64,000 nucleotides of DNA from the NCBI RefSeq assembly GCF_001687325.1, contig NZ_LZRD01000002.1, forward strand, positions 310,001 through 374,000. Reading direction: 5' to 3'. This stretch comes from Streptomyces sp. PTY087I2 (GTDB lineage Bacteria > Actinomycetota > Actinomycetes > Streptomycetales > Streptomycetaceae). The notes beneath the pieces are model-generated. The model was given only the letters and a program-made list of their open reading frames with translations, did no database searches and was not told the DNA's origin. The position numbers and the translations under genes were made by a program. Positions 1 through 64,000 of the stretch are shown piece by piece. The first letter of the stretch is position 1, and each line of letters begins with the position of its first letter.

Positions 1-2036
1 GACCGTCCTGGTGGACGCCGACGTCGACGAACGCGCCGAACGCGGCCACGTTCGTCACGACGCCCTCCAGCACCATGCCCGGCTCCAGGTCGCCGATCTT
101 CTCGACGCCCTCCTTGAAGGTCGCCGTGCGGAAAGCGGGTCGGGGGTCGCGCCCCGGCTTCTCCAGCTCCTTGAGGATGTCCGTCACGGTCGGCAGCCCG
201 AACATGTCGTCCACGAAGTCCGCCGCGCGCAGCGCCCGGAGGGCGTCCGTGTTGCCGATCAGCGAAGCCACCTCGCCGCCCGCGCTCTTCCCCATCCGGC
301 GCACCACCGGGTAGGCCTCCGGGTGCACGCTGGAACCGTCCAGCGGGTCGTCGCCGCCCCGGATCCGCAGGAAGCCCGCGCACTGCTCGTACGCCTTCGG
401 ACCGAGGCGCGCCACGTCCTTGAGCGCCTTGCGGGACCGGAACGGGCCGTTGGCGTCCCGGTGCGCCACGATGTTCTCCGCGAGGCCCGAGCTGATCCCC
501 GAGACCCGTGAAAGCAGCGGCGCGGAAGCGGTGTTGACGTCCACGCCGACGCCGTTCACACAGTCCTCGACGACCGCGTCCAGGGACCGCGAGAGCTTCA
601 CCTCGGACAGGTCGTGCTGGTACTGGCCGACGCCGATCGACTTCGGGTCGATCTTCACCAGCTCGGCCAGCGGGTCCTGGAGCCGCCGCGCGATGGACAC
701 CGCGCCGCGCAACGACACGTCCATGTCGGGCAGTTCCTGCGAGGCGAACGCGGAGGCGGAGTACACCGAGGCACCCGCCTCCGAGACCATCACCTTCGTG
801 AGCTTCAACTCCGGGTGCTTGTCGATCAGTTCACCCGCGAGCTTGTCCGTCTCACGGGACGCGGTGCCGTTCCCGATCGCGATCAGGTCGACCGCGTGCT
901 CCTTCGCGAGGTGCGCGAGCTTCGCCAGCGCCTGGTCCCACTTGTTGGCGGGCACATGCGGGTGGACCACATCGGTGGCCACCACCTTGCCGGTGGCGTC
1001 GACGACCGCGACCTTCACGCCCGTACGGAAACCGGGGTCCAGGCCCAGCGTGGCCCGCGTCCCGGCCGGGGCGGCGAGCAGCAGATCCCGCAGGTTCGAG
1101 GCGAAGACGCGCACCGCCTCGTCCTCCGCCGCCGTACGCAGCCTCAGCCGCAGATCGATGCCCAGGTGCACCTGGATCCGGGTCCGCCAGGCCCAACGCA
1201 CGGTGTCGCCCAGCCACTTGTCGCCCGGCCGGCCCCGGTCGGCGATGCCGAAGCGGCGGGCGACCATGTTCTCGTACGCGGACGGGCCCGGCTGCTCGGC
1301 CGCCTCGGGCCCGTCCGGCTCCAGGACCAGGTCGAGTACGTTCTCCTTCTCGCCGCGCAGCATCGCGAGCACCCGGTGCGAGGGCAGCGCGGTGAACGGC
1401 TCGGCGAAGTCGAAGTAGTCGGCGAACTTCGCGCCCGCCTCCTCCTGGCCCTCACGCACCTTCGCCGCCAGCCGCCCGCGCGTCCACATGCGCTCACGCA
1501 GCTCGCCGGTCAGGTCGGCGTCCTCGGAGAACCGCTCGGTGAGGATCGCGCGTGCGCCCTCCAGGGCGGCAGCCGCGTCCGCCACCCCCTTGTCGCCGTC
1601 CACGAACGCGGCGGCAGCGGCGAGCGGATCGACCGACGGGTCGCCGAGCAGCCCGTCCGCCAGCGGTTCGAGCCCCGCCTCCCGGGCGATCTGCGCCTTG
1701 GTGCGCCGCTTGGGCTTGAACGGCAGATAGATGTCCTCCAGGCGCGCCTTGGTCTCGGCCGCCCGGATGCTCGCCTCCAACGCCGTGTCGAGCTTGCCCT
1801 GTTCGCGTACGGAATCGAGGATCGCCGTACGCCGCTCCTCCAGCTCCCGCAGATAGCGCAGCCGTTCCTCCAGCGTGCGCAGCTGCGCATCGTCGAGGGA
1901 TTCGGTCGCCTCCTTGCGGTAGCGCGCGATGAACGGCACGGTCGATCCGCCGTCGAGCAGCTCGACCGCCGCTCTGACCTGTCGCTCACGTACGCCGAGC
2001 TCCTCGGCGATCCTGCCTTCGATGGACGTCGTCACG
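1..2036 (-). CDS. tex: Tex-family transcription accessory protein (partial, 3' end off the left edge)
   Basis: Tex is a nucleic-acid-binding protein built from an N-terminal helical region, a YqgF-like core, helix-hairpin-helix units and a C-terminal S1 domain. It is linked to transcription and RNA metabolism. The 678 codons seen here start at GTG 2036 (VTTSIEGRIAEELGV), show the family motif TVPFIARYRKEATE near the N terminus, the YqgF-like stretch LGLDPGFRTGVKVAVVDATG in the middle and helix-hairpin-helix text (SRVSGISSGLAENIVAHRD) further on. They run into the start of the S1 domain (NVAAFGAFVDVG), so the rest lies outside the window. No strong ribosome site precedes the GTG, so the start rests on homology of the first residues. 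It is transcribed away from the neighbour at 3107 and no operon partner is visible. Confidence 0.93.
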
Positions 2037-2237
2037 GTTTTCCCGACTCGCCTTCTCGTACTGGCTGTGCTGGCCGTGCTCGGGTCGCGATGAGCACGTA
2101 TCTGCTTGCCGGGGGCATCACCCCGGGCCTGCATTGTGCCGCGTGGCCGGGGGCCGTGTCGCGTGACCTCGGGCAACACGCCCGGGAGCCCCGACGCGGT
2201 GCGCGGGGGCCCGGGCGGTGCCGGGGTCCGTCCCGGG

Positions 2238-3107
2238 TCAGCCCCGGCCGGTCGCCGAGGCCGGGAACGCGCCCGCCGCCGCGGCCGTGAAGAGGAAGCC
2301 GCGGGCGAGTTCGGTGAGCCGCTCCACGCCTTCCGCGCCCAGGTGTTCGTACGGGGCGATGTCCATGCGGTCCGTCGCCTCCTCGACCCCGGCGCGCAGC
2401 GCGGTGCCGGCCTCGGTCAGCGCCAGCTCCTCGCCGACCGCGAGCAGTCCGCGCCCCCGCAGCCGCTCGGACGCCGCCTCCCAGTCGGTGCGGCGCCAGC
2501 CCCGGGAGGACAGGATCCAGCGGATCGCCATGCCCTTGCCGGTCGCCGTGTGGCTGACGAGCGACTCCAGCGGGTCGAGACCGGCCGTGAGCAGCGCGGC
2601 CAGGTGGGCGTCGCCCCGGTGCTCGCGGAGCAGGGTCGCGGCATGCCAGAACGCCAGGTGCGGTTCCTCGGGCACCGGCAGCTCCGCGTGCGCGGCGTAC
2701 AGCGGGCGGGCGTGCGGGGTGCAGGCCTCGGTGGCGCGCAGGGCGAGCCGGGCCGCCTCCGCCATCTCGTCGGAGGCGATGATCTCCTCGCCGAGCAGTC
2801 GCCGCAGCGTCGCGTCCGCCGCCCGCAGCCGGGCTTCGAGGACCACCTCGGGGGAGGCGGTCTCCCAGACGGCCGGTACATGGCGGGCCACCAGCGCGGG
2901 GTTGAAGTTGTAGAAGGTGGCGCCGACGGTCCCCGCGCCCACGGCGCCGAGCGCGGCGGCGCGGGTGGCGAAGTAGGCGGCGATGGAGTCCTCGATGCCG
3001 ATCTTCGCCATCTCCGTGCCCAGGTCGGGGGAGAAGAAGAGGCAGGAGTGCAGCGGGTTGACGGCGTTGTGGCAGCGGCGCTCCGCGCGGGCCGGGAGAG
3101 TACTCAT
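2238..3107 (-). CDS. SCO6745-family conserved protein, function unknown
   Basis: A 289-residue soluble protein resembling what is known in streptomycetes as the SCO6745 family; no activity is established. Visible text includes CHNAVNPLHSCLFFSPD near residue 12, an alanine-rich helical middle and a C-terminal part (LRGRGLLAVGEELALTEAGT) that reads like a small winged-helix fold, so a transcriptional or ligand-binding role is possible but unproven. The ATG at 3107 follows a 16-bp perfect inverted repeat at 3118-3133 by only about 10 bases, implying a very short leader and control by a TetR-type repressor acting there. Its neighbours (tex downstream, enoyl-CoA hydratase upstream on the same strand) do not define a pathway. 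Confidence 0.75.
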   Translation of the reverse strand: MSTLPARAERRCHNAVNPLHSCLFFSPDLGTEMAKIGIEDSIAAYFATRAAALGAVGAGTVGATFYNFNPALVARHVPAVWETASPEVVLEARLRAADATLRRLLGEEIIASDEMAEAARLALRATEACTPHARPLYAAHAELPVPEEPHLAFWHAATLLREHRGDAHLAALLTAGLDPLESLVSHTATGKGMAIRWILSSRGWRRTDWEAASERLRGRGLLAVGEELALTEAGTALRAGVEEATDRMDIAPYEHLGAEGVERLTELARGFLFTAAAAGAFPASATGRG

Positions 3108-3117
3108 GCCCGCACGT

Positions 3118-3133
3118 TACCGACTGGTCGGTA
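3118..3133. promoter_or_regulatory. Candidate TetR-type operator
   Basis: TACCGACTGGTCGGTA is a perfect inverted repeat of TACCGAC/GTCGGTA around a 2-bp centre. It sits immediately upstream of the start of the gene ending at 2238 and would overlap its promoter. The half-site resembles sites bound by TetR-family repressors. The regulator is not identified; the only TetR in the window is at 38.5 kb. Confidence 0.5.
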
Positions 3134-3170
3134 CGACGTGGAACCCCGGGGGAGGGCCGGCTCCCTTTGA

Positions 3171-3213
3171 ACCGGGCCGACACCGGGCCGACACCGGGCC
3201 GACACCGGGCCGA
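3171..3213. repeat. Short tandem repeat, four copies of an 11-bp unit
   Basis: ACCGGGCCGAC is repeated head to tail at 3171, 3182, 3193 and 3204, the last copy lacking its final base. It lies in the gap between the genes at 2238-3107 and 3258-4022, upstream of the operator. It may be simple slippage sequence; a role is not evident. Confidence 0.8.
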
Positions 3214-3257
3214 TGGCCGGCCCGGGGCGGACCGATGGCGGGCCAGGAGCCGCCACA

Positions 3258-4022
3258 TCACCCGGTAGGGCCCGTGGTGTAGGTGAACCGCGGCGCGCGC
3301 CGCTCCAGGAACGCGGCGACGCCCTCCGCCGTGTCCGTGCTGCCGCGCGCCTCGGCGGCCCAGTGGGCGTCCCGGTCCGTCCGGCCCGCGGTGAACTCCT
3401 TCGCCGCGGCCTGCGTCAGCTGCGACCGGGACGCCAGCACCCGTACGTACTCCTCCACCCGCTTGTCGAGGCCGCCGGGCGGCAGCACCTCGTCGACCAG
3501 GCCGGTGCGCAGCGCCCGTTCCGTGCCGATCAGCTCGCCGGAGAACAGCAGATGCTTCGCCGTGCCCGGGCCGACGAGGGCGACCAGACGCCGGGTCGAG
3601 GACGCCGGGTAGACGATGCCGAGCTTGGCCGGGGTGACCCCGAAGGAGGCCCCCTCCTCCGCGAACCGCAGATCGCAGGCGGCCGCGAGCTGACCGCCGC
3701 CGCCCACGCAGTAGCCGCGCACCGCTGCCAGCGTCGGCCGGGGGAACGCGGCGAGCGCCTCCTCGGCCTCAACCGCCAGGCCCTGGGCCGTGTCCGCGGT
3801 CTCCCGCAGCGTCGAGATGTCGGCCCCGGCGCAGAAGGTGTCCCCGGCCCCGGTCAGCACCAGCACCCTGACCTCCGGATCGGCCGCCAGCCGCTCCAGC
3901 AGCTCCGGCAGGCTCCGCCACATCGCGGTGGTCATCGCGTTCCGTTTGGCGGGGTTCGTGATCACGACGGTGGCGACGCCGCGCTCGACGGACGTGCTCA
4001 GGCGGGGTTCCGTACGGTCCAT
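3258..4022 (-). CDS. Enoyl-CoA hydratase/isomerase family protein
   Basis: A crotonase-fold enzyme of 254 residues, the usual length. Such proteins hydrate or isomerise enoyl-CoA thioesters in the cytoplasm. The oxyanion-hole segments are visible: NPAKRNAMT near residue 23 and FCAGADIS near residue 63, followed by the glycine-rich helix start VRGYCVGGGGQLAAACDLRFA near residue 100. At the positions that carry the two catalytic glutamates in crotonases the text is less clear (TPAKLGIVYP), so it could be a specialised member rather than a fatty-acid beta-oxidation hydratase. It starts with ATG at 4022, back to back with the HdeD-like gene on the other strand. No acyl-CoA dehydrogenase or thiolase lies nearby, so the substrate is open. 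Confidence 0.88.
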   Translation of the reverse strand: MDRTEPRLSTSVERGVATVVITNPAKRNAMTTAMWRSLPELLERLAADPEVRVLVLTGAGDTFCAGADISTLRETADTAQGLAVEAEEALAAFPRPTLAAVRGYCVGGGGQLAAACDLRFAEEGASFGVTPAKLGIVYPASSTRRLVALVGPGTAKHLLFSGELIGTERALRTGLVDEVLPPGGLDKRVEEYVRVLASRSQLTQAAAKEFTAGRTDRDAHWAAEARGSTDTAEGVAAFLERRAPRFTYTTGPTG

Positions 4023-4102
4023 GCGCCGGATGCTATCCCCACGGTTCGAACCTATGATCAGGAAGGGGTCGCGAGCCGGGCACGCACCGTGAGGAGCTGT
4101 CG

Positions 4103-4726
4103 ATGAACGGACCCACCACCGAGGGCAGGAAGCTCAGCCGCAGTTTCGGCTGGCTGGCGCTGCTGGGCACGCTGCTGGTGATCGCGGGCATCATCGGGCT
4201 CGTCTACACCGGTGTGGCGACCCTCACCTCGATGCTGCTCTTCGGCTGGCTGCTGCTCGTCGGAGGACTGGTCGGGCTGCTGCACGCGATCGAGTCGCGC
4301 GGCACGAGCTACTTCTGGCTGGGCGTGGTGGTAGCGGCCCTCAACATCGCCGCGGGCGTCGTCGTCATCAAGCACCCCCAGGGCACCGCCGAGGCGCTGA
4401 CCATGTTCGCCGCCCTGCTCTTCCTGACCGGAGGGGTCTTCCGGCTCGTCGGCAGCGTCGTGGTGCGCGGCCCGCAGATGGGGTGGACGCTGCTACAGGG
4501 AGCCTTCGGCCTGCTGCTGGGCCTGCTGGTGCTGTTCGACTGGCCGCACAGCAGCCTGTACGTGCTCGGCTGCTTCTTCTCGCTGGCGCTGCTGTTCGAC
4601 GGACTCGGCCTGATCGCCATCGGCATCGGCGGCCGACGTATCGTCAGCATGGTTTCGGAGCGGCTCGATGAGACAGTCCCGACCGCGGACGAGTCGATCG
4701 CGGCACCAGAAGACGAGCAGAAGTAG
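4103..4726 (+). CDS. HdeD-family (DUF308) integral membrane protein
   Basis: A 207-residue membrane protein with about six hydrophobic helices between residues 15 and 185 and a charged acidic tail (ESIAAPEDEQK). The paired short helices with FGWLLLVGGLVGLLHAIESRG and FAALLFLTGGVFRLVGSVV are typical of HdeD/DUF308 proteins. In E. coli HdeD is tied to acid resistance; in actinobacteria the role is unknown. The ATG at 4103 has a GAGGAG ribosome site about 8 bases upstream. It is followed by the RsbW-like gene on the same strand after 145 bp, so a stress-related transcription unit is possible. Confidence 0.85.
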   Translation: MNGPTTEGRKLSRSFGWLALLGTLLVIAGIIGLVYTGVATLTSMLLFGWLLLVGGLVGLLHAIESRGTSYFWLGVVVAALNIAAGVVVIKHPQGTAEALTMFAALLFLTGGVFRLVGSVVVRGPQMGWTLLQGAFGLLLGLLVLFDWPHSSLYVLGCFFSLALLFDGLGLIAIGIGGRRIVSMVSERLDETVPTADESIAAPEDEQK

Positions 4727-4871
4727 TCACCCGGTCATCAGCGACCTACAGGTTTGGTCGAATAGCGCCGATACCTGGCTACTTCCGGTCAGTGGCACGG
4801 TCCGGACCAAGCCATTCCCACACTCTTTACTCGACGGTCAGTGCAGTGCGAGTGAGAGCTGGTGCCGGACG

Positions 4872-5327
4872 ATGGAGAGCCTCGGGAGTGCCCCTGCCGA
4901 TCCCGTGTCGTACGAGGGGGTGTGGCGCTTCACCGCCCCCGCCGTGGAGGCGTCCGTGCCCAGCGCCCGGCACGCCGTACGCGACCTGCTCGGCAGGCAG
5001 GGCGTGCCGATCGAGGACGACATCCTCCAGGGGCTTCTGCTGATCGTCTCGGAGCTGGTCACCAACGCCGTCAAGCACGCGGCGCTGCTCTCGCCCGAGC
5101 TGGCCGTCGAGGTGGCCATCGGCGCCGACTGGGTCAGGGTCTCGGTCGAGGACAACCACCCCTACCGCCCCACCGCCCTGGAGACGGACTACGCCCAGAC
5201 CGGCGGCCGGGGACTGCTGCTGGTCAAGGTGGTCACCGCGGAGGCGGGCGGCACCTGCGACGTCGAGCACACCGCGAGCGGCGGGAAGATCATCTGGGCG
5301 GCGCTGCCGTTGAAGACGCAGCTCTGA
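4872..5327 (+). CDS. ATP-binding protein, RsbW-like anti-sigma/serine kinase fold
   Basis: A 151-residue stand-alone HATPase domain of the RsbW/SpoIIAB type, very numerous in streptomycetes. The N box is visible as LIVSELVTNAVKHA (about residues 57-70), the G1 box as VSVEDNHPYRP and the G2 region as TGGRGLLLVKVV near residue 115. Such proteins bind ATP and either phosphorylate an anti-sigma antagonist or sequester a sigma factor; no partner gene is adjacent, so the target is unknown. I chose ATG 4872 because the domain begins just after it; the frame stays open further upstream but that part has no domain-like text. It follows the HdeD-like membrane gene, which would fit a stress-response context. 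Confidence 0.85.
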   Translation: MESLGSAPADPVSYEGVWRFTAPAVEASVPSARHAVRDLLGRQGVPIEDDILQGLLLIVSELVTNAVKHAALLSPELAVEVAIGADWVRVSVEDNHPYRPTALETDYAQTGGRGLLLVKVVTAEAGGTCDVEHTASGGKIIWAALPLKTQL

Positions 5328-5430
5328 CCGCCCCGTACGCGACGGTACGCCCGCCTCCGGACGCCTCCGCACGGAACTCCGTACGCCACCGGTCCGGCCC
5401 CCCGCCCCCCGTACGCGACCGGGCCGAGGG

Positions 5431-6030
5431 TCACCAGCCCGCCGAGGGCCCCGTCAGTTCACGGATCGCCGGCCGCGCCGCGTCCAGCACCGTCATGAAC
5501 CACGCCGAGAACGGGTCGTCCGCGTGCCGCCTCTCCAGCTCGGACGCCGTCACGAAGGCGGTCTCGCCGACCTCCTCCGGGTCCGGTTCCAGGGCCTCCT
5601 GCGCCATTCCCACGAACAGGTGGTTGAACTCCTGCTCCACCAGGCCCGACGCCGGGTCCGGGTGGTTGTAGCGCACGGTGCCCGCCTCGGCCAGCAGCGA
5701 CGGCGAGACGCCCAGCTCCTCGTACGTACGCCGGGCGGCGGCCGCGAACGGGGACTCGCCCGGGTAGGGGTGTCCGCAGCAGGTGTTCGACCAGACACCG
5801 GGGGAGTGGTACTTGCCGAGTGCCCGGCGCTGGAGCAGCAGCCGCCCCTGCTCGTCGAAGAGGAACACGGAGAACGCGCGGTGCAGCTGCCCGGGGGCCT
5901 GGTGGGCCGCCAGCTTCTCCGCGGTGCCGATGGTGGTGCCGTTCTCGTCGACCAGTTCGAGCATGATCGCTTCTGCGGTGCCGTTCGACGAGCTGTGCGT
6001 CGCGGTGGCTGGTGTGGTCGGCATACCCAT
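5431..6030 (-). CDS. idi: Isopentenyl-diphosphate delta-isomerase, type I
   Basis: Interconverts isopentenyl and dimethylallyl diphosphate, supplying both building blocks for prenyl chains, here probably including those used by the hopanoid genes 10 kb away. It is a 199-residue Nudix-fold protein that closely matches my recollection of the S. coelicolor Idi. The catalytic cysteine lies in TCCGHP (Cys85, the cysteine before GHP), the Nudix-type helix in RRTYEELG, and the metal/acid glutamates in EQEFNHLF. ATG 6030 (MGMPTT) was chosen; the second ATG at 6024 is equally possible and gives the length known for the family. The frame runs further upstream but that part is not domain-like. The type I enzyme needs a divalent metal and no flavin. 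Confidence 0.95.
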   Translation of the reverse strand: MGMPTTPATATHSSSNGTAEAIMLELVDENGTTIGTAEKLAAHQAPGQLHRAFSVFLFDEQGRLLLQRRALGKYHSPGVWSNTCCGHPYPGESPFAAAARRTYEELGVSPSLLAEAGTVRYNHPDPASGLVEQEFNHLFVGMAQEALEPDPEEVGETAFVTASELERRHADDPFSAWFMTVLDAARPAIRELTGPSAGW

Positions 6031-6165
6031 CCTTCGCTTTGGTCCCCGGCCTCGTGCGCCGGGCCCCTGGAGTCCGGTCAAGTCTGCCGTACAAAAGCCG
6101 CTTGTCCGCACTCCGGGGCCGGGCATGTCCGGCCCGCCGCACCCCGCGACCGGACGGACGGGCCG

Positions 6166-6690
6166 TCAGACGCCGAAAGCCGCCGGATAGCGGATCAGGC
6201 CCGCCGGAACAGGAACGGAATCGTCCAGTACCAGCGCCATCATCGCCTCGTCCGGCACCTCGAAACCTGGCCGGATCCCGTAGCGCGAGGCCGGACCGAA
6301 ACCGAAGCGCGGGTAGTACTCGGGATGACCGAGCACCAGCACCAGCGCCTCACCGCGCATCCGGGCGGCGTCCAGCACCGCCCGCACCACGGCCTGCCCC
6401 GCCCCCTGCCGCTGGTAGGAGGGGACCGTGGCCACCGGGGCGAGGGCGAGCGCCGGGGCGTCGCCGACCTGGCAGCGGGTGAGCAGCGCGTACGCCGCGA
6501 TGGACCCGTCCGGGGCCTCGGCGACGTAACTCAGCTCCGGCAGCCACGCCTCGGCGTCGGCCCGCAGGGCGTCCACGAGGTTCGCCTCGTCCTGGGTGGG
6601 GAACGCGGCGGTGTTGACGCCGTGGACGGTCGCACGGTCCGCCGGGGTCTCCGGGCGGGTGGTCCACCGGGGGTCGGTGTGGTCGGTCAA
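6166..6690 (-). CDS. GNAT-family N-acetyltransferase
   Basis: A 174-residue GNAT protein that transfers an acyl group from acyl-CoA to an unknown amine. Visible parts: an N-terminal strand TTRPETPADRATVHGVNTAAF, the acetyl-CoA-binding segment ALAPVATVPSYQRQGAGQAVV around residues 82-102 (signature R-Q-G-A-G-Q), and the later LVLGHPEYYPRFGFGPA typical of the group that includes YhbS-like proteins. I place the start at TTG 6690, which follows AAGG by a suitable distance and begins the domain; the frame upstream is open but not protein-like. It lies between idi and the cation transporter on the same strand without tight coupling. Confidence 0.85.
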   Translation of the reverse strand: MTDHTDPRWTTRPETPADRATVHGVNTAAFPTQDEANLVDALRADAEAWLPELSYVAEAPDGSIAAYALLTRCQVGDAPALALAPVATVPSYQRQGAGQAVVRAVLDAARMRGEALVLVLGHPEYYPRFGFGPASRYGIRPGFEVPDEAMMALVLDDSVPVPAGLIRYPAAFGV

Positions 6691-6803
6691 CGTGGAACCC
6701 TTGCGTGAAAGGAGTTCCGGCCCGGTCCGGCGAGGAGGGGACCCGGCCCGGAACCCGGGAGACGGGGAAGGAGCCGGTGGGGGCGGCGCCCCCGCCCCAT
6801 CGC

Positions 6804-7745
6804 TCAGTGGCAGAGATGCGCCTCGTGCTCCGCGTGACCGCTCGGCTCCAGCTGGAAGGTGCAGTGTTCCACGTCGAAGTGGTCCCCGAGGCAGCCCTGA
6901 AGCTCGTGCAGCACCTTCTCGTGCCCTACCGAGTCGAGCATGTCCTGGCGCACCACCACATGGGCGGAGAGCACCGGCATCCCCGAGGTGATCGTCCAGG
7001 CGTGCAGGTCGTGGACGTCCAGCACCCCGGGCAGGGCCGTGATGTGGGCCCGTACCTCCGCCATGTCCACGCCCTTGGGGGCCGCCTCCAGCAGCACGTT
7101 CAGGGTCTCCCGCAGCAGCTTGACCGTCCGGGGGACGATCATCAGGCCGATCACCAGCGAGGCGATCGGGTCGGCGGCCTGCCAGCCGGTCGCCATGATG
7201 ATCCCCGCCGAGACGATCACGGCGATCGAGCCCAGGGTGTCGGCCATCACCTCCAGATAGGCGCCCCGCACATTCAGGCTCTCCTTCTGCCCGCGCATCA
7301 GCAGCGACAGGGAGACGACGTTGGCCACCAGGCCGACCGCGGCGAACGCGATGGCGAGTCCGCCCTTCGTCTCGGCCGGGGTGATGAACCGCTCGACCGC
7401 CTCGAAGACCAGATAGCCGCCGACCCCCAGGAGCAGCAGACAGTTCGCGAGCGCCGCCAGGATCTCCGCGCGGGCGAAGCCGAAGGTCCGGTTCGGACCG
7501 GCCGGGCGGTTCGCGAAGTGGATGGCGAGCAGCGCCATCCCGAGTCCCAGGGCGTCGGTGGCCATGTGGGCGGCGTCCGCGATCAGGGCGAGGGAGTCGG
7601 AGAGCACGCCGCCGACGATCTCCATGACCATCACGCTCAGCGTGATCGCCAGGGCGATCCGGAGCCGTCCCCGGTGCGCGGCGGCCGCCGTTCCGGTCGG
7701 AGGCGGCCCGCCGTGCGTATGCCCGTGATCGTGGCCAGCCCCCAT
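6804..7745 (-). CDS. Cation diffusion facilitator (CDF) transporter
   Basis: A 313-residue inner-membrane antiporter, probably exporting zinc or another divalent metal. It has a histidine-rich N terminus (HDHGHTHGG), six membrane helices between about residues 28 and 200, and a cytoplasmic C-terminal domain that again carries histidines (DVEHCTF and the final HAEHEAHLCH). The metal-site motif in helix 2 is HMATD (HxxxD), but in helix 5 it reads EVMAD, glutamate in place of the usual histidine, which may shift metal preference. The ATG at 7745 precedes a gap of 180 bp to galE that contains a strong hairpin, so it is probably expressed separately. Confidence 0.9.
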   Translation of the reverse strand: MGAGHDHGHTHGGPPPTGTAAAAHRGRLRIALAITLSVMVMEIVGGVLSDSLALIADAAHMATDALGLGMALLAIHFANRPAGPNRTFGFARAEILAALANCLLLLGVGGYLVFEAVERFITPAETKGGLAIAFAAVGLVANVVSLSLLMRGQKESLNVRGAYLEVMADTLGSIAVIVSAGIIMATGWQAADPIASLVIGLMIVPRTVKLLRETLNVLLEAAPKGVDMAEVRAHITALPGVLDVHDLHAWTITSGMPVLSAHVVVRQDMLDSVGHEKVLHELQGCLGDHFDVEHCTFQLEPSGHAEHEAHLCH

Positions 7746-7858
7746 GCGAAACGCCTCCAGGTCCGTAGGACACGCCGGGGCACAACCGCCCCGGTCAGGC
7801 CCAGTGAACTACGGGTGGGGGGTATGGGGCAACACGGGACTGAACACCGTTGTCATCT

Positions 7859-7893
7859 GCTCTGACCTGCGGAAATGGTTCGCAGGTCAGAGC
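7859..7893 (-). terminator. Strong hairpin downstream of galE
   Basis: A perfect 13-bp inverted repeat (GCTCTGACCTGCG / CGCAGGTCAGAGC) with a 9-base loop, 33 bp past the galE stop codon. There is no T-tract, which is common for terminators in this group of bacteria. It also lies 114 bp upstream of the CDF transporter, so an operator role cannot be excluded. Confidence 0.6.
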
Positions 7894-7926
7894 GTTGACA
7901 CGATCAAGGACGCCGCCCGGAGCCGA

Positions 7927-8904
7927 TCAGGGACGGGCCTCGGGGTGGTGCAGGCACCAGCCCTCCCACGCCGACTCGACCATCTCGCGCACGCCCCGCC
8001 CGGCCGTCCAGCCCAGCTCCTCCGTGATCCGCGCGGCCGACGCCACCGCCTTCGGCGCGTCCCCGGCCCGGCGCGGCTCGACGACCGGCTTCAGGTCGCT
8101 CCCCGTCACCTCGCCGATCACGTCCGCCAGCTCCCGTACCGAGACGCCCTCGCCCCGGCCGACGTTCAGCGTCAGATCGCCCGCGCCCGTCTCGTCCAGC
8201 CGCCGCGCGACCGCGAGGTGCGCCTCCGCCAGATCGGCGACATGGATGTAGTCGCGGATACAGGTGCCGTCCGGCGTCGGGTAGTCGTCACCGAAGATCC
8301 GCGGGGCCTCGCCGTGCGTCAGCCGCTCGAACATCATCGGCACGATGTTGAAGACCCCGGTGTCCGCCAGCTCCGGCGCGGCCGCCCCCGCCACGTTGAA
8401 GTACCGCAGGCAGGCGGTCGAGAGCCCGTGCGCCTTGCCGGTGGCCCGCACCAGCCACTCACCGGTGAGCTTCGTCTCGCCGTACGGGTTGATGGGGAGG
8501 CAGGGCGTCTCCTCCGTGATGAGGTCCACGTCCGGTACGCCGTACACGGCCGCCGAGGACGAGAAGAGGAAGCGCCGCACCCCCGCCGCGACCACGGCCT
8601 CCAGCAGGACGGCAAGGCCCGCGACGTTCTCCCGGTAGTACAGCAGCGGCTGCTCCACGGACTCGCCGACCTGCTTCTTCGCCGCGAGATGCACCACACC
8701 GCTCACCGCGTGCCCGGCCAGCACCCGGTCCAGCAGGGCCCGGTCGGAAGCGGAGCCCTCCACCAGCGTGACGGCGTCCGGCAGCCGCTCGACGACGCCG
8801 CTGGAGCGGTCGTCGAGCACCACGACCCGCTCGCCCGCCGCGACCATGGCCCGCGCCACGTGTGCCCCGATGTAACCCGCCCCGCCTGTGATCAGCCATG
8901 TCAT
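7927..8904 (-). CDS. galE: UDP-glucose 4-epimerase
   Basis: An extended SDR enzyme of 325 residues that interconverts UDP-glucose and UDP-galactose in the cytoplasm. The NAD-binding motif is GGAGYIGAH at residues 7-15, the catalytic site is NPYGETK (YxxxK), preceded by the serine in LFSSSAAVYG, and the family text RYFNVAGA and RDYIHVADLAEAHL is present. ATG 8904 starts directly at the Rossmann fold. It is transcribed divergently from the CDP-alcohol operon starting at 9146, with a 241-bp shared control region; a role in giving sugar nucleotides to the glycosyltransferase of that operon is plausible but inferred only from position. Confidence 0.95.
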   Translation of the reverse strand: MTWLITGGAGYIGAHVARAMVAAGERVVVLDDRSSGVVERLPDAVTLVEGSASDRALLDRVLAGHAVSGVVHLAAKKQVGESVEQPLLYYRENVAGLAVLLEAVVAAGVRRFLFSSSAAVYGVPDVDLITEETPCLPINPYGETKLTGEWLVRATGKAHGLSTACLRYFNVAGAAAPELADTGVFNIVPMMFERLTHGEAPRIFGDDYPTPDGTCIRDYIHVADLAEAHLAVARRLDETGAGDLTLNVGRGEGVSVRELADVIGEVTGSDLKPVVEPRRAGDAPKAVASAARITEELGWTAGRGVREMVESAWEGWCLHHPEARP

Positions 8905-8985
8905 GACCGCCAGCCTAAGCGCAGCCCTCGTACGGCCCGCCTCCGCGGGTTTGTGGGCCGGGCCCCCGATCGATGATGATGATCG

Positions 8986-9025
8986 CGAACGGCGCCCGAC
9001 TGTCGCAGGTCCACCCGAACGGCGC
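8986..9025. promoter_or_regulatory. Two direct repeats in the galE / CDP-alcohol operon divergent promoter region
   Basis: CGAACGGCGC occurs at 8986-8995 and again at 9016-9025, exactly 30 bp apart, about three helical turns. They sit in the 241-bp region between galE (start 8904, minus) and the operon starting at 9146 (plus), so they could be a dimer-of-dimers binding site for a shared regulator. No regulator is identified and chance is possible in GC-rich DNA. Confidence 0.35.
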
Positions 9026-9145
9026 ACAAACGGGTGGTGAACTCGGTCTTCCGTTCATCCGATAGCCTCAGCCGACACGCCGCCGGCCCGCCATGTGGCC
9101 GCGCCGCCGTGTGTCGTCCACGTCAGTGCCAAGGAGTGAGTTCGT

Positions 9146-10978
9146 CTGTCGACCGCCATCCTCACCGGTACGCCGGTACCCGGGTCGTCGCTCGCGGACG
9201 ATCTGCGCTCCCTGGGCTTCGAGGTGCAGACCGCCGCCGACGCCGGTGATGCCGCAGCCCTCCTCGCCGCCGTCCCGGCCGGCCGCCGGGTCGCCCTCGT
9301 CGATCCGCGTTTCGTGGGCCACGTCCACGCGCTGCGGCTCGGCCTGACCGACCCGCGCTTCGCCGCCGCCGCCGTGCCCGGCGCGCTCACCGCCCTGCCC
9401 GAGGCACGCGGCGCCCTGCTGCGCGCGCTCCAGCACACCACGGCCGCCGTCGGCGCGGGCGCCCCCGTCGTCGCCCCCGACACCGACCCGGCGCCCGAGG
9501 ACCGCACCGTCCCCGGCCGGATCGCCGTGGCGCTGGAGGCCGAGGGCACCGCCGTCAAGCGCCCCGAGCTGGGCTCGCTCACCGCCACCGTCCCCACCGA
9601 CGCCGGAGCGCGGGCGGCCGCCGAGAGCGCCCGCGACGAGGTCGACGACGAGGCGGTACGGCTGCGCAGCGCGGTCAAGGCCCACGACGGCTTCTTCACC
9701 ACCTTCGCCATCAGCCCGTACTCCCGCTACATCGCCCGCTGGTGCGCCCGCCGGGGCCTCACCCCGAACCAGGTCACCACCGCCTCCCTGATCACCGCGC
9801 TCGTCGCGGCGGGCGCGGCGGCCACCGGAACCCGCGGCGGCTACATCGCCGCCGGGATCCTGCTCCTGGTCTCCTTCGTGCTCGACTGCACCGACGGGCA
9901 GCTCGCCCGCTACTCGTTGCAGTACTCCACGATGGGCGCCTGGCTGGACGCCACCTTCGACCGGGCCAAGGAGTACGCGTACTACGCGGGGCTCGCCATC
10001 GGCGCCGTACGCGGCGGTGATGACGTCTGGGTCCTGGCGCTCGGCGCGATGGTCCTCCAGGCCTGCCGCCATGTCGTGGACTTCTCGTTCAACGAGGCCA
10101 ACCACGACGCGGTCGCCAACACCAGCCCCACCGCCGCCCTCTCCGACAAGCTCGACAGCGTCGGCTGGACGGTCTGGGCGCGCCGGATGATCGTGCTGCC
10201 GATCGGCGAGCGCTGGGCCATGATCGCGGTCCTCACCGCGCTCACCACGCCCCGGATCGTCTTCTACGCCCTGCTCATCGGCTGCGCGCTCGCCGCCTGC
10301 TACACCACCGCGGGCCGCCTGCTGCGCTCCCTGACCCGTCGCGCCAGCCGTACCGACCGCGCCGCCCAGGCCCTGGCGGACCTCGCCGACTCCGGGCCCC
10401 TCGCCCAGGGTGTCGCGGCCGTCGCCCCCGGCCTCCGGGGCGCGTTCACGGCTCCGGCCGTCGCCCTGCTCGGCACGCTCGTCATGATCGGCGGGGCCCT
10501 CTTCCTCCCGTACGGCAGCTGGCTCACCGTCGCCACAGCGGCGGTGTACGTGGTCCTCTCCGGCCTCGCCGTCGCCCGCCCGCTCAAGGGCGCGCTCGAC
10601 TGGCTGGTACCGCCGTTCTTCCGGGCCGCGGAGTACGTCACGATCCTCGTGCTGGCGGCCCGCAGCGACGTCCCGCACGCCGTTCCCGCGGCCTTCGGGC
10701 TCGTCTCGGCCGTCGCCTACCATCACTACGACACGGTGTACCGCATCCGCGGAGGCACCGGCGCACCGCCCCAGTGGCTGGTGCGGACGATCGGTGGACA
10801 CGAGGGCCGCACCGCGCTGGTGGCCGTCCTCGCCGCCGTACTCACCCATGCCTCAGGTTTCACCACGGCCCTGACCGCGCTCGCGGTCGCCGTGGCTCTG
10901 GTGGTGCTCGTGGAGTCCATCCGCTTCTGGGTGTCCTCCTCGGCGCCCGCCGTACACGACGAAGGAGAACTCGCATGA
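9146..10978 (+). CDS. CDP-alcohol phosphatidyltransferase with extra N- and C-terminal domains (DUF5941-like)
   Basis: A 610-residue membrane enzyme, three times the size of a plain family member. The catalytic motif D(x)2DG(x)2AR(x)8G(x)3D(x)3D is complete at about residues 247-269 (DCTDGQLAR ... GAWLDATFD), so it should join a CDP-activated alcohol to an acceptor with release of CMP. About 195 soluble residues precede it; their last part (SLTATVPTDAGARAAAE ... VKAHDGFFTTF) resembles the linker region of bifunctional nucleotidyltransferase/CDP-alcohol enzymes, so the N terminus may be a decayed nucleotidyltransferase domain. A second block of helices follows residue 430. No ATG or GTG fits the N terminus: an in-frame stop lies at 9137, while CTG 9146 has AAGGAG nine bases upstream, so I use CTG. 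It overlaps the next gene by ATGA. Confidence 0.85.
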   Translation: MSTAILTGTPVPGSSLADDLRSLGFEVQTAADAGDAAALLAAVPAGRRVALVDPRFVGHVHALRLGLTDPRFAAAAVPGALTALPEARGALLRALQHTTAAVGAGAPVVAPDTDPAPEDRTVPGRIAVALEAEGTAVKRPELGSLTATVPTDAGARAAAESARDEVDDEAVRLRSAVKAHDGFFTTFAISPYSRYIARWCARRGLTPNQVTTASLITALVAAGAAATGTRGGYIAAGILLLVSFVLDCTDGQLARYSLQYSTMGAWLDATFDRAKEYAYYAGLAIGAVRGGDDVWVLALGAMVLQACRHVVDFSFNEANHDAVANTSPTAALSDKLDSVGWTVWARRMIVLPIGERWAMIAVLTALTTPRIVFYALLIGCALAACYTTAGRLLRSLTRRASRTDRAAQALADLADSGPLAQGVAAVAPGLRGAFTAPAVALLGTLVMIGGALFLPYGSWLTVATAAVYVVLSGLAVARPLKGALDWLVPPFFRAAEYVTILVLAARSDVPHAVPAAFGLVSAVAYHHYDTVYRIRGGTGAPPQWLVRTIGGHEGRTALVAVLAAVLTHASGFTTALTALAVAVALVVLVESIRFWVSSSAPAVHDEGELA

Positions 10979-11712
10979 TCGGCCTCGTACTGGCAGCCGG
11001 TGCAGGACGACGTCTGCGCCCCTACACGGACACGCTCCCCAAGGCGCTCGTCCCTGTCGACGGCGACAAGACGGTCCTCGACCTCACGCTCGCCAACTTC
11101 GCCGAGGTCGGACTCACCGAGGTCGCGATCGTCGTCGGCTACCGCAAGGAGGCCGTCTACGCCCGCAAGGCCGAGCTGGAGGCCACGTACGGCCTCAGCC
11201 TCACGCTGATCGACAACGACAAGGCCGAGGAGTGGAACAACGCCTACTCCCTGTGGTGCGCCCGTGACGTCCTCAAGCGCGGTGTGATCCTCGCCAACGG
11301 CGACACCGTGCACCCGGTCTCCGTCGAGAAGACCCTCCTGGACGCCCGCGGCAAGGGCCAGAAGATCATCCTCGCCCTGGACACCGAGAAGGTGCTCGCC
11401 GACGAGGAGATGAAGGTCATCACCGAGGACGGCAAGGGCGTGCAGCGCATCACCAAGCTGATGGACCCGGCCACCGCCACCGGTGAGTACATCGGCGTCA
11501 CCCTCATCGAGGCCGAGGCCGCCGAGGAGCTGGCGGACGCGCTGAAGACCACCTTCGAGCGCGACCCCGACCTCTACTACGAGGACGGCTACCAGGAGCT
11601 CGTGAACCGCGGCTTCACCGTCGACGTCGCCCCCATCGGCACCGTCACCTGGGTCGAGATCGACAACCACGACGACCTCAAGAAGGGCCGGGAGATCGCG
11701 TGCCAGTACTGA
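10975..11712 (+). CDS. Sugar-phosphate/alcohol-phosphate nucleotidyltransferase (cytidylyltransferase-like)
   Basis: A 245-residue nucleotidyltransferase that should activate a phosphorylated alcohol or sugar with CTP or another NTP. The signature LAAGAGRRLRPYTDTLPKAL (residues 5-24) is the nucleotide-binding loop with the essential lysine; NGDT near residue 105 is the metal-binding aspartate region, and WVEIDNHDDL near the C terminus is the second acidic site. It resembles the phosphocholine/inositol-phosphate cytidylyltransferase branch rather than the larger hexose-1-phosphate enzymes. The ATG lies in ATGA shared with the upstream phosphatidyltransferase and the gene overlaps the following dehydrogenase by 13 bp, so all three are translationally coupled. 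This supports a CDP-alcohol made here and used by one of the two phosphatidyltransferases. Confidence 0.88.
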   Translation: MIGLVLAAGAGRRLRPYTDTLPKALVPVDGDKTVLDLTLANFAEVGLTEVAIVVGYRKEAVYARKAELEATYGLSLTLIDNDKAEEWNNAYSLWCARDVLKRGVILANGDTVHPVSVEKTLLDARGKGQKIILALDTEKVLADEEMKVITEDGKGVQRITKLMDPATATGEYIGVTLIEAEAAEELADALKTTFERDPDLYYEDGYQELVNRGFTVDVAPIGTVTWVEIDNHDDLKKGREIACQY

Positions 11713-12761
11713 CCCGGCTCATTCCGTCCCCGGTCGTCGTCGACATCCGACGCGGCGCCATGGACGATCTGGCGGGTCTCCTGGCCGACCAGCGGATCTC
11801 CTCCTCGGGCAAGCTCGCCATCGCGATCAGCGACGGCTCCGGGCGCGCCCTGAAGGAGAGGCTCGCCCCGGTCCTGCCGGGTGCCGACTGGTACCCGGTC
11901 TCCGACGGCACGATCGACTCCGCGGTGAAGCTCGCCGACGGCATCAAGGGCAACCGGTACGACGCGGTGGTGGGCCTCGGCGGCGGCAAGATCATCGACG
12001 TGGCGAAGTACGCCGCGGCGCGGGTCGGGCTGCCGATGGTCGCCGTCGCGACGAACCTCTCGCACGACGGCCTGTGCTCGCCGGTCGCCACGCTCGACAA
12101 CGACAACGGGCGCGGCTCCTACGGGGTCCCCACCCCGATCGCCGTGGTCATCGACCTCGATGTGATCCGTGAGGCGCCCGCCCGTTACGTCCGCTCCGGC
12201 ATCGGCGACGCGGTCTCGAACATCTCCTGCGTCGCCGACTGGGAGCTGGCCCACGAGGTCAACGGCGAGGAGATCGACGGGCTCGCGGCCGCGATGGCCC
12301 GCCAGGCCGGCGAGGCCGTGCTGCGCCACCCGGGCGGCGTCGGCGACGACGGCTTCCTGAAGGTGCTGGCCGAGGGACTCGTGCTGACGGGCATCTCGAT
12401 GTCGGTCGCGGGCGACTCGCGGCCGGCGTCCGGCGCCTGCCACGAGATCAACCACGCCTTCGACCTGCTCTACCCCCAGCGCGCGGCCAGCCACGGCGAA
12501 CAGGTCGGCCTCGGCGCCTGCTTCGCCATGCATCTGCGCGGTGCCCGCCAGGAGTCCCTCCTGATGGCATCGATACTGCGCCGCCACGGTCTGCCGGTCC
12601 TGCCGGAGGAGATCGGGTTCAGCGTCGACGAGTTCGTCAAGGCCGTCGACTACGCGCCGCAGACGCGTCCGGGACGCTTCACGGTCCTGGAGCACCTCAA
12701 CCTGTCCACCGATCAGATCAGGGACGCGTACGCCGACTATGTCTCGACCATCAGTAGCTGA
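11700..12761 (+). CDS. Iron-containing alcohol dehydrogenase family, glycerol-1-phosphate dehydrogenase-like
   Basis: A 353-residue member of the EgsA/AraM branch of the iron-dependent dehydrogenase fold, which reduces dihydroxyacetone phosphate or a related ketose phosphate with NAD(P)H. The nucleotide-binding GLGGGKIIDVAKY is at about residues 92-104, the family text TNLSHDGLCSPVA follows near 119, and the metal ligands are in GACHEINHAFDLL (about 247-259) plus the later SHGEQVGLG. It starts at GTG 11700, within the end of the nucleotidyltransferase gene, and overlaps the next gene by 23 bp. In this operon it could supply the phosphorylated polyol that is then activated with CTP, which is inferred from context only. 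Confidence 0.85.
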   Translation: MPVLTRLIPSPVVVDIRRGAMDDLAGLLADQRISSSGKLAIAISDGSGRALKERLAPVLPGADWYPVSDGTIDSAVKLADGIKGNRYDAVVGLGGGKIIDVAKYAAARVGLPMVAVATNLSHDGLCSPVATLDNDNGRGSYGVPTPIAVVIDLDVIREAPARYVRSGIGDAVSNISCVADWELAHEVNGEEIDGLAAAMARQAGEAVLRHPGGVGDDGFLKVLAEGLVLTGISMSVAGDSRPASGACHEINHAFDLLYPQRAASHGEQVGLGACFAMHLRGARQESLLMASILRRHGLPVLPEEIGFSVDEFVKAVDYAPQTRPGRFTVLEHLNLSTDQIRDAYADYVSTISS

Positions 12762-13518
12762 ACTCCGTCCGGTCGTGCACCCCCCGGGGGTGAAGGACCG
12801 GCGCAGCGGCGAGCACTGGGCCGGGCGCATGTACATGCGCGAGGTCTCGCTGCGCGTGGACCGCTACCTGGTCAACACCCGCGTCACGCCGAACCAGGTC
12901 ACGTACGTCATGACGCTGGCCGGAGCCCTGGCCGCCCCGGCGCTGCTGGTGCCGGGCGTCTGGGGCGCCGTGCTCGGCGTGGTGATGGTCCAGCTCTACC
13001 TGCTCTTCGACTGCGTGGACGGCGAGCTGGCCCGCTGGAAGAAGCAGTACTCGCTCAGCGGGGTCTATCTGGACCGGGTCGCCGCCTATCTGTGCGACGC
13101 GGCGGTGCTGGTGGGCCTCGGCCTGCGGGCCGCCGACATCTGGGGCGAGGGCCGGACCGACTGGCTCTGGGCGTTCCTCGGGACGCTCGCGGCGCTCGGC
13201 GCGATCCTGATCAAGGCCGAGACGGACCTGGTGGGCGTGGCCCGTCACCAGGGCGGGCTGCCGCCGGTGAAGGAGGCGGCCTCCGAGCCGCGCTCCTCCG
13301 GGATGGCGCTGGCCCGCAAGGCCGCAGCCGCGCTCAAGTTCCACCGGCTCATCCTCGGTATCGAGGCGTCCCTGGTGATCCTCGTGGTGGCCGTCGTGGA
13401 CGCGATCGGGGGCGACCTCTTCTACACCCGCCTGACCGTGGCGGTCATGGCCGGCATCGCGCTGTTGCAGACCCTGCTGCACCTGGTGTCCGTCCTGGCG
13501 TCCAGCAGGCTGAAGTGA
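12739..13518 (+). CDS. CDP-alcohol phosphatidyltransferase, second copy, with altered catalytic motif
   Basis: A 259-residue integral membrane protein with about six helices. The motif reads DCVDGELAR at residues 91-99, then G108 and D112, but the fourth aspartate expected at residue 116 is alanine (GVYLDRVAAYLCD; the next aspartate is D120). The fourth aspartate is regarded as the catalytic base in the family, so this copy may use a shifted aspartate, have another acceptor, or be non-catalytic. The N-terminal part (GEHWAGRMYMREVSLRVDRY) is short, unlike the 195-residue extension of the copy at 9146. ATG 12739 lies inside the dehydrogenase gene and its stop overlaps the glycosyltransferase start, so it is part of the coupled operon. 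Confidence 0.88.
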   Translation: MSRPSVAELRPVVHPPGVKDRRSGEHWAGRMYMREVSLRVDRYLVNTRVTPNQVTYVMTLAGALAAPALLVPGVWGAVLGVVMVQLYLLFDCVDGELARWKKQYSLSGVYLDRVAAYLCDAAVLVGLGLRAADIWGEGRTDWLWAFLGTLAALGAILIKAETDLVGVARHQGGLPPVKEAASEPRSSGMALARKAAAALKFHRLILGIEASLVILVVAVVDAIGGDLFYTRLTVAVMAGIALLQTLLHLVSVLASSRLK

Positions 13519-14399
13519 CCTTTCCCATGAAACTGGGCGCGGTGATCATCACCATGGGCAACCGCCCGGACGAACTCCGCGCCCTCCTCGATTCGGTCAC
13601 CGCCCAGCACGGTGACCGGATCGAGGTCGTGGTGGTCGGCAACGGCGCCCCGGTCCCCGACGTGCCCGCCGGGGTGCGCACGGTGGAGCTGCCCGAGAAC
13701 CTGGGCATCCCCGGCGGCCGCAACGTCGGCATCGAGGCGTTCGGCCCCTGCGGGGCGGACGTGGACGTGCTGCTCTTCCTGGACGACGACGGGCTGCTCC
13801 CGAACCGGGACACCGCCGAGCTGTGCCGGCAGGCCTTCACGGCGGACCCGAGGCTCGGGATCGTCACCTTCCGCATCGCCGACCCGGACACCGGCGCCAC
13901 CCAGCGGCGGCACGTGCCCCGGCTGCGGGCCGCCGACCCGATGCGCTCCTCGCGCGTCACGACGTTCCTGGGCGGCGCCAACGCCGTACGCACCAAGGTC
14001 ATCGCCGAGGTCGGCCCGCTGCCCGAGGACTTCTTCTACGCCCACGAGGAGACGGACCTCGCCTGGCGGGCGCTGGACGCGGGCTGGATGATCGACTACC
14101 GCGCCGACATGGTGCTGAACCACCCCACCACCGCCCCGTCCCGGCACGCGGTCTACCACCGCATGGTCGCCCGCAACCGGGTCTGGCTCGCCCGCCGGAA
14201 CCTGCCCGCCCCGCTGGTCCCCCTCTACACGGGGGTCTGGCTGCTGCTGACCCTGGTCAGACGTCCGTCGCCGCCCGCGCTGAAGGCATGGTTCGGCGGA
14301 TTCCGGGAAGGCTGGTCGACCCCCTGCGGAACCCGGCGCCCGATGAAGTGGCGTACGGTGTGGCGGCTGACGAGGCTGGGCCGACCTCCGGTCATCTGA
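13515..14399 (+). CDS. Family 2 glycosyltransferase
   Basis: A GT-A fold glycosyltransferase of 294 residues, cytoplasmic or membrane-associated, using a nucleotide sugar. Visible motifs: the N-terminal strand AVIITMGNRPDELRALLDSV, ENLGIPGGRNVGIEA near residue 63, the metal-binding acidic run FLDDDG near 88, and YAHEETDLAWRALDAGW near 180, the usual acceptor-side motif of rhamnosyl/galactosyl-type GT2 enzymes. A hydrophobic stretch (LYTGVWLLLTLV) near the C terminus may hold it to the membrane. I use GTG 13515, which overlaps the upstream stop; ATG 13527 four codons later is an alternative. It is the only glycosyltransferase in the cluster, so the product probably carries one sugar or a repeating unit. 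Confidence 0.88.
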   Translation: MTFPMKLGAVIITMGNRPDELRALLDSVTAQHGDRIEVVVVGNGAPVPDVPAGVRTVELPENLGIPGGRNVGIEAFGPCGADVDVLLFLDDDGLLPNRDTAELCRQAFTADPRLGIVTFRIADPDTGATQRRHVPRLRAADPMRSSRVTTFLGGANAVRTKVIAEVGPLPEDFFYAHEETDLAWRALDAGWMIDYRADMVLNHPTTAPSRHAVYHRMVARNRVWLARRNLPAPLVPLYTGVWLLLTLVRRPSPPALKAWFGGFREGWSTPCGTRRPMKWRTVWRLTRLGRPPVI

Positions 14400-14500
14400 G
14401 ACGCTTTCCTCTGAGAGCATGAGGCGTATTTTCTTTCCGGAACCTGTCCGCCTGAGCCGCGCCCGCGACTGGCTGCGCGTGAAGACGAGAGTTTCAACTT

Positions 14501-15430
14501 GTGAGTGACACGACCCACGACGGTGGGGTAGCCCTCGGGACCCCGCCGTCCGCCGACGAGGGCCTCGACGCGGCCCAGCTGGCCGCCAAGTACGGCCTGA
14601 CCGTGAGCGGCGCCCGGCCGGGGCTGTTCGCGTACATGCGACAGCTCTGGGGCCGACGCCACTTCATCCTGGCCTTCTCCCGGGCGAAGCTGACCGCCCA
14701 GTACAGCCAGGCCAAACTGGGCCAGCTGTGGCAAGTGGTCACGCCCCTGCTGAACGCCTGTGTCTATTACCTGATCTTCGGCCTGATCCTGGGGACCAGG
14801 GAGGGGATCCCCCACGACGTCTTCGTACCGTTCCTGGTCACCGGCGTCTTCGTCTTCACCTTCACCCAGAGCTCCGTCATGGCGGGCGTCCGGTCGATCT
14901 CCGGCAACCTCGGCCTGGTCCGGGCCCTCCACTTCCCCCGGGCCTCGCTCCCCATCTCCTTCTCGCTCCAGCAGCTCCAGCAGCTGCTCTTCTCGATGAT
15001 CGTGATGGTCGCGGTCACCGTCATCTTCGGCAGCTACCCCTCGCTGTCGTGGCTCCTGGTGATCCCCGCCCTGCTGCTCCAGTTCGTCTTCAACACCGGC
15101 CTGGCCCTCGTCATGGCGCGGCTCGGCTCCAAGACCCCCGACCTCGCGCAGCTGATGCCGTTCGTGATGCGCACCTGGATGTACGCCTCGGGCGTCATGT
15201 TCTCCATCCCGGTGATGCTGAAGGACAAGCCGCAGTGGATCGCGGACGTGCTCCAGTACAACCCGGCGGCGATCTACATGGACCTGGTCCGCTTCGCCAT
15301 GATCGACGGGTACGGCTCCGAGAACCTGCCGGACCACGTCTGGGCCGCCGGCCTGGGCTGGGCGGTGCTGCTGGGCGTCGTGGGATTCGTGTACTTCTGG
15401 AAGGCGGAGGAGCGGTACGGCCGTGGCTGA
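14501..15430 (+). CDS. ABC-2 type exporter permease (Wzm/TagG-like)
   Basis: The membrane half of an export ABC transporter, 309 residues. After a soluble N-terminal stretch of about 55 residues there are six hydrophobic segments between residues 75 and 300 (for example YYLIFGLILG and AVLLGVVGFVYFW). The text AKLGQLWQVVTPLL is typical of permeases that export polysaccharides, teichoic acids or glycolipids. It starts at GTG 14501 after about 100 bp of spacer and overlaps the ATPase gene by 8 bp. With the synthetic genes upstream it would export the CDP-alcohol-derived product across the cytoplasmic membrane. Confidence 0.9.
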   Translation: MSDTTHDGGVALGTPPSADEGLDAAQLAAKYGLTVSGARPGLFAYMRQLWGRRHFILAFSRAKLTAQYSQAKLGQLWQVVTPLLNACVYYLIFGLILGTREGIPHDVFVPFLVTGVFVFTFTQSSVMAGVRSISGNLGLVRALHFPRASLPISFSLQQLQQLLFSMIVMVAVTVIFGSYPSLSWLLVIPALLLQFVFNTGLALVMARLGSKTPDLAQLMPFVMRTWMYASGVMFSIPVMLKDKPQWIADVLQYNPAAIYMDLVRFAMIDGYGSENLPDHVWAAGLGWAVLLGVVGFVYFWKAEERYGRG

Positions 15431-16208
15431 CGACAACGCGCAGGGGCGCATCCCCACGGTGATCGCCGACGACGTGCACATCGTGTACCGGGTCAACGGC
15501 GCGGGCGGCGGCCGGGGCAGCGCCACCGCCGCGCTGAGCCGCATGCTGCGGCGCGGCAAGGGCGAGCCGCGCGGCGTCCGGAAGGTGCACGCCGTACGCG
15601 GTGTCTCCTTCACCGCCTACCGCGGCGAGGCCATCGGCCTCATCGGCACCAACGGCTCCGGCAAGTCGACGCTGCTGCGGGCCATCGCCGGACTGCTGCC
15701 GACCGAATCCGGCCATGTCTACACCGACGGCCAGCCCTCGCTGCTCGGCGTGAACGCGGCCCTGATGAGCGACCTCACCGGCGAGCGCAACGTCGTGCTC
15801 GGCGGTCTGGCCATGGGGATGACCCAGGCCGAGATCCGCTCCCGCTACCAGGAGATCGTCGACTTCTCCGGCATCAACGAGAAGGGCGACTTCATCACCC
15901 TGCCGATGCGGACGTACTCCTCCGGCATGGCGGCGCGGCTCCGTTTCTCGATCGCCGCGGCCAAGAACCACGACGTCCTCATGATCGACGAGGCGCTGGC
16001 CACCGGTGACCGCAAGTTCCGCATCCGCTCCGAGGAGCGGATCCGCGAGCTGCGCAAGGAGGCGGGCACGGTCTTCCTGGTCAGCCACAACAACAAGTCG
16101 ATCAGGGACACCTGCGACCGCGCGCTGTGGCTGGAGAAGGGCGAGCTGCTGATGGACGGCCCCACCGAGGAAGTCCTCAAGGCGTACGAGCGTGAGACGG
16201 GCAAGTAG
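15423..16208 (+). CDS. ABC exporter ATPase (Wzt/TagH-like)
   Basis: The nucleotide-binding half of the exporter, 261 residues. Walker A is GTNGSGKST (about residues 75-83), the signature is the TagH/Wzt form YSSGMAARLRF, Walker B is VLMIDEALATGD and the switch histidine is in LVSHN. The N-terminal half contains an insertion of about 25 residues before Walker A (RGSATAALSRMLRRG), as in other TagH/Wzt proteins. There is no C-terminal carbohydrate-binding domain like that of long Wzt proteins, so substrate choice probably lies with the permease. GTG 15423 overlaps the permease stop. A large perfect palindrome 26 bp after the stop closes the operon. Confidence 0.92.
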   Translation: MADDNAQGRIPTVIADDVHIVYRVNGAGGGRGSATAALSRMLRRGKGEPRGVRKVHAVRGVSFTAYRGEAIGLIGTNGSGKSTLLRAIAGLLPTESGHVYTDGQPSLLGVNAALMSDLTGERNVVLGGLAMGMTQAEIRSRYQEIVDFSGINEKGDFITLPMRTYSSGMAARLRFSIAAAKNHDVLMIDEALATGDRKFRIRSEERIRELRKEAGTVFLVSHNNKSIRDTCDRALWLEKGELLMDGPTEEVLKAYERETGK

Positions 16209-16233
16209 TTCAGGGCGCCCCCTGGCCCATCCC

Positions 16234-16267
16234 GCGGCCCCTGCCGGACCGGTCCGGCAGGGGCCGC
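16234..16267 (+). terminator. 34-bp perfect palindrome closing the exporter operon
   Basis: Seventeen bases (16234-16250, beginning GCGGCCCCTGCC) are followed directly by their exact reverse complement (16251-16267). There is no T-tract, as usual for streptomycete terminators. It lies 26 bp downstream of the exporter ATPase stop codon and about 300 bp upstream of the hopanoid operon. Confidence 0.8.
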
Positions 16268-16573
16268 GCGGTGCCCGTCGCCGGGGCGGGCCCTCCGCAG
16301 TAGGGCCCAGGGTCGATCTCCTCCCGGCGGATGACGTCAAGTCAGCCGTGTGCGGGGAAGGTTGACGGGTGCGGCGGGGAAGCGGTGGCGACCGCTCCAC
16401 CCCGCCGGTCCCCGGTGAGCTGTACAACGTAAGCTGGAGCGGTGCTGATTCATGGCAAGTAGGGCGATATGCCGCGGCACCGACGCTCTGCCGCAGTGCA
16501 CTCGGAAGACTGAGCGGCGTGTCCGAAAAGGGTTGTTTTGGGTCAGCAGTGTAGAACGGGAGATGTGACGGCA

Positions 16574-16636
16574 ATGACGGAAGATCTCCAGCTCCGACGT
16601 GGTTTCGCCGTCCCCGCGCCGGGCGGTCGGCAGTGA
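16574..16636 (+). CDS. Possible 20-residue leader peptide coupled to hpnC
   Basis: A small open frame, ATG GTC-less start at 16574 reading MTEDLQLRRGFAVPAPGGRQ, preceded by GGGAG at 16558-16562 and ending in a TGA that overlaps the GTG start of hpnC (GTGA at 16633-16636). hpnC itself has no evident ribosome site, so translation could depend on ribosomes finishing this leader. This is an inference from spacing; the peptide has no recognised family. The alternative is that hpnC begins elsewhere and the frame is chance. Confidence 0.4.
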   Translation: MTEDLQLRRGFAVPAPGGRQ

Positions 16637-17544
16637 CCTCGACCCCCACGGCGCGCACCGGTGACGCCACCCTCGGCAAGGCCGCGGACGAGAACTTCCC
16701 CGTGGCCCCCTTCTTCCTGCCCCGCGCCTGGCGCGGCGACCTGATGGCGGTCTACGGATTCGCCCGGCTCGTCGACGACATCGGCGACGGCGACCTGGCC
16801 CCCGGCGGCGCCGACGCCCGCCACCTCGGCCTGGAGCCGGAGCAGACCGACGACCGCCTCGCCATGCTCGACGCCCTGGAGACCGACCTCCGCAGGGTCT
16901 TCGCCACCACCGGCGAGGAGCCGCACCACCCGCTGCTGCGCGACCTGCGCCCCACCGTGCGGCGCCGCGCGCTCACCCCCGAACCCTTCCTCGGCCTGAT
17001 CGAGGCGAACCGCCAGGACCAGAAGGTCCGCCGCTACGGCACCTACGCCGAGCTCGCCGCCTACTGCGAGCTCTCCGCGAACCCCGTCGGCCGCCTGGTC
17101 CTCGGCCTCACCGGCACCACCAGCCCCGAACGCGTCCGCCGCTCCGACGCGGTCTGCACCGCACTCCAGATCGTCGAGCACCTCCAGGACGTCGCCGAGG
17201 ACCTGGAACGCGACCGGATCTATCTGCCCGCCGAGGACATGGAGCGCTTCCGGGTCACCGAAGCCGACCTGGCCGCGCCCTCCGCCGGAGCCTCCGTGCG
17301 CGCCCTCATCGCGTACGAGGCCCAGCGCGCGAGCGAGCTGCTGGACGAAGGCCCCCCGCTGGTGGGCAGCGTCGACGGCAGGCTGAAGCTGCTCCTCGCC
17401 GGATTCGTCGGGGGCGGCCGCAGCGCGCTCACGGCGATCTCGGCCGCCGGGTTCGACGTCCTGCCCGGACCGCCCAAGCCCACCAAGCCCAGCCTGCTGC
17501 GTGAAGTGGGAACCGTCTTGCGAAGAGCGCGTGGAGAGAGGTGA
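16633..17544 (+). CDS. hpnC: Hydroxysqualene synthase HpnC
   Basis: First enzyme gene of the hopanoid operon. HpnC converts presqualene diphosphate, made by HpnD, to hydroxysqualene in the bacterial three-step squalene route. The 303-residue protein has the class I prenyl fold: first aspartate-rich motif LVDDIGDGD (about residues 47-55) and second motif EHLQDVAEDLERDRIYLP near residue 185. The stretch ENFPVAPFFLPRAWRGDLMAVYGFAR near the N terminus distinguishes HpnC from HpnD. GTG 16633 has a poor ribosome site and overlaps the stop of a possible leader frame. The stop overlaps the GTG of hpnD. Confidence 0.92.
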   Translation: MTSTPTARTGDATLGKAADENFPVAPFFLPRAWRGDLMAVYGFARLVDDIGDGDLAPGGADARHLGLEPEQTDDRLAMLDALETDLRRVFATTGEEPHHPLLRDLRPTVRRRALTPEPFLGLIEANRQDQKVRRYGTYAELAAYCELSANPVGRLVLGLTGTTSPERVRRSDAVCTALQIVEHLQDVAEDLERDRIYLPAEDMERFRVTEADLAAPSAGASVRALIAYEAQRASELLDEGPPLVGSVDGRLKLLLAGFVGGGRSALTAISAAGFDVLPGPPKPTKPSLLREVGTVLRRARGER

Positions 17545-18494
17545 GCCGGACCGTGGAGGGACAGACGACGTACATGTCGCCGCCGGTGCAGGCCGCATAC
17601 AGTTACTGCGAAGCGGTCACCGGACAGCAGGCCCGTAACTTCGCCTACGGCATCAGGCTGCTGCCGTACGAGAAGCGGCAGGCCATGTCGGCGCTGTACG
17701 CCTTCTCCCGTCGGGTCGACGACATCGGCGACGGAGAGCTGGACGCGGGGACCAAGCGGACCCGGCTGGAGAGCACCCGCGAGCTGCTCGACCGGGTCCG
17801 GCACGGCAAGGTCGAGGAGGACGACACCGACCCGGTGGCCGTCGCGCTCGCCGACGCCGCCCGCCGCTTCCCGCTCCCGCTCGGCGGGCTCGACGAGCTG
17901 ATCGACGGCGTCCTGATGGACGTCCGGGGCGCGACCTACGAGACCTGGGACGACCTGAAGACCTACTGCCGGTGCGTCGCCGGAGCCATCGGACGCCTCA
18001 GCCTCGGCGTCTTCGGCACCGCGCCCGGCGCCCGCGGGGCCGAGCGGGCAGCGGAGTACGCCGACACTCTCGGCCTCGCCCTCCAGCTCACCAACATCCT
18101 GCGCGACGTCCGCGAGGACGCGGGTAACGGGCGCACCTACCTGCCCGCCGACGACCTGGCCAAATTCGGCTGCTCCGCCGGCTTCCACCGCACCACCCCG
18201 CCCCCCGGCTCCGACTTCGCCGGCCTCATCCACTTCGAGGTCCGCCGCGCCCGCGCCCTGTTCGCCGAGGGCTACCGGCTGCTGCCGATGCTCGACCGCC
18301 GCAGCGGCGCCTGCGTCGCGGCGATGGCCGGAATCTACCGCCGCCTCCTCGACCGGATCGAGCGCGACCCCGAGGCCGTCCTGCGCGGCCGGGTCTCCCT
18401 CCCCGGCCACGAGAAGGCCTACGTCGCGGTGCGCGGCCTGTCCGGCCTGGACGCCCGCCACATCTCGCGGCTCACCGCCAGGGGGCGAGCCTGA
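17541..18494 (+). CDS. hpnD: Presqualene diphosphate synthase HpnD
   Basis: Condenses two farnesyl diphosphates to presqualene diphosphate. The 317-residue protein has the first aspartate-rich motif RRVDDIGDGEL near residue 57 and the second NILRDVREDAGNGRTYLP near residue 190, with the substrate region YCRCVAGAIGRLSLGVFG between them, as in squalene/phytoene synthases. GTG 17541 overlaps the hpnC stop (GTGA), giving coupled synthesis of the two related enzymes. The gap of about 118 bp to hpnE is the largest within the first half of the operon. Confidence 0.93.
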   Translation: MSRTVEGQTTYMSPPVQAAYSYCEAVTGQQARNFAYGIRLLPYEKRQAMSALYAFSRRVDDIGDGELDAGTKRTRLESTRELLDRVRHGKVEEDDTDPVAVALADAARRFPLPLGGLDELIDGVLMDVRGATYETWDDLKTYCRCVAGAIGRLSLGVFGTAPGARGAERAAEYADTLGLALQLTNILRDVREDAGNGRTYLPADDLAKFGCSAGFHRTTPPPGSDFAGLIHFEVRRARALFAEGYRLLPMLDRRSGACVAAMAGIYRRLLDRIERDPEAVLRGRVSLPGHEKAYVAVRGLSGLDARHISRLTARGRA

Positions 18495-18612
18495 TGCGGC
18501 CGTGCGGCTCCGGCCCCCGGGCAACCTTCCGGTGGCCCGACGCGTCACTGACTGCGACGATCTGCAAGATGAGGACCCGGCAGACGGACACGACCCGGCG
18601 GGAGGGGCAGGC

Positions 18613-19998
18613 ATGAGCGACGAGAGCCCGCGCCCCGTCGGCGTCGTCGTCGGCGGCGGCCTCGCCGGGGTGACGGCGGCGCTCCGCCTCGCCGACGCCG
18701 GACTCGACGTGACCCTCCTGGAAGGCCGGCCCCGCCTCGGCGGCCTCGCCTTCTCCTTCCAGCGCGGCGACCTCACCGTCGACAACGGCCAGCACGTCTA
18801 CCTGCGCTGCTGCACCGGCTACCGCTGGTTCCTCGACCGGATCGACGCCGCGCACCTGGCCCCGCTCCAGGACCGCCTCGACGTGCCCGTGCTGGACGTG
18901 GGCCGGGCCGCCGGGCCGCGCCTGGGACGGATCCGCCGCACCGCCCTGCCCGTACCGCTGCACCTGGCGGGCGGTCTCGCCGCCTATCCGCACCTCTCGC
19001 TCGCCGAGAAGGCGGCCGTGGGCCGGGCCGCCCTGGCGCTCGGCCGGCTCGACCCCGCCGACCCCGAGCTGGACCGGATCGACTTCGCCACCTGGCTGCG
19101 CCGGCACGGCCAGTCCGACCGCGCCATCGAGGCACTGTGGGACCTCGTCGGCGTCGCCACCCTGAACGCCACCGCCCCGGACGCCTCCATGGCGCTCGCG
19201 GCGAAGGTCTTCAAGACCGGCCTGCTCTCCGACCCCGGCGCCGCCGACATCGGCTGGGCCACCGTCCCCCTCGGCGACCTGCACGACACCCTCGCCCGCA
19301 AGGCCCTGGACACCGCCGGCGTCCGCACCGAACTCCGCGCCAAGGTCGGCTCCCTCACCCGCACCGAGGACGGCCGCTGGAGCGTCGAGAGCGCGGGGGA
19401 GCGGATCACCGCCGACACCGTCGTGCTGGCCGTGCCGCAGACCGAGACCCACGACCTGCTGCCCGCGGGCGCGCTGGACGAGCCCGAGCTGCTGCTCGAC
19501 ATCGACAACGCGCCCATCCTCAACGTGCACGTCATCTACGACCGCAAGGTGCTGCGCAGGCCGTTCTTCGCCGCGATCGGCTCCCCGGTCCAGTGGGTCT
19601 TCGACCGCACCCACTCCTCGGGCCTCAAGGGCCCCGGACAGTATCTGGCGGTCTCGCAGTCGGCCGCCCAGGCCGAGATCGACCTCCCCGTCGCCGAGCT
19701 GCGCACCCGCTACCTGCCCGAGCTGGAGCGGCTGCTGCCCGCCGCCCGCGGCGCGGGCATCCGCGACTTCTTCGTCACCCGGGAGCGCACCGCCACCTTC
19801 GCGCCCGCCCCGGGCGTCGGGCGGCTGCGCCCCGGCCCCCGCACCCGGCTGCCCGGCCTCCAGCTGGCGGGGGCCTGGACCGACACCGGCTGGCCCGCGA
19901 CGATGGAGGGTGCCGTGCGCAGCGGTGGCGCCGCCGCCGACGCGGCCCTCCACGACCTCGGCCGCCCCCCAGGACATCCGCTTCAGGAGGCGGCATGA
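18613..19998 (+). CDS. hpnE: Hydroxysqualene dehydroxylase HpnE
   Basis: A flavin amine-oxidase/phytoene-desaturase-fold protein of 461 residues that reduces hydroxysqualene to squalene, the third step of the HpnCDE route. The N-terminal dinucleotide-binding motif GVVVGGGLAGVTAALRLADA begins at residue 9, followed by the second FAD motif LEGRPRLGGLAFSF; the C-terminal FAD contact is LAGAWTDTGWPATMEGAVRSG. ATG 18613 is preceded by GGAGGGG at 18600-18606, an ideal ribosome site, which decides the start over an upstream in-frame GTG at 18502. The stop overlaps the next ATG (ATGA). Confidence 0.92.
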   Translation: MSDESPRPVGVVVGGGLAGVTAALRLADAGLDVTLLEGRPRLGGLAFSFQRGDLTVDNGQHVYLRCCTGYRWFLDRIDAAHLAPLQDRLDVPVLDVGRAAGPRLGRIRRTALPVPLHLAGGLAAYPHLSLAEKAAVGRAALALGRLDPADPELDRIDFATWLRRHGQSDRAIEALWDLVGVATLNATAPDASMALAAKVFKTGLLSDPGAADIGWATVPLGDLHDTLARKALDTAGVRTELRAKVGSLTRTEDGRWSVESAGERITADTVVLAVPQTETHDLLPAGALDEPELLLDIDNAPILNVHVIYDRKVLRRPFFAAIGSPVQWVFDRTHSSGLKGPGQYLAVSQSAAQAEIDLPVAELRTRYLPELERLLPAARGAGIRDFFVTRERTATFAPAPGVGRLRPGPRTRLPGLQLAGAWTDTGWPATMEGAVRSGGAAADAALHDLGRPPGHPLQEAA

Positions 19999-21098
19999 GC
20001 AGTACCACCGGAACAAGAGGAGAGTCTGTGACCCCGGCGAATCCGGCTTTCGACACCGTGGCCGACACCGCGGACGTCACCGCGCTTCTGGAGCGCGGAC
20101 GAGCCCTGTCAGCGCCGGTCCTGCGGGCTGCCGTGGACCGGCTCGCGCCGCCCATGGACACCGTCGCCGCATACCACTTCGGCTGGATCGACGCCGAGGG
20201 ACGCCCCTCGGACGGCGACGGCGGCAAGGCCGTACGCCCCGCGCTCGCCCTGCTGTCCGCCGAGGCGGCGGGCGCCCCGGCCGAGGCCGGCATCCCCGGC
20301 GCCGTGGCCGTCGAACTCGTGCACAACTTCTCGCTGCTGCACGACGACCTGATGGACGGCGACGAACAGCGCCGCCACCGCGACACCGTGTGGAAGGTGC
20401 ACGGCCCCGCCCAGGCGATCCTGGTCGGCGACGCGCTCTTCGCCCTCGCCTACGACCTGCTCCTGGAGCTCGGCACGGTCGAGGCGGGCCGCGCGGCCCG
20501 CCGGCTGACCTCCGCCACCCGCAAGCTCATCGACGGGCAGGCCCAGGACATCTCCTACGAGCACCGCGAGCGGGTCACCGTCGAGGAGTGCCTGGAGATG
20601 GAGGGCAATAAGACCGGCGCCCTGCTGGCCTGCGCGGTCTCCATCGGCGCGGTGCTCGGCGGCGCCGACGACCGCACCGCCGACACCCTGGAGGCGTACG
20701 GCTACCACCTCGGCCTCGCCTTCCAGGCCGTCGACGATCTGCTCGGCATCTGGGGCGACCCGGAGTCCACCGGCAAGCAGACCTGGAGCGACCTGCGCCA
20801 GCGCAAGAAGTCCCTGCCGGTCGTCGCCGCGCTCGCCGCGGGCGGCGAGGCCTCCGAGCGCCTGGGCGAACTGCTCGCCGCCGACGCCAAGAGCAACGAC
20901 TTCGACAGCTTCTCCGAAGAGGAGTTCGCCGCCCGCGCGGCGCTCATCGAGGAGGCGGGCGGCCGCGAGTGGACCGCCCAGGAAGCCCGTCGTCAGCACG
21001 CCATCGCCATCGAGGCGCTGCACGCCGTCGACATGCCCCACCGGGTGCGCGAGCAGCTCACCGAGCTCGCCGACTTCGTGGTGGTACGAAAGAGATGA
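19995..21098 (+). CDS. Polyprenyl (farnesyl) diphosphate synthase of the hopanoid operon
   Basis: A 367-residue trans-prenyltransferase that elongates DMAPP/IPP, most probably to farnesyl diphosphate for HpnD. First aspartate-rich motif HDDLMDGDEQRRH near residue 116, second motif FQAVDDLLGIWGD near residue 243, and lysine KTGALLA between them are all present. The chain-length region just upstream of the first motif (VELVHNFSLLHDDLMD) has bulky residues, in keeping with a short to medium product, though the product length cannot be fixed by eye. ATG 19995 overlaps the hpnE stop. A hairpin at 21127-21156 separates it from shc. Confidence 0.9.
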   Translation: MSSTTGTRGESVTPANPAFDTVADTADVTALLERGRALSAPVLRAAVDRLAPPMDTVAAYHFGWIDAEGRPSDGDGGKAVRPALALLSAEAAGAPAEAGIPGAVAVELVHNFSLLHDDLMDGDEQRRHRDTVWKVHGPAQAILVGDALFALAYDLLLELGTVEAGRAARRLTSATRKLIDGQAQDISYEHRERVTVEECLEMEGNKTGALLACAVSIGAVLGGADDRTADTLEAYGYHLGLAFQAVDDLLGIWGDPESTGKQTWSDLRQRKKSLPVVAALAAGGEASERLGELLAADAKSNDFDSFSEEEFAARAALIEEAGGREWTAQEARRQHAIAIEALHAVDMPHRVREQLTELADFVVVRKR

Positions 21099-21126
21099 TC
21101 ACTTTCTCCATATGACTCGCAGTCGC

Positions 21127-21156
21127 CGGCCGGCGCCCTCACCGGGGCGCCGGCCG
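21127..21156 (+). terminator. Hairpin between the prenyl synthase gene and shc
   Basis: CGGCCGGCGCC at 21127-21137 pairs with GGCGCCGGCCG at 21146-21156 around an 8-base loop. It lies 28 bp after the prenyl synthase stop and 50 bp before shc, within an otherwise compact operon. It could attenuate read-through or stabilise the upstream mRNA; complete termination would cut the pathway in two, so I favour a partial terminator or processing site. Confidence 0.5.
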
Positions 21157-21205
21157 ACGGAGACCCCAGCACAGCAGAGAACCGACTGCACGTAAGGGGA
21201 AGCTC

Positions 21206-23206
21206 ATGACAGCGACGACCGACGGATCGACCGGGGCCGCGAAGATCACCGGGGTCCCCGCCGACGATCCGACCGACACGAGAACCGCCGCGACGGACGT
21301 GACCGACGCCGCGCGGCGGGCCGCGGAACGCTCCGTGGAGCACCTCCTCGGCCGACAGGACGAGCAGGGCTGGTGGAAGGGCGACCTCGCCACCAACGTC
21401 ACGATGGACGCGGAAGACCTGCTCCTGCGCCAGTTCCTCGGCATCCAGGATGCCGAAACCACCCGGGCCGCCGCCCTCTTCATCCGCGGCGAACAGCTCG
21501 GCGACGGCACCTGGAACACCTTCTACGGCGGACCCGGCGACCTCTCCGCCACCATTGAGGCGTACGTCGCCCTGCGGCTGGCCGGGGACCGCCCCGACGA
21601 ACCGCACATGGTCCGCGCCTCCGGCTGGATCCGGGACCAGGGCGGCATCGCCGCCGCCCGCGTCTTCACCCGCATCTGGCTGGCCCTGTTCGGCTGGTGG
21701 AAATGGGACGACCTCCCCGAACTCCCGCCCGAGCTGATGTTCTTCCCCAAGTGGGTCCCGCTCAACATCTACGACTTCGGCTGCTGGGCCCGGCAGACCA
21801 TCGTGCCGCTCACCATCGTCTCCGCGAAGCGCCCCGTGCGCCCCGCGCCCTTCGCCCTGGACGAACTGCACACCGACCCGGACGACCCCAGCCCGGCCAG
21901 AAAGCTTGCCCCGCCCACCAGTTGGGACGGGCTCTTCCAGCGCCTAGACAAAGGGCTGCACCTCTACCACAAGGTCGCCCCGCGCCCACTGCGCCGGATC
22001 GCGATGAACGTGGCCGCCCGCTGGATCATCGAACGCCAGGAGAACGACGGCTGCTGGGGCGGCATCCAGCCGCCCGCCGTCTACTCGATCATCGCCCTGC
22101 ACCTCCTCGGCTACGACCTCGACCACCCGGTCATGAAGGCGGGCCTGGCCTCGCTCGACCGGTTCGCCGTCCACCGCGAGGACGGCGCCCGGATGATCGA
22201 GGCCTGTCAGTCGCCCGTCTGGGACACCTGCCTGGCCACCATCGCGCTGGCCGACGCCGGAGTGAGGCCCGACCACCCCGCCCTGGTGAAGGCCGCCGAC
22301 TGGATGCTGGCCGAGGAGATCACCCGCCCCGGCGACTGGTCGGTCCGCAAACCCGAACTGCCCCCGGGCGGCTGGGCGTTCGAGTTCCACAACGACAACT
22401 ACCCGGACATCGACGACACCGCCGAGGTCGTCCTGGCGCTGCGCCGGGTGCGCCACCCCGACCCCGCCCGGCTGGAGGCCGCGATCGCCCGCGGGGTCCG
22501 CTGGAACCTCGGGATGCAGTCCCGCAACGGGGCCTGGGGCGCGTTCGACGCCGACAACACCAGCCCCTTCCCCAACCGGCTGCCCTTCTGCGACTTCGGC
22601 GAGGTCATCGACCCCCCGTCGGCCGACGTCACCGGCCATGTCGTGGAGATGCTCGCCGTCGAGGGGCTCGCGAACCACCCCCGTACCCGCGAGGGCATCG
22701 AGTGGCTGCTCGCCGAACAGGAGGCGTGCGGCGCCTGGTTCGGCCGCTGGGGCGTCAACTACGTCTACGGCACCGGGTCCGTGGTGCCCGCCCTGATCGC
22801 CGCCGGACTGCCTGCGGGACACCCCGCGGTCCGCCGGGCCGTCGACTGGCTGGAGTCCGTCCAGAACGACGACGGCGGCTGGGGCGAGGACCTGCGCTCC
22901 TACCAGGAGGAGAAGTGGATCGGGCACGGTGAGTCCACCGCCTCCCAGACCGCCTGGGCGCTGCTCGCCCTCCTCGCCGCGGGACGCCGGGACACCGCGT
23001 CCGTCGCCCGGGGCGTCACCTGGCTCACCGAGGCGCAGCAGGCCGACGGTTCCTGGGACGAGCCGTATTTCACCGGCACCGGATTCCCCTGGGACTTCTC
23101 GATCAACTACCACCTCTACCGCCAGGTCTTCCCCCTCACCGCACTCGGGCGCTATGTGCACGGCGACCCGTTCGCGGACCGCCCGGACGCCGCCGAGGGG
23201 GCCTGA
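21206..23206 (+). CDS. shc: Squalene-hopene cyclase
   Basis: Cyclises squalene to hopene (and hopanol) at the cytoplasmic membrane. The 666-residue protein has the catalytic DIDD at residues 401-404, which protonates the terminal double bond, and many QW repeats (for example QDEQGWW near 52, QENDGCWGG near 275, QNDDGGWGED near 553 and QQADGSWDE near 611). The N terminus carries about 40 extra residues before the first QW motif. ATG 21206 follows AAGGGGA by about 7 bases. The stop overlaps the hpnG start by one base. Regulation by development is known for hopanoids in S. coelicolor but nothing in this sequence shows it directly. Confidence 0.96.
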   Translation: MTATTDGSTGAAKITGVPADDPTDTRTAATDVTDAARRAAERSVEHLLGRQDEQGWWKGDLATNVTMDAEDLLLRQFLGIQDAETTRAAALFIRGEQLGDGTWNTFYGGPGDLSATIEAYVALRLAGDRPDEPHMVRASGWIRDQGGIAAARVFTRIWLALFGWWKWDDLPELPPELMFFPKWVPLNIYDFGCWARQTIVPLTIVSAKRPVRPAPFALDELHTDPDDPSPARKLAPPTSWDGLFQRLDKGLHLYHKVAPRPLRRIAMNVAARWIIERQENDGCWGGIQPPAVYSIIALHLLGYDLDHPVMKAGLASLDRFAVHREDGARMIEACQSPVWDTCLATIALADAGVRPDHPALVKAADWMLAEEITRPGDWSVRKPELPPGGWAFEFHNDNYPDIDDTAEVVLALRRVRHPDPARLEAAIARGVRWNLGMQSRNGAWGAFDADNTSPFPNRLPFCDFGEVIDPPSADVTGHVVEMLAVEGLANHPRTREGIEWLLAEQEACGAWFGRWGVNYVYGTGSVVPALIAAGLPAGHPAVRRAVDWLESVQNDDGGWGEDLRSYQEEKWIGHGESTASQTAWALLALLAAGRRDTASVARGVTWLTEAQQADGSWDEPYFTGTGFPWDFSINYHLYRQVFPLTALGRYVHGDPFADRPDAAEGA

Positions 23207-23853
23207 TGGGCGATGCGCGAGGGCCCGGGAGCCCCGTGACGCCGCTGCTGGTCGCCTGCGCCCTCGGCATCGAGCAGGTGGCCCTGCGCAGCGGCAGGGG
23301 CGCCCCGGGCCCGGTCCGGGTCCTGCGCACCGGGATGGGGCCCCGGGCGGCGGAGGCGGCCGTGGCGCGCCTCCTGGGCCCCGGCGGGGTCCCCGACGCC
23401 GCCGTGATCGCCTCCGGCTTCTGCGCCGGACTCGCCCCGGGGATGCACCCCGGGGACCTCGTCGTCGCCGAGGAGACCCGCGACGCGGACGGCACCACCC
23501 CCTGCACGGGCACCGGCGTCCTGGTCGCCGCCCTGACCCGCGCTTTCCCCGGCCGCAGGGTCCACACCGGCCCACTCACCGGCTCCGACCACGTCGTACG
23601 GGGGCCCGAGCGGGCCGCGCTGCGGGCGAGCGGGGCCATCGCGGTCGACATGGAGTCCGCCGCGACACTGCGTACCGCCCTGTGTCACGGACCGCGCCCG
23701 GTTGCGGCCGTCCGGGTGGTCGTGGACGCTCCAGAGCATGAGCTCGTCCGCATCGGCACGGTCCGCGGTGGAATATCGGCGTTCCGCGTACTTCGTGCCG
23801 TCCTTCCGGCTTTCTATGAATGGCACCGATCTTTACTGCTCCCCTGGAGGTGA
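23206..23853 (+). CDS. hpnG: Adenosylhopane nucleosidase HpnG (phosphorylase superfamily)
   Basis: A 215-residue nucleoside-phosphorylase-fold protein. HpnG removes adenine from adenosylhopane to give (phospho)ribosylhopane, the step after HpnH. The fold is visible in ASGFCAGLAPGMHPGDLVVAE (glycine-rich substrate loop, about residues 69-88) and in AIAVDMESAATLRTAL (about 143-158), where the ME pair binds the ribose and base. It starts at ATG 23206 with a one-base overlap with shc, and hpnH follows after only 5 bp with GGAGG just before its start, so the three genes are coupled. Confidence 0.88.
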   Translation: MGDARGPGSPVTPLLVACALGIEQVALRSGRGAPGPVRVLRTGMGPRAAEAAVARLLGPGGVPDAAVIASGFCAGLAPGMHPGDLVVAEETRDADGTTPCTGTGVLVAALTRAFPGRRVHTGPLTGSDHVVRGPERAALRASGAIAVDMESAATLRTALCHGPRPVAAVRVVVDAPEHELVRIGTVRGGISAFRVLRAVLPAFYEWHRSLLLPWR

Positions 23854-23858
23854 GCTAG

Positions 23859-24878
23859 ATGGCCATGCCGCTCCGTCAGTCCATCAAGGTTGCGACGTAT
23901 CTCTTCGAACAGAAGCTCCGCAAGCGTGAGAAGTTCCCGCTGATCGTCGAGCTGGAGCCGTTGTTCGCCTGCAACCTCGCCTGCGAGGGATGCGGCAAGA
24001 TCCAGCACCCGGCCGGTGTCCTGAAGCAGCGCATGCCGGTCGCCCAGGCGGTGGGCGCGGTGCTCGAATCCGGGGCCCCCATGGTCTCCATCGCCGGTGG
24101 CGAGCCGCTGATGCATCCGCAGATCGACGAGATCGTGCGCCAGCTCGTCGCACGGAAGAAATACGTCTTCCTCTGCACCAACGCGATGCTGATGCGGAAG
24201 AAGCTCGACAAGTTCACCCCGTCCCCGTACTTCGCCTTCGCCGTCCACATCGACGGGCTGCGCGAGCGGCACGACGAGTCGGTCGCCAAGGAAGGCGTCT
24301 TCGACGAGGCCGTCGCCGCGATGAAGGAGGCCAAGGCGCGCGGTTTCCGCGTCACCACCAACTCCACCTTCTTCAACACCGACACCCCGCAGACCGTCAT
24401 CGAGGTCCTCAACTACCTCAACGACGACCTCAAGGTCGACGAGATGATGATCTCGCCCGCCTACGCGTACGAGAAGGCCCCCGACCAGGAGCACTTCCTG
24501 GGCGTCGACCAGACCCGTGAACTCTTCAAGAAGGCGTTCGCGGGCGGCAACCGGGCCCGCTGGCGGCTCAACCACTCGCCGCTCTTCCTGGACTTCCTGG
24601 AGGGCAAGGCGGACTTCCCGTGCACCGCCTGGGCGATCCCGAACTACTCCCTCTTCGGCTGGCAGCGCCCCTGCTACCTGATGAGCGACGGCTACGTACC
24701 GACATACCGTCAGCTCATCGAGGAGACCGACTGGGAGAAGTACGGCCGCGGCAAGGACCCGCGCTGCGCCAACTGCATGGCGCACTGCGGCTACGAGCCC
24801 ACGGCCGTGCTCGCCACCATGGGATCGCTCAAGGAGTCCCTGCGGGCGGCGCGGGAGAGCGTGGGCGGCAACCGGTGA
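23859..24878 (+). CDS. hpnH: Adenosylhopane synthase HpnH (radical SAM)
   Basis: A radical SAM enzyme of 339 residues that joins the 5'-deoxyadenosyl radical of SAM to diploptene, giving adenosylhopane. The [4Fe-4S] motif CNLACEGC places cysteines at 38, 42 and 45; SIAGGEPLMHP near residue 78 is the SAM-binding GGE. Late cysteines in DPRCANCMAHCGYEP belong to the HpnH tail. ATG 23859 has GGAGGTGA a few bases upstream. Its stop overlaps the GTG of hpnO (GTGA at 24875-24878), so nothing is inserted here, although I recall ispG and dxs at this position in S. coelicolor. Confidence 0.95.
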   Translation: MAMPLRQSIKVATYLFEQKLRKREKFPLIVELEPLFACNLACEGCGKIQHPAGVLKQRMPVAQAVGAVLESGAPMVSIAGGEPLMHPQIDEIVRQLVARKKYVFLCTNAMLMRKKLDKFTPSPYFAFAVHIDGLRERHDESVAKEGVFDEAVAAMKEAKARGFRVTTNSTFFNTDTPQTVIEVLNYLNDDLKVDEMMISPAYAYEKAPDQEHFLGVDQTRELFKKAFAGGNRARWRLNHSPLFLDFLEGKADFPCTAWAIPNYSLFGWQRPCYLMSDGYVPTYRQLIEETDWEKYGRGKDPRCANCMAHCGYEPTAVLATMGSLKESLRAARESVGGNR

Positions 24879-26272
24879 CGGACGGCGGGCCGGGCGGATT
24901 CGACCTCGGGCGGCTCCTGGCCGAGCGCGGGGCCGAACGGTACGAGCTGCATGCGCGCCATCTCAACCACCAGCTGCCGCGCATGCTGCACACCATCGGC
25001 TTCGACAAGGTCTACGAGCGGGCCGAGGGCGCGTACTTCTGGGACGCGGAGGGCAACGACTACCTCGACATGCTCGCCGGATTCGGCGTCATGGGGATCG
25101 GCCGGCACCACCCGGTCGTAGCCAAGGCCCTGCACGACGTGCTCGACGCCCAGCTCGCCGATCTCACCCGCTTCGACTGCCAGCCGCTTCCCGGGCTGCT
25201 CGCCGAGAAGCTGCTGACCCACAGCCCGCACCTGGACCGCGTCTTCTTCGGCAACAGCGGCACCGAAGCGGTCGAGACGGCGCTGAAATTCGCCCGGTAC
25301 GCCACCGGGAAGCCCCGGGTCCTCTACTGCGACCACGCCTTCCACGGGCTCACCACGGGCTCGCTCTCGGTCAACGGGGAGAGCGGCTTCCGCGACGGCT
25401 TCGCCCCGCTGCTCCCCGACACGGCCGTCCCGCTCGGCGACCTCGACGCGCTGCGCCGCGAGCTGAAGCGGGGCGACGTCGCGGCCCTGGTCGTCGAGCC
25501 GATCCAGGGCAAGGGCGTGCACGCCGCGCCGCCCGGCTATCTGCGCGAGGCCCAGGAGCTGCTGCACCGGCACAAGGCGCTCCTGATCGCCGACGAGGTC
25601 CAGACGGGCCTCGGGCGCACCGGCGACTTCTACGCCTACCAGCACGAGGAGGGGGTGGAGCCCGACCTCGTGTGCGTGGCCAAGGCCCTCTCCGGCGGCT
25701 ATGTGCCGGTCGGCGCGACCCTCGGCAAGGACTGGATCTTCCGTAAGGTCTACTCCTCGATGGACCGGGTCCTCGTCCACTCCGCGAGCTTCGGCTCCAA
25801 CGCGCAGGCGATGGCGGCCGGGCTCGCCGTCCTGACGGTGATGGAGGACGAGGAGACCGTCGCGAACGCCCGGCGCACCGGCGATCTGCTGCGCGAGCGG
25901 CTGGCCGCCCTGGTGGACCGCTACGAGCTGCTGCACGAGGTGCGCGGCCGCGGGCTGATGATCGGCATCGAGTTCGGCCGGCCCTCCTCGCTGAAGCTCC
26001 GCAGCCGCTGGACCATGCTCCAGGCGGCCCGCAAGGGGCTCTTCGCCCAGATGGTCGTGGTGCCGCTGCTCCAGAAGCACCGCATCCTCACCCAGGTCTC
26101 CGGCGACCACCTGGAAGTGATCAAGCTGATTCCGCCGCTGGTCATCGGGGACGCGGAGGTGGACCGCTTCGTGGCGGCGTTCACGTCCGTCATGGAGGAC
26201 GCGCACAGCGGCGGCGGGCTGATGTGGGACTTCGGCCGGACGCTGGTGAAGCAGGCCGTGGCCAACCGCTGA
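24875..26272 (+). CDS. hpnO: Class III aminotransferase HpnO (aminobacteriohopanetriol synthesis)
   Basis: A PLP-dependent fold-type I aminotransferase of 465 residues of the acetylornithine/GABA class. In hopanoid operons it aminates ribosylhopane to aminobacteriohopanetriol. Visible: the phosphate loop FFGNSGTEAVETALKFAR, the aromatic contact CDHAFHGLTTG, the cofactor aspartate region LIADEVQTGLGRTG and the Schiff-base lysine in VAKALSGGYVPVGA. The C-terminal extension GGGLMWDFGRTLVKQAVANR is longer than in ornithine-type enzymes. GTG 24875 overlaps hpnH. Two copies of a palindromic site begin 8 bp after the stop, so the next gene is separately regulated. Confidence 0.9.
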   Translation: MTDGGPGGFDLGRLLAERGAERYELHARHLNHQLPRMLHTIGFDKVYERAEGAYFWDAEGNDYLDMLAGFGVMGIGRHHPVVAKALHDVLDAQLADLTRFDCQPLPGLLAEKLLTHSPHLDRVFFGNSGTEAVETALKFARYATGKPRVLYCDHAFHGLTTGSLSVNGESGFRDGFAPLLPDTAVPLGDLDALRRELKRGDVAALVVEPIQGKGVHAAPPGYLREAQELLHRHKALLIADEVQTGLGRTGDFYAYQHEEGVEPDLVCVAKALSGGYVPVGATLGKDWIFRKVYSSMDRVLVHSASFGSNAQAMAAGLAVLTVMEDEETVANARRTGDLLRERLAALVDRYELLHEVRGRGLMIGIEFGRPSSLKLRSRWTMLQAARKGLFAQMVVVPLLQKHRILTQVSGDHLEVIKLIPPLVIGDAEVDRFVAAFTSVMEDAHSGGGLMWDFGRTLVKQAVANR

Positions 26273-26280
26273 CCTGCTGT

Positions 26281-26315
26281 TTGCCTCTGAGGCAAGATAT
26301 TTGCCTCAGAGGAAA
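26281..26315 (+). promoter_or_regulatory. Tandem palindromic operator upstream of the XRE-cupin gene
   Basis: TTGCCTCTGAGGCAA (26281-26295) is a perfect 15-bp palindrome apart from its central base; TTGCCTCAGAGGAAA (26301-26315) is a second, slightly degenerate copy exactly 20 bp downstream, two helical turns, so two dimers would bind the same face. It lies 21 bp before the start codon of the XRE-cupin regulator, so autoregulation is the simplest reading. The same element was not noticed elsewhere in the window. Confidence 0.7.
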
Positions 26316-26335
26316 GGTCCTGGCCCAATGGAGGC

Positions 26336-26944
26336 ATGAACCCTCCGGACGAAGGGGCGCCGGACGAGCTCCCCGGCGTCGCACCCCGACTGCGCGATCT
26401 GCGCCGTGCCCGAGGCCTCACCCTGGAGGCCGCGGCCCAGCGGGCCGGACTCTCCCCGGCCCATCTCTCCCGGCTGGAGACCGGCCGCAGGCAGCCCTCG
26501 CTGCCCATGCTGCTGGGGCTCGCCCGGATCTACGGTACGACGGTCTCCGAGCTCCTCGGCGAGCAGCCGCCCGAACGGGACGCGATCATCCGCGGCGGCG
26601 GCTTCGAAGGGGCGGAGGCCGACGGCTGGATGTACCGGCAGGCGGGCGGCTCCGGCCGCGCGATGCAGGCGCTGCGGGTACGCGTCCCGTACGGCGCCCA
26701 GGGCGACCTGGTCCGGGTCCACCCCGGTGAGGAGTGGCTGTACGTCCTGGAGGGCCGGCTGCGGGTCGGGCTCGGCGACACCGTCCACGACCTCGAACCC
26801 GGCGACAGCGCCCACTTCGACTCGCTCACCCCGCACCGGATCGCGGCCGTCGACCGCCGCGGCGCGGAGCTGCTCTTCGTCCACTCCCTGTTGCAGAGCC
26901 CCGCCGCCGAGCTCTGTCTCGGCGGCGGACGGCACCCGCGCTGA
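26336..26944 (+). CDS. XRE-family transcriptional regulator with C-terminal cupin sensor
   Basis: A 202-residue regulator. Residues 16-74 form a helix-turn-helix (LRDLRRARGLTLEAAAQRAG ... SPAHLSRLETGRRQPSLPML) and residues 110-180 a cupin barrel (VHPGEEWLYVLEGRLRVGLG ... LEPGDSAHFDSLTPHRI) that would bind a small ligand or metal. Proteins of this architecture usually repress genes next to them in response to a metabolite. The tandem palindrome at 26281-26315 is its likely operator. It sits directly after the hopanoid operon, but hopanoid control is only a guess. The small membrane gene 27009-27182 follows after 64 bp and is probably co-transcribed. Confidence 0.88.
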   Translation: MNPPDEGAPDELPGVAPRLRDLRRARGLTLEAAAQRAGLSPAHLSRLETGRRQPSLPMLLGLARIYGTTVSELLGEQPPERDAIIRGGGFEGAEADGWMYRQAGGSGRAMQALRVRVPYGAQGDLVRVHPGEEWLYVLEGRLRVGLGDTVHDLEPGDSAHFDSLTPHRIAAVDRRGAELLFVHSLLQSPAAELCLGGGRHPR

Positions 26945-27008
26945 CCGGCCGATCCCGTCGGCCCCACTCCGTACTCCACCGGCCGCGAGGCCGACAGAGA
27001 GGACCGTC

Positions 27009-27182
27009 ATGTCCGATTCCGAACACTACGACCCGCTGGGCCCCGGACGCCGCAAGGACGAGGACCCGCAGGAGAAGCGGATGCCGCGCGGCGTCATCAT
27101 CCGGCTCTTCGCCTACCTGGTGGCGGGCCACATCATCGCGGCCTTCCTCTACCTGCTCTTCGTGGTGGCCGGGAGCAAGTGA
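27009..27182 (+). CDS. Small single-helix membrane protein (DUF6126-like)
   Basis: A 57-residue protein: a charged N-terminal half (SDSEHYDPLGPGRRKDEDPQ) followed by one membrane helix, IIRLFAYLVAGHIIAAFLYL, about residues 30-52. ATG 27009 has AGAGAGGA upstream. I recall small proteins of this kind next to XRE-cupin regulators in streptomycetes and tentatively place it in DUF6126. It is presumably co-transcribed with the regulator and might be its regulated partner at the membrane; no function is known. It converges on the phosphatase gene with 13 bp between the stops. Confidence 0.75.
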   Translation: MSDSEHYDPLGPGRRKDEDPQEKRMPRGVIIRLFAYLVAGHIIAAFLYLLFVVAGSK

Positions 27183-27195
27183 CGGCGCCGAGCGG

Positions 27196-28008
27196 TCAGC
27201 CCGCGTCGAGCAGCCGCTCGCGCAGCCGCTCCCGGGTCTCGGGGGAGATCCTCAGCCCCTCGGAGAGATAGCGGTCCGTCGTCCCCCAGTTCTCCTCGAT
27301 GGCCGCGAAGGCCGCCGCGAGGTAGGCGGGCCGCGCCCCGAACAGCGGGTCCAGCAGCTCCTGCACCTCGGGCGACATACCGGCCCCGGACGGGTCGGAG
27401 CGCTTCACCTTGTACCGGCGGTGGAGGTCGTTGGACTTGAGGTAGTCCTCCTCGATCGCCTCCGGTACGACGCCGACCGCGAGCAGGGCGACCGCGATCG
27501 AGAGGCCGGCCCGGTCCTTGCCCGCCGCGCAGTGCATCAGCGCCGGGACGCTGTCCTCGGCCAGGGCGTGCAGGACCCGGCTGTGCTCGGCGGTGCGGTC
27601 CTCGATCGTCGCGCGGTACATCCGGATCATGCGGTCGACGCCCTTGCCGCCCGAGAGGACCGAGCGCAGCTGCTCGATGTTCCCGCTGCCCACCAGCCGC
27701 CAGAACTCCGCGCCGTCGGCCGGGTCCGAGAGCGGAATGCTGACATTGCGGACACCGGCCAGCTCGATGTCGTACCCGTCGAGCCGATGGTCGGCGGAGT
27801 GGCGGAAGTCGAAGATCGTGTGCAGTCCAAGGCCGCCGAGGAAGGCCGCGTCCTCGGCGGTGGCGTGCGCCAGGTGGCCGCTGCGGTAGAGCCGGCCGAA
27901 GGCGGTGCGCCGCCCGTCCGTCGTGGGGAGCCCGCCCACGTCGCGGAAGTTGCGGACTCCGGTCAGCACGGTCTCTGTCGGCGGGACCTGCGGCAGCTGC
28001 TGCGTCAC
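27196..28008 (-). CDS. Tyrosine-protein phosphatase, PTP-like (Y_phosphatase3 type)
   Basis: A 270-residue cytoplasmic phosphatase. The P-loop HCAAGKDRAG gives Cys160 and Arg166 (CX5R) with the extra lysine and aspartate typical of the MptpB-like, phosphoinositide/phosphotyrosine branch. The N-terminal motif GVRNFRDVGGLPTTDGRR (about residues 17-34) is the family signature. GTG 28008 is preceded by AGGAG at 5 bases, which decides this start; the frame extends 30 codons upstream but without domain text. It is transcribed away from the riboswitch-controlled peptidase, leaving about 415 bp between its start and the aptamer. Confidence 0.88.
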   Translation of the reverse strand: MTQQLPQVPPTETVLTGVRNFRDVGGLPTTDGRRTAFGRLYRSGHLAHATAEDAAFLGGLGLHTIFDFRHSADHRLDGYDIELAGVRNVSIPLSDPADGAEFWRLVGSGNIEQLRSVLSGGKGVDRMIRMYRATIEDRTAEHSRVLHALAEDSVPALMHCAAGKDRAGLSIAVALLAVGVVPEAIEEDYLKSNDLHRRYKVKRSDPSGAGMSPEVQELLDPLFGARPAYLAAAFAAIEENWGTTDRYLSEGLRISPETRERLRERLLDAG

Positions 28009-28423
28009 GGGGACTCCTGGGATCTCGGGCGTCGGCGCGGCTCTCCGGCGAGGGCGCTCCCGTGACGATACGACATCGATTCGACGGAAAATCATCACGG
28101 TTGCCTCCTCGGTGACGGGTCCCGGGGAGGGCGGGCTGACGCAGCGTCAGGAGCGCCGCTCGCGGCATGTCCGTATTGGTGCATTTCGCAGAACATGCCC
28201 CGCTAATGGGGGAGATGGGATTTCGGAGGTGAGCGGGATCATATCCGTGACGGTCCGTGGCGAGCGCCCCGAGAGGCATTCCCGTTGCCCGTACGGAAAT
28301 CCAAGATCCGTAATCCACGGAGTGTGACGGGAAATCCGGAGCGATATCGAATCGATGATTCCGCCGGGCAACCGATGGCTTGTTCCGCCCGTCCTGACCG
28401 GTTTACGGTCACCGTCAATCCGG

Positions 28424-28602
28424 ACGGATCGCCTAATCCTGCCGCCGCCCGGAATTCGCACCCACCCACTCACGTGTGGCAGGAGCGGGGGAACCAGGTA
28501 AGCCGCCGATCCGGAGAGATCCGGACCGGCTAGGGGTGAAGTCGCCGCAACGCGACCGGGCATCTCCAGCCCGAACCCGACAGCTCACCTCGCAGGCGCC
28601 GG
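28424..28602 (+). promoter_or_regulatory. Cyclic di-AMP riboswitch (ydaO-yuaA type)
   Basis: The conserved parts of the ydaO aptamer are all legible in order: CGCCTAATCCTG (28430), GGAGCGGGGGAACCA (28482-28496), GGGGTGAAGTC (28533) and CCCGAACCCGACAGCT then CACCTCGCAGGCG (28570-28598). The closing helix pairs CGCCT 28430-28434 with AGGCG 28594-28598. In this family c-di-AMP binding lowers expression of cell-wall and ion-transport genes. Here the aptamer ends three bases before the ribosome site GGAGAGG (28601-28607) and 19 bases before the ATG, leaving no room for a terminator, so control is probably at translation. Confidence 0.93.
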
Positions 28603-28616
28603 AGAGGAACTTCCCC

Positions 28617-29576
28617 ATGCCCGCAAAGGGTAAGCACCGTCGTCCGAAGTCCGGCCCGATCTCCCGCGGCGTCCTCGCCGCAGGGACCGGCGGCGCCGCA
28701 CTCGCCCTCCCGCTCATCGGCGCCACCGCCGCGAACGCCGCCGGCCAGACCGCCCCGGCCGCCAAGCCGGCCGCCGCCTCGGTCGCCGCCGCGCACACCG
28801 CCCCGGCCGCCGCCCCCGCCGCGTCGAAGACCGCCCCGAAGACGTACTCCGTGGTCGCCGGCGACTACCTGTCGAAGATCGCCGCCGAGCACCGCCTCAA
28901 GGGCGGGTGGGAGAAGCTCTACCAGGACAACCGCTCCACCGTCGGCGACAACCCCAGCCTGATCCACCCGGGCATGAAGCTGACCCTCGGCGCCAAGAGC
29001 TCCGCCCCCGCCGCGAAGTCCGCCGCCCCCAAGGCCGCCCCGAAGAAGGCCGAACCGGCCCCGAAGGCCGCGCCGAAGGAAGAGGCCCCCAAGGGCGACA
29101 CCATCTCCGCCGACGACTCCGAGGGCTCCGCCGCCTCGGCGCAGACCGGCTCCGCCGAGGCCACCGGCTCCGGCTGGTCCGCCCCGCTGGCCAACGCCAA
29201 CGTCACCACCCAGTACCGCGCTTCCGGCTCCAGCTGGTCCAGCGGTTACCACACCGGCTCGGACTTCCAGGCCGCCTCCGGCACCCCCGTCCTCGCCATC
29301 GGCCCGGGCACCGTCGTCTCGGCCGGCAACAGCGGCGCGTACGGCAACGAGGTCGTCATCAAGCACGAGGACGGCATGTACTCCCAGTACGCCCACCAGT
29401 CCGCGCTGAACGTCTCGGTCGGCCAGACCGTCACCGGCGGCCAGCAGATCGGCCTCTCCGGCTCCACCGGCAACTCCACCGGCCCGCACCTGCACTTCGA
29501 GGTCCGCACCGGCCCGAGCTACGGTTCGGACGTCGACCCGATCGCCTACCTGCGTCAGCACGGCGTCTCCCTCTGA
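28617..29576 (+). CDS. Secreted LysM and M23 metallopeptidase (cell-wall hydrolase)
   Basis: A 319-residue exported protein. A long basic N terminus (KGKHRRPKSG) and a hydrophobic stretch ending ATAANAAGQ give a signal peptide cut near residue 42. A LysM domain follows at about 75-122 (YSVVAGDYLSKIAAEHR ... NPSLIHPGMKLTLG), binding peptidoglycan, then an alanine/lysine/proline linker and a C-terminal M23 domain (about 200-318). Zinc ligands and catalytic residues are seen in YHTGSDF and HLHFEV. It should cut peptidoglycan cross-links or stem peptides during growth or germination. It lies directly under a c-di-AMP riboswitch, in keeping with other streptomycete wall hydrolases, and is closed by a terminator at 29601. 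Confidence 0.94.
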   Translation: MPAKGKHRRPKSGPISRGVLAAGTGGAALALPLIGATAANAAGQTAPAAKPAAASVAAAHTAPAAAPAASKTAPKTYSVVAGDYLSKIAAEHRLKGGWEKLYQDNRSTVGDNPSLIHPGMKLTLGAKSSAPAAKSAAPKAAPKKAEPAPKAAPKEEAPKGDTISADDSEGSAASAQTGSAEATGSGWSAPLANANVTTQYRASGSSWSSGYHTGSDFQAASGTPVLAIGPGTVVSAGNSGAYGNEVVIKHEDGMYSQYAHQSALNVSVGQTVTGGQQIGLSGSTGNSTGPHLHFEVRTGPSYGSDVDPIAYLRQHGVSL

Positions 29577-29600
29577 CCCGAGCGGCGACGAAGAGTGTCC

Positions 29601-29640
29601 GAGGGGCGGTGCGCGGCGGCGCACCGCCCCTCACTTTATT
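29601..29640 (+). terminator. Rho-independent terminator after the M23 peptidase gene
   Basis: A perfect 14-bp stem (29601-29614 with 29619-29632, starting GAGGGGCGGTGCGC) with loop GGCG, followed by ACTTTATT. It lies 24 bp after the stop codon. Confidence 0.85.
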
Positions 29641-29739
29641 CCGGGTTTACCGAAAACTGACCGGGTGGTCTATCTCACCACCCGTCAACCCCGTATTACG
29701 GTCGCGTAGGTCACATCGGACGATGCAGGATAAGTCCTT

Positions 29740-30579
29740 GTGGCAGACGATTCGAGAAACAACCAGCAGCACACCATCGGGTCGTACGCGGCGATCGGCG
29801 ACAGTTTCACCGAGGGCGTCGGCGACCCCGGCCCCGACGGGACCTTCGTCGGCTGGGCGGACCGCTTCGCGGTGCTCCTCGCCGACCGGCTGCCGGCCCC
29901 CGACCGGGCCGGCTCCGAGGACGCCCCGCACGAGGACTCCCCGCACGGGGACTTCCGCTACGCCAATCTCGCCGTACGAGGACGTCTCCTCGACCAGATC
30001 GTCGAGGAGCAGGTGCCGCGCGCCAAGGAACTGGCCCCCGACCTGGTCAGCTTCTGCGCGGGCGGCAACGACATCATCCGGCCCGGTACCGACCCCGACG
30101 ACCTCGCCGAGCGCTTCGAGCGGGCCGTCGCCGATCTGAGCAACGCCGTCGGCACGGTCATGGTCACGACCGGCTTCGACACCCGGGGCGTTCCGGTCCT
30201 GCGCCACATGCGCGGCAAGATCGCCACGTACAACGTCCATCTGCGGGCCATCGCCGACCGCTACCAGTGCCCCGTGCTGGACCTGTGGTCGCTGCGCTCC
30301 GTCCAGGACCGCCGTGCGTGGGACGCCGACCGGCTGCACCTGTCGCCCGAGGGCCACACCCGCGTCGCGCTCCGCGCCGCCCAGGTCCTCGGCCACGACG
30401 TGCCCGCCGACCCGGACCAGCCCTGGCCGCCGCAGGCCCAGCGCAGCCCCTTCGACGAGCGGCGCGACGACATCCAGTGGGCCCGCGAATACCTGGTGCC
30501 CTGGATCGGCCGACGGCTGCGCGGCGAGTCCTCCGGCGACCACGTCGAGGCCAAGCGCCCGGACCTGCTGCCGCTCTAG
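29740..30579 (+). CDS. SGNH/GDSL-family hydrolase
   Basis: A 279-residue esterase/lipase-fold protein without a signal peptide, so probably cytoplasmic. Block I AAIGDSFTEGVGD holds the nucleophile Ser22, block III is FCAGGNDII with the oxyanion asparagine, and block V is DADRLHLSPEGH with the catalytic aspartate and histidine. The substrate is unknown. It starts at GTG 29740. Its TAG stop overlaps, tail to tail, the TAG stop of the radical SAM gene on the other strand (CTAG at 30576-30579). Confidence 0.88.
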   Translation: MADDSRNNQQHTIGSYAAIGDSFTEGVGDPGPDGTFVGWADRFAVLLADRLPAPDRAGSEDAPHEDSPHGDFRYANLAVRGRLLDQIVEEQVPRAKELAPDLVSFCAGGNDIIRPGTDPDDLAERFERAVADLSNAVGTVMVTTGFDTRGVPVLRHMRGKIATYNVHLRAIADRYQCPVLDLWSLRSVQDRRAWDADRLHLSPEGHTRVALRAAQVLGHDVPADPDQPWPPQAQRSPFDERRDDIQWAREYLVPWIGRRLRGESSGDHVEAKRPDLLPL

Positions 30580-31493
30580 GGCTCCAGCAGGGGAAGCGCA
30601 CGCCGGGACGGGTTCGGCACGACGAGCCCGCCCGGCGGCGTGCCCGTGCCGTACCCGGCCGGTATCCGCTCCAGGACACCCCCGGCGAACACGTCGTACA
30701 GCGGCAGCGACTCCAGATGCACATAGCCGATGTGGCAGTCGCACACGGCGAGCGGACACGCCCGTGGGCCGAGCGCCCGGCGGTAGCTGCCGTCGTAGAG
30801 ATTGCCCAGCTCCGCCTTGACGAAGTGACAGCGCCGCACCGTGCCGTCCCCGTCCACCGAGATCACCGACTCGCCCGTCCGGCAGGGCAGCCCCGCCGAG
30901 CGGTGCGGATCACGGCTGTAGGGGAACAGCGGATCCAGCTCCGTCCAGCGCGCCGCCTCCTCGTCGGTGTATGTGTGCCCCTCGGCGGCGTTCACCCAGA
31001 GATAGACCGTCTCCGGCAGCTCCGCACGCAGCCGCCGCGCCTCCTCCAGATGCTCGTCGAACCCCACCACTCCCACGCTGTAGCGGATCCCCTTCGCCGA
31101 CAGTTCCTGGCATTTCCCCAGAAAACGGTCGTACGGGGTCTGACCCGGATGGTACGTGCACCAGAGCGCGATCCGCTCCGGATCGGCGTCCGCCAGCCAG
31201 TCGGTGCGGCCGCTCAGGTTCGTCTGGATCGCGACCCGGCCGATGTGCGGCAGGCACGACAGCTCGGTCAGCGCCCGCCGGTACCAGGAGCGCACCAGCC
31301 CCTCGCCCCACGGAGTGAACAGCACGGACAGCCGGTCGCCCGTCTGCGCCGCCGCCCAGCCGGTGAACCGCTCCAGCGCCTCCCGGTCCGCCGTGAGCTG
31401 CGCGCGGCTGTCCCGCCGCTTGGCGAACGGGCAGTAGGGGCAGTCGTAGTCGCAGGAGGCCAGCGGGCCCCGGTAGAGAATCGTCAGGTCCAC
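30576..31493 (-). CDS. STM4011-family radical SAM protein
   Basis: Last gene of a six-gene operon. The 305-residue protein has the radical SAM motif CDYDCPYC (Cys14, 18, 21) close to the N terminus, FTPWGEGLV in place of the GGE region, and later cysteines in RRCHFVKAELG and PLAVCDCHIGY that could bind an auxiliary cluster, as in SPASM-like enzymes. It should generate a 5'-deoxyadenosyl radical to modify an unknown substrate. I recognise the set STM4011-STM4015 from Salmonella locus names used for these families; no function is known. GTG 31493 follows the STM4012 stop by 7 bp. Confidence 0.85.
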   Translation of the reverse strand: MDLTILYRGPLASCDYDCPYCPFAKRRDSRAQLTADREALERFTGWAAAQTGDRLSVLFTPWGEGLVRSWYRRALTELSCLPHIGRVAIQTNLSGRTDWLADADPERIALWCTYHPGQTPYDRFLGKCQELSAKGIRYSVGVVGFDEHLEEARRLRAELPETVYLWVNAAEGHTYTDEEAARWTELDPLFPYSRDPHRSAGLPCRTGESVISVDGDGTVRRCHFVKAELGNLYDGSYRRALGPRACPLAVCDCHIGYVHLESLPLYDVFAGGVLERIPAGYGTGTPPGGLVVPNPSRRALPLLEP

Positions 31494-31500
31494 GGCCCGG

Positions 31501-32883
31501 TCACTTCCTCTCGTACGCGGCCATCGCCGCCCGCACCCCGGGGGAGAACAGCGCCGGACCCAGCGCGTCGGAGTGGGCGAGACCCGACGGGGACAGCCGC
31601 AGCAGACCGTCCGGCGCCGACGTGTCCAGCCAGCCCCGGGCCGCGAACCCCGCCAGCTCGGCCGGAAAGTCCTCGCCCGGATCCGTGCCGAACCGGGCCC
31701 GGTACTCCACCACCGGCAGCCCGGACGCCTGGAGCAGCGACTGCAACAGATGCCGCCGACGCGCCTCGTCCGCGTCGACGTACCGGCCGACCTCGGCCCG
31801 GGAGAAGTCCTCGGTGGCGGTGAAACGGTCGATGATCGACCGGATCTCCCGCATGTCCACCGCGTAGTCGAAGGAGTAGTGGAGGGCGGACGTGTACGAA
31901 CGGGCCCCGCAGCCCAGGCCGATCATGCCGTCGGTCTGGCAGGCGTAGTCCTCCGGGCCCTCCTGCGCACGCGGGGCGTCGGTCCGCCGGAACATCCGCA
32001 TCGACACCTGCTCGTAGCCGTGGGCCAGGAGATGGTCCCGCCCCACCGCGTACAGCCGCAGCCGCTGCTGGTCCCAGGCGGCGTCCTCCAGGGCCCGCGC
32101 CTCGGCGTCGGCCGCCGCGCCCAGGCGGTGCAGACCGGTGAGCGGACGCACGTACAGCGGATAGAGATACAGCTCCTCCGGCCGCCAGGCCAGCGCCGCG
32201 TCCAGCGAGGCGAGCCAGCTGCGCTCGGTCTGCCCGTCGATGCCGTAGATCAGGTCGATGTTCAGCACCGGGATCCGGGCGTCGCGGATCCGGCCGAGCG
32301 CCGCTTCCACGTCGGCGCGGCGCTGCGGGCGGACGGCCGCCCGGGCCTCCTCGTCCACGAAGCTCTGCACGCCGATGCTGATCCTGGTCGTGCCCCGGTC
32401 GGCCAGTACCGCCAGCCGGTCGGCGGTGGCGGTGGACGGCGAGGTCTCCACGGACAGCGGGACCGCGCTCAGGTCGGCGCCCATCCGCTTCTCCGCGATA
32501 TCGCAGAGCCGCTCCAGCTCCCCGGCGGTCAGAAACGTCGGCGTCCCGCCGCCGAACGCGGCCGCCGCGAACCGGACCGGCTCCTCGTCGCCCAGCGCCT
32601 CCCGCACCGCCAGGGCCTGCCGGTCCAGCGCGTCCAGATAGCGCGTCGTCAGCTCCTCGGGCGCGCCGATCCGGGTGAAGAGATTGCAGAAGCCGCAGCG
32701 GACCTCGCAGAACGGTATGTGGAGATAGAGGGAGAGGGCGTCCTTCGGCTCCGCCGCCCAGAGCGACCGCAGGACGGGGCGGTCCTCCAGCGGCCGGTAG
32801 GCCGTCTTGTGCGGATAGGCGTAGACGTAACTCTCGTACGGCCGGACGGCGGGCGGCGCGGGAGTGCCTGCGGTGATCGTCAT
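31501..32883 (-). CDS. STM4012-family radical SAM protein (HemW-like)
   Basis: A 460-residue radical SAM protein of the coproporphyrinogen-oxidase/HemW shape. Cysteines 59, 63 and 66 form CEVRCGFC, preceded by LYLHIPF, as in HemW. FGGGTPTFLTAGELERL near residue 115 binds SAM and TRISIGVQSF and LNIDLIYGIDGQT follow as in HemW. True HemW is encoded elsewhere in such genomes and this protein has a different C-terminal half, so it probably acts within this operon rather than in haem metabolism. ATG 32883 overlaps the STM4013 stop (ATGA). Confidence 0.87.
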   Translation of the reverse strand: MTITAGTPAPPAVRPYESYVYAYPHKTAYRPLEDRPVLRSLWAAEPKDALSLYLHIPFCEVRCGFCNLFTRIGAPEELTTRYLDALDRQALAVREALGDEEPVRFAAAAFGGGTPTFLTAGELERLCDIAEKRMGADLSAVPLSVETSPSTATADRLAVLADRGTTRISIGVQSFVDEEARAAVRPQRRADVEAALGRIRDARIPVLNIDLIYGIDGQTERSWLASLDAALAWRPEELYLYPLYVRPLTGLHRLGAAADAEARALEDAAWDQQRLRLYAVGRDHLLAHGYEQVSMRMFRRTDAPRAQEGPEDYACQTDGMIGLGCGARSYTSALHYSFDYAVDMREIRSIIDRFTATEDFSRAEVGRYVDADEARRRHLLQSLLQASGLPVVEYRARFGTDPGEDFPAELAGFAARGWLDTSAPDGLLRLSPSGLAHSDALGPALFSPGVRAAMAAYERK

Positions 32884-33779
32884 CGGGCGGCCTCCGGTTC
32901 CGGTGATGCGGATGGCTCGCCTGCGGGTGGTTCGAGGAAGAAGTGGGCGTACGGGACGGTCCAGACGGCCGGGTGGCCGAGCCGGTGACCGGTGTAGCCG
33001 TCGTCGCCGTAGGCGGTGCCGTGGTCGGAGCAGACGATGGCGAAGCACCGGCGGCGGCTGCTCGCGGCGGCGAAGAGCCGGCCGATGTGCCGGTCCACAT
33101 ACTCCAGGGCCGCCGCGTGCGTGGCCCGGGAGTCGCCCGCCTCGCGGGTCGCGCCGGGCAGATGGAACCAGTTCGGCTGGTGCAGGGCGGACACATTGAC
33201 GAAGAGGAACAGCCGCTGCTCCCGGGGGAGTGCCGCGACGACCTCCTCCGCCCGCGCCACCTGCTCCTCGAACGAGGTGGGCGAGGCGACGCCGAAGCCG
33301 GGCTCCCAGTGGCTCTCCTGGAACATTCCGGGCAGCACCGAACCGAGCGGCCCCTGACGGTTGAAGAAGCCGACCCCGCCGATACACACCGTGCGATAGC
33401 CCTCGGCGGCCAGCCCCGACACCAGGTCCGGCGTGTCGAAGACGAAGGTGCCGTCCGCCGTCGTCTCACTGCCCGCGAACCGCGCCGCGAACAGCCGGGT
33501 GTGCGGCCCGGGGGAGGCGGGCGTCGGCAGGAACCCGGCGAACATCGCCTGGTGCGAGGCGTAGGTGAAGCTGCCCGGGGCGTGCCGTTCCTCCCAGCCG
33601 CCGCCGGGCAGGTGCCGGGCGAGGTTGGGGATGCGCCCGGCGGCTGCCAGCTCGACGGCGACATCGTGGCGGAGGGTGTCCAGGGCGACCAGCAGCAGAT
33701 CGTGGCTGCCCACGACCTCGCCCATGTCGGGCCGGCCGGACTCAGAGGGCGTGGCGGGTTCAGGAAGCGGTGACGGCAC
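32880..33779 (-). CDS. STM4013/SEN3800-family hydrolase (alkaline phosphatase/sulfatase fold)
   Basis: A 299-residue protein of the alkaline-phosphatase superfamily. The N-terminal metal-binding aspartate is in LLLVALDTLRHDVA, the nucleophile region is probably GSFTYASHQAMFAGF, and the second metal site is in IVCSDHGTAYGDDGYTGH, where SDHG is the family hallmark. It could cleave phosphate, sulfate or phosphonate esters, or transfer such groups. No signal peptide is visible, so it acts in the cytoplasm. GTG 33779 overlaps the STM4014 gene by 20 bp and its own stop overlaps STM4012. Confidence 0.85.
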   Translation of the reverse strand: MPSPLPEPATPSESGRPDMGEVVGSHDLLLVALDTLRHDVAVELAAAGRIPNLARHLPGGGWEERHAPGSFTYASHQAMFAGFLPTPASPGPHTRLFAARFAGSETTADGTFVFDTPDLVSGLAAEGYRTVCIGGVGFFNRQGPLGSVLPGMFQESHWEPGFGVASPTSFEEQVARAEEVVAALPREQRLFLFVNVSALHQPNWFHLPGATREAGDSRATHAAALEYVDRHIGRLFAAASSRRRCFAIVCSDHGTAYGDDGYTGHRLGHPAVWTVPYAHFFLEPPAGEPSASPEPEAAR

Positions 33780-34917
33780 GGTGGTTCCTTGTTCGGTCTA
33801 GTACGGCGGCGACCTGCGCCGCATAGGTGTTGAGGCCCTCGGCGCCGCTGCCCGGCAGACCGGTCAGTCCGGGCAGCAGATCGCCGAAGGCGTTGACCTC
33901 GCCGACGGCGAAGCGCCGCCAGCCGGCCGTGGGCAGGAGGTCGACGCCCACACAGGGCGTCCCGGGGAAGCAGGCCGCCGCCCGCTCGCACATCGCCAGC
34001 GCCTCACGCCAGGAGCCGCCCGCCGCCGCCACGGCGCCCCGGACCTCGTCGAGGTCGCCGCGTGCGCCGCCGAGATGCAGATTGGTCATGGGGCTCGTGC
34101 TCGTGCGCACCACGCCGTGCGTCGCCCGGCCGCCGACCACCACGATCCGCAGGTCCGCGGCCCGCCCCCGCTGGGACGCCTTCGGGAGCCAGCGCTCGAT
34201 GTGCAGCCCGTCCGGGGCCAGCGCGTCCACGACCGCGCCGACCTCCCGCTCCGAGGTGTAGCGCCTGACCCGCAGCGAGTTGAACAGCCGCCCCGACGCG
34301 TCCCGTTCGACCGATGTGCTCGCCCGGACCCGGCCGGGGCCCGCCGTCTCCACCGCCAGCACCCCGGAGGCGGAGGAGCCGTGCGCGAGCTTCACGAACG
34401 CCCGGGGCATCCGGTGCTCGCGCAGCAACTCCCGTACGTCGGACCAGCCGCGCACCGGGGCCCCCGCCGGTCCGGACGTCGGCGAGGCGGGCACGGGGAC
34501 GCCCGCCCGGTCGAGCAGCCCGTGGCACAGCCGCTTGTCGAAGAGCACGGCGATGTCGGCGGGGGAGCCCAGCACCTCGGCACCCGCGGCGGACGCCGCA
34601 CCGGACACCGTCTCCACCGCCGCCGTGAAGCGCGCGTACCACCGGGCCGAGCCCTCCACCCGGGTCGGGTCGTCCACCCCGCGGAGCAGCCGGTCCACCT
34701 CGGCGTCCTCGCCGGGCGAATCGATCCGCACGCTCTCGCCGGGGGCGAACGCCGCCTCCCCGCGCAGCACCTGGAGCCAGGACACGACCCGGGCCGCGGG
34801 CAGACCGGCGGCCCGCACGGCCTCCTCGAAGAAGGCGACCCGCCGGTTGTCCGGGTTGCCGACGACCGCGAAGCGCGGCTCCGGGCCGCCCCCGCCGCTA
34901 CTCGCTGACCGCGACAT
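33760..34917 (-). CDS. STM4014-family protein with ATP-grasp-like fold
   Basis: A 385-residue protein that reads as an ATP-grasp enzyme: a Rossmann-like start FAVVGNPDNRRVAFFEEAV, the central FDKRLCHGLLDRAGVPVPAS where ATP-grasp enzymes bind the nucleotide, a lysine in FVKLAHGSSASGVLAVE (about residues 175-190), and the metal-binding segment VGEVNAFGDLLPGLTG near the C terminus. ATP-grasp enzymes join carboxylates to amines through acyl phosphates, so this may ligate an amino acid or modify a peptide side chain. Its first codons overlap the end of the upstream LRR gene, whose final residues YVAVSE are read from the same DNA in another frame. Confidence 0.82.
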   Translation of the reverse strand: MSRSASSGGGGPEPRFAVVGNPDNRRVAFFEEAVRAAGLPAARVVSWLQVLRGEAAFAPGESVRIDSPGEDAEVDRLLRGVDDPTRVEGSARWYARFTAAVETVSGAASAAGAEVLGSPADIAVLFDKRLCHGLLDRAGVPVPASPTSGPAGAPVRGWSDVRELLREHRMPRAFVKLAHGSSASGVLAVETAGPGRVRASTSVERDASGRLFNSLRVRRYTSEREVGAVVDALAPDGLHIERWLPKASQRGRAADLRIVVVGGRATHGVVRTSTSPMTNLHLGGARGDLDEVRGAVAAAGGSWREALAMCERAAACFPGTPCVGVDLLPTAGWRRFAVGEVNAFGDLLPGLTGLPGSGAEGLNTYAAQVAAVLDRTRNHRAVTAS

Positions 34918-35857
34918 AGCGTTCCGGTTCGTCGTCCTCGTCGTCCGGGTCCGACCAGTCCTCCTCGGCCTCGCCTGCCTCGACCACGGCCGGGGCGCAC
35001 GCGGTCCTGATGCGGTCCAGCACCGGCTCGGTGAGGTAGTGGTGGCGCAGGTCGAGCGTGGACAGATGGCTCAGGGGCTGCCCGTTGAGCAGGGCCTCGC
35101 CGCCCGTGTCGCTCAGGGTGCCCATGGACAGCGCCAGCGTCTCCAGCTGGGCGACCACGGGAGCGGATCCCACGGCGACGGCGATCTCGTCCTGGATCTC
35201 GCTGTTCTGGAGCCCCAGATGGCGCAGCCGGGGGAACACCCCGCCCGACAGGAGCGGCCGGATGTCGTCGACCGTGGCGTCGCCGCCGTACCACGAACTG
35301 CCGAACCACAGGTCCAGCCGCTCCAGCGCGGGCAGCTCGCTCGCGGCGACGGCCCGCACCAGATGACCGGGCAGCCCGCCGGACTCGAAGCGCAGCGACT
35401 TCAGCGCCGCATGACGCAGGGGACGCATCCCGAGCCCTGCGTGGCCGCAGCCGCGCACGGCGAACTCCTCCAGCGACGGCAGCGCTTCGAGCACCGGGGT
35501 GATGTCGCACATGCGCAGCCAGGACACCTCGCACTCCTCGCTCACCACATCGGCGAGGAAGAGCCCGCGCAGCGCCGGGAAGGCCGACGCGTCGTCGACG
35601 AGCAGCTCCAACACCTCGTCGAACGGCGTGTAGTCCGTACGCCACCAGGGGCCGATGACGAGCGCCCGGACCTGCTCCGTGTCCACCACGTCCTGGAACT
35701 GGTCCCACAGGGTGGTGAAGTCCGCGCCCTCGCCGTAGTCGCACTCCAGCCGCCAGGCCACGGTGCCGGGATCGGGCAGGGACCCGGACGACGGCGCCGG
35801 GGTGTGGACCGGCAGCCCGTGGAAGCGGTCGAAGTGACGAATGCCGATGTACGTCAT
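34898..35857 (-). CDS. STM4015-family leucine-rich-repeat protein (second LRR gene of the operon)
   Basis: A 319-residue soluble protein of irregular leucine-rich repeats (LPALERLDLWFG, FPRLRHLGLQNSEI, LSHLSTLDLRHHYLTEPVL). The N terminus begins with HFDRFHGLPVHTP and the C terminus has an acidic run (EAEEDWSDPDDEDDEPE) before RYVAVSE. The upstream paralogue shares the architecture and the last four residues AVSE. LRR proteins bind other proteins, so it could be a scaffold or the substrate of the radical SAM and ATP-grasp enzymes encoded downstream. ATG 35857 lies 12 bp after the paralogue's stop. Confidence 0.85.
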   Translation of the reverse strand: MTYIGIRHFDRFHGLPVHTPAPSSGSLPDPGTVAWRLECDYGEGADFTTLWDQFQDVVDTEQVRALVIGPWWRTDYTPFDEVLELLVDDASAFPALRGLFLADVVSEECEVSWLRMCDITPVLEALPSLEEFAVRGCGHAGLGMRPLRHAALKSLRFESGGLPGHLVRAVAASELPALERLDLWFGSSWYGGDATVDDIRPLLSGGVFPRLRHLGLQNSEIQDEIAVAVGSAPVVAQLETLALSMGTLSDTGGEALLNGQPLSHLSTLDLRHHYLTEPVLDRIRTACAPAVVEAGEAEEDWSDPDDEDDEPERYVAVSE

Positions 35858-35869
35858 GACGCCCTGCCC

Positions 35870-36832
35870 CTACTCCGAGACGGCGGTGTAGCGGCCCTCG
35901 ACGCCACGGTCGCCCCAGGGCTCGCACTTCTCGGAGAGATCGACGCGTACCCCGTGCGGCTCCAGGGCGGAACGGACCCGCTCCGCCATGGCGTCGCCGA
36001 GGAAGTGGTGGTGGAGATCGAGGACTTCCAGGTGGGTCAGCGGCTGCCCTTCGAGCAGGGCGGCCGCCCCCTCGTCGCCCAGCGTCCCGTTCGACAGATC
36101 GAGCACCCTCAGCTGGGCGACGACCGGAGCCGAGGCGATGGCGGCGGCGACCTCGTTCTGGATCTCGCCGTTGCGCACGCCCAGGTGGTTCAGCCGGGGG
36201 AAACGGGTGCCGGAGAGTAGCGGGGCGAGGTCGGCGACATCGGTGTTCCCCTCGTAGGCGGACACCCCGAGCCAGAGGTCCAGCCGCTCCAGCGCGGGCA
36301 GTTCGCTGTCCAGCACCCCGCGCACCACCTCGACCGGCAGCCCGCCCGCCTGGATCGTCAGCGCCCGCAGCCGCTCGTGCTTCGTCGGCGGGAACAGCAG
36401 CTCCGAGCCGCCGCGCACCCCGAGCTCCGTCAGCGCGGGGAAGGCCGCCAGCAGCGCCGTCACGTCCGACTGCTGGATCCAGGTGATCTCGGCCTCCTCC
36501 GCCTCCAGATCCCCGATGAACACCGCCTCCAGCGAGGTCAGCCGGTCGGCGGCGGCGATCAGCAGACCGATCGGCACGGAGGAGTTCTCCTCGTAGGCCT
36601 CGCCCCACTGACCGATGATCAGGGCCCGCACCCCGGCCGGGTCGACCGAGTCCAGGAAGTCGGCGAACTCCTCCTCCCAGGGCCGGTCCCGGTCCTCGTC
36701 GCCTCCGTACGGATCGACATAGACGCGCCAGGCCACGGCATCCGCGGCGGGCCGGGAGCCCCCGTCGGCCGTGCGCTGGAAGTCGACGGCCGGAAGGCCG
36801 CCGAACTCGTGCAGATGCTGTGCACCGTACAT
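35870..36832 (-). CDS. STM4015-family leucine-rich-repeat protein (first gene of the operon)
   Basis: A 320-residue LRR protein, first gene of the STM4011-4015-like operon. It starts MYGAQHLHEFGGLPAVDF at ATG 36832, with CAGGAG nine bases upstream. Repeats include LTSLEAVFIGDLE, LPALERLDLWLGVSAYEGN, FPRLNHLGVRNGEI and LTHLEVLDLHHHFLGD. It ends RYTAVSE; the downstream paralogue ends RYVAVSE. The two are clearly duplicates but differ widely in sequence, so both are probably kept for separate partners. The region 36833-37019 holds divergent promoters for this operon and for the gene at 37020. Confidence 0.85.
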   Translation of the reverse strand: MYGAQHLHEFGGLPAVDFQRTADGGSRPAADAVAWRVYVDPYGGDEDRDRPWEEEFADFLDSVDPAGVRALIIGQWGEAYEENSSVPIGLLIAAADRLTSLEAVFIGDLEAEEAEITWIQQSDVTALLAAFPALTELGVRGGSELLFPPTKHERLRALTIQAGGLPVEVVRGVLDSELPALERLDLWLGVSAYEGNTDVADLAPLLSGTRFPRLNHLGVRNGEIQNEVAAAIASAPVVAQLRVLDLSNGTLGDEGAAALLEGQPLTHLEVLDLHHHFLGDAMAERVRSALEPHGVRVDLSEKCEPWGDRGVEGRYTAVSE

Positions 36833-37019
36833 GGCCGTGAGCTCCTGATCCTGGGGACGGCTGTTGTCCGCAAGGTCTATCAAGCCGCACTGACAACGCC
36901 GCGGCCGGGACCCCCGGCCGGGACCCGGCACGGCCGTCGCCGGGGCCCGTTGTCAGACCCTGCCCGTAGCGTTTTTCGCAGGGTCGGCACAGCGGGTGCC
37001 GCGACGAGGGGAGACGTCT

Positions 37020-37346
37020 GTGTACCGGCAGGGCGATGTACTGATCATGGAGCTGGACGAGTCGGCGGTGCCCGCCCCCTTCCTGGAGGCCCCGGGCGAA
37101 CTGCGCGACGGGCGGGGGCGGCTGGTGCTCGCACTCGGCGAGGTCACCGGACACGCGCACGCCGTGCAGGGCCCCGGCCGACTGATCCGGGAAGCGGGCC
37201 GGTTCGGCTCGATGCTGCTCCATCTCCCCGAGGGCGGCCGGGTGGTGCACGAGGAGCACGCGGTGATCCCGCTGCCCAAGGGCTGGTTCCGCGTCGTGCG
37301 CCAGCGGGAGTACGCACCGGGCGCGGTCCGCATCGTGGCGGACTGA
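37020..37346 (+). CDS. Conserved 108-residue protein (GEVTGHAH motif), unknown function
   Basis: A small protein beginning VYRQGDVLIMELDE, with LALGEVTGHAHAVQGPG near residue 40 and HEEHAVIPLPKGWFRVVRQR near residue 80. The regular strand pattern and conserved histidines suggest a small beta barrel, perhaps metal binding. GTG 37020 is chosen because GAGGGGAG (37006-37013) lies six bases upstream. Homologues usually sit next to a DUF6745 gene, as here (start 109 bp downstream). It is transcribed divergently from the LRR/radical SAM operon. I know of no assigned function. Confidence 0.72.
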   Translation: MYRQGDVLIMELDESAVPAPFLEAPGELRDGRGRLVLALGEVTGHAHAVQGPGRLIREAGRFGSMLLHLPEGGRVVHEEHAVIPLPKGWFRVVRQREYAPGAVRIVAD

Positions 37347-37454
37347 CCGTTCCGCCGTGCCGGAGCGAGCACGGACATCCGGAGCGAACAGCGCGAACAG
37401 CGCGAACACAGCCTTCCAGAACAGACCGAGCACAGCAGGGGACGGGGACAACCG

Positions 37455-38456
37455 ATGCAGAACGTGAATTCCTGGCGGAGCGTGGCGGCGGCGACCGGCC
37501 GGGCGGACCGGGCGGCGGCCGAGGCCGGGGTGCGGCGCGCCTACCGCACCGCCGGACTGGCCGAGCCGGAGCGGATCATCTGGGCCGCATCGCCCCGGGC
37601 CGCCGTCGAGGCGGTGGAGAAGCTGACCGACGCCGGACGGTCGGTGCGCGAGGAGGTCCGCACCCGCCCCTGGGCGGACGAACGCCGCCGGATGTACGAC
37701 GAGCTGGACCCGGCGGGCTGGTCGGCGCTCTGGTCCGCCACCGGCGCCCAGCTGTGGGAGACCACGGCCGCGCTCGCCGAGCGGATACGGACCGGCGTCG
37801 TCGCCGACCTGGCGCCCCGGCCCGAGGACGAGGGGGCCGTCCGGCTGGTGCTCCTGGACGCGGTGCTCGGCCAGCACGACGCCGCCTGGCTCGCCGCCTT
37901 CGACGGGCACGGCGACCGGCTCGCCGGCCTCGCGGAGGTGGCCCGCAACGCCGGCTGGTGGTGGCCGTACGAGCACGCCGTGGTGATCACCGAGCGGCCC
38001 GACGTCCTCCACCGCGACGAGGCGGGCCGGCTCGACCACGGGGAGGGGCCGGCCCTCGCGTACGGGGACGGGTTCGCGCTGCACGCCTGGCGCGGCATGC
38101 CGGTGCCCGCGGCGTTCCTGGACGAGCTGTCCGCCCTCACCCCCGAGCGGATCCGCGCCGAGGAGAACGCGGAGCTGCGCCGGGTGATGCTGGAGTGCTA
38201 CGGCTACGACCGCTACCTCACCGAGTCGGGCGCCGAGCCCGTCCACCGCGACGAGACGGGCATCCTCTGGCGCATCGCCCTCGACGGCGACGAGGACGTG
38301 GTGATGGTCGAGGTGGTCAACTCCACCCCCGAGCCGGACGGCACGTACCGCACCTACTGGCTGCGCGTACCGCCCGCCACCCGCACCGCGAAGGACGGGG
38401 TCGCCTGGACGTTCGGACTGGAGGGGGCGGCGTACGCACCGGTGCGCCAGACCTGA
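37455..38456 (+). CDS. DUF6745-like protein
   Basis: A 333-residue soluble protein whose second half reads as the DUF6745 type: NAGWWWPYEHAVVITERPDV, LHRDEAGRLDHGEGPALAYG, FALHAWRGMPVPAAFL and YGYDRYLTESGAEPVHRDETG. The repeated HRDE.G pattern is characteristic. The N-terminal 130 residues are helical. No catalytic role is known. It is paired with the upstream 108-residue protein. ATG 37455 has GGGGAC upstream. The leader carries a short direct repeat of AGCGCGAAC around 37390. Confidence 0.75.
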   Translation: MQNVNSWRSVAAATGRADRAAAEAGVRRAYRTAGLAEPERIIWAASPRAAVEAVEKLTDAGRSVREEVRTRPWADERRRMYDELDPAGWSALWSATGAQLWETTAALAERIRTGVVADLAPRPEDEGAVRLVLLDAVLGQHDAAWLAAFDGHGDRLAGLAEVARNAGWWWPYEHAVVITERPDVLHRDEAGRLDHGEGPALAYGDGFALHAWRGMPVPAAFLDELSALTPERIRAEENAELRRVMLECYGYDRYLTESGAEPVHRDETGILWRIALDGDEDVVMVEVVNSTPEPDGTYRTYWLRVPPATRTAKDGVAWTFGLEGAAYAPVRQT

Positions 38457-38538
38457 CCCGGGGACCGGTAGGCCGGCGACGAGGTTCCAGGCAATCGGTT
38501 GGCGGCCGGGGATCAGGGACGACGAGAGTTCCGGGCGG

Positions 38539-39180
38539 TCAGCCGTCGGCCGAGGCGTTCGTGACCGAGGCACCGGTCAGCTCGGCGAGGTCGATGCCCA
38601 GCTCGCGGGCGAGCGCTTCGTCGGTCCACCGCAGCATCGTGGTGCGGGAGAGCGGACCCGCGTACGAGGTCGTCTGCACGGCCATCCCGTCCAGCAGGGC
38701 GGTGAGCCGCCAGGCCGCCGACCGGGGATCCTCGCACCGGAACTCTCCGGCGGCGGCGCCCTCCTCGATGACCTGGGCCAGCTCCGCCTTCCACTGCTGG
38801 TCGAGATCGCCCGCGACCTCACGGAGGGCCGGGTCGCGCAGGGATGCGGCCCAGCCCTCGATCCACAGCCGCCAGCCCTTGGCCGTTCCCGTCGGCGCGT
38901 ACCACCGGACGGCCGCCCGCAGTCGGCGTACGGCGGTGGTGCGGCGGGCCAGCAGCTTGCGGAGGTGGGCGAGATCGGCCTCGGCCGCGTACGCGAACGC
39001 CGCCGCGACCAGCTTCTCCTTGGTCGAGAAGTGGTAGAGGACGAGCGCGTTGCTCACGCCCAGCACCGAGGCCACATCGGCGATCCGCACGGACGAGACC
39101 CCGCGGACCTCGATCTGCTCGACCGCGGCGCGCAGCAGCTCCTCACGGCGCTCCGCCACGTTCAACCGGACTCTTGCCAC
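38539..39180 (-). CDS. TetR/AcrR-family transcriptional regulator
   Basis: A 213-residue repressor. The N-terminal helix-turn-helix spans about residues 8-55 (RREELLRAAVEQIEVRGVSS ... VSNALVLYHFSTKEKLVAAAF) and a helical ligand-binding domain fills the rest (WRLWIEGWAASLRDPALREV). The C-terminal half resembles BetI-like regulators. ATG 39180 faces the F420-type oxidoreductase gene at 39360, so the 179-bp divergent region is its probable operator region. Its ligand is unknown. Confidence 0.88.
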   Translation of the reverse strand: MARVRLNVAERREELLRAAVEQIEVRGVSSVRIADVASVLGVSNALVLYHFSTKEKLVAAAFAYAAEADLAHLRKLLARRTTAVRRLRAAVRWYAPTGTAKGWRLWIEGWAASLRDPALREVAGDLDQQWKAELAQVIEEGAAAGEFRCEDPRSAAWRLTALLDGMAVQTTSYAGPLSRTTMLRWTDEALARELGIDLAELTGASVTNASADG

Positions 39181-39278
39181 CGGGACACCCTAACGAATCG
39201 GCCAGGTCAGCGGCGGCACGGACGATGGCCGGTGACCGGCGGCGACCTGGGGAACGGACGTTCACCAGGAGGACGTAA

Positions 39279-39800
<522 letters not shown>

Positions 39801-39902
39801 CGCCCCCGTCGGCCGGGCCGGCTGCCCCGTTCAGCATCTTCTGCTCGCCCTGTCGTACAGGCCGACGATAATGAGACGACACCGACTCCCTCAGGAGATG
39901 TT

Positions 39903-41144
39903 GTGACCGGCGCTGACTACCTGCTTCCGCTCCGCACGAAACTGCGCTCGATGCGTACCGAGTCCTTCGGGGCCGATCCGGCCGGAGCGCGGATGGAGCG
40001 CATCCGCCGCTCGCCCCATTTCGTCGACGGAGCGTTCCAGAATCCGGTGGGGGCCCGCATCAGGCCCTCCGGGTCCACCGTCGAATTCGCCAAGACCTAT
40101 TTCCAGAAGGAGCAGCGGGCCCTGAGGACGCCGAACGGCGCCGTGCCCGTGCACCCCACCACTCTCGCCGATCTGGCCGCACCGCCCGTCACCGGGCTCC
40201 GGCTGACCTGGATGGGCCATTCCAGCGTGCTGGCGGAGATCGACGGCCGACGGATCCTGTTCGACCCGGTCTGGGGCGAGCGCTGTTCCCCGTTCCCGTT
40301 CGCCGGGCCGAAGCGGCTGCACCCCACCCCGCTGTCCCTGGCGGCGCTCGGACCCGTCGACGTCGTCGTGATCTCCCACGACCACTACGACCACCTCGAC
40401 CTGCCGACGATCCGTGCCCTGGCCGGCACCGACACGGCCTTCGTCGTGCCGCTCGGTGTCGGAGCCCATCTGGAGCGCTGGGGTGTGCCCGTCGCCCGGA
40501 TGCACGAGCTCGACTGGAACGAGACCGCGACGGTTGCCGGAATCAGGCTCACCGCCACCCCCGCACGCCACTTCTGCGGGCGCGGGCTGCGCAACGGGCA
40601 GCACACCCTCTGGGCGTCCTGGGCCGTCGCGGGCCCGGAGCACCGGATCTACCACAGCGGGGACACCGGCTATTTCCCCGGCTTCCGGGACATCGGCGCC
40701 GAGCACGGTCCCTTCGACGCCACCATGATCCAGATCGGCGCGTACTCGGAGTACTGGCCCAAGAACCACACGGACTATACGCCGATGCCTGGGGCGTGGC
40801 CAGACATTCACATGACGCCCGCGCAGGGGGTCCAGGCCCATCTTGACCTGCAGGGAGGCGCTCCGGCCGGTGTGATGCTGCCGATCCACTGGGCCACCTT
40901 CAACCTGGCGCCGCATCCGTGGGCGGAGCCGGGGGAGTGGACGAAGGACGCGGCCGAGGAGGCCGGCCAGACGGTGGCGTTTCCCTGTCCCGGTGAGCCG
41001 TTCGAGCCCGCGGGCAAGCTGCCCGCGGATGCTTGGTGGCGCGGGGTGTCCCAGCCGATCGCTCGTCCGTGGCGCCGGCCGAAGCAGGCGTCGACTCCTG
41101 TCGATGCGTCCGAGCGTGATCTAGACCTGGCGGGTGATCGGTGA
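39903..41144 (+). CDS. MBL-fold metallohydrolase (NAPE-PLD/UlaG-like)
   Basis: A 413-residue cytoplasmic metallo-beta-lactamase-fold enzyme. The metal motif HDHYDH covers residues 159-164; further ligands lie in TPARHFCGRGL and YHSGDTGYFPGF. WMGHSSVLAEIDGRRILFDPVW and GAYSEYW fit the branch that includes NAPE-phospholipase D and UlaG, which cleave phosphodiester or lactone bonds; the substrate is unknown. The last 124 codons (from about 40769) recur as diverged copies at 58050 and, as a remnant, at 59839. GTG 39903 follows AGGAG. The stop overlaps the next GTG (GTGA). Confidence 0.9.
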   Translation: MTGADYLLPLRTKLRSMRTESFGADPAGARMERIRRSPHFVDGAFQNPVGARIRPSGSTVEFAKTYFQKEQRALRTPNGAVPVHPTTLADLAAPPVTGLRLTWMGHSSVLAEIDGRRILFDPVWGERCSPFPFAGPKRLHPTPLSLAALGPVDVVVISHDHYDHLDLPTIRALAGTDTAFVVPLGVGAHLERWGVPVARMHELDWNETATVAGIRLTATPARHFCGRGLRNGQHTLWASWAVAGPEHRIYHSGDTGYFPGFRDIGAEHGPFDATMIQIGAYSEYWPKNHTDYTPMPGAWPDIHMTPAQGVQAHLDLQGGAPAGVMLPIHWATFNLAPHPWAEPGEWTKDAAEEAGQTVAFPCPGEPFEPAGKLPADAWWRGVSQPIARPWRRPKQASTPVDASERDLDLAGDR

Positions 41145-41341
41145 CGTCGAGCGAGGACGAGCTAGGCCGGGTCGTGACCCTGCTGGCTCGCCTCTCGGCC
41201 GAGCAACGTGATCGGATGCTGCATGCTCTGGACGGTCCGTCTCGACGGGAGCCTTCGGTGAGTACCCCACGGTTCGTGCCCCTGCCGACTAGAGCGGGTT
41301 CGTCCTCGGTTGTCGTCCGTACATGCATCGTGGATACCTGA
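40769..41341 (+). repeat. Reference copy of the repeated MBL 3'-end / 66-residue module
   Basis: This stretch (end of the MBL gene plus the coupled 66-codon gene) is repeated in diverged form at 58050-58613 and in decayed form at 59839-60196, all on the plus strand. In the first two copies 28 of 30 aligned residues after TDYTP are the same, and both 66-residue proteins align without gaps with about half of positions identical. The copies bracket two accessory cassettes. Confidence 0.85.
41141..41341 (+). CDS. 66-residue protein coupled to the MBL hydrolase
   Basis: A small hydrophilic protein: helical N-terminal half (EDELGRVVTLLARLSAEQRD), DGPSRRE in the middle and FVPLPTRAGSSSVVVRTCIV at the end. 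GTG 41141 overlaps the stop of the hydrolase (GTGA), so they are made together. A second full-length copy of the same length occurs at 58413-58613 and a frameshifted one at 59997, each behind a piece of the MBL gene, which shows that the pair travels as a unit. Function unknown. Confidence 0.75.
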   Translation: MTSSEDELGRVVTLLARLSAEQRDRMLHALDGPSRREPSVSTPRFVPLPTRAGSSSVVVRTCIVDT

Positions 41342-41352
41342 GCATGTACCCA

Positions 41353-41390
41353 AAGAAGCCTCACCGGTTCGCCGGTGGGCTTCTTCTTCG
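41353..41390 (+). terminator. Rho-independent terminator closing the MBL unit
   Basis: AAGAAGCC then CACCGG (41353-41367, one bulged T) pairs with CCGGTG then GGCTTCTT (41372-41385) around a TTCG tetraloop, followed by a T-rich run. It lies 12 bp after the stop of the 66-codon gene and marks the left edge of the accessory region. Confidence 0.88.
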
Positions 41391-41415
41391 TTCTGGAGAG
41401 CGTTTTGTCCCGAGC

Positions 41416-41883
41416 ATGGCGTTTGATAACTCGGGTGATGCCGGCCGCTTGGGGTGGCCCGTGCCAGCGTGTGAGGATCCGCTTGTGGAGTGTGATGTGT
41501 GCGGGCGGTCGATGTGGCGGTGGCCGGTGCCACCGACGGCCTGGGAAGAGGAAATTTGGTCCTGTTCCTGGTGCCATGCGGCCACCCATGTGGGCGGCGA
41601 GTGGTTCGAGATTTCGCGACCGCCGTATCTGCCCCCGGGGATGCGCTGGGGGAACGCCGTCGCGGTTGGCCTTGCCTCTGGCGTCTCCCATGCGTTCGGC
41701 ATCTTCGACAAGACGCTGTGCGGCATCCAGGAAACCTGCATGTCGCCGTCCGACCACTGGTGGCTCCCGGGACGGGAAGACGCCTGCGGCGCCTGCCGGG
41801 AAGTGGCGGATGTCATCGATGACCGCTGGCCGCAGACGATGAGGGGAGAGGGCGCGCGCGTCAGCGTGGCGCGGAGGCTATGA
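41416..41883 (+). CDS. Cysteine-rich hypothetical protein, possibly zinc binding
   Basis: A 155-residue protein with paired cysteines in CDVCGRSMW, CSWCHAATH, CGIQETC and CGACRE, suggesting one or two zinc knuckles. FGIFDKTLCGIQETCMSPSD near residue 100 resembles text seen in other streptomycete hypothetical proteins. ATG 41416 is a choice; the frame extends back through the terminator. The last codons overlap the end of the dead IS5 transposase on the other strand (stops at 41881-41883 and 41878-41880), so the C-terminal tail may derive from the element and the gene may be trimmed by its insertion. Confidence 0.55.
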   Translation: MAFDNSGDAGRLGWPVPACEDPLVECDVCGRSMWRWPVPPTAWEEEIWSCSWCHAATHVGGEWFEISRPPYLPPGMRWGNAVAVGLASGVSHAFGIFDKTLCGIQETCMSPSDHWWLPGREDACGACREVADVIDDRWPQTMRGEGARVSVARRL

Positions 41884-42720
41884 GTCCTTCCAGTTCGGAG
41901 TCGACTCTCGGGTGAGCCTGCGGCTCATCAGGTCGATCATCGCGAGGCGGATCATCGCTTCGGAGCGGTGGGGGTGGGTTTCGTAGTCGCGGGCGAGCCG
42001 GCGGTGGTACATGAGCCAGCCGAAGGTCCGCTCGACGACCTAGCGCCGCGGGATCACCTTGAAGCCTTTTTGGGCGGGGTCTCGGCGGGTGACTTCGACG
42101 TCGATGCCCAGGCGGGCGCCGTGCTCGACGACCTTGGTGCGGTAGCCGGTGTCGGCCCAGGCTTTGGTGATGCGGGGGTGGCCTGCGGGGATGTCCGAGA
42201 GCAGGCGGATGCCGCCGGCGTTGTCGGAGACGCTGGCGGCGGTGCCCAGCACGGTCAGGAGGAGGCCAAGTGTGTCGACGCCGATGTGACGTTTGCGTCC
42301 TGCGATCTTCTTGCCCGCGTCGATGCCCTGGCCGACTGCGGGCACGTTTGCTGAGGTCTTGATGCTCTGGGCGTCCAGGACGCAAGCGCTCGGCTCGGCG
42401 TTGCCGCCTTCGGCCTTTCGGACCAGGCGCCGCAGGAGGCCGTTGAGCTGGTCGAAGACCTCGTCTTTCTGCCAGGCGGCGAAGTAGCCGTAAACCGTCT
42501 CCCATGGGGCGAAGTCGTGCGGCAGATACCGCCAGGGAATCCCGGTCCGGTCGACATAGAGGATGGCGTCCATGATCCGGCGCAGATCGTGCTCGGGCGG
42601 CCGTCCGATGGCCAGGCCCTTCCCTCTTCGCTCGGCCCGCCAGGCCGTCAGAGTCGGTTCCAGCAGTTTTCAACGGGCATCGGACAGGTCGCTCGGATGC
42701 GGTCGCTGTCGACGAAGCAT
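41878..42720 (-). pseudogene. IS5-family transposase, inactivated by two Trp-to-stop mutations
   Basis: Reading from ATG 42720 (MLRRQRPHPSDLSDAR) to TAG 41878 gives 281 codons of an IS5-type DDE transposase (IPWRYLPHDFAPWETVYGYF, LDAQSIKTSANV, WADTGYRTKVVEHGARLGID, VVERTFGWLMYHRRLARDYE). Two in-frame stops interrupt it: TGA at 42672-42670, where relatives read DARWKLLEP, and TAG at 42042-42040, where relatives read RRWVVERTFGW. Both are single-base changes of TGG. No clear terminal inverted repeats or target duplication could be picked out by eye, so the element is old. Confidence 0.85.
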
Positions 42721-43519
42721 GTTTCTGTAATACCGATGACCACCGTCCCGCTACAGGGCGCAAACAGGCGCGACCGGGGGCGTGTTGGGGATCAGACAGG
42801 AGCGAAAGGGTCGAAACAGACCCCCGAGGGCCGTCATGTTCCTCATCATCTGCCACAAGAGACATCTACTGCCTCAGCCAACCCGAGCAGTCCGCCACCT
42901 AAACTGTAATGAAGCACCCTGAGTGGGATAAAACGCTCTTTCAGGCCCGGTTTGGTTCCGAAACCACGATCACAGTTGAGTCGCTGGGCCCTCTCGAAGA
43001 CGCGGTCCTGCAGTGCGAGAACCGCAGGTTCCTCACAAACATCATGTGGGACAGCATTGGTGGAACTCACCTGTGCGGGCGGCGGGGTCCACCACAGAAA
43101 CGAGCCTGCGCCCTCACGCGGACCGGGGCCACCCAGGCGCCCTGAGGCATCGGGTCCAAGGACGGCTGCGGCGGGCTCTCATCGTGCGGGCTCATCAGCA
43201 CGCGGCCGGCTCCCGCACCGATCCGCCGCCGGCTCCCGCTTCTCAGGGGCCGAGCCGACAGAACACCAGGCCGAGACCGCGTGGCAGGGCCTGCACACCG
43301 CAACTGCCGCAGCCCTCACCATCTGGCTCCGCACGTGATCTCGCGGTTGCGTGACGGTACCCCTGTCCTCAGTGACGGACCAGGCAGAACGGGATGCCCC
43401 GCGGGATCGGCATAGATACGCCAGCTCCGTCTCTCGGAGCCGCCGTCCAACAAAGTCGCCCCCGCGGCCAGCACCTGTTCGTGGGGATCAAAACCTTCTT
43501 CCATCCGGGGCCGTCAGTA
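42721..43519. other. About 800 bp without a recognisable gene
   Basis: Between the dead IS5 copy and the frameshifted NTPase. Short open frames exist on both strands (for example 42846-43070 minus and 42909-43145 plus) but none has a convincing start, ribosome site or family resemblance. The base composition is mixed, and the segment is probably decayed mobile-element DNA. Confidence 0.6.
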
Positions 43520-46500
43520 TCAGCGCCAGTAGTTGAGACGTTCGACCTGCCAATCGCCGTCCCGTTCGCCGCAGTCCTCTTGGCCGGCGAGGACTTCACC
43601 ATGGGGTCCACAGAGACCAGTCCAAGTTGTCCGGCCGAATCCAGGGTTCTCCGTCACTCTGACTCTCCAAGCCAGGTTCCAGCCTTGAGCGGCAAGTGTG
43701 GCCGTGACAGCGGTCGCCATCAGCAGCGCCGGCGGTCCGTGAGGGTCGATGCCCGGGTCGTGGATAACTGGCTGTTCATCACCGGGAAGATGAAAGTCGA
43801 GGCGCCGGCCGCTCCAATGAAGGTCCAACAGTTCGGCAAGCGCCCGTGACGGGACCGCTCGGTTCTCCGGCTTGCCCTCGGCACTGTCCGTCAGGGGTAC
43901 GAGGTAGACGTCCTCGTATTCCGCCGTGCTGGGTACCGTGGTTTCACCGCCGGACGAGAGCTCCAGGGCAGTTCCCGGTCGCCGGAAGTACTCCGCGAGG
44001 TACATATGCGGCGGCAACCGCTCGCTCAGCTGTGGTGACTCCCCGGTTCGCAGGACAGTTGCGATGGCGTCCGCCCCCATGGTGCTCCGCACAAGAACTG
44101 TCTCCACCTCTAGATGGACATACCTCCGGCCTGAACGCGGTCTGGCGGGCGCCGATGACAAGCCCCCGTCCAGTTGTAGAACGGTGTACCGGTCGGTGAC
44201 GAGAACTGGAAGTTGGTCTTCTCTCTTCACGCCATCAGGCCGGTCAAGGCGGTAAGTGGCGCTCAGTACATGCCAGGCCGCCCCGTCGGGGTCTCGCACC
44301 ATCGCGAACTGGGCCGGCTGCATGCCTCTCAACACATCGGCGATGTCTCCCTCGCCCACCGCGGCACACCACCAGGAGTCGGACCGCCGGCTCAGGTGGG
44401 CCGAGGACGTCGGCCACCCAGGTGGGACGGTGGGGTCGATCCCGTGCCGCCGGTCGAGCACGGAGAGCTCGGACCAGGCGCGCAGCCCGCCCAGGCCGGA
44501 CTCGGTCGAGCCGTGCCATTCCTCCAGGGCGGTCTCGAGGACCTTCTGCTGCTGGACGTAGGCAGGCCATTCCCCAGGACGGTAGCCCGTCCGACCACGC
44601 ATCTTCACCTCGAGCCGCCTCGGCTTGAGAACGCGAGACCGCTGGACCAGCCACCGATAGCGCCTTGGATGGCTCTCGGTCTTCTCGACCATCGACCCGA
44701 AGTACCTCTCGCACAGCTCCAGCCTTCGCCGGGAGACCGGCAGCGGAGGAGCCCATGGCAGTCCGACCCTCGGCTCGTCGCACGGCATGTCGGACGACGG
44801 CCGGAGCAGGATGCGCATGCTGGAGATCGTCTGTTGGATGCCTCTGTGTGCCCTGGACCCGTCACGCATCATGACGGCGTTCCACTTCTCCACCGGAACT
44901 TCGTCACGGCCCAGCAAGAGCGCACCGTACGCGGCCAGCCAACTCGCCTCGGCAATATATGCATCGTTGTGCTTCCCGAAGAATTCCACCTGCTCGATCG
45001 CCGCCCCGGGAACGTCCCGCCAAATCTGCGCTACCGCACGCACACACTGAGCACGTAGTGGAGGGCTGGGCACTGCAGCCAGCCACAGCAGCACTTTGGT
45101 CACATCCGCCGCATTCCTCCGAACCTCGTCGGCCCCGTGCCCCACCCATCGGATGAACTGCTGGACCATCGTCATTCCGTCCCGATCTTCCAAGAGATGC
45201 AGCATCGGAACGATGAAGCGGCTTGTCAACTGGCGCTTGTTCAGACCACGAAGCTCACGGTGGAGGAAGCCGACACCGGCTTGATGGTCTGGGCAGACCG
45301 AGTTCACCAGCACGGTGTACCAGACCCACGGTGCCAGCTCAGAGTCGGACGTATATCGGCTCAGGAATCGGAGCGATTGATCAGTGACCTGGTCGCGATG
45401 CCTGCCTGCGAGAGAATCCAGAACAGCCATGACGGCTGCCGATGGCAACCGCTTCGGCAGGAAGTGCGGGAGCTCCTTCTTCTGCCCGGTCTTCTGGTCG
45501 GTGCGGGGCATCACGCCGGCCAGTGCGGACAGCATGCGGAAGGCGTGATGGGAGGATTCGTCAGGGCCGGACAGATCCTTCACCAGGGAAGCCAACTTGG
45601 GCCGACGCCCCGGTCCGTCCATCAGGTTACGGGCCCAGACATGCTCGGCAAACCTCTGCACAGCGAATCCGATCCGCTGATTCTGTGGATCCGACGCCAA
45701 TACACCCGCTTGGAAGAGCCACTCCAGGAGCTGTACAGGTTCTCCCAGTTCAGGCTCACCGCGCAGAGCCGCACATGCCGAGCCGTGGTCGAGGGAGCCT
45801 TCCAGACCCATAAGCGCGCCGAGGAGTGCACAGGCCCGGCTGGCAGGCGGCGGGTGGCCGACCGTGAAGGTACTCGAAGTAGTGCTTGTCGTGGATCTTC
45901 AGCCACCGCTCGAAGAGGTCACCAACGCTGGGCACTGACACGGGCGCATCGCTGTCCACGGTGTCATGCTCCTGGTGCAGGCACCATGCGAGCACGGCAA
46001 GCATCAAGGGGCGGCGCAGTTCGGCGACATCAGGTGGAAGAGCCAGCGCGGGCACCTGGTAGACATCTCGCAGGACCTCCCAGGCTTTTTCCGGGTCCGG
46101 CACGCCGCGCGCCCAGTGGATCCCGTAGCGTCCGACCGTACCTTCGTCCCGTGACATGCGTCGGTCCAGGCGGGTCGATGCCACAAGCAGGACCTCGGGG
46201 AACTCCCTCAGCAATACCGACAGGGAAGCGAACCCGTCCAGCTCATGACCGCGCAGAGCGGCGACATCGTTGAGGGCGTCGATCACCAGCGTGGCATGCT
46301 TCCCGCTGGCTCGTGCGTGCGCCTGAAGCGCCGCCAGCAGGTCCCGAACGGGACCACTCCGACCACCCTGTACAGCCGCGCCGGCGATCTTCTCCTCCCA
46401 CTGCTCTCCGCCGAGTTCCTGACCACTGACAAACGCAACCGGGGCCCCGGCAGCAACCCGAGCCTCCGCCCACGATCCGAGGCCGTAAGACTTCCCGGTG

Positions 46501-47255
46501 CCCCACCCCCCGGCAATCAGCAGGGCTCCCGTCGCTCGGGCGAGCAGGGAAGCGTCGTCGCCTATCTCAGCTAGCCGGCGCTGGCATGCCTGCAATTCCT
46601 CCAACGCCGAGAACATCCTCCGCTCGGCAGAAACGTGCTCGAAAGGCAAATCGTCATGCGGCCCAGAGTCTTTGAACGCCGCACACAGCTCACGGATGAG
46701 GACTCCCATGGCCTCTGCAGCTGAGGCCGCCCGTTTCAGAACCGACGTGATGGTGCTGCCGTCGCCCCTCGCGGACCCGGGCGGCGTACCTTCCAACACG
46801 GTGGCCAGCTCCACGATGGCCAGAAGGCACTCCGCGCGGTCACCCTCATGGGCACGCCACACCGCGAGAGCTGCTTCGACCCGCTTGGCCGTAGGCTGTC
46901 GAAAGCCTTCAGTGGGCGGATTCCAGCCGACCCAGTGCTGCAGCGTTCCGGCCACCAACCGCATGCGAGCCGAGACCGTTCCGGGAGAGTCCAGCTCTTC
47001 GAGGACATCGGTGAGCGGAGTGTGCAGCCATGGAGTCCGCAGCCCATCGGCGTCGACAACCCGGCGGATGCTGCGCGCAGTGGCCAGCGCCTTGCGGTTG
47101 AGGTCGACGCGGCGAGCGAACTCGTGTTCGATGAATGGCGGCCCGGACTCACCAGCCGGTTGCCCGACGGCAGGCGCACCGCCCGAGTGCATGTGTACCG
47201 TCCGGGCCTGCACCACCGGGCCGTGGAACGCCCCACCTTCAATGTGATTCGACAC
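43520..47255 (-). pseudogene. Large STAND-type NTPase split by one frameshift
   Basis: GTG 47255 starts MSNHIEGGAFHGPVVQAR, a short glycine-rich N-terminal motif of a kind common in streptomycete NLR-like proteins. A helical segment follows, then an NTPase core with Walker A GGWGTGKS (residues 249-256) and Walker B LVIDALNDVAAL near 320. The frame runs out at 45756, while the other frame, open to 43520, continues with helical-repeat text (ACALLGALMGLEGSLDHGSA, HLPKRLP-like region). Shifting frame at about 45835-45862 gives one continuous protein of roughly 1245 residues; total length 3736 is 3n+1, in line with one extra base. It could be a real mutation or a sequencing error in the GC-rich run there. 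Confidence 0.75.
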
Positions 47256-47457
47256 TCACCCGATTCTGCCGGAGGTCAGTGGCCCAGAGGAGTCCTTCCG
47301 CAGGAGAAGGGCGAGCGGTCGACCGGTCAGCGTTCCGGCAATGGATTTCGCCGGCCGCGCTCGGAGCTGGCGGAGGGGGGCCGAGGGCCCGGGCCCTCGG
47401 CCAGCGGGCCGCTGGTCGGTGTTGAGAGTGCCCGGGCCTCCATGACCTTTGGGCTGG

Positions 47458-47856
47458 TTAACGATCCACGGTCAAGAGCCACCAGCCGAGTCGGCGTTCG
47501 GGTGTGCCAGGGATGACTTGTTGGAAGCCGATCCGCCTGAGCATCTTCTGGCTGGGGAGGTTGTGGCGGTCCACTCGCGCGAATACGGCGACCGACTCGT
47601 GGTTGGGTTCCCGCTCGAGCATGTCGTAGAGGGCGTCGAGCAAGACTTCATCCGCGAATTTTCCGCCCTGCTTCCGGTAACGAGCAGCGATCCCGAGCAT
47701 CAACAAGTAGCGGCAGGCCGTGCCGGGAGGAACTCTGAGATCGGGGTGATGTGAGGCAGGGCGGGCATGCGTGTAGGCAGCGGCGATGCCCCATCCATCT
47801 TCGGCGACCCGAAAGCGCTGGTCCAAGCGACGGGACGCGCCGGTGTCGGTGGCCAA
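47458..47856 (-). CDS. GNAT-like acetyltransferase, probably truncated at the N terminus
   Basis: About 132 codons with a GNAT core: strand WGIAAAYTHAR, the acetyl-CoA-binding part LLMLGIAARYRKQGGKFADE (a degenerate R-x-x-G-x-G/A) and the last strands SVAVFARVDRHNLPSQ with MLRRIGFQQV. The first strand and helix of a normal GNAT are missing, and the only start in frame is TTG 47856 without a ribosome site; the frame continues upstream with no domain text. It is likely a remnant. Next to it lies an IS256 fragment, which may have cut it. Confidence 0.5.
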   Translation of the reverse strand: MATDTGASRRLDQRFRVAEDGWGIAAAYTHARPASHHPDLRVPPGTACRYLLMLGIAARYRKQGGKFADEVLLDALYDMLEREPNHESVAVFARVDRHNLPSQKMLRRIGFQQVIPGTPERRLGWWLLTVDR

Positions 47857-48048
47857 GCGGGCGATGCCCCGTCCTTCGAAACCGTTATGGCCGCCATCCG
47901 GGTTGCACGAAACGGACCCGGATGACCGAGAACCCGCCCGGACACCGTCCTGGCGGACCGCGCTGGTTACTGAGGTTGAACTCGGAATGTCGTGCTGCTG
48001 GTCAGGTGGGTCTGATGGTCAGGCCGGTCTCGGTGAGGGCGCAAGGTC

Positions 48049-48536
48049 ATGCTTGGCGCCGCCCGACGAAGGTGTCGTGTCCATTTCGTCCGCGACGTCT
48101 TCGCCGTCATCCCGAAGGGCTCGGCGGAGATGGTCGCCGCGACGATCCGCACGGTCTTCGCCCAGCCCACCGCGGACGCGGTCCGCACCCAGCTCAACAC
48201 CGCCGCCGACATGCTCGACCGACAGTTCGCCGAGGTCAGAGAGATGCTGTTGGAGGCCAAGGAGGGCGTGACCGCGTTCGCGGACTTCCCCCACCAGCAC
48301 TGGAAGAAGATCCAGTCCACGAACCCGCTCGAGCGGCTGAACCGGAAGATCAAACGCCGCACCGACGTCGTCCAGGTCTTCCCGGACCCGACCGCAGTCC
48401 TACGACTCGCGACTGCGGTCCTCACCGAACTTTACGAGAGTGGATTGCCTTCCCCCGCCGCTACCTCTCCACCGAAAACATGGACGCCCTCTACCGCGAC
48501 AACACGATCGTCCTACCCGCCGCATCAAACGACTGA
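48049..48536 (+). pseudogene. IS256-family transposase, C-terminal fragment, frameshifted
   Basis: The text RCRVHFVRDVFAVIPKGSAE, TIRTVFAQPTADAV, FADFPHQHWKKIQSTNPLER and LNRKIKRRTDVVQVFPDP is the C-terminal part of a mutator/IS256 transposase. The reading frame then shifts at about 48430 and the end is found one frame over as WIAFPRRYLSTENMDALYRD to a stop at 48536. The N-terminal half, with most of the catalytic domain, is missing. It is a dead remnant within the island. Confidence 0.85.
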
Positions 48537-48608
48537 TCGCCTACACCACGACAAGAAACATGACCACTGGCTCAGAGACCCGCGTCAAGTGTCGGTGGGA
48601 ACGTGTGC

Positions 48609-48995
48609 CTACACGTCTCCTGTCGATGCGATACCGATGTCGCCGCCAGCCGCTATGGACCGGCCGCCGGCTGCTGTCGCGCCGCCTGGTGCTGCGGGCG
48701 TTGCCGTCGGTATAGCCGGAGGGACTGCGGGGGCAGCGCCGTCCCCTGTTGTGGCGATGCCGATGTTGCCTCCGGCGGCGATCGATCGTTCTCCGGTGGC
48801 GCTCACGGACGGCGATCTGCTGGGCGTCAACGCGAAGTGGGCGTACAGGGCCAGGCCGAGACCGATGAGCCCGGCAGCACCGCCACCGACGCTGGCCCAC
48901 GGATCTGCTGCGTCGACGTCGATGGTTGCGCCTATGACCAATGCCACTGCACCCACCCCGCACAGTCCAATACCTGCATACATCAGTGCCTTCAT
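48609..48995 (-). CDS. Two-helix membrane protein with two copies of a 16-residue glycine-rich motif
   Basis: A 128-residue protein. Residues 3-25 and 33-56 are hydrophobic helices (YAGIGLCGVGAVALVIGATI; GGAAGLIGLGLALYAHFAL), so the N terminus is in the membrane. The remainder is a tail with RSIAAGGNIGIATTGD at 70-85 and RSIAAGGDIGIASTGD at 112-127, the last but one residue of the protein, joined by an alanine/proline linker. The large NTPase encoded just upstream on the same strand has RSVAAGGDIGVVVTGD near its N terminus. Sharing of such a motif by a membrane protein and an NTPase suggests homotypic assembly, with this protein as the effector. ATG 48995 follows GAGG; the gap to the NTPase stop is 108 bp. 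Confidence 0.75.
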   Translation of the reverse strand: MKALMYAGIGLCGVGAVALVIGATIDVDAADPWASVGGGAAGLIGLGLALYAHFALTPSRSPSVSATGERSIAAGGNIGIATTGDGAAPAVPPAIPTATPAAPGGATAAGGRSIAAGGDIGIASTGDV

Positions 48996-49103
48996 GCCCT
49001 CATCATCCCCTTTAGGTGTTCCTCTTTACGTGTTCCTCGGCCTACAGACATCGGTCGATCGCGTGGGCTTGAGTGTCCGCTGAGCTCAGGTGTGAGCTGT
49101 GGT

Positions 49104-52100
49104 CTAAGGCATGTCGGCAAAGGTGGCCGCAGCAGCCTTCGACTCGACCAACACCATTCGTACGGCCGACTGTAGGGCCTGGGGTGCCGTTCGAAGGACG
49201 GCATGGATGGAGTCGTGCCAGGGGGCGAGGCTGAGCGCTTCTATTGCGGCTGCGCGGCCTCGGGCGCTGTCACCCGATCCTTCAGCGATGGCGGCTTTCA
49301 GGCAGCCCAGCCGACTCCTGGTCCGGCCCTCTGCGGCCAAGGCGTTTGAGATCACAGAATCGAGCGCACCGGTGAGTTGACCAGCGTAAGCGTTCTCGCC
49401 GTGCTGGCGGGCTGCCGCGGAGATCGCGCACAACGCTCGCACCTGGTCGTAGGAGTTGGGCAGGGCATGGGCGGCGGCAGCAGCTTCAGCATACTGCTGC
49501 CTTTCTATAGCGAGCTCAACGGTGGACAGAAGCGCCCAGTTCTGCTGTTCGTGGTGGCTGATGTCGGCGGCTACGTTGATAGCCGCGCCATAGTCCCCGC
49601 GCTGAGCGGTCCAGTAGGTGATGTTGCCAAGGACCCGGCTGTGCTCAAGAGGGTCGGCCAGGCTTCTTGCCAGATCGAGGCCCTTCGTTGCATGTCCGAA
49701 TGCGGCCATTGCTTCGGCGACTGACGCTGTGGCCTCGTCCTTGGTGAAGGTGTCGGGCAGTGCGAGTGTCAGAGCTCGTGCCTGGTCATGCTGCCCTGTC
49801 CAGGCGAGTGCTGCTGCCGCTGAGGCGACGGCTTGCTGATGATTGTGTTCTTCGGTGGCCAGTTCGACAAGGAAGGCAGCCTCAGCCGTCAGGACGTCGT
49901 CGCTGTCCTCCTCGTCTGGATCGCGTAGGGGCGGGGCCGGCGGCTTTGCGGCCCTGTCGTCCGGGGTGACGGCCAGGGCCTGCAGGAGCTTGTCCGCGAT
50001 GTGCTGGCTGACAGCCGCGGCGAGCTTGGAGCGGCCTTGGCGGATCAGCACCCTTACGCGTTCGTACAGCATGTGGTCGGGCCAGGTGGCAGCGGTCAAG
50101 ATGTCAGTCAGAGTGCGCGCTTGACGGGCCAGAGCTGAGTGCTGCGAAAGGTGGCCCGTCCTAGTCAGGGACTGCGCGGCGAGGGCAAGCGCTTCAGCTT
50201 GCTTCGCCGAGTCGGGCAGGGCCTGGATCGCCTCAAGCGCTCTGGACCCCGAGCCAGCCCGCGCCCATGTCGCGGCCACCGGAGCAAGAGCGCGGGACGG
50301 GCGCGGGGACAGAGCAAAGTCTTTCATTAGAATGAGGGCCTTCTCATCCTCACCGCGAGCGACCAAGCATTTGGCCACGGCGGCTAGGATCTCCGCCCTG
50401 ATCCAGGTGTGCTGGGCGGTGGCGGCCAGAGCGATCGCGGAATCGTCCTGACCGGAATCGGTAAGAGCCTTCGCCATTGCGACAAGGGCAGCTTTGCTGT
50501 GATCGATTGAGACAACCGGTTGGGAAGAGCTGCTGCTTTCGAGTTTGCGCAGCCTCTGTAGCAGCTGGCTGGCGAGCTCCAGCGAACCGGCTCGGGCCGC
50601 GGCGGCTGCGACCCACCCCAGAGCTTGAGCCCGCCGGTATGGGTCCAGGATCGTTCGGGCGATACTCGCGCCGTCTTGGGGCCTCCCGCACCTGGCCGCG
50701 CCGCAGGCCGCTTTCAACAGGGTCGTGGCCTGTCTGTTCGGGTCGCTTATCTCTTGGGCAACCTCAATGGCGAGATCCGGTGCACCCGACTCAGCCAAGA
50801 TCACCGACAGCGTGCCGACATGATGAGTATCTCCCAGCGCGGTGCCCTGTCGGGTGGCGGCGGAGGCTTCACGGGCAAGCTCTTCTGCTTGCTGGCGGCT
50901 TCCGGCGCGCATGTGGGCATCTGCGAGGTGTGCCAGTGCCCTGCTCCGGCTACGGGGAAGACTCAAGGTATGCGCCAGTCGGGCTGCAGGGCCAAGGCCG
51001 TCTGCTGCCTGTGCCAGGGCGGCGACGACGTCCGCGACGGCCTCTTCCCGCTCGTTATGGGATTTGAGGGGCTGTAGCAGTTCGATGGCGTCCTCGTGCC
51101 GACTGGCGAGGGCCAGGGCATGTGCTGCCATGGTGAGGCCGTGGGCGCGCAGGTTGTCAGCGGCTACTTGGTCGGCGAGTGCTGCGGATTCGCGAGCAAG
51201 CTCGACGACGGTGCTGCGGTCCGTGGCCGACTCGGCCAGAGCAGTTGCGACCCGTGCCAGGGACGTCATCTGGGCGTACGGGTCCGACAGCGACCGACAC
51301 AGTTCGGCTGCTCGCTGATGTTCGCCTGCCTGGGCCAGTGCCGCAGTACTCGCTGCCAGGGCATTGTCCGTTGCTTCCGAGAGTGCTTCCTCGGCTACCG
51401 GGACGGCGTCCGAAGACTGCCCGTTTTTTGCCATGGCTATAGCGGTGTTCACCAGCAGGTGGGCTCGTAGGTCGGTGTCGCCGACCGTTCGAGCCGCCGT
51501 CAGGGCATCTGGATAGCGACCTTCCAAGATCATGGTCTGCACTGCTGAGACAGGCACGATGTCGGGTATCGATGAGGCGGCCGCATGGGCGATTGCCTCT
51601 CCCGCGTGTCGTTGCCCAGACTGCAGCGCGGCAAGAGCAGCTTGCGCCAAAACCCGGCCACGGACCTCCCGGGGCTCCAGTGTCCGCGCCATGTCGATCG
51701 CCCGCTCGGGGGAGTTGGCAAGGGCTAGCATGGTCGCGGCGCACCCCACCGCTTCCTCGCTGCGCGGTCTGGCCACGGTGCCTGCCAGTCTTGCCGCCTC
51801 GTCGGCCACCTCTGCTGCTAGCGGTAGATCACCAACGGCAGCCAAGGCCCGTACCACGCCCGTGAATGCCTGCACTCGCGCCAACTCGTCTTGGCGGGCA
51901 CGGGCCAGACTGATCGCGCGCCGCACATGTCCCAAGCTCGCCCAAACCGAGATCAGCGCGTTCGGAATGCACTCACTGCGGGAACGCAGAGCGTCACGTC
52001 GGACAGCGAGCAGGAAGGCGTCACTGACATCCGCCGCATCGGAGGCGCCGGAGGCCACCAGGCCGTCGAATGCAGCAGAGAGTTCTGACAGCGCGTCCAG

Positions 52101-53387
52101 ATCGGAGCCAGAGCGCTGCCACAACCGGCTGTGGCGGTGAGCATCCCCAGCCAGCCGAACGAGCCGCTCAGTGTCCGCCTGCGTGCGCAGTAGCTGGCTA
52201 TATCCACGCAGCAGGTATTCCGGTGTGTGGGGCGGCCAGTGCTGCTCATGGAAGGCGTCCGCCCACTCATACAGTCGCTTCCGGTGCCCTGCCAACTCCT
52301 CGTCAGTCAGCAGATCAAGAGCGCTCCGCTGGATCTCCTCGTGGGCCAACACGTAGACGCCCGCAGCCCGGCGACCAGCCTCGCGGGAAGTCCAATGAGG
52401 TGACCGAAACCGGAAGGCGCGCCCGGTGACCGTGCTCAACTCCAACTCCACCAAACGCGAACGTGTACCCGCCAGCGTGGCCAAGTCCGCAGCCGTCAAT
52501 CCGCCGCCGGCCGCCGTCACCAACCCGAGAAGCGCACGTGCCAGGCCACCTGCATTGAGCATGCGCAGCAGACTGTCCTCGGCCTCCCGGCGCACTGCAG
52601 CGGCAAATGACGAAGGAGTCAACCACCGGTCGATAAGGCTTTCCCGCAGTGGGTGGGATACCGGCACATCGTCCGGGACGGGAGGGTGCGGCCGCCCAGC
52701 CACAATCACGCGCATACCGTGCGAAGGCGAGCGCGGCAGTAGAGCGGCAATGCTGTGGCTGTCGGGTCCGGCCAGCACCCCACGGTCCTCATCCAGACCG
52801 TCGACCACGAGCACCAGACGTCGACCACGCATCTTGCAGACTGCAGCGGTACGTGCCATCGCGGCGAGCAGGCTCTCCTCACGCGTGTGCTCGGTAACTG
52901 CCGGCTCCTCCTCGCCCAGCAGCGCGTAGAACTGGCGGTGCACCACCTCGCAAAAGGCGGTGCGGTCGTTCTGCCGGTTCAAGCGCGAGGTGATGAAGAA
53001 CGACACGACGTCGACTTCAGGAGGCGGTGCAAGGACGAATGCTGCCATCAAAGCAGTCTTTCCTGCCCATGCGGGCGCCAGCCACCGCCAATACGCGTGC
53101 ACCCCTGTGTCTACGTCCCCGGGCGCAACGCTGAACGCTGCCATAGCCGCCAGTTCGTCGTGCCGCCCATGAAATTCGGTAGCGGCGAGGGATTCGACCT
53201 GGTAGAGGTAATCGGAACTGGCCACGCGCGGTGGTGCGGCCACCTGATAGACGTTATTGCCATCACCAGTCACGACGACGCCGATGTCCCCGCCAGCCGC
53301 CACCGAGCGAACACCGGTCGCCACAGGGGACCCGCCGACAGGCAGTGCTTCCTGCCGACTCGGACGGCTCCACCATCTACCGACCAC
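49104..53387 (-). CDS. NLR/STAND-like NTPase with long helical-repeat C terminus and N-terminal shared motif
   Basis: A protein of about 1427 residues. Residues 27-42 are RSVAAGGDIGVVVTGD, the motif found twice in the neighbouring membrane protein, followed by GDGNNVYQVA. Then comes a P-loop NTPase: APAWAGKTAL (104-113, a Walker A whose early glycines are replaced), VDVVSFFITSRLNRQNDRTA, and Walker B LVLVVDGLDED (191-201). From about 420 to the end there are many alanine-rich helical pairs of roughly 30-40 residues, TPR-like (LARVATALAESA, AAMARTAAV-type helices, ALTLALPDTFTKDEATASVA), the likely sensor. GTG 53387 has GGGGAG nine bases upstream; GTG 53324 is an alternative. No nuclease or TIR domain is present, so the effector is probably encoded separately. 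Confidence 0.82.
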   Translation of the reverse strand: MVGRWWSRPSRQEALPVGGSPVATGVRSVAAGGDIGVVVTGDGNNVYQVAAPPRVASSDYLYQVESLAATEFHGRHDELAAMAAFSVAPGDVDTGVHAYWRWLAPAWAGKTALMAAFVLAPPPEVDVVSFFITSRLNRQNDRTAFCEVVHRQFYALLGEEEPAVTEHTREESLLAAMARTAAVCKMRGRRLVLVVDGLDEDRGVLAGPDSHSIAALLPRSPSHGMRVIVAGRPHPPVPDDVPVSHPLRESLIDRWLTPSSFAAAVRREAEDSLLRMLNAGGLARALLGLVTAAGGGLTAADLATLAGTRSRLVELELSTVTGRAFRFRSPHWTSREAGRRAAGVYVLAHEEIQRSALDLLTDEELAGHRKRLYEWADAFHEQHWPPHTPEYLLRGYSQLLRTQADTERLVRLAGDAHRHSRLWQRSGSDLDALSELSAAFDGLVASGASDAADVSDAFLLAVRRDALRSRSECIPNALISVWASLGHVRRAISLARARQDELARVQAFTGVVRALAAVGDLPLAAEVADEAARLAGTVARPRSEEAVGCAATMLALANSPERAIDMARTLEPREVRGRVLAQAALAALQSGQRHAGEAIAHAAASSIPDIVPVSAVQTMILEGRYPDALTAARTVGDTDLRAHLLVNTAIAMAKNGQSSDAVPVAEEALSEATDNALAASTAALAQAGEHQRAAELCRSLSDPYAQMTSLARVATALAESATDRSTVVELARESAALADQVAADNLRAHGLTMAAHALALASRHEDAIELLQPLKSHNEREEAVADVVAALAQAADGLGPAARLAHTLSLPRSRSRALAHLADAHMRAGSRQQAEELAREASAATRQGTALGDTHHVGTLSVILAESGAPDLAIEVAQEISDPNRQATTLLKAACGAARCGRPQDGASIARTILDPYRRAQALGWVAAAAARAGSLELASQLLQRLRKLESSSSSQPVVSIDHSKAALVAMAKALTDSGQDDSAIALAATAQHTWIRAEILAAVAKCLVARGEDEKALILMKDFALSPRPSRALAPVAATWARAGSGSRALEAIQALPDSAKQAEALALAAQSLTRTGHLSQHSALARQARTLTDILTAATWPDHMLYERVRVLIRQGRSKLAAAVSQHIADKLLQALAVTPDDRAAKPPAPPLRDPDEEDSDDVLTAEAAFLVELATEEHNHQQAVASAAAALAWTGQHDQARALTLALPDTFTKDEATASVAEAMAAFGHATKGLDLARSLADPLEHSRVLGNITYWTAQRGDYGAAINVAADISHHEQQNWALLSTVELAIERQQYAEAAAAAHALPNSYDQVRALCAISAAARQHGENAYAGQLTGALDSVISNALAAEGRTRSRLGCLKAAIAEGSGDSARGRAAAIEALSLAPWHDSIHAVLRTAPQALQSAVRMVLVESKAAAATFADMP

Positions 53388-54039
53388 GAGTGACCACTCC
53401 CCTCCCCGCCTTGCACCCTGTCTGCTGGCCGCATCGATGCCGACGTAGCGAGCCCTGGCGTGACGTCGCTGACGATGGCCAACGGGACCTGCCGGATGAA
53501 GGACCGGGTGGCCCGTTAGCTTACAGAAGCGATGGGTGCCGTATGGCATGCGTAGGTCGGAGCCGCCCTGGACCGATGCTGAAGTCGCCTCAGGGGTGAC
53601 GGGCCGCCACGCCACAAGCCGATCTCCTCGGTGAGGGAGGAGTTGTGTCTCCGGGTGAGACCGAGCACGACGTGGTGGGACACCTCGCTGAGGTGGCGGT
53701 CACGGCGTACAGAGGGCCGGGGTACCGGCCAGTCTGCCAAGCCGCACTCGTCGGGCCAGGGGTGCCTCGGTACGCAGGTTGCCGTCATTGGTGCGGACCG
53801 GCCAAGGAAGCCCGGTGACGTCATTCATGATCTGGCCACGGGCGCGATGGCACCCGCTAGCCTGCCCGCTCCGCGGGCTCTGCTCACGCACTCGGGGAAC
53901 CGTCACGGAAGTCCCACTTGCATCTGGGGTTGAGCTTTCCGGGCCGGAAGTCATCGCACATATGGCCGGGCTGCCCTTTGTTGTCATACCTCGCGCCTAG
54001 TCTGAGTCACGCGTGTAGGGCTCGGCGCAAGGGGGTTGT
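53388..54039. promoter_or_regulatory. 650-bp divergent region between two NLR-like genes
   Basis: It separates the minus-strand NTPase (start 53387) from the plus-strand nuclease/NB-ARC gene (start 54040), so it should hold both promoters. Short open frames (for example 53631-53933 plus) have no convincing features. I could not identify operator palindromes or reliable -10/-35 boxes by eye. Confidence 0.45.
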
Positions 54040-57000
54040 GTGGCGATCGATGGTGGGCGCGTTGCTGCTCGCGGGTTCCAGTATCAGTACCTGCGTACGG
54101 TAGAGGCTTTGTTGGCTGGCATGCAGCAGGGCGAAGCGACTGCTTGTCGTGTTGAGGGGCCCGGGAATGCGGTGTCTGCCCACCACGTGGATTCGGTCGA
54201 TTTCGATCTGGTCGATGACTCTGGTCGCTCGCTGCTTGCGGTGCAGGTGAAGAGCGCTGGTGCAGGACGGACCGTGAGGGCGCGCGAGGCTGTGTCGGTG
54301 CTGGTTCATCTGGTCACCGGCTTCGAAGCCGACCAGTACCGCTTGATCACGTCCGCTGTCCCGGACGAAGGGTGCCTGCATCTGAGTGAGTTGTTGAAGC
54401 GCCACGGTGGTGACGTTCCGCGTCTCAAGGTGGGGCTTCAGGAGCTTTTGGCACGGGCTCCGGCCGCTTGGGGCCTCTGCCAGGCGTTGTCCGCCGAGCA
54501 CTGGGAGCGCTTGGGACGTTCGGGCATTGAGTTCGATGTCCGCAGTGATGAGCAGTTGCGTGAGGAGCTCCACAATGCGCTGCGCTTGGAGCGCGAGAGG
54601 GCGGGGCGGGGGTTGTCCGGTCAGTCCGGCGGGCTCGTGCTGGGCTGTTTGGTGGCCGAAGTCATGCGTCGGGCGGCTGATCCCGGTCTGGCGCAGTGGG
54701 ATGTGAGTGATTTCCGCCGTTCAGTGCTGGTCGGTGATGAGGAACTGCGCGCGGCTCTGGGGCGGCAGGATCTGGGCATCGTGTTCGGGCAGGCGCCTCC
54801 GGTCCCGGAGGTGGACCGCACGCACCTCGTCGAGAAGGTAGGCGAGGTACTGCTGGTTGGGCACGATTTGGCGCAGGGTGTGCGGACGTGTGTCATCACG
54901 GGTCTGTCGGGTCTGGGTAAATCCAGTCTCGCGGCCGCGTACATCGCGGCTGAAGCTTTCCGCTATGACGCTGTGTTCTGGGTCGACGCCGAGAGCGAAG
55001 AGTCTTTGGCGGCGTCGTTCGTCCGGGTGCTGGCACACCTAACGGGTAGTGCCGAGCAAACGGAGGTGCGGGACCCACGGCTGGTCTGCGAGCGGGTTCA
55101 CGCCGAACTGCAGTCGCTACCCGGGCGTTGGCTCATGGTTCTTGACGACGCAAGCGCGTCCGTTGCCGGCGCATGGGTACCCCGGCGGGGGCACGGCCGG
55201 GTCATCGTGACGGCGCTGGGTGGTCACTGGCCGAGGGTGGATGGGCGCATCGATCTGGAACCGATGAGCCGCGAGGAAGCACTTGAGCTGCTGCAGCTGC
55301 GGCTGTCGGTCGGTGTACAGGAGGCTACCGAGCATGCGTCGGCACTGTCCCGGCTGGCGGACGTCTTGGAGAACTGGCCATTGGCGATCGAGGTGGCGTG
55401 TGGCTATCTGGTCAGCTGCGGGGTCGGCGTCGAGCGGATCGCTGCTTATACGGAGACTCTGGTGCACCGTGCTGCCGACGATGAACAGTCGGTGCCTGCC
55501 GGTTATCCGCGGACTCTGGCCGCAGCGGTCGAGCTGACCATGGAGCGCCTCATGAGCAGTGCGCAAGGACGTGGCCTGCAGCAACCGACTCTGGACACGG
55601 TGGCTGCGCTGTGCTGGCTCGCACCGCGCCGGGCGCCGGTGCATCTTGCTGCAGCATGCGCGTTCTACGAGCCCGAAAACATGCCGCCGTCTCCCGGATG
55701 GCTGGTCCTCGATGAGGCCCGGGTACCGATACGAGAGGTCATGCGCGAGCTGCTTAATGTCTCCCTCGTACGGTGGGACGAGCCGCTGCCATCCCGGCGC
55801 GAGCCGTTTCCCGGAAGCGATGACACCGTGTCGATGAACGCGGTCCTGCAGCAGATCATCCCCCGGTATCTGAGAATGACCGGGGCAGAGGTGACGGCCG
55901 CATTGTCGGTTCTGGCCTTCCACACAGACCGCTGGCTGCGTGGAGCTCTGCTGACCGGTCAGGCGGAGCGGAGCTGGGAACTGGCCCAGCACGCTACTAA
56001 CCTTGTTGGGCACATCCGCTCGGCAGGAACAGCGGATACGTTCACCGCTCTGCTCATGGGCAATCTTGCCGCGTTCCATCAGGCCCATGGCCAGTACGAG
56101 TCCGCGCAGGGGCTGCTGCAACTGGAACTCGAATGGCTGGTGCAAGCCGGCAACCCGGACCAAGGGATGGCCGCCCAGGCGCGCACGTCACTCGCCCACC
56201 TCGTTCAGCTACGCAACCAGGAGAGCGCCGCCGTTTGCATGGCCAGCTACCTGGGCCCTGTACTGGTCTATCTGCGTAGGCTTGACGGCCACCTGCACGA
56301 TAACGTCGCCGACCTGCCGGCCCAAGCGTCCCTGATCCTTGAGATGCAGTTGCGCAGAGGAGCCGACCCTCGGTTGGAGGAGCTGCTGAATGAGTTTCGT
56401 TCCCTTGCCGAGGGCCTCCCCCGACCCGATAGGGAGCAGAAGGCGCAGGACCTCCTGGCGATTGAGGATCTGATCCGGCAGGGAGAAGCCGAGCGCGCCG
56501 AGCGCGCCGCCGCCGAGGGCCTGGCGCGATCCGTCGATCCGTGGGCTTCGAGCACAGCCGACTTCAGACGCCTCTTGGTCGAGGCGCTGGTGCTGCAAGA
56601 CAGATGGGCCGAGGCTGATGCTGCCTTCACCGACTTCCTGCCTTATGCCGGTCCTCACACCCTCCACGGGTTTGCCGTGCACCACCTAGTGCACAACGTC
56701 GGCTGCCAGTGCGCATGGAAATGGGTGGTGACCGGGGAACAGCGTGCCGTGCAGTTGCTGGGACGACTGTTGAAAGAGACTCGCATCACCGACAATCCAG
56801 CGTACGAGACGGACAGCGACGAGGCCCGATTCATCCTTCTGCAGGCGGCCTACGACGGCTGGCGCGCCGTGCACGAGGACGCAAACGACGCGGCACCCCT
56901 TCAGTTGCTTTCCCGCCTGCGGGACAAGACGTTTACCGACCCACATGACCCCGGGAGTGTGTGGGAAAGGATCTTCCAGGGATTGATACCGCGGTTGTCG

Positions 57001-57741
57001 GCTGTTGCGGGCGAGACCACACACCGCCTCCAGCAGGAGGCCGGCGAAGCCGTGCTTAGCGAGTTCTCGCCGATGCTGCAGGCCGATGAGAACCTGCGCG
57101 CAGTGTACGAGGAGGCAGGCTGTTTCTCGGTGCTGTCCCTGTCTACGGACCCCGTCTACGGGTTCCTCGCTGGCCGCTCCACTGCGGACATCCTCCTTCC
57201 GGAAATTCAGAAGCTGTTGCCAGCGTCGAGGGCCTTGGTCCTCCTGCAGCCTCATCAGATGCTCGGCGCCACCTCGTCCGAGAGCGGTGAGTCAGTCGAG
57301 CTGCAGATCCACCGGGCCTGCGCCAAGGGGCTGCGTCGCCTGGTGGGGCCGCAGCCGACCATTCCCTCACTGGAGCACCTCACGCTCACTGTGGCGGGCC
57401 GAAGGCTGACCCTCGAGCATGACGATGGCACCGTCATTGCCCGCGCCAATGCGACGGCATCAGGCTGGTGGCGGCAGGCAGCCCGCGACCGTGGCAGCGC
57501 GCTCGTGCTGTATGGCTACGGCCTGGCTCTCCATGACTTGCCCGCGCACCGGCAACTCATGACGGCCCCTGCAGAGGTACACCGCCGAGTCGCCGAGGCG
57601 AGCGACAGCGGGTTGCTCGCCGCAGCCCTGGTCTCCGTGCGCCTACAACCTGGCCCGACCATTCCGAAGAACGCCGCAACGGCAGCCCGCAGACAGCCTT
57701 GGCGGTCTACCCGTGCTCGGCGGAAAGGGCGCCGCAGGTAG
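54040..57741 (+). CDS. NLR-like protein: PD-(D/E)XK-like nuclease domain, NB-ARC NTPase, helical repeats
   Basis: A 1233-residue protein. The N-terminal 200 residues begin AARGFQYQYLRTVEALLAGM and carry DSVDFDLVDD (D54, D56) and LLAVQVKS (Q69, K71), the layout of Cap4/Mrr-like PD-(D/E)XK endonucleases with a Q-x-K variant. The NB-ARC core has the P-loop GLSGLGKSS (about 288-296), the hydrophobic aspartate strand WLMVLDDAS (about 362-371), the sensor-like RVIVTALGGHW and GLPL-like motif WPLAIEVACGYL. From about 640 there are helical repeats. The design matches bacterial antiphage NLR/Avs-type proteins in which ligand sensing by the C terminus triggers DNA cutting. GTG 54040 follows AAGGGGG by 4 bases. 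A second function of the last 250 residues (LVLLQPHQMLG region) is not clear. Confidence 0.85.
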   Translation: MAIDGGRVAARGFQYQYLRTVEALLAGMQQGEATACRVEGPGNAVSAHHVDSVDFDLVDDSGRSLLAVQVKSAGAGRTVRAREAVSVLVHLVTGFEADQYRLITSAVPDEGCLHLSELLKRHGGDVPRLKVGLQELLARAPAAWGLCQALSAEHWERLGRSGIEFDVRSDEQLREELHNALRLERERAGRGLSGQSGGLVLGCLVAEVMRRAADPGLAQWDVSDFRRSVLVGDEELRAALGRQDLGIVFGQAPPVPEVDRTHLVEKVGEVLLVGHDLAQGVRTCVITGLSGLGKSSLAAAYIAAEAFRYDAVFWVDAESEESLAASFVRVLAHLTGSAEQTEVRDPRLVCERVHAELQSLPGRWLMVLDDASASVAGAWVPRRGHGRVIVTALGGHWPRVDGRIDLEPMSREEALELLQLRLSVGVQEATEHASALSRLADVLENWPLAIEVACGYLVSCGVGVERIAAYTETLVHRAADDEQSVPAGYPRTLAAAVELTMERLMSSAQGRGLQQPTLDTVAALCWLAPRRAPVHLAAACAFYEPENMPPSPGWLVLDEARVPIREVMRELLNVSLVRWDEPLPSRREPFPGSDDTVSMNAVLQQIIPRYLRMTGAEVTAALSVLAFHTDRWLRGALLTGQAERSWELAQHATNLVGHIRSAGTADTFTALLMGNLAAFHQAHGQYESAQGLLQLELEWLVQAGNPDQGMAAQARTSLAHLVQLRNQESAAVCMASYLGPVLVYLRRLDGHLHDNVADLPAQASLILEMQLRRGADPRLEELLNEFRSLAEGLPRPDREQKAQDLLAIEDLIRQGEAERAERAAAEGLARSVDPWASSTADFRRLLVEALVLQDRWAEADAAFTDFLPYAGPHTLHGFAVHHLVHNVGCQCAWKWVVTGEQRAVQLLGRLLKETRITDNPAYETDSDEARFILLQAAYDGWRAVHEDANDAAPLQLLSRLRDKTFTDPHDPGSVWERIFQGLIPRLSAVAGETTHRLQQEAGEAVLSEFSPMLQADENLRAVYEEAGCFSVLSLSTDPVYGFLAGRSTADILLPEIQKLLPASRALVLLQPHQMLGATSSESGESVELQIHRACAKGLRRLVGPQPTIPSLEHLTLTVAGRRLTLEHDDGTVIARANATASGWWRQAARDRGSALVLYGYGLALHDLPAHRQLMTAPAEVHRRVAEASDSGLLAAALVSVRLQPGPTIPKNAATAARRQPWRSTRARRKGRRR

Positions 57742-58049
57742 ATCATCTGCGTCTTGCAGGCGAGGGAGATAGAAGGTGGCAACAGCCGGGGCTAGTCTGG
57801 TGCGACCATCAGGACGTTCTGGCCGCGGCCAGCCCGGCTTCGGAAACGGGGTCGGCCTTGGCTGCCCATCCGCTGAACCCGCGCAACCCCTGACTCCCGA
57901 GCCAGCCACGACACCTCGACTGCTCATTGCGCCGCTGCTGCCCGAGCTACTGCTGAGGCTGGTGGAGGGACGGTCGTGAGTGCCTGGCTGTGGGGCCCCG
58001 CGCGTCCATCCTGTTCGGTCTCCACCGACAGCCAATGGGAGCACCGTCC

Positions 58050-58416
58050 CACGGACTATACGCCGCGGCCGGGGGCGTGGCCAGACATTCACATGACGCC
58101 AGCTGAGGGGGTGCAGGCTCACCTTGACCTGCAAGGAGGTCAGCCGGGCGGTGTTCTGCTCCCGATCCACTGGGGCACGTTCAACCTGGCTCTGCACGCG
58201 TGGGCGGAGCCGCGGGAGTGGACGAAGTACGAGGCCGGTCAGGCGGTGGCGTTCCCTCGGCCTGGCGAGCCGTTCGAGGCTGCGGGGAAGCTGCCTGTGG
58301 AGCCGTGGTGGCGGGCTGTGTCCCATCCGATCACGCATCCGTGGCGTCGCCCCCGACCTACGGAGGTCGTTGCCGAGTCGCGCAGCGACGATCTCGATCT
58401 CACGGGCGAGCGGTGA
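58050..58416 (+). pseudogene. C-terminal fragment of the MBL hydrolase (second copy)
   Basis: From CACGGACTATAC at 58050 the sequence matches the last 124 codons of the gene at 39903, reading TDYTPRPGAWPDIHMTP and then to the stop at 58416. The catalytic HxHxDH part is missing; the frame upstream (open from GTG 57976) has unrelated residues. It could be translated as a 146-residue protein but cannot be an active hydrolase. It probably marks a recombination boundary of the accessory cassette to its left. Confidence 0.85.
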
Positions 58417-58613
58417 CGTCGGTCGGTGACGACCTTGCCGAGGTCGCGCGGATGCTGGAGCGTCGGCCGTTCGAGGGGCGTGACCGTGTGCTGCGGGCAT
58501 TTGACGGGGAACCCCGCAGGGAGCGAGCGGCCGTCGTCCAGCAGTTCAGGCCCTTGCCGACCTCGCAGGGGCCGTCCCGAGTTGTGGTCCGAACGCGCAT
58601 CGTCAACTGCTGA
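58413..58613 (+). CDS. 66-residue protein, second copy of the MBL-coupled small gene
   Basis: Exactly the length of the protein at 41141 and aligning without gaps: MTSVGDDLAEVARMLERR, then DGEPRRE and FRPLPTSQGPSRVVVRTRIV. GTG 58413 overlaps the stop of the MBL fragment (GTGA), so the original coupling is kept although the hydrolase is lost. The intact frame suggests recent origin or some retained function. Confidence 0.65.
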   Translation: MTSVGDDLAEVARMLERRPFEGRDRVLRAFDGEPRRERAAVVQQFRPLPTSQGPSRVVVRTRIVNC

Positions 58614-58750
58614 GCTGCAGTTTCGTACGGATCTTCTGGATGCTTGGCGGTTCGTGGGTGTCGGGATGTGCCCCTTCTTGCAGTCGACCGGCGGAGGCGG
58701 TCGGGCAAGGCATGATCGAGTCTCTGGGGATTCGATGGTGGGGGTGTGAT

Positions 58751-59782
58751 GTGAGGGATTGGCGGACCGATCCGACGTTCGCGATGTGCCGAGCGCTGGT
58801 GGACAGAGCAGATCTGGCGTCGTTCGTGGGTGGCGCGTTCGATGTGCGGGCGGTGGTGGCCGGCATCCAGTCTGGTGCCCACAGCACGTTGCTCCTCGAC
58901 GCCGTCCCGTGGGGGAACTTCCCTCATGGCGACGACGCCCGGGAGGCCGTTCACCTGCTGTGCGCCGACGAGGACCCCGCTAGCCACGCGACGGGCGTGC
59001 TGGGGGGCCTGTGTGCCAACGATAGCCGGGCCGCCGCCGCGCTCGCCGTACCGTTCCTGATCCCCATCGCCGCCGATGCCCATCACGCACACCGTGCCGC
59101 TGCCCTCGCCGTGCTTTCCGGTCCGGCCCGAGCTCGGCACTTTGGCGTCGCCTCCCGCGATGAACTCCTGCTCCACCGCAACGATCCTCGGCGCCACGCC
59201 CCCGGCGACTATGACGACTACGGCGTCGAGGTGACCGGCTACCCGGCAGGCTGGTCGGTGGCCGCCGCCCGAGCCGCGATCACCGCCGGAACACCCGTAC
59301 TCCTGCCGCTTCTCAACGACTCCGACCCCACCATCCGTATCGACGCCGCATACGCTCTGGCCACCGCCGCCGACCCCGACCACATGGTCCGAATCGCCCT
59401 TGCCACCAGGTTCGCCACCGAGCATGACGCCATGGTCCGCGCCGCCCTGCTCCTCGCCGTCGCCGAGACCGCTCGAGCTCACGTACAGCCGCCGGCCATC
59501 TCGTGGTTCCGCGAGCGGTGGCAAGACCGGACAGAGGCCCCCGAAGTCCGCCTGACCGCGACAATCGGCTGGCTCTGCCTCACGGACGAACCCGCACCCG
59601 AGGACCTGCACCAGACCATCGACACCTTCGCCACAGAAGAACGCGCGCACGCCATGGACACCCTGCCGTGGATGTACGCCGCCGCCGGAACCGGTGAACC
59701 GGGACTCTCGCGCTGTATCCGCTGCATGATCCACCCCGAAAAGCCCGAACCGTTCGACGACACCTGGACCTTCTTGCTCTGA
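58751..59782 (+). CDS. HEAT-repeat-like protein, sole gene of the small cassette
   Basis: A protein of about 343 residues made of alanine-rich helical repeats: HRAAALAVLSGPARARHFG, LLPLLNDSDPTIRIDAAYAL, VRAALLLAVAETARAH and VRLTATIGWLCLTD. The spacing and the DP.IR.DAA pattern are those of HEAT repeats, which mediate protein contacts. I start at GTG 58751 (VRDWRTDPTFAMCRAL) after a GGTGGGGG run; the frame is open further upstream, so this is uncertain. It lies between the second and third copies of the MBL/66-residue module. No catalytic motif is visible. Confidence 0.68.
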   Translation: MRDWRTDPTFAMCRALVDRADLASFVGGAFDVRAVVAGIQSGAHSTLLLDAVPWGNFPHGDDAREAVHLLCADEDPASHATGVLGGLCANDSRAAAALAVPFLIPIAADAHHAHRAAALAVLSGPARARHFGVASRDELLLHRNDPRRHAPGDYDDYGVEVTGYPAGWSVAAARAAITAGTPVLLPLLNDSDPTIRIDAAYALATAADPDHMVRIALATRFATEHDAMVRAALLLAVAETARAHVQPPAISWFRERWQDRTEAPEVRLTATIGWLCLTDEPAPEDLHQTIDTFATEERAHAMDTLPWMYAAAGTGEPGLSRCIRCMIHPEKPEPFDDTWTFLL

Positions 59783-59838
59783 GCGACCGGCCTCGGCCCC
59801 GCTTGCGCATCGAAGTTGTCTACCGGGGCCGGGGAGGG

Positions 59839-60196
59839 TTCCCGCGTCCGGGCGAGCCGTTCGAGCCTCGGGGAAGCTGCCAGAGAAGCCGTGGTGGCGG
59901 GCTGTGTCCCATCCGATCGCTCACCCGTGGCGTAGGCCCCAACCGGTCGAGGCTCCTGCCGAAGTCCCCAAGCGTGATCTCGACCTTGGGTGGTCGGTGA
60001 CGGCGAGCGAGGATGACCTCGATGGGATCGTGCGCCTACTGGCCCGTCTTCCGGGCGAGGAGCGCGACCGCTTGGTGCGTGCGCTGGACGGTGCGCCTCG
60101 CCGGGAGTGTTCGGCAGGTGCCCAGCAGTTCAGGCCCTTGCCGACGTTAGAGGGCCGCACCCAGTTGTTGTCCGAACACGCATCATGGGCAGCTGA
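59839..60196 (+). pseudogene. Decayed third copy of the MBL 3'-end / 66-residue module
   Basis: Recognisable pieces are PRPGEPFEPRG (frame of 59803), then after a frameshift SHPIAHPWRRPQPVEAPAEV and KRDLDLGW, then VTASEDDLDGIVRLLARLPG with DGAPRRE and QQFRPLPT. A two-base loss at the junction removes the hydrolase stop, fusing it in frame with the small gene, and a further one-base change garbles its last residues. It is not functional. It marks the right end of the HEAT-protein cassette. Confidence 0.8.
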
Positions 60197-60343
60197 GACA
60201 GCGGGCGCGCGGAGCTGCCGATCATCTTGGCTGTGTCGGCAGGGTTCTCGGTCTCCTCGGCAGAAGCGAGGGACGTGAGCAGGCCAAAGTCAATGGTCCC
60301 CCCCAGCGGGGCGGGTGTAGGAAGATTCGGTACAGGGAAACGG

Positions 60344-60368
60344 GAAAGCCCCGGCGGGGTGCCGGGGC
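60344..60368 (-). terminator. Terminator after the HEPN-like gene
   Basis: GCCCCGGC at 60348-60355 pairs with GCCGGGGC at 60361-60368 around a 5-base loop. Read on the minus strand it is followed by TTTCCCGTTTC. It begins 9 bp after the stop codon at 60377. Confidence 0.75.
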
Positions 60369-60376
60369 GCGGTGCG

Positions 60377-61273
60377 TCAGCCCTGGTGTGTTTCTCCGAA
60401 CTCGGCCGCAACGTACTCCCGCGAGGGGAACATGAGCGGCTTGACGCGCACACCGGATGCATGTACCTCATCCAAGGTGTCCAGAGTCAGTCCACATGTG
60501 AAGCACTTGAGGGATCGGGGAACCATCAAGAGCGCGTTGGGCGACTCAGCTTGTTCGTCGAAGAAGACCGAGGCTTTGCTTGTGCACGCGGGACAGTCGG
60601 TTCCCACAAGACGTAGGACAACCCTTCGACCATCATCAAGCGTGACAGGGAGTTCCTCGTTGTACGGGGACATCTGAGCCCGCACGATGAGATCCCTGGC
60701 CTCGTCAGGGAGGCCCTCGAAGCGATCGTTGAACCTGTGGAGTGCCTGGCTGATGCGGACCTGCACGTCGCGATGGACCTTGGATGCGGCCTGGTCGATC
60801 GCCACGCGTGCGGACTCGGTCCACCGCTCCCAGAAGGAGTTCAGGGGCTGATCCAATTCCTCATGGAGGGCTGCAACGGCTGCCGCAAGCGTCGAGAGCA
60901 ATCCCTTGGCCTGGTTGCCAGTCGAGGCGTGGGCGACGCCGTTGCGCAGGTCGATCAGGAGGTCCAACGTCCGGTCGACGGGGAGGACATTCAGCGTGCG
61001 TAGGCGGGCGATGGCCTCTGCGGCGCCGATCGTGCGGACCTTGCTGGCGACGCGATGTCCGCCGAGATGAAACAGCATCTCCGCGCTGCCCTTCATCTCC
61101 GCGATGTAGATCGGGTTCTTTGAGACCAGGACGGCCTTACATAGGCGCTCTACAGAAACTCCGGCATGGAGGGCGAATTCGTCGTATTCTCCTCGCGCAT
61201 GGTCGTCCATGGCCTTGTGCGCTGACTTCTTTGCGCCGGCCCAGAAGCTCTCGAAGGTGAGGGAATCGTCCAT
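60377..61273 (-). CDS. HEPN-like protein with C-terminal zinc ribbon
   Basis: A 298-residue protein. The N-terminal helical half contains LIDLRNGVAHAS, where Arg110 and His115 form an Rx4H motif of the HEPN ribonuclease/nucleotidyltransferase-binding fold. The C-terminal part has a four-cysteine zinc ribbon (CPAC near 237 and CFTCGLTLD near 270). HEPN proteins often cut RNA in toxin-antitoxin, CRISPR and abortive-infection systems; others are only binding domains, and the short Rx4H alone does not prove RNase activity. ATG 61273 lacks a good ribosome site. It lies in the accessory region behind the frameshifted HNH gene. Confidence 0.65.
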   Translation of the reverse strand: MDDSLTFESFWAGAKKSAHKAMDDHARGEYDEFALHAGVSVERLCKAVLVSKNPIYIAEMKGSAEMLFHLGGHRVASKVRTIGAAEAIARLRTLNVLPVDRTLDLLIDLRNGVAHASTGNQAKGLLSTLAAAVAALHEELDQPLNSFWERWTESARVAIDQAASKVHRDVQVRISQALHRFNDRFEGLPDEARDLIVRAQMSPYNEELPVTLDDGRRVVLRLVGTDCPACTSKASVFFDEQAESPNALLMVPRSLKCFTCGLTLDTLDEVHASGVRVKPLMFPSREYVAAEFGETHQG

Positions 61274-61479
61274 AGGAGGACGATAACGGCCGATGCACTA
61301 CAGGGGCGATCGAGTTCCGGAAGCCCCCGCCGGTCTGGTCGACCCTCGTTTTGGCACGTGTGGTGCTGGAGAGTTGCCTGTTCGTCGACTACCTCTGAAG
61401 ATCCCTCGGATCTCTGGCACGCTTCGGCTGGCAGGTCCGCGAACTCACCCTCGGCCGAGCAACACAGGACGGACCCGCG

Positions 61480-63236
61480 TTACCACTCGTTGCTGTTGCC
61501 CTCGGCGATCCGCAGGATCTGGCTGGCGAGTCGCTGCACCACGTCGCTGTATCGCTCGCTGCCAAACTCGTCGGCCGCAGAGACCGCTGGGAACATCTGC
61601 TTGATGAGATCTGCGACCAACCCCGCAGGGAACCAATCCGGCAATTCCGAGATTCGCTGGAATGTCCGAGTTGCATCGGTTCCGTCACGGCTGAAGGTCT
61701 CACCCCACTGCCCCATCGCTTCGATCATCGCCGGCAGCAGGTCTGGGTTTCCCTCAAGTGCTGTCTCCAGGGTCTCTCGAACTCTCCGCCGTGGCTGGCA
61801 CCCGCAGTCCATGCAAGCAGCCGTCGTGCGTAATTGCTGTTGTCCGCCCAGGCAGTGGGAGCCTTCCAGTCTTCAGCCAGCAGGAGTTTCGTGGCTTCGG
61901 CGGCTGCCGCATCCTGCAGTTCCTCGCGACCCTGCTGTTTCGCGATGGTGCCGAGATGCTGGAGCAGAACAACCGAGGCAGCCAGAGGCGTCTGCTCGCT
62001 GGCCTGACGAATGAGGGCACGGTAGGTGGTCTCGTCGGCATTGCGGGCCACAGTCGCCGCACGCCGGGCCGTAACGTCTAGCCCCATCGCCGTCAGCGAT
62101 GGCACGGGGGGAAGAGCGTTCGCCAAAGGCAGCGCCTCGATCAGGCGTGCGTACAGCGCCGCGTCGTAGTCACGGTGCTTCACCCGGCCCCAGGGGCCTG
62201 CCGATTCCAGTAGTTCCCAGTGCTCCCGCACCGCACGCTGTTGGTCTGTTTCGACCGGTCCAGAGACGGCGAGGGTCGGCTCGGGCGGGGAGACTGTCCG
62301 GTCCCCTCGCCAGGCGGCGCTCAGGGCCGCTGAGGCGCGCTGCAGCTCGGCGACCGCGTCCGGCCATGCCTGGTCGTCCTCGGACGGCGGCCGTCCTGGC
62401 CATCGATCTGCTGCGGCAATCAGTTCTTCGACCCGTCGTTCCACCCAGTCGCACCACGGCCCGAGACTCTGGTCGGCGGCAGATACGGCGTGGAGCTCGG
62501 CAACGACCTCTACGGCCAAGGGTTCTAGTTCGGCCTGGCTCGCGGCGAGAGCTCCATTCAGCGCATCCTCGTAGGGCTTGGTCTCTGCCCTGGACGGCTC
62601 GACGGTCAGGCGGTCCCCATCCAGATCGAAGACGGGCATCGTCCTGTTCATGTGGAGACGCAATGCCTGCCAATCCTGAGCCGCTTGATGCGCGAGGCGA
62701 CGTCGCTGGCGACCGACGCTCACCATCTTCCCTACCGCCCGGGCCGCCGCCACGACCGTCGTCGCACTGGCCGTGGCGACGCTCAGCGGAAGCGGGTCGA
62801 AGGAGAGCACGGAGGCTTCCGCGACTTCATCGTTGTTCAGGTGCCACGACCGCTGAATCTGGTCGTGCTCGGCCAGTTGCGCCGCCTTCCACTCCTGCAG
62901 CATCTCCGGAGGGAACCGGGCGGCGTTTTCATCGATCTCATACGAGTGCTCGATGCATAGCAGGAGCAGGTTCTCCCCGCTGCGGTTCACCTCGTCTGAC
63001 ATGCCGGCGTTCCATCGGGGGCCACCCTCCCTGCGAGCGTGGATGTGCGCGACGCGGCTGTTGAGGGTCCGATCGCCGGTCTCGTTGTCCAACCGGAACA
63101 AGGGGCGCTGACAGTCCGGCTTGCCGCAGCGGAAAGCGGTTCCGTACAGCTGTTTCACTGTTGCGTCTGTCGGCGCGGGATGTTCTACCGGGCGACGATT
63201 CGGGTTCCCACCTGTCACCGAGGCATTGTGCCCCAT
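61480..63236 (-). pseudogene. HNH-endonuclease-domain protein, frameshifted near its 3' end
   Basis: Starting at ATG 63236 (GTG 63218 is an alternative), the N-terminal 125 residues form an HNH domain: CGKPDC (Cys37, Cys42), VAHIHARREGGPRW (His64), NLLLLCIEHSYEID (Asn89, His97). A possible hydrophobic segment follows (LSVATASATTVVAAARAVG, about 150-168) and then a long helical part. The frame ends at 61725, but the neighbouring frame continues VRETLETALEGNPDLLPAMI to a stop at 61480, so the gene is shifted once at about 61780-61795. It may be a real inactivation or a base-call error. The role is probably DNA cleavage in a defence setting. Confidence 0.7.
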
Positions 63237-63330
63237 GTGGCGACGGGCAGCGGCAACTTCCGCGCACCAAGCCCTTGGCTCGGTATGCAGACACGGCCAG
63301 CGTCTCACGTGCAGTTCATTGAGAGTGCGG

Positions 63331-63368
63331 CCTGGGGTGGGGCAGGCGGGTGCCTGCCCCACCCCAGG
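63331..63368 (-). terminator. Strong terminator between the unknown gene and the HNH gene
   Basis: A perfect 17-bp stem (63331-63347, starting CCTGGGGTGGGG, with 63352-63368) and a 4-base loop. It begins 8 bp after the stop codon at 63376, so the two minus-strand genes are separate transcription units. Confidence 0.82.
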
Positions 63369-63375
63369 TACGTGA

Positions 63376-63990
63376 TCACTGATGCTTTGACTGGCTGAGC
63401 GAGGCTGTTGCGGCTCGGTCGAAGGGCAGGTCCTTCAAGGGAAGTAGGTGTTTCGTCAACTCTGGCACCGCCTTCGCCAGGCAGTCCATGGCAATTCCCA
63501 GGGCCTGTCGGTGCTCTCGCGCGAAGAGGTGATCGAACGCCGGCGCCTTCCAAGCGTCGCCGCCGAGTAGGGCGTCGAAAACCGCCAGGTCGATGGTCTG
63601 CGGCAGCTGGCGGGCGATTGGACTTCGGCGTCGCAGACGTTCGGCGAGGTCCATGAAGTTGACCAGCCACACTGGTGTCTGTGACATCGCGTCGCGGACG
63701 GAGGGGACAGGGCGCTCAATCGCGGGTGCACCTGCCGACCGGTACGCCTGATGAATGGTTACGAGCTCCTCACGGAGCAAGGCGTCGGCCATCTCCGCCA
63801 CTCGCAAGATCTGGCGGTCGTGAGGATCTCCGGTGTTCAGCCCCTGCTCGATCTCTCGTCGCGTCCCCTCGGACCCCACCGTGTCGGTCCGGCCGCCGGC
63901 GCGTAGGGCTGCGGATACCAGCGCTTGGAGAACGTGACCGGCCAACAGCTTGGCCAAAGGGTTGGGTAGAACTGTCCCGGTGCGTGTCAC
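63376..63990 (-). CDS. Hypothetical protein (N terminus possibly beyond the right edge)
   Basis: A helical, soluble protein of at least 204 residues without motifs I recognise: LLAGHVLQALVSAALRAGG near the start, RQILRVAEMADALLREELV in the middle, PVWLVNFMDLAERLRRR and a basic-to-serine tail. GTG 63990 is ten bases from the window edge and the frame stays open upstream, so the true start may lie outside. It is closed by a strong hairpin. Confidence 0.55.
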   Translation of the reverse strand: MTRTGTVLPNPLAKLLAGHVLQALVSAALRAGGRTDTVGSEGTRREIEQGLNTGDPHDRQILRVAEMADALLREELVTIHQAYRSAGAPAIERPVPSVRDAMSQTPVWLVNFMDLAERLRRRSPIARQLPQTIDLAVFDALLGGDAWKAPAFDHLFAREHRQALGIAMDCLAKAVPELTKHLLPLKDLPFDRAATASLSQSKHQ

Positions 63991-64000
63991 CTCGTTCAGG

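What the first reader, a model, noticed from the sequence alone, without database searches (positions are those of the whole stretch)
54040..57741. NLR-like protein joining a PD-(D/E)XK-type domain to NB-ARC
The N-terminal D-x-D ... Q-V-K pattern, a complete NB-ARC core and long helical repeats on one chain match the plan of antiphage STAND nucleases (Avs, bacterial NLRs), but with NB-ARC rather than NACHT. It is divergent from the motif-sharing NTPase, so two NLR-type systems stand back to back.
Basis: partly seen in the sequence, partly recalled or inferred. Interest (0 to 1): 0.68.

Follow-up and report, generated by a model that had tools for sequence, protein, structure and literature searches.

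The report
Apaf-1-like bacterial immune receptor with nuclease
A Streptomyces-type bacterium carries one large protein that looks like a plant or animal cell-death receptor with a DNA-cutting domain on its front end; it most likely senses phage infection and then shreds DNA, an untested new variant of a known class of bacterial immune proteins.

Summary
Residues 1-257 model as a PD-(D/E)XK nuclease whose nearest solved relatives are the Cap4/DUF4297 clade: LmuA, Avs3, HerA-DUF4297 and Cap4 (best Z 16.1 to 13.8). Twenty-three relatives were found, all in actinomycete genera. No neighbour gene is shared by most loci, so it probably acts alone. At least five of the 23 loci lie near DISARM, Gabija, Wadjet or Cas3e/repeat-array genes. 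The faster-changing C-terminal half and patchy, sometimes broken copies fit a fast-turnover immune receptor. Best reading: a one-gene, Avs-like suicide nuclease built on an Apaf-1-type ATPase. By the models tested it is not an Avs, bNACHT or FxsT family member. Function is inferred, not shown. New variant of a known kind.

The parts
54040..57741 (+). whole gene, 1233 aa, single-chain nuclease-NB-ARC-TPR-C-terminal domain protein
   Evidence: 23 relatives in genome contigs
53925..54039 (+). 115 bp upstream, conserved with L007 together with the gene; probable promoter/RBS
   Evidence: nucleotide match of 53925-57741 to S. violascens L007 at 84%, starting here and ending at the stop codon
54052..54684 (+). 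PD-(D/E)XK nuclease domain, aa 5-215, Cap4/DUF4297 clade
   Evidence: model of aa 1-257 pLDDT 83.9, pTM 0.82; Z 16.1 LmuA, 15.7 Avs3, 14.8 HerA-DUF4297, 13.8 Cap4; hhalign P 2.2e-12
54154..54156 (+). E39, predicted catalytic
   Evidence: invariant in 21 of 21; aligns with the E of Cap4-type proteins
54199..54201 (+). D54, predicted metal-binding aspartate of the PD motif
   Evidence: invariant in 21 of 21; D56 is D in 17 and E in 4
54244..54252 (+). Q69-V70-K71, the (D/E)XK position with Q
   Evidence: Q69 and K71 invariant in 21 of 21; V70 invariant in the alignment
54826..55869 (+). NB-ARC (AP-ATPase) core and winged helix, aa 263-610
   Evidence: Pfam NB-ARC 26.6 bits, over gathering; Apaf-1 3sfz Z 25.1 over 440 residues
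54901..54927 (+). P-loop GLSGLGKSS, aa 288-296
   Evidence: G288, S290, G291, G293, K294, S296 invariant in 21
55129..55149 (+). Walker B WLMVLDD, aa 364-370
   Evidence: D369 invariant in 21 of 21; 370 is D in 14, N in 7
55870..57084 (+). TPR-like helical repeats, aa 611-1015, probable sensor part 1
   Evidence: helices in model; Pfam TPR_12 weak, 0.0047 and below its cut-off; mean pairwise identity 0.380 vs 0.552 for the nuclease
57115..57648 (+). C-terminal alpha/beta domain, aa 1026-1203; present in 10 of 20 aligned proteins that can be judged (window included; L010 is cut by its contig); probable sensor part 2
   Evidence: model strands and helices; alignments; tblastn finds it nowhere in the loci of the ten short members; no PDB relative by sequence at E below 0.35

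Best explanation
A one-gene immune receptor. In the resting cell the protein is held closed by its ADP-bound NB-ARC core. A phage product, or a cell change caused by phage, is recognised by the TPR-like repeats and, in the long form, by the C-terminal alpha/beta domain. ADP-ATP exchange then opens the core and the proteins assemble into a ring or tetramer. This brings the N-terminal Cap4-type nuclease domains together as active dimers, which cut double-stranded DNA of phage and host, so the infected hypha dies or stops before phage are released. Shown by computation: the four-part architecture, the nuclease fold, invariant active-site residues, the Apaf-1/plant-type ATPase fold, purifying selection, faster change in the sensor half, and defence systems near several family members. 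Inferred from Avs3, Cap4 and Apaf-1: autoinhibition, oligomerisation, DNA cutting and abortive infection. The trigger is unknown.
For: Cap4-clade nuclease fold, best rows Z 13.8-16.1 against 8.2 or less for classical restriction enzymes such as EcoT38I and MspJI, and 21 of 21 conservation of E39, D54, Q69, K71. PADLOC LmuA model hit in 13 of 21 members at E up to 1, best 4.8e-8. Apaf-1 and NRC1 as nearest ATPases. dN/dS over the gene 0.16-0.26 against L007, L008, L009, L016 and 0.38 against L006. Sensor half diverges faster: C-terminal identity below nuclease identity in 45 of 45 pairs, TPR below in 44 of 45. Defence neighbours in 5 of 23 loci: DrmMI-DrmA-DrmB-DrmC 0.7 kb upstream in L021, GajA-GajB ending 89 nt upstream in L012, Cas3e with a repeat array in L017 and L022, JetC/JetD in L023. 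Patchy distribution (3 of 61 genomes, own included) and disrupted or decayed copies (L022, L028, L032). Avs3 mechanism (tetramer pairs the nucleases) read in passages of PMC11291478.
Against: No experiment. Trigger unknown. The defence neighbours come from 20 hand-picked proteins without a matched background; the neighbours in other loci were scanned only in bulk, and shared ones are largely transposases, metabolic or lanthipeptide genes. The window protein itself matches neither Pfam Cap4_nuclease nor PADLOC LmuA at E up to 1. Rows for the same nuclease families range down to Z 8 (LmuA 9ny5 8.0, DUF4297 8zir 7.6). Nuclease and ATPase-TPR parts were modelled separately, so no interdomain or oligomer model supports autoinhibition. 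The MHD histidine position appears to be Asn. A MalT-type regulator ATPase also scores Z 19.5.
Confidence: 0.75

Rival explanations
1. It guards against plasmids or other mobile DNA, or acts in developmental cell death of the mycelium, rather than phage. The mechanism (NB-ARC switch releasing a nuclease) is the same but the trigger is not phage.
For: One island also holds Wadjet-type genes (L023), which by recalled knowledge are anti-plasmid. Related conflict systems that include AP-ATPases are said to be preponderant in multicellular prokaryotes (abstract start and passages of PMC7159879).
Against: DISARM, Gabija and CRISPR-type neighbours are anti-phage systems (recalled knowledge). Patchy presence (3 of 61 genomes) argues against a core developmental role.
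Confidence: 0.13
2. It is a STAND regulator (MalT, AfsR or FxsT-like) whose PD-(D/E)XK-like domain only binds DNA.
For: The NB-ARC part is closest to the FxSxx_TPR family among NCBIfam models (2.9e-36, aa 259-612); a maltose-system STAND structure (8bob) scores Z 19.5.
Against: The FxSxx_TPR score is 125 against a cut-off of 300 bits. E, D, Q and K of the active site are invariant in 21 of 21. No helix-turn-helix Pfam domain up to E 0.1. Most neighbours differ from locus to locus.
Confidence: 0.07
3. The window copy is a decaying or non-functional passenger of the island.
For: Decayed or disrupted copies exist elsewhere (L022, L028, L032). The island holds transposase remnants.
Against: Full-length open frame; dN/dS over the gene 0.38 against L006 and 0.16 against L007; catalytic and P-loop residues intact.
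Confidence: 0.05

Closest known systems
Avs3 (AVAST type 3, PDB 8dgc)
   Same: N-terminal Cap4-clade nuclease (Z 15.7 over 218 residues), central STAND ATPase and long repeat sensor on one chain (the last two recalled and from passages)
   Different: No PADLOC Avs model among the 7 families matched by any of the 21 members at E up to 1; 1233 aa against 2028 in 8dgc_A; ATPase nearest to Apaf-1 and plant NB-ARC; adds a C-terminal alpha/beta domain; trigger unknown
LmuA (Lamassu), Cap4 (CBASS), HerA-DUF4297, Hachiman nuclease
   Same: Same nuclease clade by fold (best Z 16.1, 13.8, 14.8, 13.8) and, for LmuA, by profile in 13 of 21 members
   Different: There the nuclease is driven by SMC-like proteins, SAVED second-messenger sensing, HerA ATPase or a helicase (partly recalled); here by a fused NB-ARC-TPR receptor
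Apaf-1, CED-4 and plant NRC-type NLRs
   Same: NB-ARC plus winged helix fold (Apaf-1 Z 25.1 over 440 residues, NRC1 Z 24.3 over 321)
   Different: Effector is an enzyme on the same chain instead of a CARD or coiled coil; sensor is TPR-like plus another domain, not WD40 or LRR (recalled)
FxSxx-COOH system TPR protein (FxsT) and TIR-AP-ATPase-TPR proteins of VMAP systems
   Same: Nearest NCBIfam model for the ATPase; AP-ATPase with TPR in actinobacteria (passages of PMC7159879)
   Different: Below the family cut-off; nuclease instead of TIR; no gene shared by most of the family's loci that could be a peptide-processing partner
bNACHT proteins
   Same: Tripartite effector, STAND switch, sensor plan (passages of PMC12169576)
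   Different: NACHT model below cut-off here; NB-ARC above it

Membership tests
Cap4/DUF4297-clade PD-(D/E)XK nuclease (domain) | alpha-beta-beta-beta-alpha-beta core and nearest solved structures in this clade | tested here: met
Cap4/DUF4297-clade PD-(D/E)XK nuclease (domain) | E...D...QxK active-site residues | tested here: met
   E39, D54, Q69, K71 in 21 of 21; aligned with Cap4-type proteins
Cap4/DUF4297-clade PD-(D/E)XK nuclease (domain) | Pfam PF14130 match | tested here: inconclusive
   8 of 21 members match at E up to 1, best 0.0037; the window protein itself does not
Cap4/DUF4297-clade PD-(D/E)XK nuclease (domain) | dsDNA cleavage | not testable with these tools
   needs biochemistry
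NB-ARC / AP-ATPase class of STAND NTPases | Pfam NB-ARC over gathering score | tested here: met
   26.6 vs 23.5 bits
NB-ARC / AP-ATPase class of STAND NTPases | P-loop, Walker B, GLPL-like motif, winged helix (motif names recalled) | tested here: met
   P-loop residues, D369, W446-P447-L448-A449 invariant in 21; winged helix about aa 564-610 in the model
NB-ARC / AP-ATPase class of STAND NTPases | MHD motif at end of winged helix (motif recalled) | tested here: inconclusive
   position appears to read M/V/I/L-N; N600 invariant in 21 of 21; placement inferred
Avs (AVAST) | match to PADLOC Avs protein models (their presence in PADLOC-DB is recalled) | tested here: not met
   only 7 PADLOC families matched by any of 21 members at E up to 1, none an Avs model
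Avs (AVAST) | recognition of conserved phage proteins such as terminase | not testable with these tools
   needs phage assays
FxsT (NF040586) | score over NCBIfam cut-off | tested here: not met
   125.3 against 300 bits
bNACHT | Pfam NACHT over gathering score | tested here: not met
   14.4 against 26.7 bits

The most novel reading that the evidence does not exclude
A bacterial nuclease apoptosome: an Apaf-1/resistosome-type NB-ARC wheel that, on sensing phage through its TPR-like repeats and a dedicated C-terminal domain, clusters fused Cap4 nucleases, showing that the Apaf-1-type (not only NACHT or Avs-type) switch drives DNA-shredding immunity in multicellular bacteria.
Probability: 0.4. 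Interest if true: 0.72.

Novelty: new variant of a known kind. Interest (0 to 1): 0.52.

Why it matters
It would join the DNA-shredding effector of Avs, Cap4 and Lamassu to the ATPase class that runs animal apoptosis and plant NLR immunity, on one chain, in bacteria with a multicellular habit. Because it appears to be a single gene with a mappable active site and two candidate sensor parts (long and short forms), it can be tested directly in a laboratory Streptomyces.

Tried and rejected
Whole-chain phmmer against PDB: nothing up to E 1. N-terminal profile against PDB sequences: only chance hits, so the relation to solved nucleases rests on fold and on profile comparison. Plasmid collection: one distant hit over aa 286-789, annotated fxsT; phage collection: none; viral contigs: none confirmed by tblastn. 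Search for the C-terminal domain in 81 genomes: own gene plus one fragment with an internal TGA in G024. Search for the ATPase-TPR profile in 41 genomes: three matches over 741 or more of 935 positions (own gene, G039, G044, each with the same nuclease); the other listed matches end by position 374 at 3e-40 or weaker, so no effector swap was seen. These genome searches score only part of the candidates.

Conserved neighbour gene: first tested with a simple gene caller that missed the family gene itself in six loci (L011, L013, L015, L018, L026, L027), so repeated with all open frames of 100 aa or more. Shared sets: an aldehyde dehydrogenase (named in L023) with a second gene resembling a regulator (L007) in L007, L016, L023, 0.4-5 kb away and on either side, read as a shared insertion site; a lanthipeptide-type set in L012 and L026; Cas3e in L017 and L022; transposases; the STAND gene of window and L006. 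None is shared by most loci.

Viral structure library: only generic AAA and repeat proteins. Prior art: DUF4297 with NB-ARC, and Cap4 nuclease with AP-ATPase, gave 0 papers each; in seven wider searches (lists capped in 43 and 98) no listed title or abstract start describes this fusion; PMC7159879 and PMC8195603 were read in passages only. The main Avs and bNACHT papers were not read, so absence from print is not claimed.
Full report
What is there. The open frame at 54040-57741 on the + strand encodes 1233 aa. The window is G000:C2:310001-374000 of an 8.16 Mb genome; the gene's closest relatives are Streptomyces. It lies in a stretch of lower G+C (0.63-0.69 per 2 kb from 40 kb on, against 0.69-0.76 before). 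S. violascens L007 has M at the same start codon. Nucleotide similarity to L007 covers 53925-57741, i.e. the gene and 115 bp upstream, and stops at the stop codon, which fits a one-gene unit.

The N-terminal domain. AlphaFold2 on an alignment of 21 sequences gives pLDDT 83.9, pTM 0.82 and the order helix, three strands, helix, strand. Foldseek's best hits are a Hachiman chain (2.2e-7), Avs3 (1.3e-6), Cap4 (8.6e-5) and LmuA (1.1e-4). On the DALI-like scale the best rows are LmuA 16.1 (217 aligned, rmsd 7.3), Avs3 15.7 (218, 3.5), HerA-DUF4297 14.8 (203, 5.2), Cap4 13.8 (189, 4.0) and Hachiman 13.8 (204, 4.4); other entries of LmuA and DUF4297 go down to 8.0 and 7.6, and classical restriction enzymes reach 8.2 or less. 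By sequence, PADLOC LmuA matches 13 of 21 full-length members at E up to 1 (best 4.8e-8) and Pfam Cap4_nuclease 8 of 21 N-terminal domains at E up to 1 (best 0.0037); the window protein itself is in neither set, its best nuclease match being PDDEXK_5 at 0.028, below cut-off. A profile comparison with ten actinobacterial proteins, nine found with the Pfam Cap4_nuclease model and one (L033) with the query's own profile, gives P 2.2e-12; without L033 5.7e-11; with five that I picked as closest to classical Cap4 6.7e-6. Controls: 20 of 20 column shuffles give P 0.14 to 1, the reversed profile 0.018, an unrelated domain 0.32. Two of the eleven proteins found with the Pfam model were left out: L037 because my script found no frame, L039 because its N-terminus looked atypical to me. 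E39, D54, Q69 and K71 align with the Cap4-type E, D, Q and K and are invariant in 21 of 21; D51 is D in 20 of 21; D56 is D in 17 and E in 4.

The ATPase and sensor. Pfam NB-ARC passes its gathering score, NACHT does not. The model of aa 245-1233 (pLDDT 82.1, pTM 0.71; the other four models 76.6-77.7) shows NB-ARC, winged helix, helical repeats to about aa 1024, an alpha/beta domain at about 1026-1203 and a low-confidence tail. Nearest structures: Apaf-1 Z 25.1 (440 aligned, rmsd 4.2), NRC1 NB-ARC Z 24.3 (321, 4.2), a STAND-TPR protein 6mfv Z 20.0 (571, 5.4) and a maltose-system STAND protein 8bob Z 19.5 (371, 4.5); ORC/Cdc6 ATPases reach about 13 and the NACHT protein NLRC4 12.9. Among NCBIfam models the FxSxx-COOH TPR family fits the ATPase best (2.9e-36) but at 125 of the required 300 bits.

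The family. A scan of genome contigs found 23 loci, 14 in Streptomyces and nine in other genera (Actinomadura, Actinoplanes, Glycomyces, Kitasatospora, Actinospica, Catenulispora, Protofrankia, Micromonospora twice), all actinomycetes by name. The scan used two N-terminal peptide patterns, so it is a lower bound and selects for the nuclease. Twenty plus the window were aligned; L006 (cut by a contig end, 95% identical), L022 (frame leaves the family after aa 214) and L028 (broken frame) were left out. Ten of the 21 have the C-terminal domain, ten lack it (also by tblastn of their whole loci), one (L010) is cut by its contig. L014 has a stretch between nuclease and ATPase that looks out of frame and may hold sequencing errors. 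In genome searches the full protein was found in 3 of 61 genomes, own included; the nuclease profile in 4 of 100, own included, one of them a decayed copy; and in 2 of 296 across the phylum, own included, the second (L033) being a related nuclease on a different protein with an ATP-binding motif by eye; in that last search only eight candidates per genome were scored. The ATPase-TPR profile found three long matches in 41 genomes, each with the same nuclease, then a wide gap to matches that end by position 374 of 935.

Selection. dN/dS over the gene is 0.38 against L006 (dS 0.06), 0.16 against L007 and 0.22-0.26 against L008, L009, L016; the C-terminal part against L006 gives 0.97, but on 86 codons. 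Mean pairwise identity among ten long members is 0.552 for the nuclease, 0.505 for the ATPase, 0.380 for the repeats and 0.374 for the C-terminal domain; the C-terminal value is below the nuclease value in 45 of 45 pairs.

Surroundings. No neighbour gene is shared by most loci, so the protein probably works alone. Smaller sharing exists: an aldehyde dehydrogenase and a regulator-like gene near L007, L016 and L023, a lanthipeptide-type set near L012 and L026, Cas3e in L017 and L022, and the divergent STAND gene of window and L006. I scanned 20 hand-picked neighbours with PADLOC: L021 has DrmMI, DrmA, DrmB, DrmC, the last ending 0.7 kb upstream on the same strand; L012 has GajA and GajB, ending 89 nt before the gene; L017 and L022 have Cas3e with repeat arrays of mostly 61-nt spacing; L023 has JetC and JetD 4.7-10 kb downstream. 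That is 5 of 23 loci. A bulk scan of 129 neighbours within 5 kb (120-1600 aa, without the L006 STAND gene) hit 328 PADLOC models at 1e-8, of which the 25 listed are mostly reverse transcriptase models, with homing endonuclease and mad models; some of the reverse transcriptases may be group II introns, as two proteins have the maturase domain. A control of 35 genes from window 1-39800 gave four models, one hit each: mad3, capH, HTH_VI, pVip; it is not a matched control. In the window itself the neighbours are a STAND_TPR gene (3.6e-100) and a protein matching HNH-type effectors (best model PDC-M68A, 5.6e-21).

Mechanism. By analogy with SeAvs3, where sensor binding drives tetramerisation and pairs the N-terminal nucleases (passages of PMC11291478), and with Apaf-1, I infer: sensing by repeats and C-terminal domain, nucleotide exchange, assembly, nuclease dimerisation, DNA destruction. 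Only the parts list, their conservation and context are shown.

Novelty. Effector-STAND-sensor immune proteins (PMC12169576 passages), a Cap4-type nuclease on a STAND protein (Avs3, PMC11291478 passages) and AP-ATPase-TPR proteins with TIR (PMC7159879 passages) are known. The combination of a Cap4-type nuclease with an NB-ARC core was not met in the papers I could search (and the seven wider searches), and I did not read the main Avs and bNACHT papers. I file it as a new variant of a known kind.

Noticed in passing
window 39903-41144, 58050-58346, 59839-60188: The 3' part of a beta-lactamase-fold hydrolase gene (39903-41144, Lactamase_B_2 1.7e-52) recurs as remnants 17 kb and 19 kb downstream (82% and 74% identity), so the STAND pair sits between repeated target-gene ends, as after successive element insertions.
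   Followed up: partly
window 49104-53615 (-) and 48609-48995 (-): A motif like RS(I/V)AAGGDIG...TGD occurs near the N-terminus of the divergent STAND protein and twice in a small neighbouring protein (by eye, with a hydrophobic stretch), reminiscent of shared amyloid-type signalling motifs (recalled, not tested).
   Followed up: no
window 61725-63362 (-): Protein whose aa 66-166 match PADLOC PDC-M68A (5.6e-21) and, weaker, endonuclease and SAVED-HNH effectors; no Pfam nuclease model hit. A further candidate defence gene.
   Followed up: partly
L033 (G277): Related nuclease domain at the start of a long open frame (887 aa) with a different, STAND-like ATPase by eye: another nuclease-ATPase architecture in the same genus.
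   Followed up: partly
L012 4973-8522 and L021 3-9259: The family member stands downstream, on the same strand, of a GajA-GajB pair (89 nt) and of a DrmMI-DrmA-DrmB-DrmC set (0.7 kb) respectively.
   Followed up: yes
L007 14149-17105, L016 4654-7694, L023 3273-6464: Three loci carry the same aldehyde dehydrogenase and regulator-like gene pair next to the family gene, once downstream and twice upstream, as if one chromosomal site were used repeatedly for insertion.
   Followed up: partly
window 42040-42573 and 48049-48500: Remnants of IS4/5-type and Mutator-family transposases lie on the left side of the STAND pair.
   Followed up: partly
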